DNA of 46,154 nt from Oscillospiraceae bacterium (GTDB taxonomy: Bacteria; Bacillota; Clostridia; Oscillospirales; CAG-272), in NCBI GenBank assembly GCA_015063525.1, contig SVTZ01000003.1, positions 1-46,154 on the forward strand, read 5' to 3'. The notes under the pieces are model-generated. The model saw nothing but the letters and a program-made list of their open reading frames with translations. It searched no databases and had not been told where the DNA came from. Shown in pieces: positions 1 to 46,154 of the stretch. Both the position numbers and the translations under genes were made by a program. Numbering within the stretch: position 1 is the stretch's first letter; the number at the start of each line of letters is the position of its first letter.

Positions 1-333
1 TTATTTCTCCCCCTCGCTTTCGTTTGTTTTATTCTCACCGCGAAGTTCGGCCTGTTTTTTTGCTTTCGCCCTTTCTTCGGCGGATCTTTCCGCCTGATCC
101 TTTTCGAGGCGCTCAAGGTTTTTTGTCGCGGTAAGGATGAATTTTATCATTGAAAAAAGTCCGATGAAAACACCGATTATAAGAAGCAGTGCCCAGATCC
201 ACCTAGGGGCAGAGGCGTATTCGGTCAGTAAAAAAGCTGTGAGCGCTCCGATGCCGATTGGAAGGGCAAGGGTATAGAAGGCCTGGAAAATAATATTTAG
301 CAGGTAAACCGCACTAACAACCTTTCTGTACAT
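1..333 (-). CDS. Small membrane protein, possibly AtpI/AtpZ-like
   Basis: ORF with two hydrophobic segments and a charged K/E-rich C-terminus; family assignment tentative. Confidence 0.5.
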   Translation of the reverse strand: MYRKVVSAVYLLNIIFQAFYTLALPIGIGALTAFLLTEYASAPRWIWALLLIIGVFIGLFSMIKFILTATKNLERLEKDQAERSAEERAKAKKQAELRGENKTNESEGEK

Positions 334-594
334 ATACCCTCCGTTTATTACTCCGGCCCAAGACTTTTGTTGTAATTAATTTACAAAAATTCCAAAATTC
401 CACAATATTATTTTAGCACGGTTTCCTATAAAAATCAAGCGAAAAGACAAAAGTTAATATATTAACAAAAAAGTTTTAAAGCTTTTTTGCTGTTTTTATA
501 TTTTTAAAGAAAAGATAGACAAAAAAATTTTTGTGTCTTTGTTTATTTTGTACATTGAGCTAACGGTAAATTCAAAATCGCCTCATAAATCAAT

Positions 595-628
595 GAAAAA
601 AAGCCGGGACTACATGAGATGCAGTCCC
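595..628 (-). terminator. Rho-independent terminator downstream of RNHCP gene
   Basis: Minus strand GGGACTGCA-tctca-TGTAGTCCC followed by GGC-TTTTTTT. Confidence 0.75.
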
Positions 629-650
629 AACAATAAAATCTAAATTTTGT

Positions 651-977
651 CTAACTCAAGCCTGCCGTCAGTTTTATCAGTAAATCGTTATCATCTGGTT
701 GATTTCCCTCGACGGCTGCCTTGTTACGTACGGTTTTGCCGCATTTATCGCATCGATGAATGATGATAAATCCCTTTTTGGGGTCCGGAAGAGTCTGAAT
801 AGGGCGGAGAATCCCGCCGCAGTCGTTAGCTCTGTCGCCGGGGTTAATATCTACGTGGAGCGAGCAAAGGCAGAATGGACAATGATTCCTAGACGTGTAG
901 CCGAGTGGAAGCACCTTGCGGCCGCAGTTTTTGCAGATAAAGCCCTCGTCGTTCTTCTTGAAACGCTTGTTTTCCAT
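651..977 (-). CDS. RNHCP domain protein
   Basis: Contains the literal SRNHCPFC motif and paired CxxC motifs (CKNC, CDKC). Confidence 0.88.
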   Translation of the reverse strand: MENKRFKKNDEGFICKNCGRKVLPLGYTSRNHCPFCLCSLHVDINPGDRANDCGGILRPIQTLPDPKKGFIIIHRCDKCGKTVRNKAAVEGNQPDDNDLLIKLTAGLS

Positions 978-987
978 TTGCCTCTCC

Positions 988-2379
988 TTATTTGCCTACG
1001 CAGAATTTTGAGAATATATCATTAACGATTTCCTCGCTTACGGCGCGTCCGTCAAGCTCTGAAATTGCGCCGATAGCACGCTCAATATCGCTTGATGACG
1101 CGTCCTGGGAGAAGCCGTGCTCCAGGCTCTCTATTGCCACGGAGATAAAGTCAAGACATCTGTTAAGTGCGGCATACTGTCTTGCGGAGGAGATCACCGC
1201 ATCCGATCCGACAATGATTTTTTCATCGGTGAACAGACGGTTTACAAGCTCTGATAGTCTGATTATAGCGTCAGCTTCTTCATTCTTTGCGGATATTTCT
1301 ATAACTGCATCAAATCCTTGAAGCTGTTTTTTGTCAAATTTTGCATCAAGGTCGGTTTTGTTAAGCAAGGCGATCTTGGCAGCACTTGCCTCGCTCACAG
1401 CCTTAACTATTAGCTCGTCCTCCTCGTCGAAAGGCCTTGAAATATCGAAAATTGCAAACAAAAGCTCACTTTTTTTGATCATTTCGCGGCTTCTTTCTAT
1501 TCCTATGCGCTCGACGCCGTCCATATTTTTTCTCTCTCTTATACCTGCAGTGTCGGCTAGGTTAAGTATAACTCTGCCGAGGGGAATGCTGTGTGTAAGC
1601 ACGTCGCGGGTCGTACCCGGAATGTCGGTAACGATGGCCGCGTCAAAGCCGAGAAGAAGGTTGTAAAGTGAACTTTTACCAACATTTGGCTTGCCGCAGA
1701 TAACTGTGGAAACGCCTTCATTAATAGCCCGTCCGGTGCGGTAGGTAGAGAGAAGCTTTTGGGTTTCTTCCTTTATATTATAAAGCTGATCGAGAATTTC
1801 TCGGTCGGTAAAGTCGCCGAGATCCTCATCGGGATAGTCGATGCGAGCGTAGATAGAGCTCATCAGACTGACAAGCTTTGTGCGTATATTGACGAGAGCC
1901 TCGGTAAGTTTTGCTCTCGCGCTTCCGCCGGAAAGCCTTATCTGCTCGAGGCTTCTTGCCTCAAGCAGATCGGATATAGCCTCCGCCTCGGTAAGGCTGA
2001 GACGTCCGTTGATAAATGCCCGCTTGGTAAACTCGCCTGCCGCAGCAAGGACTGCGCCTGCGCGCAGGAGCGTCTCAAGCACCGTTCTCGTAACCAAAAT
2101 ACCGCCGTGACAGCCGATCTCCACAGTATCCTCTCCCGTGTAGGAATGAGGCGCAGGAAAGCGCGTGGCAAGCACGTCGTCTATTCTCTCGCCATCATCG
2201 ACGATGTGTCCGTAAACCTGTATTCTAGGGTCACAGTCGGAAAACTTCCTGCCCGAGACGGGAAGGAATACTCGATCGGCAATCTCAAAGGCACCATTGC
2301 CCGACATACGGATAATGGCAACCCCACCCTTGCCGGGTGGGGTAGAAACCGCCGCAATTACCTGCGTCAGATTGTTCAT
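988..2379 (-). CDS. mnmE: tRNA uridine-5-carboxymethylaminomethyl modification GTPase MnmE
   Basis: N-terminal TPPGKGGVAIIRMSG, G-domain GKPNVGKSSLYN and DIPGTTRD, C-terminal FCVGK. Confidence 0.97.
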   Translation of the reverse strand: MNNLTQVIAAVSTPPGKGGVAIIRMSGNGAFEIADRVFLPVSGRKFSDCDPRIQVYGHIVDDGERIDDVLATRFPAPHSYTGEDTVEIGCHGGILVTRTVLETLLRAGAVLAAAGEFTKRAFINGRLSLTEAEAISDLLEARSLEQIRLSGGSARAKLTEALVNIRTKLVSLMSSIYARIDYPDEDLGDFTDREILDQLYNIKEETQKLLSTYRTGRAINEGVSTVICGKPNVGKSSLYNLLLGFDAAIVTDIPGTTRDVLTHSIPLGRVILNLADTAGIRERKNMDGVERIGIERSREMIKKSELLFAIFDISRPFDEEDELIVKAVSEASAAKIALLNKTDLDAKFDKKQLQGFDAVIEISAKNEEADAIIRLSELVNRLFTDEKIIVGSDAVISSARQYAALNRCLDFISVAIESLEHGFSQDASSSDIERAIGAISELDGRAVSEEIVNDIFSKFCVGK

Positions 2380-3296
2380 TATGCCTCTTGGGTCTCCTCT
2401 GCCTTAACCTCTTCCGCCTCGTTATCCTCAAAGAGCTCCTTGGGCTTCTTGTCGGTAAGGAAGATTACGATCTTTCTGTTGTTGTCAGAGCCAATAGAGT
2501 TGGTGGAAACACCCTCGATGCCCTGGATTTCGGAGTGGATAATTCTTCTTTCGTAAGCGCTCATAGGCTCAAGCATAACGCTTCTCTTGTTGCGAAGTGC
2601 CTTCTGCGCCATTCTTCTTGCAAGAGCTCTGAGAGTTTCCTCTCTCTTCTTTCTGTAGCCCTCGATGTCAAGGGTAACTCGGCTCTTGTCTCTCTCACCT
2701 TTGCTATTCTTTCTTGCAGATGCAAGGTTAGCAAGATACTGAAGCGCGTCAAGTGTGTCGCCGTGGTGGCCGATAAGCGCAGATGCGTCGTCACCGACGA
2801 TGGTAATTCTTCTGGTACCGTCCTCGCAGGCGTAAAGCTCTGCCTCGGCGTTGAGTCCGATATCGGCGATAACCGTCTTAACGAAGTCGAAGGACATATC
2901 CTCGCCTTCTTCTACGAAGCGGCGCTCCATCTTAAGCTCTGCCTCAGGAATAACCTCGCTCTTGGGAGCAGACTTGGGAGACTCGGCCTTCTTCTCTACG
3001 GGCTTCTTAGCCTTCTGCTTCTGCTGACTCTCGCGTTTTTCGTTTCTCTTGTTCTCGCCACCCTTGTTTTCTTTCTTGGGGCGGTCGCTTCTGTGGCGCT
3101 TCTCGTGGGTGTCGGGAAGCTCGATGAAGGCTCTTACCTTGGCGGGTCTTACGCCGATAATGCCGAAAATACCCTTGCTTCCTGAATCAACTATTTCAAA
3201 CTGTACATCGTCAAGCTCGCCTGCGCCGAGCGCAACTCTGGCGTTTTCCTTAGCGTCAAGGATGTCCTTGCCGACTGCTGTTACTTCTTTAATCAT
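2379..3296 (-). CDS. jag: RNA-binding protein Jag/KhpB (Jag_N, KH, R3H)
   Basis: MIKEVTAVGKDILDAKENA N-terminus, GHHGDTLDALQYLANLA KH motif, R3H-like EPMSAYERRIIHSEIQ; internal ATG chosen over the ORF-track start. Confidence 0.92.
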   Translation of the reverse strand: MIKEVTAVGKDILDAKENARVALGAGELDDVQFEIVDSGSKGIFGIIGVRPAKVRAFIELPDTHEKRHRSDRPKKENKGGENKRNEKRESQQKQKAKKPVEKKAESPKSAPKSEVIPEAELKMERRFVEEGEDMSFDFVKTVIADIGLNAEAELYACEDGTRRITIVGDDASALIGHHGDTLDALQYLANLASARKNSKGERDKSRVTLDIEGYRKKREETLRALARRMAQKALRNKRSVMLEPMSAYERRIIHSEIQGIEGVSTNSIGSDNNRKIVIFLTDKKPKELFEDNEAEEVKAEETQEA

Positions 3297-3327
3297 TTTG
3301 TCTTTTTCCTCAATAAATAATGTATAT

Positions 3328-4368
3328 TTAGTCCTTGATTTCGGGGATATCCATATCGCCCGAAGCATTGCTGTTCTTTCCTTCTACCTTGAGCTCTGGA
3401 AGAGAGTCGTAATCCTCATCGTCAATGTAATGAAGAGAACGTACCTTGGGGGCGTTCTTTGCGGCGCTTCTTGCCGCCTTTTCGGCCTCCTTCTGCGCCT
3501 TCTTCATTTCCTTAAGCTCCTCCTCGCTGAACTTGGGAAGAGGCATAGCGCGGGAGATAATGAAGCTCTGAAGAATGCCGAGAGCCGACTGATAGATCCA
3601 GTAAATGCCCATCATTCCGGAGAAGGAGAAGGCCATCCAAAGGGTCATTGCAGGCATCATAATATCCATCATCTTCAAAGATGCATTAGCCTGCGCGTCC
3701 TGAGCCGCCGTAGCCGGGTTGGAGTTCCACTTACGAGTGAGGAACATAGAAAGCCAGGTCAGAGCTGCCGCAATGATAGGAACGAGCACAAGCCAGCTGA
3801 TGGTGGTAAGGCTGGGTGTTGCCGAAAGGTTGGTGCCAAACAGAGAGAAGTCGGGAAGTCTTGACAGGTCAAATTCTGCAAGAGCTGCCTGGCCGTTAGC
3901 TGCGATATAATTGTTGATTTCGCCTACCAGCTTGATCTGGTCGGTCTGGGTAGATCCAATGATAGTCTTGATGCTCTCAACAGCCGAGTCGTCAAGACCG
4001 CAGATGTAGGAAAGAGGTCCTCTGATAACGTTGTAAAGGAAGATGATGATAGGGAACTGAAGAAGCATGGGCAGACAACCCGAGAAGGGGCTGTAGCCCT
4101 CCTTCTGCTGAAGCTCCATGATCTCCTGCTGCTGCTTTTGAAGAGTAGGCTGATCGGTTCTTCCTTTGTATTTTGCTTTGATAAGCTCGATCTTGGGAGC
4201 AAGTCCCGCCATTTTAATCTGATTTTTCTGTTGCTTGATCGAGAAGGGAAGGAACAGAATCTTGAAAAGAAGGGCGTAAAGTAAAAGTCCGAAGACGTAT
4301 TTTCCGCCAAATAGGCTACTGAACCATGATAGCATGGTTCCGAGTAATTCGTAAAGCCAATCTAACAT
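3328..4368 (-). CDS. yidC: YidC/Oxa1 family membrane protein insertase
   Basis: Multi-TM protein with GYSPFSGCLPMLLQFPIIIFLYNVI; placed in rpmH-rnpA-yidD-yidC-jag order. Confidence 0.95.
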   Translation of the reverse strand: MLDWLYELLGTMLSWFSSLFGGKYVFGLLLYALLFKILFLPFSIKQQKNQIKMAGLAPKIELIKAKYKGRTDQPTLQKQQQEIMELQQKEGYSPFSGCLPMLLQFPIIIFLYNVIRGPLSYICGLDDSAVESIKTIIGSTQTDQIKLVGEINNYIAANGQAALAEFDLSRLPDFSLFGTNLSATPSLTTISWLVLVPIIAAALTWLSMFLTRKWNSNPATAAQDAQANASLKMMDIMMPAMTLWMAFSFSGMMGIYWIYQSALGILQSFIISRAMPLPKFSEEELKEMKKAQKEAEKAARSAAKNAPKVRSLHYIDDEDYDSLPELKVEGKNSNASGDMDIPEIKD

Positions 4369-4371
4369 TTT

Positions 4372-4671
4372 TTAGTTTTCCTTTTCTTTTTCGGTTATGT
4401 CGGTATGAGTATGTTTCTCACATTGGTTTTCCCTGCATTTTGAATAGCTTTTAAATCCTCTGTCCGGAACGGGATCGTAACCGCCTTTTCCAAAGGGGTT
4501 ACAGCGTAAAATCCGCCAGACGGTGAGAATCAAGCCTGCAAAAAAGCCGCGTTTCTGAAATGCCTCTATGGCATAGGCCGAACAGGTCGGTGTGAACCTG
4601 CAGCAGGGCGGTTTTAATGGTGAGATATATTTTCTGTAAAGGCGTACGAGCCATATCATTATATGCTTCAT
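4372..4671 (-). CDS. yidD: Membrane protein insertion efficiency factor YidD
   Basis: [31 protein letters not shown]...[17 protein letters not shown]. Confidence 0.96.
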
Positions 4672-5063
4672 TTTTTTTCGCCTTGTTCTTCGGTATACAT
4701 ACCGAGCTTTGTAAATGCCTGATCAAGCTGGCGCTTGATCTCTGTGCTTTTGAGCTTTACCGATGCACTGCGCGCTGCAATAACGATAAGAAAGCCAACC
4801 TTGAGAGTCTTTTCTTTCTCAAGTGCTCTGAGTCCTTCGCGCATTATGCGTCGGCAGCGGCTTCTTACTACCGCGCCTCCAAGCTTTGTTGATGTGGTAA
4901 GACCGATGCGGTTTACCACCTTTTTTTCGGGATGTGCTTTCGCGAGCCGCTTTGCGGCATAGTCGGGCAGAATGTAAACTGCGAGAGCCGACGTCACCGC
5001 TCTCTTGCCCTTTGAATACGCCTTGGAATACAGATGATTTTCGCATATTGCTCTGAACTTCAT
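4668..5063 (-). CDS. rnpA: Ribonuclease P protein component
   Basis: [28 protein letters not shown] motif; between yidD and rpmH. Confidence 0.95.
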
Positions 5064-5190
5064 ATCTGTACCCTCTTTCTTAAAATAGCCTTGTATTATG
5101 CAAAATCCTCCGATAAATGTCTAAGAAGCACTTTATCGGAGGATTTTCTGGCCGTCCGTGACGACCGAGTCGGTAGCAACCGACCTTCAA

Positions 5191-5325
5191 TTAATAGGTG
5201 AGCTTAGCTCTACCCTTGGCGCGTCTTCTCTTAAGAACTTTTCTGCCGTTAGCGGTAGCCATTCTCTTTCTGAAGCCATGTTCCTTTTTTCTCTGTCTCT
5301 TCTTGGGCTGGTATGTTCTCTTCAT
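5191..5325 (-). CDS. rpmH: 50S ribosomal protein L34
   Basis: Manual translation [44 protein letters not shown] (44 aa) with AAGGAGGTG RBS; not in the supplied ORF track. Confidence 0.97.
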
Positions 5326-5408
5326 GACTCGCACCTCCTTGTAAAATTAGATTAACGTCCGGAGCTTTTATGCTCCATATTTCGCGTGTTCATACGAAAG
5401 CAGAATAC

Positions 5409-5437
5409 ATTATAACGCAATTTAACTTTTTTGTCAA
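5409..5437 (-). promoter_or_regulatory. Consensus sigmaA promoter for rpmH operon
   Basis: Minus strand TTGACA-N17-TATAAT. Confidence 0.85.
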
Positions 5438-5529
5438 GGGATTTTTGAAAACTTTTAATATTTTAATGTTATTTATACACTGTTTTTTAAAGTTTTAGGA
5501 AAAATGACAAAGAAGAAATTCTCTTTCTA

Positions 5530-5558
5530 TTGACTTTTTTCCTTGTTTCTGCTAAAAT
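5530..5558 (+). promoter_or_regulatory. sigmaA promoter for hpt
   Basis: TTGACT-N17-TAAAAT. Confidence 0.75.
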
Positions 5559-5593
5559 ATACTGTATAAAATTAAAATGGGGAGTGTGTGTTT

Positions 5594-6154
5594 ATGACCA
5601 ATAGAGACATTCAGAAGATTCTCATTTCCGAAGATGAGCTTGACACGGTTGTTACTCGTCTTGCGGCAGAGATCGACCGCGATTATTCGGGCTCTGATAA
5701 AAGACTCGTGCTTCTTTGCATTCTTAAGGGATCTATAGTCTTTATGGGCGATCTTATGAAAAAGATCAACGTTCCTGTGGAGATCGACTGTATGAGAGTT
5801 TCTTCCTACGGCAACGGCACCTCCTCCGGCGGAAGCGTCAATATTATTCTTGACGTTATGCGCTCGGACATAAACACCTGCGATTTCCTCATTGTTGAAG
5901 ATATTATTGACAGCGGCAGAACGCTTGCGTATCTGACAGGTTACCTTATGAACAAGGGAGCAAGGAGTGTAAAAACCTGTACTCTGCTTGACAAGCCCTC
6001 TCGCCGTGCGGTTGATTTTACTCCCGATTATATTGGTATTGAAATTCCCGACGAGTTCGTTGTCGGATACGGCCTTGATTATGCGGAAAGATACCGCGAG
6101 CTTCCTTTTGTTGGAATATTGAAGCCGGAAGTATATAAGGACTCTGATGAGTAA
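5594..6154 (+). CDS. hpt: Hypoxanthine phosphoribosyltransferase
   Basis: LVLLCILKGSIVFMGDL and FLIVEDIIDSGRTLAYL PRPP loop; GTG at 5588 is an alternative start. Confidence 0.95.
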   Translation: MTNRDIQKILISEDELDTVVTRLAAEIDRDYSGSDKRLVLLCILKGSIVFMGDLMKKINVPVEIDCMRVSSYGNGTSSGGSVNIILDVMRSDINTCDFLIVEDIIDSGRTLAYLTGYLMNKGARSVKTCTLLDKPSRRAVDFTPDYIGIEIPDEFVVGYGLDYAERYRELPFVGILKPEVYKDSDE

Positions 6155-7478
6155 GGTCGGACTTTATACATTAGGCTGCAAGGTTTCGCTTTACGAGACC
6201 GAGGCTGTTGCCGAGTCATTCGCGGATGCAGGCTTTGAGGTCTGCTCATTCGACGAGGTTTGCGATGTGTACGTGATTAATACCTGCACGGTTACCGCAG
6301 AAAGCGATGCAAAGTCGAGAAAGTATATAAGACGCGCTATAAGAAAAAATCCGGAGGCTGTCGTTATCGTCATCGGCTGCTACAGCCAGCGTGAGCCTGA
6401 AGAGGTAGCGAGAATCGAGGGCGTCAGTGCTGTTATCGGCACGGCGGACAAGCTGAAATGTGTTGAAATTGCGGAGAAATTTCTTGATTCGAAATTTGAA
6501 ATTCGAAATTCGAAATTGATTAACGTGGCAAAACTTGATGATGCGAAATTCGAGCCAATGCGCGTAAAGACGGCGCCACGTACACGTGCTTATGTAAAAA
6601 TTGAGGACGGATGCGAGTGCAAATGTAGCTACTGCGCTATTTCGGGTGCTCGCGGACCTGTAAGGTCGAAGAAGCCGGAGGATGTTATTTCCGAGGTTGA
6701 GGGACTTTACAAAAACGGAACGCTCGAGGTCGTGCTTACCGGTATTGAGACCGGATCTTACGGTGCAGATTTTGAGGAAAAATACGACCTTGCCGACCTT
6801 ATCAACGAGCTTGACGTAAGGCATAGCTGCGAGAGAATAAGGCTTGGCTCAATGGCACCCGAGCTACTCTCGGCAAAATTCATAGAAAAAATTGCACCTT
6901 TAAAAATAATGGTGCCTCATTTCCATATATCAATGCAAAGCGGATCGGACAACGTTCTTAGGGCAATGAAGCGGAGATACAACCGTAAGATGGCGTTGGA
7001 TAATATAAGACGCATCCGAGAAATGATGCCAAATGCTATGTTGACTGCCGATCTTATGGTCGGCTTCCCCGGCGAGACCGAGGAGGATTTTCTTGATACG
7101 ATGCGCTTTGTTCGCGAGGCAAGACTTCTTGATGCTCACGTTTTCGCTTACTCAAAGCGAGAGGGAACGCCTGCGGCGAGCTATGAAGATCAGATTCCCG
7201 AGCAGATAAAAAGAGAGCGCAGCGCAAGGCTTATTAAAGAGTGCGAGGCTATGCGCGACGAAATCCTCTCCGAGACCGTCTCCTGCGGCAAGCCGCTTTC
7301 ATGCATATTTGAGAGTAGACAAGGGGAGTATTACACCGCCCATTCGGACTCATATATTGAGGTCAGGGTTAAGAGCGATCTAGACCTTTCAGGTAGATTG
7401 ATTTTTGTCAAGCCGCTTTATACAAATAATGGCGTGATTTACGGCGAAATCATACAAAATGACAACAATAGTTTATAA
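6147..7478 (+). CDS. mtaB: MtaB-type methylthiotransferase (tRNA ms2t6A)
   Basis: TLGCKVSLYETEAV, DVYVINTCTVT, radical SAM GCECKCSYC, TRAM-like C-terminus. Confidence 0.9.
   Translation: MSKVGLYTLGCKVSLYETEAVAESFADAGFEVCSFDEVCDVYVINTCTVTAESDAKSRKYIRRAIRKNPEAVVIVIGCYSQREPEEVARIEGVSAVIGTADKLKCVEIAEKFLDSKFEIRNSKLINVAKLDDAKFEPMRVKTAPRTRAYVKIEDGCECKCSYCAISGARGPVRSKKPEDVISEVEGLYKNGTLEVVLTGIETGSYGADFEEKYDLADLINELDVRHSCERIRLGSMAPELLSAKFIEKIAPLKIMVPHFHISMQSGSDNVLRAMKRRYNRKMALDNIRRIREMMPNAMLTADLMVGFPGETEEDFLDTMRFVREARLLDAHVFAYSKREGTPAASYEDQIPEQIKRERSARLIKECEAMRDEILSETVSCGKPLSCIFESRQGEYYTAHSDSYIEVRVKSDLDLSGRLIFVKPLYTNNGVIYGEIIQNDNNSL
6488..6515 (+). repeat. Heptanucleotide tandem repeat (TTCGAAA x4, one copy TTTGAAA) inside mtaB
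   Basis: TTCGAAA TTTGAAA TTCGAAA TTCGAAA read directly. Confidence 0.95.
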
Positions 7479-7504
7479 TTTTTCACATCATAGAGGTATA
7501 AATA

Positions 7505-8896
7505 ATGGAAAACAGCAAAAAGACAATGGACAAAATTGTGGCTCTCTGCAAGAACAGAGGCTTTATCTTCCCCGGCAGTGAGATCTACGGCGGTCTTGCA
7601 AACTCCTGGGACTACGGTCCTCTCGGCGTTGAGTTCAAGAACAACGTAAAGCGTGCTTGGTGGAAGAAGTTCGTTCAGGAATCCCGCTACAACGTGGGTC
7701 TTGACGCAGCTATAATTATGAACCCCGAGACCTGGGTTGCTTCCGGTCACGTCGGCGGATTCTCCGACCCTCTTATGGACTGCAAGGGTTGTAAGGCTCG
7801 TCATAGAGCCGACAAGCTTATCGAGGACTATGCCTTCCAGAACGGCCTTAACGACAACCCCGCATCATGGTCATTTGAGCAGATGGCAGAGTACATTAAA
7901 GATAAGGGCATCGTTTGCCCCATTTGCGGCGGCAAGGATTTCGCCGACATCAAGAAGTTTAACCTTATGTTCAAGACCTTTATCGGTGTAACCGAGGAGT
8001 CCTCAAGCACGGTTTACCTTCGTCCCGAGACCGCTCAGGGTATTTTCGTTAACTTCCCCGCAGTACAGCGTTCCGCAAGAAAGAAGCTTCCCTTCGGTAT
8101 CTGCCAGATCGGTAAGTCCTTCCGTAACGAGATCACTCCCGGTAACTTCGTTTTCAGAACGCGTGAGTTCGAGCAGATGGAGCTTGAGTTCTTCTGCAAG
8201 CCCGGCACCGACCTTGAGTGGTTTGCATATTGGAAGAATTTCTGCCACCAGTGGCTTCTTAACCTTGGTATGAAGGACGAAAACCTTCGCCTTCGCGACC
8301 ACGATCCCGAGGAGCTTTGCTTCTACTCCAAGGCGACCACCGACTTTGAGTTCCTCTTCCCCTTCGGCTGGGGCGAGCTTTGGGGCATTGCTGACAGAAC
8401 AGATTACGACCTTACCCAGCACGGTAACCACTCCGGCAAGGATCTGACCTTCTTCGATCAGGAGACAGGCGAGCACTACGTTCCTTATGTTGTCGAGCCC
8501 TCGCTCGGCGCGGACAGAGTTGCTCTTGCATTCCTTGTTGACGCTTACGATGAGGAGGAGATCGCCGAGGGAGACGTTCGTACTGTTCTTCACCTTCATC
8601 CCGCCCTTGCACCCGTTAAGTGCGCGGTGCTTCCTCTCTCAAAGAAGCTTTCTGAAAAGGCTCTCGAGCTTTATGACGAGCTTGCGAAGGAGTTTAACAT
8701 TGAGTTCGACGAGACCGGCTCTATCGGTAAGAGATATCGCCGTCAGGACGAGATCGGTACTCCCTTCTGCATCACCTACGACTTCGATACCGAGAACGAC
8801 GGCTGCGTAACTGTTCGTGACAGAGATTCTATGGAGCAGGTGAGAATTCCTCTTGCGGAAGTGAAGAATTATATTGCTGAACGCATTAAGTTCTAA
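7505..8896 (+). CDS. glyS: Glycyl-tRNA synthetase (single-chain dimeric type)
   Basis: [49 protein letters not shown]. Confidence 0.97.
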
Positions 8897-8927
8897 TTAC
8901 TCACCGTAGACAAATTAAACATAAAAT

Positions 8928-8952
8928 CGGACGAGCGATGCTCGCCCCTACA
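8928..8952. repeat. REP-like palindromic element, copy 1
   Basis: CGGACGAGCGATGCTCGCCCCTACA; 24/25 identical to the reverse complement of 45976-46000. Confidence 0.8.
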
Positions 8953-8960
8953 AAAATAAA

Positions 8961-8986
8961 AGGGCGTTTCCATTTGGTAACGCCCT
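8961..8986. terminator. Hairpin between glyS and luxS (possible terminator)
   Basis: AGGGCGTT-N10-AACGCCCT perfect stem; weak U tract. Confidence 0.5.
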
Positions 8987-9003
8987 AATTTAAAGGAAAA
9001 GCT

Positions 9004-9477
9004 ATGGAAAAAATACAGAAAATAGCCTCTTTTACAGTCGATCACGACCTGCTGAGCGAGGGCATTTACGTCTCTCGCATTGACGGCGACGTAACCACCT
9101 ACGACCTTCGTACCCGCGTGCCTAACGCGGGTGATTATATGGATAATCTGACTATGCACTCGGTGGAGCATATGTTTGCCACCTATGTCAGGGCGAGCGA
9201 GATCGGCGAGCGTGTGGTTTACTTCGGACCTATGGGCTGTCAGACCGGATTTTATCTTTTGGTGCGTAACGCCGTTAACGAAGAGGTCCTTGAGGTCGTA
9301 AAGAGGGTTCTTTCAAAAATTATTAATCATTCGGGTGAAATGTTTGGCGCGGTGAGGAAGGAATGCGGAAATTACAGAAATCTCGATCTTTCCTCGGCAA
9401 AGCGTGAGTGCGAAAGATACCTGAATATCCTTGAAAGCAAGGAAAATGATTTCCTCTACAAAGGAGAAAAAATATGA
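9004..9477 (+). CDS. luxS: S-ribosylhomocysteine lyase
   Basis: SFTVDHDLL, HSVEHMFATYVR, FGPMGCQTGFYL, HSGEMFGAVRKECGNYRNLDL. Confidence 0.97.
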   Translation: MEKIQKIASFTVDHDLLSEGIYVSRIDGDVTTYDLRTRVPNAGDYMDNLTMHSVEHMFATYVRASEIGERVVYFGPMGCQTGFYLLVRNAVNEEVLEVVKRVLSKIINHSGEMFGAVRKECGNYRNLDLSSAKRECERYLNILESKENDFLYKGEKI

Positions 9478-10169
9478 AGGTTGATATAGGAATAATCGGC
9501 GCTATGGAGCCCGAGGTTGAGTCATTGATCTCGGCACTTGAGGAAAGAGAGAGTGAGACTGTCAGCGGAATCACCTTCCATACAGGTAGGATAGGCGATA
9601 AAACTGTTGCGGTTGCGAAGTGCGGAATTGGTAAGGTTTTTGCTGCTATATGCACCGAGATAATGATACTTAAATATTCGCCGGAGCTGATAATAAACAC
9701 CGGTGTTGGCGGTGCATTGAGAAGCGGAATCACCACCGGTGATATCGTGGTTGCAGACACCCTTTGCCAGCACGATATGGACACCTCGGCTATCGGTGAC
9801 CCTAAGGGGCTTGTCTCGGGAATTAACGTTGTTTACTTTAATACCGATAAACGCGCTTGTAATATTCTTCTTGATTTGGCGAGTGAGCTCGGACTTAACG
9901 CCACTCTCGGCAGAATTGCCAGCGGCGACAGGTTCATCGCATCAAAGGAGGATAAAAGCAGAATTATCAGCGATTTTTCGGCTGACGCCTGCGAGATGGA
10001 GGGCTGCGCGGTTGCTCAGACGGCCTTTGTTAACGGTACCCCCTTTGCGGTAGTCCGTGCTATTTCCGACTCTGCCGACGGTGAAGCGACTATGGATTAT
10101 CCTACTTTCCTTTCGCTTGCCGCAAGAAACTCGACGAGCCTTACCTTAGCACTTGTTAAGGCATGGTGA
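9474..10169 (+). CDS. mtnN: 5'-methylthioadenosine/S-adenosylhomocysteine nucleosidase
   Basis: IGIIGAMEPEVESL, VAKCGIGKVFAAI, CEMEGCAVAQTA, RAISDSAD; 4-nt overlap with luxS. Confidence 0.95.
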   Translation: MKVDIGIIGAMEPEVESLISALEERESETVSGITFHTGRIGDKTVAVAKCGIGKVFAAICTEIMILKYSPELIINTGVGGALRSGITTGDIVVADTLCQHDMDTSAIGDPKGLVSGINVVYFNTDKRACNILLDLASELGLNATLGRIASGDRFIASKEDKSRIISDFSADACEMEGCAVAQTAFVNGTPFAVVRAISDSADGEATMDYPTFLSLAARNSTSLTLALVKAW

Positions 10170-10216
10170 ATGCCGGGAATATCATAAAACAAAGAAAAAA
10201 TAGTATAATTATATAG

Positions 10217-10250
10217 AAAACAGCCGAATTTTTCAAACGGCTGTTTTTTG
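10217..10250 (+). terminator. Terminator after luxS-mtnN
   Basis: AAAACAGCCG-loop-CGGCTGTTTTTT. Confidence 0.85.
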
Positions 10251-10275
10251 TTTGCGTTATTTCGGGAGATTGGAA

Positions 10276-10554
10276 TTAAGTAGTTTGCTCTTTAGTTGTT
10301 GCTTCCATCAGATATTCCGTAGCGAATTTTATCCCTTGAATAAAGGCGTCCCTGCGACAAATATAATTTAGTTCCGATAGGGAATCATTAAACTTGTTAA
10401 ATATTAACTTGTCCTCGTCGCTGAGAATCGTCGTTAGATTTTCCTCATATTTCACGACTATGCTTAAAAGCCGTTTTTCCTCCGCTGATGATAAGCTGTT
10501 TATCGAATCGTAATAATCCCAAATCTTATATAACAAATCATTTGCATTACACAT
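10276..10554 (-). CDS. DUF6809-like hypothetical protein
   Basis: ORF with likely internal start MCNANDLLYK; ends in a helical FNKFNDSLSELNYICRRDAFIQGIKFATEYL segment resembling the family. Confidence 0.55.
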   Translation of the reverse strand: MCNANDLLYKIWDYYDSINSLSSAEEKRLLSIVVKYEENLTTILSDEDKLIFNKFNDSLSELNYICRRDAFIQGIKFATEYLMEATTKEQTT

Positions 10555-10584
10555 AATTAAAAAATCTCCGTAATTTTTCATTTT

Positions 10585-10601
10585 TGTCTTATAATAGGAC
10601 A
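10585..10601. promoter_or_regulatory. Candidate operator O1
   Basis: TGTCTTATAATAGGACA, 15/17 match to the perfect palindrome at 10953-10969. Confidence 0.7.
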
Positions 10602-10633
10602 AATTTTATTTTAAAATAGTATATCATATACTT

Positions 10634-10650
10634 TGTCCTATGTCAAGACA
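10634..10650. promoter_or_regulatory. Candidate operator O2
   Basis: TGTCCTATGTCAAGACA, one perfect half-site plus a degenerate half. Confidence 0.6.
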
Positions 10651-10674
10651 TAAATTGTCAAAAGGAGAATTTAT

Positions 10675-10938
10675 ATGGCAAGAATTATTGAGCGAGAAAA
10701 GACAAACATCGTTGGAGAGATGGTTAAATATTACAGAAAAGAAAGAAGAATGAGTCAGCGAGCGCTGTCGGCTAAGCTAGAGCTGATGGGCGTTTACGTT
10801 TGCCGCGGTTCGATTTCCAGAATTGAAGACGGCTCGCGTACTGTTACGGATATTGAGATCTACGCATTGGCTAAGGCACTGGGTGTGTCCATAAACGATT
10901 TATTTTCAAACATTGACGGTTATATTGATTTGTTATAA
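10675..10938 (+). CDS. XRE-family helix-turn-helix transcriptional regulator
   Basis: MSQRALSAKLELMGVYVCRGSISRIEDGSRTVTDIEIYALAKALGVSINDLF HTH_3 pattern; RBS AAAGGAG. Confidence 0.92.
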   Translation: MARIIEREKTNIVGEMVKYYRKERRMSQRALSAKLELMGVYVCRGSISRIEDGSRTVTDIEIYALAKALGVSINDLFSNIDGYIDLL

Positions 10939-10948
10939 TAAATATATT

Positions 10949-10980
10949 AGGGTGTCCTATCATAGGACACCCTCTTTTGT
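10949..10980 (+). terminator. Terminator of XRE gene whose stem is operator O3
   Basis: AGGGTGTCCTAT-C-ATAGGACACCCT followed by CTTTTGTTTTT; contains perfect TGTCCTATcATAGGACA. Confidence 0.85.
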
Positions 10981-10982
10981 TT

Positions 10983-11498
10983 TTATTCTTTAATTTTGAC
11001 GACGAAGCGCCACTTTCTTTCTCGGTCGGCTTTATCTGCGTAATCGATGCCGACGCGGGGCAGGGCATAATACTCGGGCGCGTGCTTGCCGTCGTCCTCG
11101 ATCCAGATACGGCTTTTCTCCTCTAGGGGCAGGAAGTTGTCCTTCGTGGTTATCTTTAGATATTTAGTGGCGCGTCCCGGTCCCACCGCGCCTTCAACTC
11201 CTCTGATAAGAACTGCCTCGGGGTGGTCTTCCTCTCCTGTTACAATGTTCAGCATCGAGTGAATTCCGTAGCAGAGATAAACGTAGGTAATTCCGCCCGA
11301 CTCGTACATAGGTCTTGTGCGATCGGTTTTGCCCTTGTGCGCGTGGCAGGCGGTGTCATCCTCGCCAAAGTAGCACTCGGTTTCGATTATCCTTGCGCGG
11401 ATAACGCCGTCATCGGTTCGCCGACAAAGGATCTTACCTAATAGGTCGGGTGCAAGGTGAGTCGCAGGACCGTAAAAATATTCTCGCTTAAGTATCAT
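10983..11498 (-). CDS. 3-methyladenine DNA glycosylase (AAG/MPG family)
   Basis: APDLLGKILCR, RIIETECYFGEDDTACHAHKGKTDRTRPMY, GITYVYLCYGIHSMLNIVT. Confidence 0.95.
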   Translation of the reverse strand: MILKREYFYGPATHLAPDLLGKILCRRTDDGVIRARIIETECYFGEDDTACHAHKGKTDRTRPMYESGGITYVYLCYGIHSMLNIVTGEEDHPEAVLIRGVEGAVGPGRATKYLKITTKDNFLPLEEKSRIWIEDDGKHAPEYYALPRVGIDYADKADRERKWRFVVKIKE

Positions 11499-12181
11499 TC
11501 CTTCACCTGCTTTGCGTCTTCAACACGCACTACCGTCAGGGTATCACCCGAAACTCTAAAGAATATCTCGTATGCCCCAAAGCACATACCGTACTCTCTC
11601 TCGGGATCGTTCTGATATGATGGTCTAGGGTCCTGTTCGAGTATTTTTATCAGCGCTTCACGCTTTGAAATCTCAATCTTTGACAATAATTCTTTACAAA
11701 AATCCACTTTCAAGCGATAATCACGCACAGGATCGGAAAATCCTGAGACCGCCTCGGGGTGGCAATCCGAATAGGCGATATAGGGCTTTATATCATAAAT
11801 CGGAGTGCCGGAGAGAAGGTCTGCACCGCTTACAATAAGCACAGTGCCCTCGCTTTCTGTCTGTTCAACTGCTTCAAGACGCACCGACGAGAGTCCGATG
11901 GGATTCGGTCTATAGGGCGATCTTGTGGCAAAGACGCCAACGCGTTTGTTTCCGCCGAGCCTCGGAGGTCTTACCGTAGGCGACCAATCCTCCCTTAGTG
12001 CCTCGGAGAATTGCCAGATAAGCCAAAGGTGGGAATAACCCTCAATACCGCGCAGGGCCTCGGGATTTCTGTACTCCGGCTCGAAAACTATTCGCGAGAG
12101 AAGACCGCCCGACAGTCCGCTTTGCCTTGGAATTCCAAATTTTTCTTTAAAGTCGTTATGTATTTTAGCGATTATTTTCAT
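11495..12181 (-). CDS. trmO: tRNA (t6A37)-N6-methyltransferase TrmO (TsaA-like)
   Basis: KFGIPRQSGL, GYSHLWLIWQF, GVFATRSPYRPNPIGLSSV, DIKPYIAYSD. Confidence 0.94.
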   Translation of the reverse strand: MKIIAKIHNDFKEKFGIPRQSGLSGGLLSRIVFEPEYRNPEALRGIEGYSHLWLIWQFSEALREDWSPTVRPPRLGGNKRVGVFATRSPYRPNPIGLSSVRLEAVEQTESEGTVLIVSGADLLSGTPIYDIKPYIAYSDCHPEAVSGFSDPVRDYRLKVDFCKELLSKIEISKREALIKILEQDPRPSYQNDPEREYGMCFGAYEIFFRVSGDTLTVVRVEDAKQVKE

Positions 12182-12312
12182 TTTTTCTTATCTTTCATTT
12201 TATTTCACATTTATTATATCATTAAACCATCCGCGTTTCAAGCAATAGATAAGAAAAAGCTTGAATATTTGATTTCCATTTTTCAAAAACTAAATAAAAA
12301 TCTTCCATAATC

Positions 12313-12341
12313 TTGACAAAATGCGACATAAGTGTTAAAAT
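12313..12341 (+). promoter_or_regulatory. sigmaA promoter for MATE gene
   Basis: TTGACA-N17-TAAAAT. Confidence 0.75.
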
Positions 12342-12370
12342 TATTTGGTTAAAACGAAAAGGACATAAAA

Positions 12371-13771
12371 ATGGAAACAATGGATAATAAGAGAGAATTA
12401 TTTGAAAAAATGCCTGTTCCCAAGGCGTTGGCGACGCTGGCAATTCCTACGATAATCAGCCAGCTTATTACGATGATATATAACCTTGCCGATACCTTCT
12501 ATATAGGTATGGCAAACGATCCGTCGCAGACCGCAGCTTCATCGCTTGCCTTTACGTTGGTGTTTATGATGAACTGTCTGCCCAACCTCTTCGGCGTAGG
12601 CGGCGGAAGCCTTATTTCCCGTCTTATGGGCGAGAAAAAGGATGAGGATGCGGGAGGAGTTGCGTCCTTCTCCTTCTATGGCACTCTTGTAACCTCAGCG
12701 GCATACTCGCTTATCGTGCTTGCCTTTATGGATCCGTTGCTTTATTTCCTTGGTGCGACCGACAGCTCGATTGTCTATGCCCGCGAGTATGCATTTTGGG
12801 TAATAGTTATCGGCGCCGTTCCCGCAACGCTTGCGATGACTATGGCTCACCTTCTTCGCAGTGAGGGCTTTGCAAGCAGGGCAAGTGTCGGTCTCGGCCT
12901 CGGCGGTATTATCAATATTATTTTGGACCCCATCTTTATGTTCGTACTTCTTGAGCCCGGTAACGAGGTAAAGGGCGCGGCTATTGCTACTATGCTCTCA
13001 AACGTTGCGGTTCTCGTCTATTTCATTCTTATTTATCTTAAAATAAGGAAAAAAACGGTTCTTTCATTAAATCCGAGAAAGGTCATTTTGAAAAGGCATT
13101 ACGTAAGAGCTGTGTTTGCCGTTGGCGTTCCCTCAGCGCTCGGCTCGCTTTTAGCCTGCCTTTCCAATATCGTTATCAACAATCTTGCATCAAGCTACAG
13201 CGACGTTTACGGTGACGTGCCGGTTGCAGCCATCGGTATTGCAAAAAAAATAGATATGCTTCCGATGAACGTCGGTATGGGTCTTTGCCAGGGTATGATG
13301 CCTCTTGTTGCGTACAACTATGCCTCGGGCGACCATAAGCGTATGCGAGCGTTTTCGAGAGCCGCCCGTAATACGGGAATGGCATTTGCGGGACTTTGCA
13401 TTCTGTTGTTCCAGCTTTTCGCACCCTCTATTACCGGAATATTTAACGGCCACGCTCAGACGGTTGATATGGCAACCGATTTCCTTAGAATTCTTTGTAT
13501 TGCCGTGCCCTTTATGATCTTTAACCTGCAGATAAGCTTTAGCTTCCAGGCAATGGGTATGGGTAAGCAGTCGCTGATACTTTCCTCCCTCCGTCAGGGC
13601 GTTATAAATATACCTCTCCTCTTCCTTATGAATTATCTCTTCGGTCTTTACGGCATCGTATGGACACAGCTGATTTCTGACGTGATTACGGGGGTTATTT
13701 CCTACGCGGTTTACCGCCACTCGCTTAGAAAGCTTATGCGCGAGAGTAAGCCGGAGCTTAAGGAAGTATAA
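12371..13771 (+). CDS. MATE family efflux transporter
   Basis: 12-TM-like protein with VPKALATLAIPTIISQLITMIYNLADTFYIG, NLFGVGGGSLISRLMGEK. Confidence 0.94.
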   Translation: METMDNKRELFEKMPVPKALATLAIPTIISQLITMIYNLADTFYIGMANDPSQTAASSLAFTLVFMMNCLPNLFGVGGGSLISRLMGEKKDEDAGGVASFSFYGTLVTSAAYSLIVLAFMDPLLYFLGATDSSIVYAREYAFWVIVIGAVPATLAMTMAHLLRSEGFASRASVGLGLGGIINIILDPIFMFVLLEPGNEVKGAAIATMLSNVAVLVYFILIYLKIRKKTVLSLNPRKVILKRHYVRAVFAVGVPSALGSLLACLSNIVINNLASSYSDVYGDVPVAAIGIAKKIDMLPMNVGMGLCQGMMPLVAYNYASGDHKRMRAFSRAARNTGMAFAGLCILLFQLFAPSITGIFNGHAQTVDMATDFLRILCIAVPFMIFNLQISFSFQAMGMGKQSLILSSLRQGVINIPLLFLMNYLFGLYGIVWTQLISDVITGVISYAVYRHSLRKLMRESKPELKEV

Positions 13772-13777
13772 TATTAA

Positions 13778-13832
13778 TAAAACAGACCGATTCATCCTTC
13801 TCGATAAAGGGCGGACAGATCGGCCTGTTTTC
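13778..13832. terminator. Terminator between convergent MATE and eno genes
   Basis: AAAACAGACCGAT ... ATCGGCCTGTTTT with one mismatch. Confidence 0.7.
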
Positions 13833-13838
13833 TATTAA

Positions 13839-15080
13839 TTAGCTATTTATTTTTGCATATATTTCACTGAGGCGGTTGTATTTGGCAACCCGCTCGCCGC
13901 GGCAGGGTGCACCTGCCTTGATAAATTCGGCGTTTGTTGCTACGGCTATATCGGCTATGGCGGTGTCGGTGGTTTCGCCGGAGCGATGGGAAATTATAAA
14001 TTTATATCCCGACTCTCTCGCGAGTCTAATGACGTCGAGCGTCTCGCTGAGGCTTCCTATCTGATTTGGTTTGATAAGAATTGCGTTGGCTGCGCCAGCC
14101 GAAATTCCTGCTTTAAGTCTTGAGGAGTTGGTGACAAAGAGATCATCGCCCACGAGCATAATTTTGCTTCCGAGTGCATCGGTCAGCCTGCGCCAGCCGT
14201 CGAAGTCATCCTCTGCGAGTCCGTCCTCAATAGAGATTATTGGAAATCTCTTGCAAAGCTTCTTGTAATACTCAATAAGCTCGTCGCAATTCATAGTTTT
14301 TTTTCGCTTTGGCAGACGGTATTCTCCCTCTGAGAACCACTCGCTTGATGCAACGTCAAGGGCAATTCCGACCGTTTCAGTACTATATCCGCTGTCAAGG
14401 ATAGCCTTTTCTAAAAGCTCGATAGCCTCCTCGTCGGAGCTAAGATCGGGCGCGAATCCGCCCTCGTCTCCAACCGCAGTAGAAAGTCCGCGCTCTTTTA
14501 AAAGACGTCCAAGGGTGTGATATATCTCGCTTCCCGCGCGGATAGCATCGGGAAGGCAGAGGCCGTGGGGAACGACCATAAACTCCTGAATATCAATATT
14601 GTTGGCGGCGTGTGCGCCGCCGTTCAGAAGATTGAACATAGGCGTTGGCATTCCGCGGCCATCGCCGAGATACTCGTAAAGCTCGAGTTCCGCTGAATTG
14701 GCCGCCGCACGGGCGCAGGCAAGCGATACCGCAAGAATTGCGTTTGCGCCGAGCCTTGATTTGTTCTCGCTTCCGTCAATGGCGATCATCATCTCATCTG
14801 TTTTCTGACCGTTATTGGCGCTTTCTCCAATAAGGGCCGGGAATATCCGTAGGTTAATGTTTTCTACGGCCGACTGCACCCCTTTGCCTTTATATCGCGA
14901 TTTGTCTTTGTCACGAAGCTCGTGGGCCTCGTGAGCACCTGTGGACGCGCCCGATGGAACGCTTGCAATACCAACGGCTCCTCCCGTTAGGGTAACCTTT
15001 GCCTCTACGGTGGGGTTGCCTCTGGAATCCAGGATTTCTCTTGCCTCTACAAGCTTTATTTTTCCTTTCATAATTGCCAC
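13839..15080 (-). CDS. eno: Enolase
   Basis: AREILDSRGNPTVE, SVPSGASTGAHEA, VGDEGGFAPDL, LIKPNQIGSLSET, SHRSGET. Confidence 0.97.
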   Translation of the reverse strand: MAIMKGKIKLVEAREILDSRGNPTVEAKVTLTGGAVGIASVPSGASTGAHEAHELRDKDKSRYKGKGVQSAVENINLRIFPALIGESANNGQKTDEMMIAIDGSENKSRLGANAILAVSLACARAAANSAELELYEYLGDGRGMPTPMFNLLNGGAHAANNIDIQEFMVVPHGLCLPDAIRAGSEIYHTLGRLLKERGLSTAVGDEGGFAPDLSSDEEAIELLEKAILDSGYSTETVGIALDVASSEWFSEGEYRLPKRKKTMNCDELIEYYKKLCKRFPIISIEDGLAEDDFDGWRRLTDALGSKIMLVGDDLFVTNSSRLKAGISAGAANAILIKPNQIGSLSETLDVIRLARESGYKFIISHRSGETTDTAIADIAVATNAEFIKAGAPCRGERVAKYNRLSEIYAKINS

Positions 15081-15234
15081 TTCCTTTTTGGTTTCTATAA
15101 ATATGTGACTAAATTTTAGACCAAAATTCCAATAATTAATACATATATAAAGTAATAGAGGGTTAATTCATAAACAAAATTGCTGCAAAAACAACTTGAA
15201 CAGATAAAAAAACTTTAAACCCCGTATTTTGGGT

Positions 15235-16497
15235 TTATATATGAGTGACGATATCGCAATAGGTATAAAGCGAGCCGAGACAGCAAAGCGCGGTGTTGTT
15301 TTCTTTAGCCTTCTCAATCCCAAGGGTTAGAGCCTCGCTAACCGATCCGCAGGGAAGGGAAGAGACTCCTTGCTCATCCAGCACCTTAGCATATTCACAA
15401 GACGAAAGAGCTCTCGGGTTGTCAGGAGTTATGGTATAGGCATATAGAGCCACCTCGGAGAGCGTTTTTGCGATAAGAGTATAGTCTTTGTCGCGAAGAA
15501 CGCCGGTAAGAACCACAACCTTTTTATCCCCAAAATATGTTTTGATGCTATCGACCGCAGCACGTATACCCTGGGCATTATGCGCTCCGTCAAAGATAAC
15601 GGTGGGATCGGAAGCTATAATTTCAAACCTTGCAGGCCAGCTTGCAGCCGAAAGTCCTGAGGCAATTGCTTCCTCGCTTATTTCAAATCCAAGGGAGGAA
15701 AGAATATCTACGGCGTCAAGGGCAAGTGCTGCATTTCGAGGTTGATATTCGCCAAGGAGAGCTATGCTGAGTCCCCTTCTTTCTTTATAATCAAAAGACG
15801 TTTTGCTTAACTCCAAAGAGTTGATTGTCAGCTTGGAATAGTCGGTTCTATAAAGTACACTTTCCATTTGCAATGCTTTTTCGGCAAATATGTGCTCTAC
15901 GTCAGAATTTGTTCCTCCGTAAATTGCGGGGCAGCGATGCTTGATTATTCCCGCCTTCTCTGCGGCAATTTTCTCTACCGTATCGCCGAGAAACGCGGTG
16001 TGATCAAGCGCAATTCCAGTTATGACCGAGAGCAGAGGAGAGTCAATAATATTGGTAGCGTCGAGCCTTCCGCCCATACCTACCTCAAGCACAACAATGT
16101 CACAGCACTCCCCCTTGAAGTATTCAAAGGCGATCGCACAAATAAGCTCAAACTCGGTAGGACTATCGGACATTTTGTCGGCAACGGTCTTTACCTTTGC
16201 GGTGATTTTTGCGAGGGTGTCGCATGGAATATTCCGGCCGTTCACTCTCATTCTCTCGTTGAACTCTCTGACATAGGGGGAGGTGAAAAGTCCCACCTTG
16301 TATCCTGCCGCGCGCAAAATTGAGTCGGTCATAGCGCAGAAGGAGCCTTTGCCGTTAGTACCGCCGACGTGTATAAATTTCAGTTCCTTTTGTGGATCTC
16401 CAAGACCGCGGCAAAGCTCTCTTATACGGTCAAGCCCCGGCTTGCAGAAGAAATTGCTGACGCTGTGAATATATTTTATCGCTTCGTCGTAAGTCAT
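15235..16497 (-). CDS. folC: Bifunctional folylpolyglutamate/dihydrofolate synthase
   Basis: FIHVGGTNGKGSFCAMTDSILRAAGYKVGLFTSPYV, GMGGRLDATNII, FDGAHNAQG. Confidence 0.96.
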   Translation of the reverse strand: MTYDEAIKYIHSVSNFFCKPGLDRIRELCRGLGDPQKELKFIHVGGTNGKGSFCAMTDSILRAAGYKVGLFTSPYVREFNERMRVNGRNIPCDTLAKITAKVKTVADKMSDSPTEFELICAIAFEYFKGECCDIVVLEVGMGGRLDATNIIDSPLLSVITGIALDHTAFLGDTVEKIAAEKAGIIKHRCPAIYGGTNSDVEHIFAEKALQMESVLYRTDYSKLTINSLELSKTSFDYKERRGLSIALLGEYQPRNAALALDAVDILSSLGFEISEEAIASGLSAASWPARFEIIASDPTVIFDGAHNAQGIRAAVDSIKTYFGDKKVVVLTGVLRDKDYTLIAKTLSEVALYAYTITPDNPRALSSCEYAKVLDEQGVSSLPCGSVSEALTLGIEKAKENNTALCCLGSLYTYCDIVTHI

Positions 16498-17039
16498 AGA
16501 TTTTCCTTTCTGACTTCTTCAATCAGTCGTTTGAAGCCGCTTTTTTTATACAGCATACATATAATCAAAGTCTCTATAACGGCTATGACTATATAGGTGG
16601 GTATTCTGAACAGTACGCCCCACTGATAATAATCAAACAGACCGATCGACTTGATTATTACCGAGCCGATAAGATGGGAGGCAGATGTTGAAGCTATGAT
16701 CTGCAGATTGCCGTTATTTCTTATAATGTATTTTGACACTATTCCCGACACAAGTCCTATTATTCCTGCGCCGAGGGTGACAATTAGATTAATAGGATAA
16801 GTTTGAGGCGAAAGCAGGTAGCTTATTAAATCTGATGCAATACCTACAGCCGACCCTACTATCGGTCCGAACATTATTCCGGAAAGTATTATAGGTAGAT
16901 TTTCAAAGCTGATTCTAAACAAACCGTCGCCGAAGTTCATAAGACTTTTGCAAAATATACCGATAACCACACTCATTGCGGCTAAAAGAGAAGAGAGCGT
17001 AAGAGCCTTTACACTTTTAAAAAGCTTGTCATTTTTCAT
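16494..17039 (-). CDS. folT: ECF transporter S component, folate family (FolT-like)
   Basis: Multi-TM S-component (RISFENLPIILSGIMFGPIVGSAVGIASDLI); overlaps folC start; THF-riboswitch-like leader. Start at MKND with GGAGGTG RBS. Confidence 0.88.
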   Translation of the reverse strand: MKNDKLFKSVKALTLSSLLAAMSVVIGIFCKSLMNFGDGLFRISFENLPIILSGIMFGPIVGSAVGIASDLISYLLSPQTYPINLIVTLGAGIIGLVSGIVSKYIIRNNGNLQIIASTSASHLIGSVIIKSIGLFDYYQWGVLFRIPTYIVIAVIETLIICMLYKKSGFKRLIEEVRKENL

Positions 17040-17118
17040 AAAAAAACACCTCCGTGGCACAGATTTACATCTCAGTACCTCGAAGGCTCGGGCGAAAAGG
17101 GCGCAGATATCCTTTGGG

Positions 17119-17225
17119 TAACAGTGGGATGCGGAGGGTATACCGTTTCAGGAAAAATCCATCATTCGTCCAAGTGACAACTCCCCGTTCACTCAGCACT
17201 GAACGCATACCATCCTACTCTGTTA
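17119..17225 (-). ncRNA. Tetrahydrofolate (THF) riboswitch
   Basis: Minus strand AACAGAGTAGGATGGTATGCGTTCAGTGCTGAGTGAACGGGGAGTTGTCACTTGGACGAA...CGGTATACCCTCCGCATCCCACTGTT; matches remembered THF-I features and lies before folT-folC. Confidence 0.85.
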
Positions 17226-17242
17226 TTTAATGTATGTCAGTA

Positions 17243-17271
17243 GTATATCATATTTTATTGCTTTTTTCAAT
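17243..17271 (-). promoter_or_regulatory. sigmaA promoter for folT-folC
   Basis: Minus strand TTGAAA-N17-TATACT immediately upstream of the riboswitch. Confidence 0.65.
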
Positions 17272-17359
17272 AGAGAAAAGAAAAACTGTACAAATATTAT
17301 TTGCTAAAATAAGATGAAATAAAAAAAGTGACGAAATTGATAAATTTTTAGCAAAGCTA

Positions 17360-17388
17360 TTGCATATTGCAAAAAAATGTGGTACAAT
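17360..17388 (+). promoter_or_regulatory. sigmaA promoter for gapdh
   Basis: TTGCAT-N17-TACAAT. Confidence 0.7.
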
Positions 17389-17464
17389 GTACGATGGTAT
17401 GGAAGGATACTTCTATATTTTATATGATTATTATTAAATTTTAATATTTTGGAGGATTAAACCA

Positions 17465-18493
17465 ATGGCAAACGTAAAGGTTGCAATTAACGGCTTTGGC
17501 CGTATCGGACGTCTTGCGTTCAGACAGATGTTCGGCGCTGAGGGTTACGAGATCGTAGCTATCAACGACCTCACCTCTCCTAAGATGCTCGCCCATCTTC
17601 TTAAGTATGACACCGCACAGGGTAATTACCTTGCAATGGGTCACACCGTTGAGTCTGACGACGAGGCAGGCACCATCACCGTTGACGGCAAGACCCTTAA
17701 GATCTATGCTGAGAAGGACGCTGCTAACTGCCCTTGGGGCGAGCTTGGCGTAGACGTTGTTCTCGAGTGCACCGGCTTCTACTGCTCTAAGGAGAAGTCT
17801 ATGGCTCACATCAACGCAGGCGCAAAGAAGGTTGTTATCTCTGCTCCCGCAGGCAACGACCTCAAGACCATCGTATATGGCACTAACCACGAGAACCTTA
17901 CCGCAGATGACCAGATCATCTCCGCAGCTTCCTGCACCACAAACTGTCTTGCTCCTATGGCAAAGGCTCTTAACGACTATGCTCCTATCCAGAGTGGTAT
18001 TATGACCACCGTTCACGCATACACCGGCGACCAGATGATTCTCGACGGTCCTCACAGAAAGGGTGACCTTCGCCGTGCTCGCGCAGGCGCACAGAACATC
18101 GTTCCCAACTCCACCGGCGCTGCAAAGGCTATCGGTCTCGTAATCCCCGAGCTCAACGGTAAGCTTATCGGCTCTGCTCAGAGAGTTCCCACCTGCACAG
18201 GCTCCACCACTATTCTTGTGGCAGTAGTTAAGGGCAAGGATATCACCAAGGACGGCATCAACGCTGCAATGAAGGCTGTTGCTAACGAGTCCTACGGTTA
18301 CAACGAGGATCAGATCGTTTCCTCCGACGTTATCGGTATGAGATTCGGTTCTCTCTTCGATTCCACCCAGACCATGGTTGCAAAGATCGACGATGATACC
18401 TATCAGGTACAGGTAGTTTCTTGGTACGATAACGAGAACTCCTACACCAGCCAGATGGTTCGTACCATTAAGTATTTCGCAGAGCTTGCGTAA
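17465..18493 (+). CDS. gap: Type I glyceraldehyde-3-phosphate dehydrogenase
   Basis: [51 protein letters not shown]. Confidence 0.97.
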
Positions 18494-18517
18494 AATAACG
18501 CTTGGATATTAGCACAG

Positions 18518-18549
18518 AAAAAAGGCTCACAGTAATGTGAGCCTTTTTT
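18518..18549 (+). terminator. Terminator of gap
   Basis: AAAAAAGGCTCAC-agtaat-GTGAGCCTTTTTT. Confidence 0.93.
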
Positions 18550-18559
18550 GATGGTAAAC

Positions 18560-18577
18560 TGTAAACTATAGTTTACA
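18560..18577. repeat. Perfect 18-bp palindrome
   Basis: TGTAAACTA|TAGTTTACA, preceded by an extra GTAAACT. Confidence 0.8.
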
Positions 18578-18835
18578 CAGATTTTTTTTGTGAAAAATGG
18601 TTCTTAAACGAAAAAAGTTTTGAAAAAAGCAAAAATATTTGAAAAAAGAGTAATAAAATTTGTTTTTTAAGTGAAAAAAGCTTAAAAAATCCGAAAATCA
18701 TTACTTTTTTAGAAATTAGGCCTAAAAAAACTGACTTTTTCTTTTGAAACGATTTATCTTGTCTTGAAAACCAAATTTCGTCTCTTATTGAATTATTTTT
18801 AAAAATATCCCGACTTTCTTGATGCATTTATAAAG

Positions 18836-18885
18836 AAAAAAGACCCCCGAGGAGTTGCTTTTACACAAACAACGGGAGTCTATTT
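18836..18885 (-). terminator. Terminator of ACT-domain gene (end of T-box operon)
   Basis: Minus strand AGACTCCCGTTG...CAACTCCTCGGGGGTCTTTTTT. Confidence 0.75.
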
Positions 18886-18890
18886 TTTTA

Positions 18891-19316
18891 TTAATGAAGC
18901 TTTGCCTCGTCGAGAAGCTCGATACCGTTTTCGGTAAGGATCTTGTCGGTCTCGGCGGTGTCACCGGTTCTCATTACCGAGTAAGCCTTTCCGTCCTCGG
19001 TGGTAATGAGGGCGTACATATATTCTATATTTACTCCACAGCCCTCAAGAAGACTGAGCACCTTGGAAAGTCCTCCGGGCTGATCGGGAACTGCAAAGGC
19101 GTTTACAAGTCTGACGTTTGCGGCGTGGCCGTCCTTATCGAGGAGTGCCTTTGCTTTTTCCGGATCGTCGGCGATAATGCGTACTATGCCGTAGTTGCTG
19201 GTATCTGCAACACACATAGAGCGAAGGTTTATATTTGCTTTCGCAAGGGCATCGGTGATATCGTGAAGTGATCCCTGCTTGTTCTCAACAAAAACTGATA
19301 ACTGTTTGATAGCCAT
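18891..19316 (-). CDS. ACT domain protein (tandem ACT, amino-acid sensing)
   Basis: QLSVFVENKQGSLHDITDALAKANINLRSMCVADTSNYGIVRII; second ACT-like half. Confidence 0.9.
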   Translation of the reverse strand: MAIKQLSVFVENKQGSLHDITDALAKANINLRSMCVADTSNYGIVRIIADDPEKAKALLDKDGHAANVRLVNAFAVPDQPGGLSKVLSLLEGCGVNIEYMYALITTEDGKAYSVMRTGDTAETDKILTENGIELLDEAKLH

Positions 19317-19328
19317 TTTGTTTCCTCC

Positions 19329-20642
19329 TTAGTCGTGAAGATTTCTTTCGTCAATAACCCTCTTTGCCTTGCCCTCGCTTCTCTGTATGGTCTTGGGAGC
19401 AACAAGGTGAACCGAGGGGCCGATGCCTATCATATTACGCATAGCGGACGCAAGGGATTTTTCCATTGCGGTAATATTCTTTACCGAGTCGTCAAACTGT
19501 TCGGGACGAAGCTCCACGTAAACGTCGAAGGTATCGCTGTTGTTTTCTCTGCCGAGCTTTATGAGATAGTTCTCCGAGAAGCCCTCGGCGAGAAGCACTG
19601 CCTCGATCTGTGAGGGGAATACGTTCACACCGCGGATAATCATCATATCGTCGCTTCTGCCCATGGGCTTTGCCATACGGACGTGAGTTCTGCCGCAAGG
19701 GCATTTCTCACGGGTAAGAACGCAGATATCCCGCGTTCTGTAACGTAGCAGAGGGAATGCCTCCTTGTCAAGACAAGTGAAAACAAGCTCGCCCTTCGTT
19801 CCCTCGGGAAGCGGCTCACCGGTCTCGGGATTGATAATCTCTGCTAAAAAGTGGTCCTCGTTTATATGCATACCGCCCTGAGCCGAGCATTCGAAGGAGA
19901 CACCGGGGCCGCTTATCTCGGTAAGGCCGTAGATGTCGTAGGCTTTGATGCCCAGAGTGCTTTCAATGTTACGCCTCATCTCCTGCGTCCAGGGCTCTGC
20001 GCCGAAGATGCCCGCCTTAAGGGGTATCTGATCGGGAGTGTATCCCTGTTCCTTCAGGCTCTCGCCGAGGTATGCGGCGTAAGAAGGAGTACAGCAAAGA
20101 ACAGTAGCCTTCATATCCAGCATAAATTGAAGCTGACGCTCGGTGTTGCCTGACGACATAGGAAGCGTAAGCGAGCCAACCTTGTGAGATCCGCCGTTAA
20201 GACCGGGTCCTCCTGTAAAAAGACCGTAGCCGTAGCTTACCTGAACCACGTCCTCGCGGTCGGCACCTGCTGCGATAAGCGCTCTCGCACAGCACTCTTC
20301 CCAAAGGTCGATATCGTGCTGAGTATAGTATGCAATAACTCGTCTGCCGGTAGTGCCGGATGTAGATTGGATACGCACGCAATCCGCAAGCGGAACTGCA
20401 AGCATACCGTAAGGGTAGGTCTCACGCAGGTCGCTCTTTTCGATAAAGGGAAGCTTGTGAAGATCTTCTATTCCGTGAATATCCTCGGGTTTTACCCCTT
20501 TTTTGTCCATAAGATCGCGGTAGTAGGGAACGTTCTTGTAAACGTGAGCTACCTGACGAACCAGCTTTTCGGATTGGAGCTTTTTAATATTCTCCGTGGG
20601 CATGGTCTCGATCTCTTCCTGATAATACTTTCTCTTTTCCAT
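19329..20642 (-). CDS. Phenylacetate--CoA ligase family protein (PaaK-like)
   Basis: VRIQSTSGTTGRRVIAYYT, YGLTEISGPGVSFEC, LLRYRTRDI, GRSDDMMIIRGVNVFPSQIE; start MEKRKYYQ chosen. Confidence 0.94.
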   Translation of the reverse strand: MEKRKYYQEEIETMPTENIKKLQSEKLVRQVAHVYKNVPYYRDLMDKKGVKPEDIHGIEDLHKLPFIEKSDLRETYPYGMLAVPLADCVRIQSTSGTTGRRVIAYYTQHDIDLWEECCARALIAAGADREDVVQVSYGYGLFTGGPGLNGGSHKVGSLTLPMSSGNTERQLQFMLDMKATVLCCTPSYAAYLGESLKEQGYTPDQIPLKAGIFGAEPWTQEMRRNIESTLGIKAYDIYGLTEISGPGVSFECSAQGGMHINEDHFLAEIINPETGEPLPEGTKGELVFTCLDKEAFPLLRYRTRDICVLTREKCPCGRTHVRMAKPMGRSDDMMIIRGVNVFPSQIEAVLLAEGFSENYLIKLGRENNSDTFDVYVELRPEQFDDSVKNITAMEKSLASAMRNMIGIGPSVHLVAPKTIQRSEGKAKRVIDERNLHD

Positions 20643-20670
20643 TGCTATGTACTTCCTATGTATATTAAAA

Positions 20671-21240
20671 TCACTTTCTTCCAAGCGCAAAGGCACGAAG
20701 GTTCATATCAACGAATTTCGGCGCAACGCTCTTTTGAATAGCCGCGGTCCACTTCTCCTCCGGAATATCCATATATTTTGACAGCCTGCCCATAAGGACG
20801 ATATTTACAGCTTTGGGACTTCCTGCCTCTGTGGCAGGAGTAAGCGCGTCAATAGCATCTATCGAAAGGCCAAGGGAGGAAAGAGACTCGAGCGCGTTGT
20901 GAGGATATTCTGCCGCACCCGTAATTACGGGCATCGGATCAATTTCTTGAGTATTTACGATGATTTTACCTCCGACTTTCAGATACGACGCGTATCTTGC
21001 CGCTTCTATCTTCTCAAAGGCAACGATAAAGTCGGCCTCGCCCTTGTCTATGATGGGTGAATAAACCTTCTCGCCAAATCTTACGTAGGTAACGACGCTT
21101 CCGCCCCTCTGACTCATTCCGTGAACCTCGGATACCTTAACGTCGTATCCCTCATCTTCAAGCAGATTTCCCAGCAGCTTGCTTGCAAGCAGCGAGCCCT
21201 GACCGCCCACGCCTACTATCATAATATTTGTGGTTTTCAT
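20671..21240 (-). CDS. iorB: Indolepyruvate:ferredoxin oxidoreductase, beta subunit
   Basis: MIVGVGGQGSLLASKLLGNLL, EVHGMSQRGGSVVTYVRFG; adjacent to iorA. Confidence 0.95.
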   Translation of the reverse strand: MKTTNIMIVGVGGQGSLLASKLLGNLLEDEGYDVKVSEVHGMSQRGGSVVTYVRFGEKVYSPIIDKGEADFIVAFEKIEAARYASYLKVGGKIIVNTQEIDPMPVITGAAEYPHNALESLSSLGLSIDAIDALTPATEAGSPKAVNIVLMGRLSKYMDIPEEKWTAAIQKSVAPKFVDMNLRAFALGRK

Positions 21241-22976
21241 TACTCGTCACCTCCCACAATGGCATTAAAGGAGCAGAGCTGCTTGCAAACCTCGCATCCA
21301 ACGCAGAGGGTTGCATCAATTCTTGCCTTGCCGTCCTTCATACTTATAGCAGGACAGCCTATTTTCATACACATTTTGCAGCTGCGGCATTTTTCATTGT
21401 CGACCGTAAGTGAGGGCTTCGCCTTAACGTATTTCAGCAGGGCACAGGGACGCCTGGAAATGATTACCGACGGCTCGTTTACAGAAATCTCCTCGGTAAC
21501 AGCCGCTTCGGTCGCCTTCAGATCATAAGGATCAACGACTCTTACGCGATTGATTCCAAGAGCGCGGCAGAGAGCCTCAAGATCGATTTTCGTTGCAGGA
21601 TCTCCTTTGATATTGTAGCCGGTAGTTGGGTTTTGCTGATGGCCGGTCATACCGGTTATGGAGTTGTCAACTATAATAACGGTGGAGTTAGTGCCGTTGT
21701 AGGCGATGTTTGCAAGGCCGGTCATACCTGAGTGCATAAAGGTGGAGTCACCGATGACCGCAACCGTCTTATTTTCACTCTTCTCGCCAAGAGCTTTGTT
21801 AAAGCCGTGAATTCCCGAAACCGACGCACCCATACAGAGTACCGAGTCAATGGCGTTCAGTGGTGCAGCCGAGCCGAGAGTGTAACAGCCGATGTCGCCG
21901 AGGACGGTCAGCTTTTTCTTCGCAAGAACGTAGAACAGTCCTCTGTGGGGACAGCCGGCACACATTACGGGAGGACGTACTGGAACGGGGTTGATCGCAA
22001 CAAATTCCGACGTATCCTTACTGAGAGCCGAGGCGATTATCCTCTGCGAGAACTCACCGCAGATGGGGAAGATATTCTTTCCGTCTACCTTAAGTCCGAG
22101 TGATTTGCAGTAATTTTCAATATAAGGATCAAGCTCCTCGATAACCACGAGTCTCTCAACTCGTGATGCGAATTCAAGAATAAGCTTCGTTGGCAGGGGG
22201 TTGACTAAGCCAATCTTCAGCACCGAAACCGACTCGCCAAACACCTCCTTGACGTAGTCGTAGCAGGTACCCGAGGTTATAATACCTAGCGAGTTTTCAG
22301 ACGAGTATTCCGCGCGGTTTAGAGGACAAGTCTCGGCGTAAGCCGAAAGGGTTTTGTGTCTTTCCTCCACCACGGGGTGACGCTTTATGGCGTTAGCAGG
22401 AGCCATTATGTATTTCTGAGGATTTTTTACGTATTCCTTGATAGGCGTATCAAGTCTTTCCTCTAGCTCAACAGAGCATTGAGAGTGTGCAATTCTCGTG
22501 CAGGTTCGAAGCAGTACGGGAGTGTCGTACTTTTCAGAAAGCTCAAAGGCGATTTTTGCAAATTCCTTTGCCTCGCGGGAGTCGCTTGGCTCAAGCATAG
22601 GCAGCTTCGCCGCCTCGGCATAGTGACGCGAGTCCTGCTCGTTTTGCGATGAGTGCATTCCGGGATCGTCGGCTACGCATATTACAAGGCCGCCGTTCAC
22701 TCCGGTGTAGGACATTGTGAAAAGGGGATCTGCCGCTACGTTAAGTCCAACGTGCTTCATACAACAGGCGGCTCTCGCTCCTGCAAGCGACGCGCCGAAG
22801 GCGACCTCAAGGGCAACCTTTTCATTGGGTGCCCACTCGCAGTAGATCTCATCGTATTTTGCCGCATATTCGGTAATTTCTGTAGAGGGAGTGCCGGGAT
22901 AGCTGGATACAACTCTGCATCCCGCCTCGTAAAGTCCACGGGCTGTCGCCTCGTTTCCAAGCATTAGTTTTTTCAT
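21240..22976 (-). CDS. iorA: Indolepyruvate:ferredoxin oxidoreductase, alpha subunit
   Basis: LGNEATARGLYEAGCRVVSSYPGTPSTEITE, CAGCPHRGLFYVL, GDIGCYTLG, C-terminal 2x[4Fe-4S] CRSCKMCMKIGC/CVGCEVCKQLC. Confidence 0.96.
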   Translation of the reverse strand: MKKLMLGNEATARGLYEAGCRVVSSYPGTPSTEITEYAAKYDEIYCEWAPNEKVALEVAFGASLAGARAACCMKHVGLNVAADPLFTMSYTGVNGGLVICVADDPGMHSSQNEQDSRHYAEAAKLPMLEPSDSREAKEFAKIAFELSEKYDTPVLLRTCTRIAHSQCSVELEERLDTPIKEYVKNPQKYIMAPANAIKRHPVVEERHKTLSAYAETCPLNRAEYSSENSLGIITSGTCYDYVKEVFGESVSVLKIGLVNPLPTKLILEFASRVERLVVIEELDPYIENYCKSLGLKVDGKNIFPICGEFSQRIIASALSKDTSEFVAINPVPVRPPVMCAGCPHRGLFYVLAKKKLTVLGDIGCYTLGSAAPLNAIDSVLCMGASVSGIHGFNKALGEKSENKTVAVIGDSTFMHSGMTGLANIAYNGTNSTVIIVDNSITGMTGHQQNPTTGYNIKGDPATKIDLEALCRALGINRVRVVDPYDLKATEAAVTEEISVNEPSVIISRRPCALLKYVKAKPSLTVDNEKCRSCKMCMKIGCPAISMKDGKARIDATLCVGCEVCKQLCSFNAIVGGDE

Positions 22977-22992
22977 ATGTTTTCTCCTGTTA

Positions 22993-24636
22993 TTAGCTCT
23001 GAGTCTGCACTTCTACAAGGCTCACGCCGCAGTATCTCTCACGGAGCAGAGGCTTTTCGATCTTTCCTGTGGGATTTCTCGGTACTTCGGCAAAAATGGT
23101 TTTTCTCGGTCTTTTGTATTTCGGAAGTCCCAGGCAGAACTCATCAATATCGGCTTCGCTCAGGCTTTCGCCCTCCTTTAGCTCAATGATTGCCGCGGTG
23201 ATCTCGCCGAGACGCTTGTCGGGGAGACCGATAACGCCCACGTCCTTAATGGATGGGTGAGCTCTTAAAAAGTCCTCGATCTGAACGGGGTAAATGTTCT
23301 CGCCTCCCGAGATGATAACGTCCTTCTTTCTGTCAACAAGATAAATAAAGCCTTCCTCGTCCTCCCTTGCCATATCTCCGGTAAGAAGCCAGCCGTCACG
23401 AAGGACCTCGGTGGTAGCCTCGGGGTTCTTGTAATAGCATTTCATAACGCCGTCGCCCTTTACCGCGAGCTCTCCAACCTTGCCCGATTGAACGGGTACG
23501 CCTGCCTCGTCAAAAATAGCGGTTTCCCAGCCGTAGCCTGCCTTGCCGATAGCGCCGACCTTATGAATGTTTTCAATTCCAAGATGCACGCATCCGGGGC
23601 CGATTGACTCGGAAAGACCGTAGTTGGTGTCGTAGTCGTGATTGTTAAACTGTGATTTCCATCTCTTGATAAGTGACGGAGGCACCGGCTGAGCGCCGAC
23701 GTGCATAAGCCTCCATTGATCGAGTCTGTATTCGGACAGATTTATGTCACGACGGTCAATGGCATCGAGAATATCCTGCGCCCACGGCACGAGAAGCCAT
23801 ACGATGGTTGCCTTCTCGTCCGAAACCGTCTGAAGCACCCACTCGGGGCTTACGCCGCGAAGAAGAACGGATTTGCCTCCGGTCAGCAGAGAGCCAAACC
23901 AGTGCATCTTAGCGCCGGTATGATAGAGGGGGGGAATGCAGAGAAAGACGTCGTCCTTGGTCTGACCGTGGTGCTTTTGCTCGACATAGCAGGAGTGAAC
24001 CAGGGCGCGGTGTCTGTGTAAAATCGCCTTCGGGAAGCCGGTCGTGCCTGAGGAAAAGTATATTGCTCCATCGTCTTCGTCGCTGATTTCAACCGGCGGT
24101 ACGGTAGATGAGCAGTAGTAGACCATCTCTGCATAATTATCGGCGTAATGCGGGGTTTCCGAGTGCTTTCCTACGAAGAAAAGGTTGTCAATAAGCGGCA
24201 TTTTACCCTCAAGGGTGTTAATTCGCTCGATAAATTCAGGACCGAACACAAGCATTCTTACGTCAGCAAGCTCAAGGCAGTATTTTATCTCCTCGGAGGA
24301 ATATCTGTAATTCATCGGCACTGCGATAGCTCCAGTTTTGAGAATGCCGAAATAAATAGGAAGCCATTCAAGACAGTTCATAAGAAGAATTGCGATTTTG
24401 TCCCCCTTTTTGACGCCTCTGGTAAATAGAAGGTTGGCAAATCGGTTTGCCTTGACGTCAAAGTCACGCCAGGTGATCTCTCGGCGGTATTTGTCTCCTT
24501 CCGCTGCCGTCTCAATAAGGCTGTATTCTCGCCAGGTAAGGTCTTTGTCAGGCTGACGCTCGGGGTTTATCTCCACAAGAGCCACGTCGTTTGGATATAT
24601 CTTGGCGTTTCTTTCAAGAAAGTCTGTTATAGGCAT
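22993..24636 (-). CDS. AMP-binding acyl/aryl-CoA synthetase
   Basis: IYFSSGTTGFPKAILHRH, YGLSES, GDMAREDEEGFIYLVDRKKDVIISGGENIYPVQIE, NPTGKIEK. Confidence 0.92.
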   Translation of the reverse strand: MPITDFLERNAKIYPNDVALVEINPERQPDKDLTWREYSLIETAAEGDKYRREITWRDFDVKANRFANLLFTRGVKKGDKIAILLMNCLEWLPIYFGILKTGAIAVPMNYRYSSEEIKYCLELADVRMLVFGPEFIERINTLEGKMPLIDNLFFVGKHSETPHYADNYAEMVYYCSSTVPPVEISDEDDGAIYFSSGTTGFPKAILHRHRALVHSCYVEQKHHGQTKDDVFLCIPPLYHTGAKMHWFGSLLTGGKSVLLRGVSPEWVLQTVSDEKATIVWLLVPWAQDILDAIDRRDINLSEYRLDQWRLMHVGAQPVPPSLIKRWKSQFNNHDYDTNYGLSESIGPGCVHLGIENIHKVGAIGKAGYGWETAIFDEAGVPVQSGKVGELAVKGDGVMKCYYKNPEATTEVLRDGWLLTGDMAREDEEGFIYLVDRKKDVIISGGENIYPVQIEDFLRAHPSIKDVGVIGLPDKRLGEITAAIIELKEGESLSEADIDEFCLGLPKYKRPRKTIFAEVPRNPTGKIEKPLLRERYCGVSLVEVQTQS

Positions 24637-24652
24637 AAAAATCTCCTTTAGA

Positions 24653-24935
24653 AATAAAAAAACCTGCGTTCAAAAAATGAACGCAGGGACGTAAAAACAA
24701 AATTACGCGGTACCACTCTGCTTTATCAACGCCCCGCGGGGAATTGACCTTAGGGAGCTAAGCTCCTGCGATGTAACGGTCGCCCCCGGTATTGCCTACT
24801 TTTTCGGTCTGCCGATTTTCAGCAAACGGCTAACGGAGCGAATTCACATTCCGAGGATCTCCGTCTTCCACCCACCGACGGCTCTCTGCGCACCCAAAGG
24901 AATGATACTACTCTCCGATCAAACGCCTTTGTTTA
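24653..24935 (-). ncRNA. T-box leader (apparent Phe UUC specifier) with terminator
   Basis: Minus strand T-box AGAGTGGTACCGCG; Stem I CGGAGAGTAG...GTGAATTCGCTCCG; distal AGAGAGCCGTCGGTGGGTGGAAGACGG; terminator CCTGCGTTCA-ttttt-TGAACGCAGGTTTTTTT. Confidence 0.93.
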
Positions 24936-24950
24936 ATAAAACATATAAAT

Positions 24951-24979
24951 ATTTTAGCAAAAAGGATTATATTTGTCAA
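24951..24979 (-). promoter_or_regulatory. sigmaA promoter of T-box operon
   Basis: Minus strand TTGACA-N17-TAAAAT. Confidence 0.8.
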
Positions 24980-25004
24980 GAGTTAAATAACAATTTATGA
25001 CATT

Positions 25005-25754
25005 TTACCTCTCGAAAGCAAGAATATTTCTTAAGATTTCCTCTCCGCGTAGGAAGGCTTCTTTGCTTTCTGACTTGTTAAGTGCGCTCGAAACCTCGCT
25101 CAACGCTCTGAGGCAAACTACAGTATCGCTCGGTAGATCACATATTCCGGGCAGTGAATACAAGTCGAGAGAGCCGAGATATACTCCGTTTTCGCTTGCA
25201 AGATCATAATTCTTGCCTTCGCTCATATAATCGGCTACGGCTTTGAACATAGCTCCGCTATATCTCTCCTCGTATTCGAAAAACAACCTCTCAGAAAGGA
25301 AGCAAACGTAGTAATCTCCGTATAACATAGACTGACCGAGCATCTCGGCGTCCTCCTGAACTAGGGTGGTGTTTATGCTATAACCGGGCTCAAGGTCGTA
25401 AAGCTGATCGGCCTCCTCTTCGTTGATTACAAAGAGGTTTTGTAAAGTTACATTTACATTTCCGTCGTTATTAAAATCAGAACAAACCTTTTTGAGGCTT
25501 GAAAGAGTTGTGGAATAGGGGGCGACATCGCCGTTTTCCGAGGTCTTTTTAATCTCATATGGGCCTGCGTAGAGTATGTATCCGTCGTAGCTAACTCGTG
25601 AGCAGGTCTGCAGCGTCAGTACCAAAATAATGATAACAACCGCCACCGCCGCTATAGTATGCCATTTGTAGTGATACCAAAAGTTTTCAAGCTTTTTTAA
25701 GAAGGGGGAGCCTAGCTTTACCTCGCCCTCGATTTTTTCTCTTTTTTCTTCCAT
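25005..25754 (-). CDS. Hypothetical single-pass membrane protein
   Basis: 249-aa ORF, one TM segment (HTIAAVAVVIIILVLTLQT) near N-terminus and an extracytoplasmic-like domain. Confidence 0.75.
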   Translation of the reverse strand: MEEKREKIEGEVKLGSPFLKKLENFWYHYKWHTIAAVAVVIIILVLTLQTCSRVSYDGYILYAGPYEIKKTSENGDVAPYSTTLSSLKKVCSDFNNDGNVNVTLQNLFVINEEEADQLYDLEPGYSINTTLVQEDAEMLGQSMLYGDYYVCFLSERLFFEYEERYSGAMFKAVADYMSEGKNYDLASENGVYLGSLDLYSLPGICDLPSDTVVCLRALSEVSSALNKSESKEAFLRGEEILRNILAFER

Positions 25755-25929
25755 TTAATCAATAATACCTTTTGATTTTATTTTAATCTATCAATCAGTT
25801 GTCAAAATAAAAAATTCATTCCGATTCCGTTATTGGTGCCTACTGCCATATTGGGGTTTATCTTTTATTGCGCAGAAGGCGCAATCGATTCTATTATATC
25901 GATTAGTATAATGCTTTTTCTAAAACTTC

Positions 25930-27282
25930 TTATTTACCTATTTTCCGCGCGTATGCCAGGGTTTGCTTCAGCGCAGAATTCTTTTCTATTCCCGCAAGGC
26001 GAAGCTTGTGGGCATATTCAAGGTATTCGGAGAAGTGCTTGCTCGGCTTAAGGCCGGAATCAATAAGATCCTGCCCCATTACGTGGGGACGCGACATATA
26101 TTCGCGGTAGGTTTTAAGTCTCTCCTCGAAGAAGGCGTCGTAGGAAATATATTCTCTCGGCGAGGTTTTTCCAAGGCCGTCTGCAATAGCAAGGCAGACA
26201 AGACCTGCAGGGTCAACCGACATATCGAACATTTTGTTGGTGGATTTTACAGATGCTTTAGCCGCCGCCAGAACGTTAGGCTTCATATGAAGCTCGACCA
26301 TATTAAGCACGTATTTCATCAGGCTGTGCTCGTTAGTCAGCCTGCGTATAAAGGCCTCTGCCAGAGGAAGGCCTGCGGTTTCGTGGCCGTAGCAGTGTAT
26401 CTCGCCGTCAATAAGCTCGGTGCTTACCGCCTTTCCAAAATCGTGAGTCAGGGCAGAGAGCATAAAGCCGATTCTGTCGCTTGCATAATGAGAAAGGCGC
26501 GCCGCCTCGTCAAGAACCATCATCGTATGAACCCAAACGTCACCTTCGGAGTGATAAAGTGGATTTTGCTTTATACCGATAAGCGCCTCGAGCTCGGGGA
26601 ACCATACCGAAAGCTGATCGATTTCTCTCAGCACCTCAAAGAATATTGAAGGACGCTTAGCTTTCAGCAAGGCCTTTTGTGCTTCGCCCATAATTCTTTC
26701 CTTCGGGAGAGCCGAGACGTCCATTTTGCGGCATAGATTTTTTGTCTCTTCGGCAATTTTAAATTCAAATCGCGCGGCAAATTGCGCTCCGCGCAGAACC
26801 CGCAGAGGATCTTCGGCAAAGGAACTGCCGTCAACGTGACGGATAATACCACGTTTAAGGTACTCTTGCCCACCAAAATGGTCGATTATCTCGCCGGTCA
26901 GAACGTTCTGCATCATAGCGTTGATGGTGAAATCTCGTCTCCTCGCCGCCCCGAGAGTGCCGATATGAGGGTCAACGAAAATATCGAAATCACGGTGTCC
27001 TGCGCCGCGACAGATTTCCTTCCTCGGCATAGCGATATCAAGCGAGTAGCCCTTTAGCCCGAAGATTCCGAAGCTCTCGCCGATATCCATACGCTCGCCG
27101 AGCGAGTCGAGTATAGACTTCAGCTCATCGGGTGTTATTCCGTGAACCTCTATATCAATGTCCTTGCCGGGATTTCCGCATAACAGATCTCTCACGTAGC
27201 CGCCTACGAAATAGGTGCTTCCGCCAAGTCTATCTACCGCCTCGGCTATTTTTCTAGCCATATCGGCGTCTGATATGTGCAT
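25930..27282 (-). CDS. cca: CCA tRNA nucleotidyltransferase with HD domain
   Basis: STYFVGGYVRDLLCGNPGKDIDIEV, RRDFTINAM, HD segment ALTHDFGKA...GHE; start MHISDADM. Confidence 0.94.
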   Translation of the reverse strand: MHISDADMARKIAEAVDRLGGSTYFVGGYVRDLLCGNPGKDIDIEVHGITPDELKSILDSLGERMDIGESFGIFGLKGYSLDIAMPRKEICRGAGHRDFDIFVDPHIGTLGAARRRDFTINAMMQNVLTGEIIDHFGGQEYLKRGIIRHVDGSSFAEDPLRVLRGAQFAARFEFKIAEETKNLCRKMDVSALPKERIMGEAQKALLKAKRPSIFFEVLREIDQLSVWFPELEALIGIKQNPLYHSEGDVWVHTMMVLDEAARLSHYASDRIGFMLSALTHDFGKAVSTELIDGEIHCYGHETAGLPLAEAFIRRLTNEHSLMKYVLNMVELHMKPNVLAAAKASVKSTNKMFDMSVDPAGLVCLAIADGLGKTSPREYISYDAFFEERLKTYREYMSRPHVMGQDLIDSGLKPSKHFSEYLEYAHKLRLAGIEKNSALKQTLAYARKIGK

Positions 27283-27449
27283 AGATTGACCCTCCTTTCT
27301 TTTTCTTACAAAGATAATTATAACACAAAAACGACAGAAGCGCAATACCTCTGCCGTTTTGTTTTATCATTTTGTTTTGTGATGTATATCGGTTTACGGG
27401 GTGATATACCGTGAAGAAGCTTTTGCTTTTACTTTACATTCATACTAAT

Positions 27450-28046
27450 TTATGGCGTATAATTTGTATTGTATCCTGGATTTTCCTCGGGACGGAGGGC
27501 ATTAGGAAATTCAATATCTGTCTGTATATCCATAATGATCCTTTGAATGTCGTTGTATACCTGATTTGCGTTTTCCAGATCTTCAAATGCAAAAACACTT
27601 TCTTTTGAACCGGAATTTCCGTTAAATCGAACATCTCCGGTGTGAAAGAGCTTGTCGATAAACCCGATATGAAGCTGAGTGTTTTGCAGATCCTTGTAAA
27701 ACAGCGAGGCCTCGTTCACAGCAAAAAATCCGCCCTGAATAACAATACGTTTGTTTGTAATAAAGTAACAGGTATTCTTCCAGCGTCGGTTAGCGGTGAG
27801 TACATTAGCAAGCCATATCTATACCGGCATAAGATGCAAGGCAAAAAATGGAATAATAAACCATAAAAATTCGCCGTCCTCAAAGGAGGTTAAAATAAAT
27901 TGCGAGTCAATAATTAACCAAATAATGGCGATGGGCAGCATTGTCAATGACTTTGTAGCAACGAATGCACTTCTTTTAGGTTTTCCTCTCCAGATCGTTT
28001 TTTCGCCTGCGCTTAAAATAATGTCGTTTTTTTCGTTTGTTGTCAT
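27450..28046 (-). pseudogene. Bacterial PH-domain (YdbS/bPH-like) protein split by one in-frame TAG
   Basis: ORFs 28046-27819 and 27719-27450 share one frame; bridging translation LHLMPV*IWLANVLTANRRWKNTCYFITNKRIVIQGGFFAVNEASLFYKDL. Confidence 0.85.
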
Positions 28047-28208
28047 GATACGGTGTTTTTAGGTTTCGGGTTTCATAGGGGTGAACGAACAAAAACGATT
28101 ATGTATCGTTTTTGCGAAGTGATGGGCCTAAAGCAAGGAGAAATGAAAAGGGACTTGCCCTGCGCACATTTCGACTATGCGACGGCTCGGGTCATTCATT
28201 GTTGCTGT

Positions 28209-29717
28209 TTATGTCTCCGGCTTCATAGTGGGGAAGAGCAATACGTCTCTGATAGAAGCCGAGTCGGTAAGAAGCATTACAAGTCTGTCAACGCCGAATC
28301 CAAGTCCGCCTGTGGGAGGCATACCGTACTCAAGGGCGGTAACGTAATCGTAGTCAACCTCTGCGGGTGAGTCGGGATCCTCTGCCTTCTTCTTGGCAAC
28401 CTGGTTTTCGAATCTCTCGCGCTGGTCGATGGGGTCGTTAAGCTCGGAGAAGGCGTTGCCGTACTCGGTGCAGTTGATAAAGTATTCAAAACGCTCGGTG
28501 AAAGCGGGATCAGTAGGCTTTCTCTTTGCAAGAGGAGAATTCTCAACGGGGTAGTCGTATATAAAGGTAGGCTGGATCAGCTTATCCTCAACGAATGCGT
28601 CGAAGAACTCAACCAGAACGGTACCCTTTGTAGCATCGGCAGGAACCTCAACGTGATGCTTCTTTGCATCAGCTCTTGCATCCTCGTCGCTCTGCCAAGC
28701 GTGGTAGTCAACGCCTGCATACTTCTTAACCGCGTCAACCATGGTAAGTCTTTCCCAGTTGCCGAGGTCTATTTCAATGCCCTGATAGGTGATCTTGGTG
28801 TCTCCGCAGATCTCCTTTGCGAGCAGCTTGTAAAGCTCCTCAACTAGATCCATCATGCCGTAATAATCGGTGAATGCCTCGTAAAGCTCGATGGTGGTGA
28901 ACTCGGGATTGTGCTTGGGGTCCATACCCTCATTTCTGAAGATACGGCCAACCTCGTAAACCTTGTGCATACCGCCGACAATAAGACGCTTTAAGTAGAG
29001 CTCGGTCTCAATACGGAGGTACATAGGAATGTCAAGGGTATTGTGATGTGTCTTGAATGAACGGGCAGATGCGCCGATCTCAATTGGAAGCAAAATCGGT
29101 GTGTCTACCTCAAGGTATCCCTTAGAGTCAAGGTAGCTTCTGATAAGAGAGAGGATCCTTGATCTCTTAACGAAGGTGTCCTTAACCTCGGGATTTACGA
29201 TAAGGTCAACGTATCTCTGTCTGTATCTCTGCTCAAGATTTGTAAGACCGTGGAACTTCTCGGGAAGGGGAAGGAGCGACTTTGCAAGAAGGGTGATGCC
29301 GGTAGCATGAACCGAGATCTCGCCGGTTCTGGTGCGGAAGAGGTGGCCTTCAACGCCGATAATATCGCCAACATCCCACTTCTTGAATGCTGCGTAAACC
29401 TCTTCGCCTACACCGTCTCGTGCAATGTAAAGCTGGATCTTGCCCTTTCCGTCAAGCATATGAGCGAAGGATGCTTTACCCATAATTCTGCGGCTGACAA
29501 GACGTCCTGCAAGGCGTACGTTTATAGTCTCGCCTTCGGCAAGAGAAGCCTCGCGCTCCTCGTAAAGAGCGATAGCATCGGGTGCTTCGTGGGTGGTTTC
29601 ATACTTTGTTATCTCAAAGGGATTGTTACCCGACTCGTAAAGTGAATTGAGCTTTTCGCGGCGTACCGCAAGCTCGCTTGTGCTGTTCGGGGCCTGGTTT
29701 ATATTTTCGTTTGCCAT
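28209..29717 (-). CDS. lysS: Lysyl-tRNA synthetase (class II)
   Basis: RRIMGKASFAHMLDGKGKIQLYI, RSFKTHHNTLDIPMYLRIETELYLKRLIVGG, GLGFGVDRLVMLLTDSASIRDVLLFPTMKPE. Confidence 0.97.
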   Translation of the reverse strand: MANENINQAPNSTSELAVRREKLNSLYESGNNPFEITKYETTHEAPDAIALYEEREASLAEGETINVRLAGRLVSRRIMGKASFAHMLDGKGKIQLYIARDGVGEEVYAAFKKWDVGDIIGVEGHLFRTRTGEISVHATGITLLAKSLLPLPEKFHGLTNLEQRYRQRYVDLIVNPEVKDTFVKRSRILSLIRSYLDSKGYLEVDTPILLPIEIGASARSFKTHHNTLDIPMYLRIETELYLKRLIVGGMHKVYEVGRIFRNEGMDPKHNPEFTTIELYEAFTDYYGMMDLVEELYKLLAKEICGDTKITYQGIEIDLGNWERLTMVDAVKKYAGVDYHAWQSDEDARADAKKHHVEVPADATKGTVLVEFFDAFVEDKLIQPTFIYDYPVENSPLAKRKPTDPAFTERFEYFINCTEYGNAFSELNDPIDQRERFENQVAKKKAEDPDSPAEVDYDYVTALEYGMPPTGGLGFGVDRLVMLLTDSASIRDVLLFPTMKPET

Positions 29718-29741
29718 TTTTACGTCCTTTCTGAAAAGAAT

Positions 29742-30230
29742 TTACGCTTCCCTTGCTCTGGTTACGCTGAGTACCTTAAGATGCTGTTCTCTCGCACCTG
29801 CTACAACGACCTCGTCTCCGGCTCTTGCGCCGAGAAGGGCGATGCCTACGGGAGATGAGTCGGAGATCTTGCCGTTCTTGGGATCGGTCTCGTAAGAGCC
29901 AACGATGTGGTAGGTTATCTCCTTATCTCTTTCAACGTTGTAAAGCACAACGATAGAGCCTACGCTGATTGCTTTTTCATCTATCTGTGACTCGTCAACG
30001 ATCTTTGCGTGAGCGATCATCTCGCGAAGCTCGTCGATGCGGGCGTGGATCTTGCCCTGCTCCTGCTTTGCCTCATCGTACTCCGAGTTTTCGGAAAGGT
30101 CGCCGAATGCACGGGCGGTGGAGATCTCCTTCTTGTTTTCCTCAACGCGTACGTTTACGAGGTAATCGAGCTCGTCTTGCAGAGCCTTAAAGCCTGCTTG
30201 AGTGTAAGTCTTCTGTTCTGACATTTTCAA
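29742..30230 (-). CDS. greA: Transcription elongation factor GreA
   Basis: ARAFGDLSENSEYDEAKQEQGKIHARIDELREMI; ISDSSPVGIALLGARAGDEV. Confidence 0.96.
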   Translation of the reverse strand: MKMSEQKTYTQAGFKALQDELDYLVNVRVEENKKEISTARAFGDLSENSEYDEAKQEQGKIHARIDELREMIAHAKIVDESQIDEKAISVGSIVVLYNVERDKEITYHIVGSYETDPKNGKISDSSPVGIALLGARAGDEVVVAGAREQHLKVLSVTRAREA

Positions 30231-30273
30231 ATGTTCTCCTAAAATTCTGTATATTTATGTGATTTTATAAGCC

Positions 30274-31644
30274 TTAGTTAGCATTTATCAGCTCTATCAT
30301 CTCATCAAAGGCAACTTTGAGCTGAATATCGTCGTTATCGGTGTTCTCAACCGTGATGTCGGGAATAACACCCTTGCCGTGGTAATTCTCTCCGCACGGG
30401 GGATTGTAGTAAGCAACGGTCATAGTGACGGTGGATTCGTCAAAATAATAATAGGTGTTCTGCATAATGCCCTTTTTATAGGTCGTAGTACCTACTATAG
30501 TAGCGTCAAGCAGGCCGTCGTTTCGGTAATCGCGAAGTGCGGCAGTAAAAATTTCTCCCGCAGAAGCGGTATATTGGTTACAGATAACAACGAAGGGAAG
30601 GTCGACAACATGGTCGCCGTCGTCGCTGTCGTTGGAGCTTTTAAGCTCGATCATCTCGCGCCCCTTGTATTGATAGGTCACGATTGTGTGTCCATTAGGG
30701 ATAAGGTAGGAAATAACGTCGCAAACGCTGTCAAGATAACCTCCTGGGTTTCCGCGGAGATCGAATACGATGCCTTTGGCTTCCGCTGCTTCTATGGCTT
30801 CGATCGCGTCAACAAACTGTGAATAGGTATTTTTCTTGAACTGTACGATCTGAACATAGCCGATGTCGGTATCGGTGTCGATCTCGTAGGCGACGTTGAT
30901 CTCCTCAACCTCGGCGCGAATAGCGGTAACGGTCACGTATTCGCCGTTGCGTATCAATGTAAGCTCGACCGGAGTGCCTATCTCTCCTCTGACGTGATTG
31001 ACGGCGTTATTGTAGCCAAGCTCGTTTACCGTTTTACCATCAACAGCGTAGATATAGTCACCGACCTTTACCCCTGCCTTCTCTGCGGGAGAGTCAAGGT
31101 AAACGGTGTTTATCATTATACTTTCCTCGTCGTCGTTATACTCGACCATAACGCCGATGCCTCCGAATTTACCACTCATATCGGTCATATATTCATCGGT
31201 CTCTACCGGAGGACGGTAGGCCGAATAGGGGTCGTCAAGAGCTGAAACGTAGCAGTAGAGAAGCGCGTCGGTAACCTTGGTCTTGTTGTCAAGATCCAGG
31301 GCGTCGTAGTAATATTCGAGGAACAGATCTGCGGTCTCCTTTGCGTGGGAGAGGGTTTCGGGCATTCCGTCCGAGTAATTGTATAGTTGATTAAAGTGGG
31401 CTTCAAAGTATTTGAACTTTATAGTATCGAAAATAGGCATGCCCCAGTCACGAAGATACTCGCTGACGTAGTTGTGGCTTGAGGTGCCGTCGGAGGTTGA
31501 CTGATTGATGTTGCTGCTTATCTCGTCCTTATTGCCTGCAACGTAAGAAAACAGATCGCAGGAGGTAATGGATGAGAGAATAAGTGAAAGTGTAATCAAC
31601 AAAAGTATCAGTCTGCCGCCTGCTTTTTTTAGGGAATTATACAT
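30274..31644 (-). CDS. S41 family C-terminal processing peptidase, lipoprotein
   Basis: Lipobox-like ITSC; PDZ GIGVMVEYND...SPAEKAGVKVGDYI; YTASAGEIFTAALRD and GTTTYKKGIMQ catalytic motifs. Confidence 0.94.
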   Translation of the reverse strand: MYNSLKKAGGRLILLLITLSLILSSITSCDLFSYVAGNKDEISSNINQSTSDGTSSHNYVSEYLRDWGMPIFDTIKFKYFEAHFNQLYNYSDGMPETLSHAKETADLFLEYYYDALDLDNKTKVTDALLYCYVSALDDPYSAYRPPVETDEYMTDMSGKFGGIGVMVEYNDDEESIMINTVYLDSPAEKAGVKVGDYIYAVDGKTVNELGYNNAVNHVRGEIGTPVELTLIRNGEYVTVTAIRAEVEEINVAYEIDTDTDIGYVQIVQFKKNTYSQFVDAIEAIEAAEAKGIVFDLRGNPGGYLDSVCDVISYLIPNGHTIVTYQYKGREMIELKSSNDSDDGDHVVDLPFVVICNQYTASAGEIFTAALRDYRNDGLLDATIVGTTTYKKGIMQNTYYYFDESTVTMTVAYYNPPCGENYHGKGVIPDITVENTDNDDIQLKVAFDEMIELINAN

Positions 31645-31680
31645 TAATTTTTGACCTCAACGTATGGATTTACATATTTC

Positions 31681-31713
31681 GGGGTTGTCTGCACCAAGCG
31701 GTGCGGCAACCCC
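31681..31713. repeat. Two-tier hairpin, REP-like
   Basis: GGGGTTG-tct-GCACC-aagc-GGTGC-gg-CAACCCC; no adjacent U tract. Confidence 0.6.
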
Positions 31714-31778
31714 AGAAGCTATTGTTTATATTTTTTCACGTCTGCCCGAAATAATTCTTGTCGGGTATCAAAAGGTCA

Positions 31779-32864
31779 TTAATATTTTGTAGGCTTGTTA
31801 GAGAGATACTTCTTAACCATAAGAGCAACCTTGAAGGTTACAGCGTGATCGAATTCGCGAAGGTCGAGACCGGAGAGCTTTCTGATCTTCTCAAGTCTGT
31901 ATACGAGGGTGTTACGGTGTACAAACAGCTTTCTCGAGGTCTCGGAGACATTAAGATTGTTCTCAAAGAAGCTTTGTACGGTCATAAGAGTTTCGCGGTC
32001 GAGCGACTCAAGGGAGCCCTTCTTGAATACCTCGGAGAGGAACATCTCGCAAAGAGTGGTGGGAAGCTGATAAATAAGTCTGCCGATGCCGAGATTTTCG
32101 TAAGAAATAACGGGCTTCTCAATATCAAACACCTTACCTACCTCAAACGCAATTCTCGCTTCCTTATAAGCTCTGGCAAGGTCCTTGAGATTATCAACTA
32201 TGGAGGAAATGCCGATAAGCGCCTTAAGGCCGTGCTTTGCGGCAAGGGTGTCAATAATCGAGCGCGCGTAGCTCTCCATATCCTTGCTGTCTGTGTCCGA
32301 GGCAACCTCTCTTACGATTACAACGTCCTGCTCGCTGATATTGATGACGTAATCCTTATCGCTGCTGCCGATTATCTCCTGAATCAGCTCGTAGGGAGGA
32401 ATTCCGGAGACGGACTGGAATTTTATAACGAAAACAATGCGATGCTCGTCGTTAGAGAAGTGGAGCTCATTAGATTTTATGTATATATCGCTGGGCAATA
32501 TGTTATCAAGAAGAATACTCTTGATAAACGAACCCTTGTCATACTTCTCATCGTAAAGGCTCTTCATATTTCCGAGGAAGATGGCGAGAAGCTCGGCCAT
32601 GCTGCCGGCGTGTGAATCGCCGCCCTCAACGAAGCAGATGCAATCGTTCTTTTCGGATGCATTGATGTATCGGTAGGTATAGCCCTCGTAGATAACGGCG
32701 TCGGCGGAGTATGAGAGCTCCTCCCTGATTCTCTGCTTGGATTCTCCGATCTTGGAAAGCTCGCTGCATGCGATAATTATTCCGTTCTCGTCGATAATAC
32801 CAATGGTACGGCCGATAACGTCCTTCATCTGATGAAGCACGGTCTGGTACAAACGGTTAGACAT
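31779..32864 (-). CDS. CdaR/PucR-family transcriptional regulator
   Basis: C-terminal HTH_30 LMTVQSFFENNLNVSETSRKLFVHRNTLVYRLEKIRKLSGLDLREF. Confidence 0.9.
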   Translation of the reverse strand: MSNRLYQTVLHQMKDVIGRTIGIIDENGIIIACSELSKIGESKQRIREELSYSADAVIYEGYTYRYINASEKNDCICFVEGGDSHAGSMAELLAIFLGNMKSLYDEKYDKGSFIKSILLDNILPSDIYIKSNELHFSNDEHRIVFVIKFQSVSGIPPYELIQEIIGSSDKDYVINISEQDVVIVREVASDTDSKDMESYARSIIDTLAAKHGLKALIGISSIVDNLKDLARAYKEARIAFEVGKVFDIEKPVISYENLGIGRLIYQLPTTLCEMFLSEVFKKGSLESLDRETLMTVQSFFENNLNVSETSRKLFVHRNTLVYRLEKIRKLSGLDLREFDHAVTFKVALMVKKYLSNKPTKY

Positions 32865-33084
32865 ATTTTAGCGGTCCTTTCTTTTATGAAACGTTCGTCT
32901 TGTGCTTTTTAAACAAAAAATACCCCGAAAGACTTTTTGGGATAAGCTTCTGCAGGTAGTTTTTGTGTATACTGTACTATATTCTAACTCATTTTTGGAT
33001 AATTTTCAATAGTTTTTTGAAAAAAAATGAAAAAATCAACAAAAAAAGCTTATTTTCTTTGTAAGAAATCACGATGGGGGTAGT

Positions 33085-33822
33085 TTACCTCAGTTCGTAC
33101 TCATAAGAAATGGCCGCAAGAGCGTAAAGCGGTGCTGTCTCGCAACGCAATATGCGGTTGCCGAGGGACACAGAAATACAGCCCTTTTCTATGGCCAACG
33201 CTACTTCCTCGGGAGAAAAACCGCCCTCAGCGCCGACTATTACAGATATACTCTCCGGCAGACTTCTCCCTGACAGCGCACCCTTGACGGTAAGACCGTC
33301 CTCGTTTTCATAGCAAAGGAGAGAGAGGGAGGCTAAAGCCGCTTCGTCAAGCATCTGTTTATAGGACATAGGCTGGGTAACAAAGGGAATGACGGCTCTG
33401 CCGCACTGTTTTGCCGCCTCCTCGGCTATCCTTTCAAGACGCGCGGTTTGCTTTTCAGCCTTCTCGGCCTTAGGACGCTTTATGCATCTTGACGACTCGA
33501 AGGGAATAATGCGGCTTGCGCCAAGCTCCACAGCCTTCTGAATTACTGTCTCAAGCTTATCTCCCTTTGGGTAGGCCATACAGAGCGTAATGCTGACGGG
33601 AGCTTCAGCGGAGGATACGGTTTCCTCTATAATGCTTGCAATGCATTCCTCGTCGCGGATACGGCTGAGGGTACAGCGGTATTCCTTGCCAAGTCTGTCG
33701 CAGACCGTAATCTCGTCGCCCTCTGCCATTCTCAGTGATCGTGCGATATGATGGGCATCTGCATCGGTTATATGTATGATATTTTCTTCGATCCTGTCCT
33801 TGGTAACAAAAAATCTCGGCAT
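33085..33822 (-). CDS. rsmE: 16S rRNA (uracil1498-N3)-methyltransferase
   Basis: DADAHHIARSLRMAEGDEI, KAVELGASRIIPFESSRCI, IVGAEGGFSPEEV, LGNRILRCETAPLYAL. Confidence 0.95.
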   Translation of the reverse strand: MPRFFVTKDRIEENIIHITDADAHHIARSLRMAEGDEITVCDRLGKEYRCTLSRIRDEECIASIIEETVSSAEAPVSITLCMAYPKGDKLETVIQKAVELGASRIIPFESSRCIKRPKAEKAEKQTARLERIAEEAAKQCGRAVIPFVTQPMSYKQMLDEAALASLSLLCYENEDGLTVKGALSGRSLPESISVIVGAEGGFSPEEVALAIEKGCISVSLGNRILRCETAPLYALAAISYEYELR

Positions 33823-33854
33823 AATAAGCCATTCCTTTCGGATATCTAAGGCGG

Positions 33855-34769
33855 TTATACTCTTACGAGCATACCTACCCAGTCGTTTTCATTTATCTCT
33901 TTCTCAACGTTAAAGCCGTTTTTGGTAACGGCGGCACGAACCTCCTCGGCGCGATCACCGATAATTCCCGATAAAATCAGGGGAGAGCCTGCCTTAAGAT
34001 AGCTCTTTATGTCGGGAAGCATTCTGATTATAATATCTGCAACTATGTTTGCAACGCAGAAATCGTACTTTCCTCCCGACAGATCAACTCCGCGCAGAAG
34101 GTCGGAAACTCCGACGGTAATATTGGTACAGCCGTCAGCCTCGGCATTTTCTCTTGCCACCTTTACGGCAACGGGGTCGATATCGTATGCGTTGCAGGAC
34201 TTTGCGCCAAGCTTCGATGCGCAGATCGAGAGTATGCCCGAGCCGGTTCCAACGTCAAGAAGCCTCTCCCCGCCGCGAAGCTCGTCCTGCATAAGACGGA
34301 TAACAAGTCGGGTGGTCTCGTGAGTTCCGGTGCCGAAGGCCATTCCGGGATCCATTCTGATGATAACCTCGCCGTCCTTTGCCTCGTATTTTTCCCAAGC
34401 GGGCACTATGGTTACCTTACCGAGAGGTACGGGCTTGTAATATTGCTTCCAGCTTTCCGCCCAGTCGTCCTCGTTCATTCCTTCAAGGCTGATATCGCCC
34501 TTAACGCCCAGCGCGGGCAGTCTTGTTTCAAGGAATTCCTTGTATTCCAGAGGATTTCTCTCCTCAGGAACGAAAAGCGAAACCTTAACTGTTTCGCGGT
34601 CGGCGTTGAGAATAGATTCGTCAACCAGCTCGCCGTACATTCCGTTAAGCGAAAAGTCGCTGTAGTCCTCTATCATAAGTCCGTTATCAAGCATGCTCAT
34701 TACCGCTACAATATCGTCAAGGTCCTTCACGTTGCCGGTAACGGTTATTTTAGTCCAAGATCCTGCCAT
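33855..34769 (-). CDS. prmA: Ribosomal protein L11 methyltransferase
   Basis: DPGMAFGTGTHETTRLV, LLDVGTGSGILSICASKLGA, YDFCVANIVADII. Confidence 0.95.
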   Translation of the reverse strand: MAGSWTKITVTGNVKDLDDIVAVMSMLDNGLMIEDYSDFSLNGMYGELVDESILNADRETVKVSLFVPEERNPLEYKEFLETRLPALGVKGDISLEGMNEDDWAESWKQYYKPVPLGKVTIVPAWEKYEAKDGEVIIRMDPGMAFGTGTHETTRLVIRLMQDELRGGERLLDVGTGSGILSICASKLGAKSCNAYDIDPVAVKVARENAEADGCTNITVGVSDLLRGVDLSGGKYDFCVANIVADIIIRMLPDIKSYLKAGSPLILSGIIGDRAEEVRAAVTKNGFNVEKEINENDWVGMLVRV

Positions 34770-35686
34770 TTTATATCTCCATTTTCTTTAATTGCTGTGT
34801 CTTTGTCAATATTTATTTGCATTTTCAGCTCATCTACCGATAAAAATGCCTTTTCGTCTCTTAAAAAATCGAGAAGAAACACTTTAAGCTCTTTGTCGTA
34901 AAGGTCGCCCTCGTATCCGATGATGTGGGTCTCAAGATGCACCGCCCTCTCTTCAAAGGTGGGGCAAGAGCCGATGTTAGTCACTCCGGGGAATATACGT
35001 CCGTCAATGGGAACGGCCGATCGGTAAACACCTAGACGGGGAATTATCCGTCCCTTATCGATCTGAATGTTCACTGTAGGGAACCCTATATCCCGTCCTA
35101 TTCTTCTTCCGTGCAAAACTCTTCCTTTTATATAATAAGGAGAGCCGAGGATATCGTTTGCTTTTTTTATCTCACCTGAGAGAATAAGATCGCGTACAAG
35201 CGTTGCCGAAAGGGTTTCGCCGTCCTCGCCCTTGATCTCCCGGCGTATTACCGCCTCACCGCCGGTTTCTGTCATAAGCGATCGCAGTTCACTCTCTCCT
35301 GCCGCAGCGCCCTTGCCGAATCGGAAATTAAAGCCTGCAACGCAAACCCGGCAGTTAAGCTCACCAACAAGGATTTTTGTAACAAAATCCTCAGGGCTTT
35401 GACCGGATATAGACGGAAAATCAGCAAAAACCGTGAAATCGGCGCCCAGCTGATCAAAGATCTCGGCTTTTTCCTCGTCTCCGTAAAGGCGAACAGAGCT
35501 TCCCTTGATATTTCCGGACGCCCCAAAGGTGAAGATGCCTAATTTAATCTCTCGCTCATCCGCTATACGCCTTGCGGTTGATATAAGATCTCGGTGGGCG
35601 ATATGCACTCCGTCAAAGAAGCCGAGAGCCAGCACACATTCAGGTATATTTTGTTTTTTCTCGAAGGGATATTCGTAAATGACCAT
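34745..35686 (-). CDS. ribF: Bifunctional riboflavin kinase/FAD synthetase
   Basis: ALGFFDGVHIAHRDLI, VAGFNFRFGKGAAAG, GRVLHGRRIGRDIGFPTVNI. Confidence 0.95.
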   Translation of the reverse strand: MVIYEYPFEKKQNIPECVLALGFFDGVHIAHRDLISTARRIADEREIKLGIFTFGASGNIKGSSVRLYGDEEKAEIFDQLGADFTVFADFPSISGQSPEDFVTKILVGELNCRVCVAGFNFRFGKGAAAGESELRSLMTETGGEAVIRREIKGEDGETLSATLVRDLILSGEIKKANDILGSPYYIKGRVLHGRRIGRDIGFPTVNIQIDKGRIIPRLGVYRSAVPIDGRIFPGVTNIGSCPTFEERAVHLETHIIGYEGDLYDKELKVFLLDFLRDEKAFLSVDELKMQINIDKDTAIKENGDIKWQDLGLK

Positions 35687-35703
35687 CAGCTTCTCCTTTC
35701 ATT

Positions 35704-37623
35704 TTACATTACTAATTCGTATAGGCCGAGCAGCTCTTCTTCGATCTCGCTCTTTCGCGTCTCAATCTCGGCAGCTCTTATATAATCGCTTGCTGCCTCG
35801 CCGAAAAGCTCCTCCTCAAGCGACTCAAGCTCTAATTCGAGCTCTGCGATTTTCTTTTCTGCTCTTTCTCGCGCCTTTTCTTCGCTCCTCGCCTTGGCTT
35901 TCTGACGTTTTTTCTCTTCGTAGTCTGCCTTTGCATCGGTAACTGACGCCTGCTTTTTCACGCTTGCAAGCATAAGATTTCTCGTTTCTCTTATGCGCAT
36001 ATACTCGGTGAAGGCGTCGTCGTAGCTTTCAAGAGGATAATCTATCATTCCGTTGTCTCTCTCGGGCGCAAGCTCGATAATTCTCGTCGCTATTCTGTTT
36101 ATAAAATATCTGTCGTGAGACACCGCCACTATCGTGCCGTCAAAGGCAAGCAGAGCGTTTTCAAGCGCCTCACAGGAGCCGATGTCAAGATGGTTCGTCG
36201 GCTCGTCCATTACCAGAAGATTTACCTTTTTAAGTATTAGCTTCGCCAGCGTCAGCCTTGCTCTCTCACCGCCCGAAAGTGTTGAAACCGACCGCTGTAT
36301 GTCGTCCGCATCAAATAGGAACAGTGCAAGGGTTGAGCGAAGCTCAAGATCGGTCTTGTCGGGATAAGCCTCGCGAAGCTCGCCAAACACCGTGTTCGTG
36401 TCGGTAAGACCTCGGTTTTCCTGGTCGTAATATCCGATCTTTACGTTATATCCAAGAGTAATTTTTCCTCCCGTAGGTACAAGAAGCGAGTTTATCAGCT
36501 TCATCAGCGTTGATTTTCCCGTTCCGTTTGCGCCGAGAAACATCACTCTCTCATATCTTCTTATTAGGAAGGAAAGATTTTTGATAAGCTTCCTTTCGCC
36601 GTAGGAAAAGCAAAGATCCTTTGCTTCCATAACGTTTCCTGCCGATTCCTCTTCAGTGGCAAAGCGCAGGCGTATGTTCTTCTCGTCCTTCGGCGCAAGC
36701 TCGACCTTTTCCATTCTCGCAAGCTGCTTTTCCTTTGCCCTTATGGTAACGTAGTTATGCTCCTGGTTGCATCTGCGCTGGAACTCGATATTCGCCTGAA
36801 TTCTGGCGATTTCCTTCTGCTGCTCTTTGTATCTTTTTTCAAGGGACGCAGCCTCGGCCTCGCTCTGCGCCTTGCACCTCGAGTAGCTGCCGTTATACAG
36901 CCTTGCCTTGCCGTATCGAAGCCAAAGGGTCTTGTTTGTCGTTCTGTCGAGGAAATAACGGTCGTGGGAAATTATGATAACAGTTTTTTTGTAATTTGCT
37001 AGGAAGGCTTCAAGCCACGCGAGGGCATCAATATCAAGATGGTTCGTTGGCTCGTCAAGCATAAGTATGTCCGGCTCGGTTGCCAGAAGTCTCGCAAGAG
37101 CGAGACGTGTGTATTGTCCTCCTGAAAGGGTTCTTATCTTCCTTGTTATAAGCTCCTCGTCAAAGCCGAGACGAAGCAGCATTCCTCGGCATCTGGATCT
37201 AAATTCAAGTCCTCCCTCCGACGCAAAGCGGTTGTTCTGCTCGTTGAGCCTTGCAGTCAGCGAAAGAATTTCGTCTCCCGAAGCATTAGCAAGAGCCGCT
37301 TCAGTCCGTTCGATCTCCCTTTCAAGAGAGAGAAGGGCGGGGTAGGCGGTGAACATATATTCAAGGCAGGTGACCTCTCCGGGAAGGGAGCTGAGATCGG
37401 CATTCTGCTCAAGAACGCCCACAGTGTGACCCTTTTGGATATATACCGCGCCCGAATCTGGAGAATACTGTCCGGTAATTATTTTAAAAAGCGATGTCTT
37501 GCCCGCGCCGTTGACGCCGATAACGCCAAGCCTGTCGCCGTCATTTATAGCAAAGGAAATATCCTTTAATATAACGTCTGTGCCAAAAGAGAGATTGATC
37601 TCCGAGGCTGATAAAGCTATCAT
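35704..37623 (-). CDS. ABC-F family ATP-binding protein
   Basis: Two ABC modules (GVNGAGKTSLFKI, LSGGQYTRLALARLL, GANGTGKSTLMKL, LSGGERARLTLAKLI), no TM; start MIALSASEINLSF. Confidence 0.95.
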   Translation of the reverse strand: MIALSASEINLSFGTDVILKDISFAINDGDRLGVIGVNGAGKTSLFKIITGQYSPDSGAVYIQKGHTVGVLEQNADLSSLPGEVTCLEYMFTAYPALLSLEREIERTEAALANASGDEILSLTARLNEQNNRFASEGGLEFRSRCRGMLLRLGFDEELITRKIRTLSGGQYTRLALARLLATEPDILMLDEPTNHLDIDALAWLEAFLANYKKTVIIISHDRYFLDRTTNKTLWLRYGKARLYNGSYSRCKAQSEAEAASLEKRYKEQQKEIARIQANIEFQRRCNQEHNYVTIRAKEKQLARMEKVELAPKDEKNIRLRFATEEESAGNVMEAKDLCFSYGERKLIKNLSFLIRRYERVMFLGANGTGKSTLMKLINSLLVPTGGKITLGYNVKIGYYDQENRGLTDTNTVFGELREAYPDKTDLELRSTLALFLFDADDIQRSVSTLSGGERARLTLAKLILKKVNLLVMDEPTNHLDIGSCEALENALLAFDGTIVAVSHDRYFINRIATRIIELAPERDNGMIDYPLESYDDAFTEYMRIRETRNLMLASVKKQASVTDAKADYEEKKRQKAKARSEEKARERAEKKIAELELELESLEEELFGEAASDYIRAAEIETRKSEIEEELLGLYELVM

Positions 37624-37880
37624 TATATTATAATAACCCGGTCGGGCTCCCTTCATAATTTTGTGACACTCACCACCCAAGATATAAACAATATATCAAA
37701 TCCTGAAAGGGCGCAAATCTTCACAATACTATTTTACCACAAGACAAAGAAAAAATCAATATGCGACCAAAATGAATAAATATGCAGAATAAAACCTGCG
37801 TATTCGCAGAAAAATATGGTAAAAAGGAAAAAATGTCGAATAAAAATACAAAAAATATTGAATTTTTTTGCAAAAGCCTA

Positions 37881-37909
37881 TTGACAAATGCATTTTATGG
37901 GTGTATAAT
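37881..37909 (+). promoter_or_regulatory. Perfect consensus sigmaA promoter for ABC transporter operon
   Basis: TTGACA-N17-TATAAT. Confidence 0.92.
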
Positions 37910-37962
37910 AGCCACGTCAAAACAAATCGGGCACAGCCCATAACAGAAAGAAGGACAAAACA

Positions 37963-38841
37963 ATGAAAAAAATTATCTCACTTATTCTTGCACTTACAAT
38001 GCTCCTCGGCGCGACCTTCGCGCTCTCTTCCTGCAATCTTTTCGGCAGTGGGGACACCGGTAATGACGCTCTTGTGAAGGTCGTTGACGTTAAGCTTACT
38101 GACGAGCAGTATGCTTTTGTTGCAAAGAAGGATAACACCGCGCTTGTAAACGACTTCAACGCTTTCCTTGCAACTATTAAGGAAAACGGCACCTTCGACG
38201 CTCTCGTTGCGAAGTATTTTGAGGGCAAGGGAGAGAAGGTTGGCTATGACGTAACTACTACCGACGTTCAGAACAGTGATTCTAACCTTATCGTAGTAAC
38301 TAACTGCCCCTTCGAGCCTTTTGAGTACATAGGCGATGATGGCAAGATCTACGGTCTTGATATAGAAATCGCGGCAGCTTATGCTGAGTACAAGGATCTT
38401 GAACTCGTAATCAAGAACATTGGCTTTGACGATATCTTTACTCAGGTTGATGCAGGCTATGCGGATATTGGTATGGCAGGTATCACCGTAAGCGAGGATC
38501 GTGTAGCTCTTTACGACTTCACCACCACTTATTTCAATGCTTCTCAGAAGCTTATCGTTGCAGCAGACAATACCGATTTTGACAACTGCAAGACACTCGA
38601 GGACGTTGAGGCCGTTATCTCTGCCCTTGAAGGCAAAAAGATCGGCTATCAGACAGGTACGACCGGTGGTATGTATATCAACGGTGACGAGGACTGGGGA
38701 TACGTTGGCTTTGCAAACATTGAGGGCAAGGGCTATACAAGTGCTCAGGAAGCGGTTACCGATCTTGTCAACGGCAATATCTATGCTGTTGTTGTCGACG
38801 AGGCACCTGCTAATGCTATCGTTGCAGCGGTTAATAAATAA
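37963..38841 (+). CDS. Amino-acid ABC transporter substrate-binding lipoprotein, apparently circularly permuted
   Basis: Lipobox LSSC; SBP_bac_3 motifs NLIVVTNCPFEPFEYIGDDGKIYGLDIEIAAAYAEYK and DEAPANAIVAA; C-terminal-type motif KLTDEQYAFVAKKDNTALVNDFNAFLATIKENGTFDALVAKYF lies at the N-terminus. Confidence 0.9.
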   Translation: MKKIISLILALTMLLGATFALSSCNLFGSGDTGNDALVKVVDVKLTDEQYAFVAKKDNTALVNDFNAFLATIKENGTFDALVAKYFEGKGEKVGYDVTTTDVQNSDSNLIVVTNCPFEPFEYIGDDGKIYGLDIEIAAAYAEYKDLELVIKNIGFDDIFTQVDAGYADIGMAGITVSEDRVALYDFTTTYFNASQKLIVAADNTDFDNCKTLEDVEAVISALEGKKIGYQTGTTGGMYINGDEDWGYVGFANIEGKGYTSAQEAVTDLVNGNIYAVVVDEAPANAIVAAVNK

Positions 38842-38861
38842 TTAATCTACAAAACAAATTA

Positions 38862-38895
38862 AAAGCCCCGCAGCTTCTGTTGCGGGAGCTTTTTC
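38862..38895 (+). terminator. Terminator/attenuator between SBP and permease
   Basis: AAAAGCCCCGCAG...TTGCGGGAGCTTTTT. Confidence 0.8.
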
Positions 38896-38920
38896 GCGAA
38901 TAAGTTCAGAAAGGATAAAT

Positions 38921-39661
38921 ATGAACTGGAGTGTAAAATGGGAAAAATTCCTTTCCACAATGGAAAGCGAATACTTTAGACAGCTTCTTGTTGATGGTCT
39001 TGCCAATACTGTTAGCGTGGCGGTGCTCGGATTGCTGATAGGTATAGTTATAGGTAGCGTTATAGCCGTCGTTAAGGTGGCACCCAAATATAACTTGATA
39101 AACAGAATTCTCGATAAGATATGCAACGTATACGTTGCCATTTTTCGCGGAACTCCGATAGTGGTTCAGCTCTCGCTTGCGTACTACGTTCTTCTGCCCA
39201 GCCTTGGTGTAAAGGACGTTGACTCTCTGATCGTCGGTATAATTGTTTTCGGTATGAACAGCGGTGCTTACGTTTCGGAGATTATGCGCGGCGGTCTTAA
39301 CTCTGTTGACTCCGGACAGATGGAGGCGGGACGTGCGGTCGGCTTAAGTTATAGCACTACGATGATCAAAATAGTAATCCCGCAGGCGGTGAAAAATATC
39401 CTGCCCACACTCGGAAACGAGTTTATTACTCTTATCAAGGAAACCTCGGTGCTTAGCTTTATAACCGTTTATGACCTGTATACCGCGCTTATTGATACTA
39501 TAGGCGCTAAAAATTATGAAAAAATGGTGCCTTACCTGGTGCTTGCTATGATTTATATCGTTCTCGTTCTTCTTATCACTCTTCTTGTAAAGGTGTTAGA
39601 GAACATTTTTGCAAAGAGCGATAAAAAAAGAACGCAACCGAGAAAGGCAAAGGCGGTGTAA
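38921..39661 (+). CDS. Polar amino acid ABC transporter permease
   Basis: GLANTVSVAVLGLLIGIVIGSVIAVVK, YVAIFRGTPIVVQLSLAYY, EAGRAVGLSYSTTMIKIVIPQAVKNILPTLGNEFITLIKETS. Confidence 0.95.
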   Translation: MNWSVKWEKFLSTMESEYFRQLLVDGLANTVSVAVLGLLIGIVIGSVIAVVKVAPKYNLINRILDKICNVYVAIFRGTPIVVQLSLAYYVLLPSLGVKDVDSLIVGIIVFGMNSGAYVSEIMRGGLNSVDSGQMEAGRAVGLSYSTTMIKIVIPQAVKNILPTLGNEFITLIKETSVLSFITVYDLYTALIDTIGAKNYEKMVPYLVLAMIYIVLVLLITLLVKVLENIFAKSDKKRTQPRKAKAV

Positions 39662-39664
39662 ATA

Positions 39665-40486
39665 ATGGTAGAAAAGAATGTAATTATTAAGGTAGAGGGG
39701 CTTGAAAAGACCTTTGAGGATGGAAAAACCGTGTTAAACGGTATTGATCTTGTGGTCAATCAGGGTGAGAAGGTGGTTATCCTCGGTGCATCCGGATCGG
39801 GCAAATCAACCTTGCTAAGATGCCTTAATTGTATGGAGGATCCTACGGGCGGATCTATATTCTTTGATGGCGTTGACCTTGCCGATATGAGCGTTGATAT
39901 TAACGTTCGCCGTGAGCATATCGGTATGGTTTTCCAGCAGTTCAACCTCTTTAACAACAAGACCGTAATTGAAAATATTATGCTTGCGCCTGTGCACATC
40001 GCTTTCAGAAATATGCGCAAGGAGAAGATAAAGCGTTTCTTCGACAAGATCGATGAAAACGCCGAGCCTCTTAAGAGCAAAAAGGAAATAATTGCTGAGA
40101 AGAAGGCTCACGCTATGGAGCTTCTTCGTCGCATAGGTCTTGAGGAGAAGGCAAACGTTTATCCCTCAACTCTTTCAGGCGGACAGAAGCAGAGAATTGC
40201 TATTGTTCGTGCCCTTGCAATGAATCCTGACGTTATGCTCTTTGACGAGCCTACGTCGGCGCTCGACCCTGAGATGGTAGGCGAGGTACTCGACCTTATG
40301 AAGCAGCTTGCCGCCGAGGGAATGACTATGGTAATCGTAACTCACGAGATGGGATTTGCCCGCGAGGTGGCAGACAAGATCATCTTTATCGACGAGGGCA
40401 AAATCAAGGAGGAGGGAACTCCCGGTGAGGTCTTTGGCAACCCCAAAGATGCAAGACTTAAGGATTTTCTCTCGAAGGTACTTTAA
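39665..40486 (+). CDS. Polar amino acid ABC transporter ATP-binding protein
   Basis: [57 protein letters not shown]. Confidence 0.96.
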
Positions 40487-40493
40487 TAAAATT

Positions 40494-40524
40494 CTCCGCA
40501 CCCGAAAGAGTGCGGAGTTTTCTT
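40494..40524 (+). terminator. Terminator of ABC operon
   Basis: CTCCGCAC-ccgaaaga-GTGCGGAG followed by TTTTCTT. Confidence 0.85.
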
Positions 40525-42199
40525 ATATTCTTGCTTTAATCATAGAGTTGATTCGTTCTCTGACGCGAAGCATCTCGTCAGCCGAGTGGGCGCATCTATC
40601 AAAGGTTAGCTCACAGCCAAGCTCTTCCTCAATTGCCGCCACTACCTCTTCCTTTGAGTAAAGGCTCTCGCACAGGCGCATAGCGCTAATATCCTCTATA
40701 GCGTCGTGAAATACCATTGTGCGCAGCGACTCAAGCGCTGAGCCGTCACGTGCGGGGTAGACCGAGAAAGCGTCACCTGCCGAAACCCAGGCATCACCGC
40801 CCTGCTCAACGTAAGGATTGATGCAGTCTACCGAGTGCTCATTTTTGTAGAAATTGAAGCCCCAGTGTAGGAAACCGACGATGTCGTACTTATACATCTG
40901 CATACCTATGGAGCGATTTCTCCAAGACGGCATAGCGATAAAGCGGTTTGAAACCTTAACTCTCTGCCCACCGCAGTAGTAGGCCCAAAGTCCCTTGACA
41001 CCTCCGTCGATAAAGCTCTGGATGTGATCGCTTGCAGGGATAGGCGTCTTAACCACACCCTTTTTATAAAACTCGTAGCTCGAAAGCGCGTCCATAATAA
41101 CGTAATTTTTGAGCAGTCCCTCAACTATTTTCTTTGACCTTTTGTAGTCCTCGAGTTGCTCCTTGCTCGGCTCGTCGGACACGTGGAAGTAGCAACGGTG
41201 GTCGTCTCCACGCTTTTTCATATAATTAAGGAAGGATTTGATAAAGGAGTGGAGGAATTTCTTGTACTCCTCGCCGTGCGCGTCGGTATCCCAGCCGAAA
41301 ATTCGCTTGTACTCGCCGTCAACTGTTGCCATAATCTTCGGCGCGTGCGTAGCACCCCACTGCGTGAAGAAGTGTGAAATTTCAAAATACTTGATTCCCA
41401 CTCTGTCGCACATAGCTATCCATCTGTCAAGCAATTTATAATCAAAGGTATAGCGTCTGCCCGTCTTCTTAACCCCGACGAGCTGCGTCGTGAGTCTCTC
41501 TCCGCCGATTTTCGTATCAAGGGGTGGCGTGAAAACGGGGGTTAATAGCATATTTATGCCCGTCTTTTTTGCGGTGCGAGCGAAATTCTCAATAATCTCC
41601 CAGTGCCTATCTGACCACACGGGAACGTTATAGTATTCAGCTAGGCAGTCGCAGTATAGCCACTGTGTGAAAATAAGCCTCTGCTCGGGTAGGCTCGCGT
41701 CGATTACCTCAATGTTTACCGAGTCGCTGGCAAGAGCCTTTCCGCTTTCCTCTTCGTAAAGGGTTATGTCGAGGCTGTTTGTTCCGCACTTTGCATCAGC
41801 GGGCACCGAAATCTCTAGCCACACGCTGGTCGGAACGTTTTCCGTAGCAGGATTTCCAATAACTATTTTACCGCCGTAACGTAGTGGCTCGAGCAGGTCG
41901 GGATAGAGCCCCGGCGTGGTACGCAGATACTGCTCGTCATGGAAGAATTTTTCGGCAGGATAGGATACGGGAATGTCGCTGACCTTGTATAGCGTCACGT
42001 ATTCCGAAAGTGTGCCCGAGATTTTAGGCGTAAGTCTGCGTCTTTTTGGCTCGTCATACTTGTTTTCATATGCCACGAGCAGCTGCATACGTATGAGCTC
42101 GCCCTTAAGTGCCGATATGTAGGAGAGCCTGTCAAAGTCCTCTATTCTCTGGTCAGAGAACACCTTTTCTAAAGAAGAAATTATTTTGGTTTTTAACAT
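40523..42199 (-). CDS. DUF4091 / GH123-like protein
   Basis: CYFHVSDEP Asp-Glu pair, GLWAYYCGGQ, GFLHWGFNFY, PARDGSALESLRTMVFHDAIEDISAMRL; no signal peptide. Confidence 0.88.
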   Translation of the reverse strand: MLKTKIISSLEKVFSDQRIEDFDRLSYISALKGELIRMQLLVAYENKYDEPKRRRLTPKISGTLSEYVTLYKVSDIPVSYPAEKFFHDEQYLRTTPGLYPDLLEPLRYGGKIVIGNPATENVPTSVWLEISVPADAKCGTNSLDITLYEEESGKALASDSVNIEVIDASLPEQRLIFTQWLYCDCLAEYYNVPVWSDRHWEIIENFARTAKKTGINMLLTPVFTPPLDTKIGGERLTTQLVGVKKTGRRYTFDYKLLDRWIAMCDRVGIKYFEISHFFTQWGATHAPKIMATVDGEYKRIFGWDTDAHGEEYKKFLHSFIKSFLNYMKKRGDDHRCYFHVSDEPSKEQLEDYKRSKKIVEGLLKNYVIMDALSSYEFYKKGVVKTPIPASDHIQSFIDGGVKGLWAYYCGGQRVKVSNRFIAMPSWRNRSIGMQMYKYDIVGFLHWGFNFYKNEHSVDCINPYVEQGGDAWVSAGDAFSVYPARDGSALESLRTMVFHDAIEDISAMRLCESLYSKEEVVAAIEEELGCELTFDRCAHSADEMLRVRERINSMIKARI

Positions 42200-42251
42200 A
42201 AAACAATTACCTATAAAAAATATCCGAATATTGCTACGTATAGTTTAGATT

Positions 42252-43193
42252 TTAGTCATTTTGCTCTTTCTTGAGAATTTCAAGCGCACGCTTGAACTCG
42301 CTTGGAAGCTCGCACTCAAAGCTCATTCGCTCTCCCGTTTTTGGGTGAGTTAGCGTCAGCTTTTTTGCGTGGAGAGCCTGTCCCTTAAAGAGCGCAGGAT
42401 GCTTTTTCTCAAACAGAGTTTTGTTCTTCGCATATACCTCGTCACCGAGAAGCGGATGGCCGATGTACGACATATGAACTCTTATCTGATGCGTCCTTCC
42501 GGTCTCAAGCTTTAGGGCAAGGTAGGAGACGGCACCGAATCTTTCAAGAACCTCATAGTGAGTAACCGCCTCGCGGGCGGTGTGGTCGCCGTTTAATAAA
42601 ACTGCCTGCTTTTTACGGTCGATGGGATGGCGGCCGATAGGATAATTCACTGTTCCCAGGTCCTCCTTAAAGCCGCCGACCACAAGTGCGCGGTATTCAC
42701 GCTCAATTCCGTGGTACTTAAGCTCCTCTGAGAGGGCTGTGTGGGCCTCGTCGTTCTTCGCTACGACAAGAAGACCGGAGGTGTCCTTATCAATTCTGTG
42801 AACAATTCCCGGGCGCATAACACCGCCTATGCCCGAAAGCGAGTCGCGGCAGTGGTAGAGTAGGGCATTTACAAGCGTTCCGGAATAATTTCCGGGCGCA
42901 GGATGTACTACCATACCTTTAGGCTTGTTGATAACGATTATGTATTCGTCCTCATATACGACGTCGAGTGGAATGTTTTCGGGCAGGGCCTCGCATTCTT
43001 TGCTTTCAGGCAGAATAATCTCAATTTCATCGCCGGATTTTACGGCGTATTTTTTCGGCTGTTTCTTGCCGCAAACGGTAATCGAGCCTTCCTCGATAAG
43101 CCTTGCCGCTGCTGATCTCGTAATTCCCGCGGAATCTGCCGCAAATGCGTCAAGCCGCTTGCCTATATCGGCTTCGCCTACTGTGTATATCAT
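42252..43193 (-). CDS. rluD: RluD-family pseudouridine synthase
   Basis: S4-like N-terminus, VHPAPGNYSGTLVNALLYH, GIVHRIDKDTSGLLVVAKND, LETGRTHQIRVHMSYIGHPLLGDEVY. Confidence 0.95.
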   Translation of the reverse strand: MIYTVGEADIGKRLDAFAADSAGITRSAAARLIEEGSITVCGKKQPKKYAVKSGDEIEIILPESKECEALPENIPLDVVYEDEYIIVINKPKGMVVHPAPGNYSGTLVNALLYHCRDSLSGIGGVMRPGIVHRIDKDTSGLLVVAKNDEAHTALSEELKYHGIEREYRALVVGGFKEDLGTVNYPIGRHPIDRKKQAVLLNGDHTAREAVTHYEVLERFGAVSYLALKLETGRTHQIRVHMSYIGHPLLGDEVYAKNKTLFEKKHPALFKGQALHAKKLTLTHPKTGERMSFECELPSEFKRALEILKKEQND

Positions 43194-43777
43194 TCCGCCT
43201 TTTCGTCCTTTTCGCCTTCGACGGTCTTCTTTTTTTTCTCGGCCTTGTATTCCTTAATAATGTCAAGTATAAGCGCGAGTATTAGCAGCCCTGCACCGAC
43301 ACAAACGAAGGAGTCCGCGCCGTTAAATATTGCATTCCAGATTCCGCAGAAGTCGATAAAGTCGATAACCTCTCCCATACCGTCGGGATTAACGTAAAAG
43401 CCGAGACCGAAGCGGTCGATCATATTTCCGATACCGCCCGAAACGACCATAGAAAGCGCTACACCGTAAAGCATATTGTCGGCGTGACCGAGATAGAGAT
43501 ACGCCGCAAAAGCGAGTATTGCAACTGTGGAAACGGATAAAAAGATCCAACGCTGGTCGCTGCCGTCCATCATTCCAAAGGCGGCTCCGTCATTGGTGGT
43601 ATAAGTGAGGTGAAGAAAATCCTTGATCAGGGGAATGGACTGATTAAGTGTCATATATTTTGTGACGAGGAACTTCGTCAATTGGTCGAGTATAATGCCG
43701 ACCATAATTATCACCGAATAGATAACATATTCCTTCGGCGTTTTTTTCTTGAATAAAGTCATTTCTTGTTTCTCCAA
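43190..43777 (-). CDS. lspA: Signal peptidase II
   Basis: ILDQLTKFLVTKY, TTNDGAAFGM, SGGIGNMIDRFGLGFYVN, VIDFIDF...FNGADSFVCVG. Confidence 0.95.
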   Translation of the reverse strand: MEKQEMTLFKKKTPKEYVIYSVIIMVGIILDQLTKFLVTKYMTLNQSIPLIKDFLHLTYTTNDGAAFGMMDGSDQRWIFLSVSTVAILAFAAYLYLGHADNMLYGVALSMVVSGGIGNMIDRFGLGFYVNPDGMGEVIDFIDFCGIWNAIFNGADSFVCVGAGLLILALILDIIKEYKAEKKKKTVEGEKDEKAE

Positions 43778-43778
43778 A

Positions 43779-44054
43779 TCAGATTGCAGGAAGCAATGCC
43801 CCGAGCAACAAAATTATAATGTATGTGATTGAGAATGCCCAGTCAATGGGCGAATCCTGCCCTATATTAAGCCTGATCATTATCCCTCTTACGGGAGCGA
43901 TAAAGGGCTCGGTCAGATAGCATGCTATTCCGTAGGCACGGCTTTCCATCGGGTCAACGAAAAAGGGAAGCAGAGCCCGCGCAAGCATTGCAAAGGTGAC
44001 CACATCCAAAACGATAGACACGGTCTTGGCTAAGATGAAAAATAATTCTTCCAC
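43779..44054 (-). CDS. YggT family membrane protein
   Basis: Hydrophobic protein with CYLTEPFIAPVRGIM...IDWAFSITYIIILLLG; GTG start with AAGGA RBS preferred, since the ORF-track start lies in a terminator hairpin. Confidence 0.88.
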   Translation of the reverse strand: MEELFFILAKTVSIVLDVVTFAMLARALLPFFVDPMESRAYGIACYLTEPFIAPVRGIMIRLNIGQDSPIDWAFSITYIIILLLGALLPAI

Positions 44055-44073
44055 ATTTATATCCTTTTTTAAA

Positions 44074-44110
44074 AAAGATAGGCTGTCGCAAATACGCATT
44101 TGCGACAGCC
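44074..44110 (-). terminator. Strong hairpin terminator between sepF and yggT
   Basis: GGCTGTCGCAAAT-loop-ATTTGCGACAGCC (13-bp perfect stem) followed on minus strand by TATCTTTTTT. Confidence 0.8.
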
Positions 44111-44227
44111 CTTTGAGGCATATCGACCTTACGTGTCTTGCCTAAAGGCATTAGCCTCGTTGATGGTTTTTGTTAGACGGCGTATGTAAAAATACATAGC
44201 GTTTCTTTAATAACTGACGAACGAAAA

Positions 44228-44638
44228 TCAGTTGTCGTCGGATACGTCTACGTTATGGGGAGTGATAATGTAAGTATTGGTAGATACGTTCTTGATCTCT
44301 CCGTCGTTTGAGTAGGTAACTCCGTTGAGGAAATCGAGCATACGTACGGTCTGTACGCCGTCAAGAAGCTCAAGGTTAAGCACTACGGTACAGCCATCGA
44401 TAAGATAATCGGCTATCTCGCTTACCTCCTCAAAGGATGTGGGGCGAACAACCTTAAGCTCAATGTTGCTGTCAGCATCGCCTGTGTTTGCTACTATGGG
44501 AGTAGCGGGTCTTCTGATCTCTTCATGTCTTTCGATGTTCATAGGTGTAACCTCCTCATATGCGGGGAATGACGGAATATCGGTGTCCTCGTCAGCGCCA
44601 ACCCCTTTTCTTAATTTTTTAATGAAATCCTCAAACAT
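44228..44638 (-). CDS. sepF: Cell division protein SepF
   Basis: LKVVRPTSFEEVSEIADYLIDGCTVVLNLELLDGVQTVRMLDFLNGVTY. Confidence 0.94.
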   Translation of the reverse strand: MFEDFIKKLRKGVGADEDTDIPSFPAYEEVTPMNIERHEEIRRPATPIVANTGDADSNIELKVVRPTSFEEVSEIADYLIDGCTVVLNLELLDGVQTVRMLDFLNGVTYSNDGEIKNVSTNTYIITPHNVDVSDDN

Positions 44639-44661
44639 TTGCGGTTTCCTTTCTTTTTTTG

Positions 44662-45345
44662 TTATCTATTAAAAAGCTTCCGTCCGACCCTGACCAGCGT
44701 TGCACCCTCCTCGATGGCGACTGCATAACTGTCGCTCATACCCATAGAGAGGATGCCGCCCTCAAAGCCGTGGTTTCTGTTTAATCTATCGAAAAGCTCC
44801 TTCGTTTCCCTAAAGTAAGGGCGCATTTCTTCAGCGTTCTCGCAGACCGGTCCCATGGTCATAAGGCCTGCTACCTGTATAGCCGAAAAATGCTTTAGCT
44901 CAAGCAGGAAATCCTCTGCCTCCTCGGGCAGAATTCCGCCCTTCTGCTCCTCTCTTGCCGAGTTGATCTCGATAAGCACGGGGACGGTTCTGCCGACCTT
45001 TTTCGCCTGTTTATCAATTTCGGCCGCAAGAGCAAGGCTGTCAAGCGAATGTATGAGCGATACGCTTTCAATTATAAGCTTGACCTTGTTTCTCTGAAGG
45101 TTGCCAATCTCGTGCAATTTTGGGGTAAAACCCCTGTCGCTTAGCAGATCACCGCGACGTCTGAGTTCACCCGGACGGTTCTCGCCAATATCACCTATTC
45201 CGGCCTCGGCAAGGGCTAAAAGCTCCTCGTCACTTCCGCTTTTCGTAACCGCAACAAGGGTTATATCTCTGCCTACTTTACTTGAAAGCTCTTTTATCTC
45301 ACGGACGAGGCCGTCATAATTGCTTTTGACGTACTCAAAGCTCAT
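44662..45345 (-). CDS. YggS family PLP homeostasis protein
   Basis: DITLVAVTKSGSDEELLALAEAGIGDIGENRPGEL, HEIGNLQRNKVKLI, LSMGMSDSYAVAIEEGATLVRVG; start MSFEYV. Confidence 0.95.
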   Translation of the reverse strand: MSFEYVKSNYDGLVREIKELSSKVGRDITLVAVTKSGSDEELLALAEAGIGDIGENRPGELRRRGDLLSDRGFTPKLHEIGNLQRNKVKLIIESVSLIHSLDSLALAAEIDKQAKKVGRTVPVLIEINSAREEQKGGILPEEAEDFLLELKHFSAIQVAGLMTMGPVCENAEEMRPYFRETKELFDRLNRNHGFEGGILSMGMSDSYAVAIEEGATLVRVGRKLFNR

Positions 45346-45482
45346 TTTTTGCCGCCTCCGTATGGGATTTTTAAAATTTGCGCGAAAATTGCACATTAAT
45401 ATATTTTATTATAACATAAAGGTTTTCCATTTGCAAGAGCAATCTTTAATTTTTTTAAGAAAAATATTATATTTATAGGCTA

Positions 45483-45511
45483 TTGATTTTATGTAAATTT
45501 TGTGATACAAT
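45483..45511 (+). promoter_or_regulatory. sigmaA promoter for mrnC
   Basis: TTGATT-N17-TACAAT. Confidence 0.65.
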
Positions 45512-45585
45512 GTATTTGTGAAAAAATGACTCTTCGCTAAATTTTGAAAATAAAAGCGGGCAGAAGAGAAAAAAGGAGACGGCAA

Positions 45586-45972
45586 ATGCACGACGGACTT
45601 ATCGGAGCAGCCCTGCCAAGCGTGGCGGCTCTTGCATATCTTGGCGATGCGCGCCACGCGCTTTTTGTCAGACGTATGCTTATAGAAAAGGGAATATGTA
45701 AATCCGGTGAGCTGAACGAGGCGGCGCTGTCCTTCGTCACTGCTGAGGCGCAGGCAAGGATGATGCGTAGGATTGAGCATCTTTTGCTTGACGATGAGCG
45801 CGACGTTTATAAGCGCGCGGCAAATTCGGGCCACCTTAACAGACCGAGGCACGCCTCTGCCGCAGATTACCGCGCCGCAACCGGATTTGAGGCGGTTATC
45901 GGTATGCTTGAATGGGTCGGCGATGAGGAGAGACTTGAGATGCTTCTCCACACCGCGCACGAAGAAGGGTGA
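45586..45972 (+). CDS. mrnC: Mini-ribonuclease 3
   Basis: ALPSVAALAYLGDARHALFVRRMLIEKG and ASAADYRAATGFEAVIGMLEWVGDEERL; ATG at 45586 with AAAGGAGAC RBS. Confidence 0.92.
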   Translation: MHDGLIGAALPSVAALAYLGDARHALFVRRMLIEKGICKSGELNEAALSFVTAEAQARMMRRIEHLLLDDERDVYKRAANSGHLNRPRHASAADYRAATGFEAVIGMLEWVGDEERLEMLLHTAHEEG

Positions 45973-45975
45973 CGT

Positions 45976-46000
45976 TGTAGGGGCGAGCATAGCTCGTCCG
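45976..46000. repeat. REP-like palindromic element, copy 2
   Basis: TGTAGGGGCGAGCATAGCTCGTCCG; 24/25 match to reverse complement of 8928-8952. Confidence 0.8.
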
Positions 46001-46058
46001 TGATATGTTGCCTTGCGGCAACGTGAGGAATGATAATAAATTTTAGGAGATAAATAAA

Positions 46059-46154
46059 ATGATTCAGAAGATTAAAGGAACGATGGATATTCTTCCGGAG
46101 GAGACTCCCCTCTGGAGACATATAGAAAAGGTTATGCGCGAGGAGGCCGAGAAG
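46059..46154 (+). CDS. hisS: Histidyl-tRNA synthetase, N-terminal fragment (runs off window)
   Basis: Manual translation MIQKIKGTMDILPEETPLWRHIEKVMREEAEK. Confidence 0.85.
   Translation, partial: MIQKIKGTMDILPEETPLWRHIEKVMREEAEK

Follow-up and report, generated by a model that had tools for sequence, protein, structure and literature searches.

A natural circular permutant of a type II amino-acid-binding lipoprotein and further segment rotations of the SBP_bac_3 family in Bacillota

Natural circular permutation is usually regarded as a rare, ancient curiosity, and to our knowledge one class of naturally permuted ABC binding protein has been known, that of the type I sugar-binding TpMglB-2. 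TpMglB-2 (Tp0684) of Treponema pallidum and its relatives, reported from Gram-positive gut bacteria, constitute the 'Type Ic / Cluster Bc' of naturally circularly permuted, lipid-tethered ABC substrate-binding proteins (SBPs), in which ligand binding and closure are normal (PMC4990184). The permutation in this type I sugar-binding family concerns the N-lobe and comes with an added crossover and a weakly conserved permuted part; Brautigam and colleagues suggested that it may suit tethering (PMC4990184). Circularly permuted FRET sensors were engineered from LAO-BP by joining the native termini with a linker; the permutants, cut at the inter-lobe linker, still bound lysine and arginine, the affinity for lysine being approximately 36-fold weaker (PMC5087393). 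In GlnPQ, two complete domains, SBD1 and SBD2, each canonical, are fused to the permease (6h30; PMC8025302). In the open-licence literature we found no report of a natural SBP_bac_3 permutation, of several natural breakpoints or of a reversal.

The window analyzed here is a stretch of 46,154 nt of contig SVTZ01000003.1, from a fragmented MAG of a gut Oscillospiraceae bacterium (111 contigs, 76.5% complete). Its ORF 37963-38841 (+) is translated into 292 aa with no internal stops. In the canonical order A-B-C, segment A denotes the N-terminal lobe 1 with the first hinge strand, segment B most of lobe 2, and segment C the last lobe-2 strand together with the second hinge strand and C-terminal helices. 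Instead, the window protein is arranged as signal peptide, C, linker, A and B. The signal peptide and lipobox (residues 1-24, LSS-C24; 37963-38034; AlphaFold2 helix 2-25) are followed by segment C (residues 38-88; 38074-38226), by a linker that joins the canonical C- and N-termini in lobe 1 (residues 89-107; 38227-38283; delimited by alignment of orthologs), by segment A (residues 108-221; 38284-38625; best Pfam SBP_bac_3 stretch 109-222, in agreement with PDB alignments) and by segment B (residues 222-292; 38626-38838), after which the protein ends at the expected start of segment C. An earlier note on this DNA had recognized the moved C-terminal segment, the linker leading into a canonical N-terminal start and the stop where segment C would begin, and these points stand. 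Its placing of the segment directly after the lipobox does not, since a 13-residue spacer (25-37) follows C24, and the limits that it gave, nt 38095-38220, are better replaced by nt 38074-38226, because the strand VKVVDV belongs to segment C as well.

The segment order follows from two separate matches to AncQR (4zv1) in a phmmer search of the PDB: residues 109-287 align to positions 12-175, and residues 35-86 to the C-terminal end, 180-231. T. maritima ArgBP and GlnP SBD2 are matched in the same split manner. The best single PDB chain is 6h30, the tandem GlnPQ SBD1-SBD2, in which the match runs from segment C of domain 1 through the linker to segments A and B of domain 2, so that the linker of the window protein is the positional equivalent of that between SBD1 and SBD2. 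Only tandem chains (6h30 and BvgS, 4q0c) span the C-linker-A junction in the PDB, and a sequence search found no permuted SBP already deposited there. The window protein itself, with one A, one B and one C in 292 aa, is no tandem of two complete domains of the GlnPQ type. It scores 100.5 bits against SBP_bac_3 (PF00497; curated cut-off 26.4) in two stretches and, despite this membership, lacks the canonical linear order.

A permutation-aware test was based on a profile built from 28 unpermuted relatives, which was searched with native and with doubled mature sequences. The native window protein scored 155 bits and covered model positions 6-177 of 232, i.e., A-B only; the doubled sequence, an alignment proposed in the earlier note, scored 188 bits and covered positions 7-230 with no break across the junction. 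Doubling changed the score of canonical controls by -4 to 0 bits (n=49), as against gains of 10 to 108 bits for C-A-B proteins (n=159), 66 to 150 bits for proteins with the order B-C-A (n=30) and 63 to 69 bits for those with segment B itself divided, B2-C-A-B1 (n=3). Full-length coverage by a C-A-B query alone does not prove the order, as one protein (L255) looked full-length yet was canonical; unless otherwise indicated, the orders given below were assigned by the doubled test.

The AlphaFold2 model, built with 71 colinear sequences, is of high confidence (pLDDT 93.4, pTM 0.82), and residues 38-86 are modeled as strands and two helices (pLDDT about 96-98), like canonical C-termini. The Foldseek alignment to relatives about 226 residues long covers 183 columns (A-B), with a TM-score by target length of about 0.67 (0.67 to 4zv1); since this program cannot follow permutations, coverage of A-B only is expected for a permutant. 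The new termini would lie in lobe 2, which would shift the lipid anchor there from lobe 1.

Compared with type II/cluster F SBPs (GlnH, ArtJ, HisJ, T. maritima ArgBP and AncQR), the window protein is homologous in all segments and shares predicted fold elements, ligand residues and operon partners; unlike them, it has the order C-A-B, linked old termini, and termini and a lipid anchor predicted in lobe 2. It differs from TpMglB-2 in being a type II amino-acid SBP that is broken in lobe 2, with clearly recognizable sequence homology and several breakpoints in its family, and its best matches by both phmmer and Foldseek are SBP_bac_3 type II structures rather than the type I sugar-binding fold. 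The LAO-BP sensors belong to the same fold family and are man-made, whereas the natural break of the window protein lies inside lobe 2. The C1-linker-A2-B2 stretch of GlnPQ follows the segment order of the window protein. The SBP_bac_3 permutants are tethered too and, by analogy, would fit the tethering idea put forward for TpMglB-2, which they do not put to a test.

The gene is preceded by a sigma-70-type promoter (TTGACA-N17-TATAAT, 12/12 matches in a pattern scan; 37881-37909, +), which is near-identical upstream of a canonical-order ortholog (L013/L119, hereafter L119). A hairpin with a T-run (38861-38893, +; -21.8 kcal/mol, z -4.97; also terminator scan) separates it from the permease gene and is likely a partial terminator that sets an excess of SBP over the membrane parts. 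The downstream genes encode a single-subunit amino-acid ABC permease of the GlnP/EhuD type (38921-39661, +; PF00528, E 4e-27; NCBIfam HEQRo_perm_3TM above cut-off) and a GlnQ-type ABC ATPase (39665-40486, +; PF00005; GlnQ model, E 5e-86). Thus the intact ORF, signal peptide, perfect promoter and adjoining permease and ATPase described in the earlier note are all present. The ATPase carries an unusual charged insertion before the signature motif, and the L119 ATPase has one in the same place. A divergent ABC-F-type ATPase gene lies upstream (35704-37680, -; ORF lists) and serves as a synteny marker common to the L119 locus, and a convergent gene at 40523-42199 (-) codes for a GH123 catalytic domain (E 3e-109). 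The second amino-acid SBP of the source genome (contig C80, L001:1402-2196) has the canonical order, and both architectures therefore coexist in one cell.

A permease and an ATPase were present in 73/73 C-A-B loci and 20/20 B-C-A loci with room downstream. Pairwise comparisons give dN/dS of 0.05-0.10, dS being close to saturation. Among 71 orthologs C24 is invariant, as are T175, R180 and D279, which we take to align with the alpha-carboxylate and alpha-amino ligand positions of the SBP_bac_3 family. An alpha-amino acid is the most probable ligand. What is shown for the window protein is the order of its segments and the conservation of that order, together with synteny, purifying selection and a confidently predicted fold. 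The permutation-aware profile search, the matches to solved structures, a model of high confidence, purifying selection and dozens of colinear orthologs agree: the gene very probably encodes a natural, functional C-A-B circular permutant, an amino-acid-binding lipoprotein of type II (cluster F, SBP_bac_3) that serves the adjacent permease and ATPase, in keeping with the impression of functionality that the sequence had first given.

The C-A-B architecture is lineage-wide. In the genus sample, approximately 22 of 69 genomes carry it, nine have B-C-A and one has the close canonical-order ortholog; in the family sample, 70/297 genomes contain a near-full-length match, the doubled test having been applied to part of these. 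The doubled test confirmed C-A-B in no fewer than 34 of the 387 other genomes of the class sample. The order was found in the isolates Acetivibrio mesophilus N2K1 and Thermoclostridium caenicola DSM 19027, in MAGs of Lachnospiraceae, Oscillospiraceae and Christensenella, and in three single-contig genomes (G929, G958, and G1083). When 36 genomes were drawn evenly from the class, independently of similarity to the window protein, six of about 64 single-SBP matches, spread over four of the genomes, were permuted. No plasmid record covered 80% of the C-A-B query. The earlier note had supposed a lineage-wide architecture hidden by domain-level annotation, and this proved right: in Pfam, the protein is annotated with a single SBP_bac_3 domain split over two stretches.

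Beyond what that note had proposed, we found two other rotations, a probable return to the canonical order and termini placed by prediction in lobe 2. The third rotation, B2-C-A-B1, occurs in another Bacillota family (L197:1477-2280, L201:654-1547, L209:1555-2370). Breakpoints fall near model columns 176-188 in C-A-B, 106-120 in B-C-A and 138 in B2-C-A-B1 (cut inside segment B), all three inside lobe 2 according to the domain boundaries that we take as known for SBP_bac_3, and lobe 1 is contiguous in every rotation via the C-linker-A junction. At one locus (L162:1988-3761), a C-A-B gene is directly followed by a B-C-A gene and then by one permease and ATPase. Some permuted SBPs are fused in frame to a permease, either as C-A-B (L009:1498-3123, L137:1468-3051) or as B-C-A (L189:1132-2712), and L139, L141, and L142 are further such fusions; fusion of the permease to a permuted SBP puts the fusion point on lobe 2. 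A C-A-B-looking SBP (L308:102-1106, contig G768:C12) is seemingly anchored by a transmembrane helix in place of a lipobox; its long N-terminus left the doubled test uninformative, and its order is assigned by appearance.

Two readings would deny the permutation altogether. One holds that the order is an artefact of assembly or frameshift, or that the gene is a decayed copy. The fragmentation of the source MAG speaks for it, whereas the same order recurs in isolates, single-contig genomes and many independent MAGs, and the intact ORF, low dN/dS, pLDDT of 93 and synteny are those of a maintained gene; on the evidence of isolates, complete genomes, synteny and dN/dS, this reading was discarded as having practically no chance of being correct. 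According to the other, also very improbable, the N-terminal segment is an unrelated extension and the protein a truncated SBP without C-terminal helices, as the sequential Foldseek alignment, which leaves the segment uncovered, might suggest. Segment C alone, however, reaches 44.6 bits with a canonical C-only profile, whereas 5000 shuffles of residues 26-104 gave 11.8 bits at most. It also matches the C-terminal ends of AncQR, ArgBP and GlnP SBD2 with an agreeing strand-strand-helix-helix pattern, and its homolog sits at the C-terminus of L119. The earlier note had raised the case of an unrelated segment with a second copy at the true C-terminus; with the C-only profile no such copy was detected there, the next best stretch scoring -2.5 bits, and an unrelated extension was rejected on the strength of this profile.

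For the natural permutant, the question is then how the three rotations are related. On the SBP tree, for which sequences were rotated to A-B-C before comparison, segment order changes at least 12 times. A single origin of all C-A-B proteins was rejected (AU p 7e-5), the divergent C-A-B proteins L040, L173, L238, and L243 being placed elsewhere in the tree. The rotations could have arisen independently from canonical ancestors, with no serial rotation and with L119 as a surviving canonical ancestor; consistent with this, the AU test does not reject B-C-A outside C-A-B (p 0.25), rejects L119 outside C-A-B and B-C-A only marginally (p 0.0435), and L119 is a lone sequence from a single MAG. Evidence to the contrary comes from the trees: within the window's superclade on the SBP tree, L119 nests in the window's clade (bootstrap 100, SH-aLRT 98) and B-C-A is sister to the C-A-B protein of L103 (100 and 99); in the permease and ATPase tree, which is independent of SBP order, L119 falls within C-A-B operons (SH-aLRT 97) and B-C-A operons lie inside C-A-B operons (support 96 and 89). 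A C-A-B clade excluding both B-C-A and L119 was rejected as well (AU p 0.0002). Furthermore, the tail of L119, GTGTLVGYPVSDD, resembles the C-A-B linker, EGKGEKVGYDVTT, whereas canonical tails mostly have 0-10 residues. We consider the independent origin unlikely. The L119 locus shares the divergent ABC-F gene, promoter, permease and ATPase with the window, and this synteny, the nesting in the C-A-B clade and the linker-like tail make reversal to the canonical order the best reading of L119, a probable one for a single sequence from a single MAG. Serial rotation in place within a conserved operon seems moderately likely: A-B-C would have given rise to a C-A-B ancestor, and this to B-C-A in one branch and to A-B-C in another, with the anchor or fusion point moving to lobe 2, and back to lobe 1 in the reversal, while binding and transport were kept.

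Permutants of this kind may have originated from tandem copies that were fused, as in GlnPQ SBD1-SBD2 proteins, and whose outer parts were then trimmed while the C-linker-A junction was retained. The same fusion and trimming would have occurred several times in Bacillota with differing breakpoints that always fall in lobe 2. Both tandem SBDs and neighboring duplicates of SBP genes do exist (L207, L162, L170); in the C-A-B lineage we saw tandem genes only (L162, L170) and no tandem protein (C-A-B-C-A-B). The window protein presumably captures an alpha-amino acid between its two lobes, as GlnH and ArtJ do, and docks on its permease, with the lipid anchor on lobe 2 in place of lobe 1 and the old termini linked in lobe 1. 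The main physical consequence of permutation would thus be the attachment of a lipid anchor, or of a fused permease, to lobe 2.

Natural rotations are numerous in one abundant transporter component, the family showing at least three across Clostridia, one of which seems to be a return to the canonical order. Close relatives differ in segment order, their operons are intact, and the arrangement of segments in so common a transporter protein is much less rigid than had been supposed. Domain-level annotation conceals such rearrangements. With natural counterparts like the window protein and L119, the mechanism, the tolerance to permutation and the effects on anchoring and docking become directly testable, and the permuted proteins supply natural scaffolds for amino-acid biosensors.
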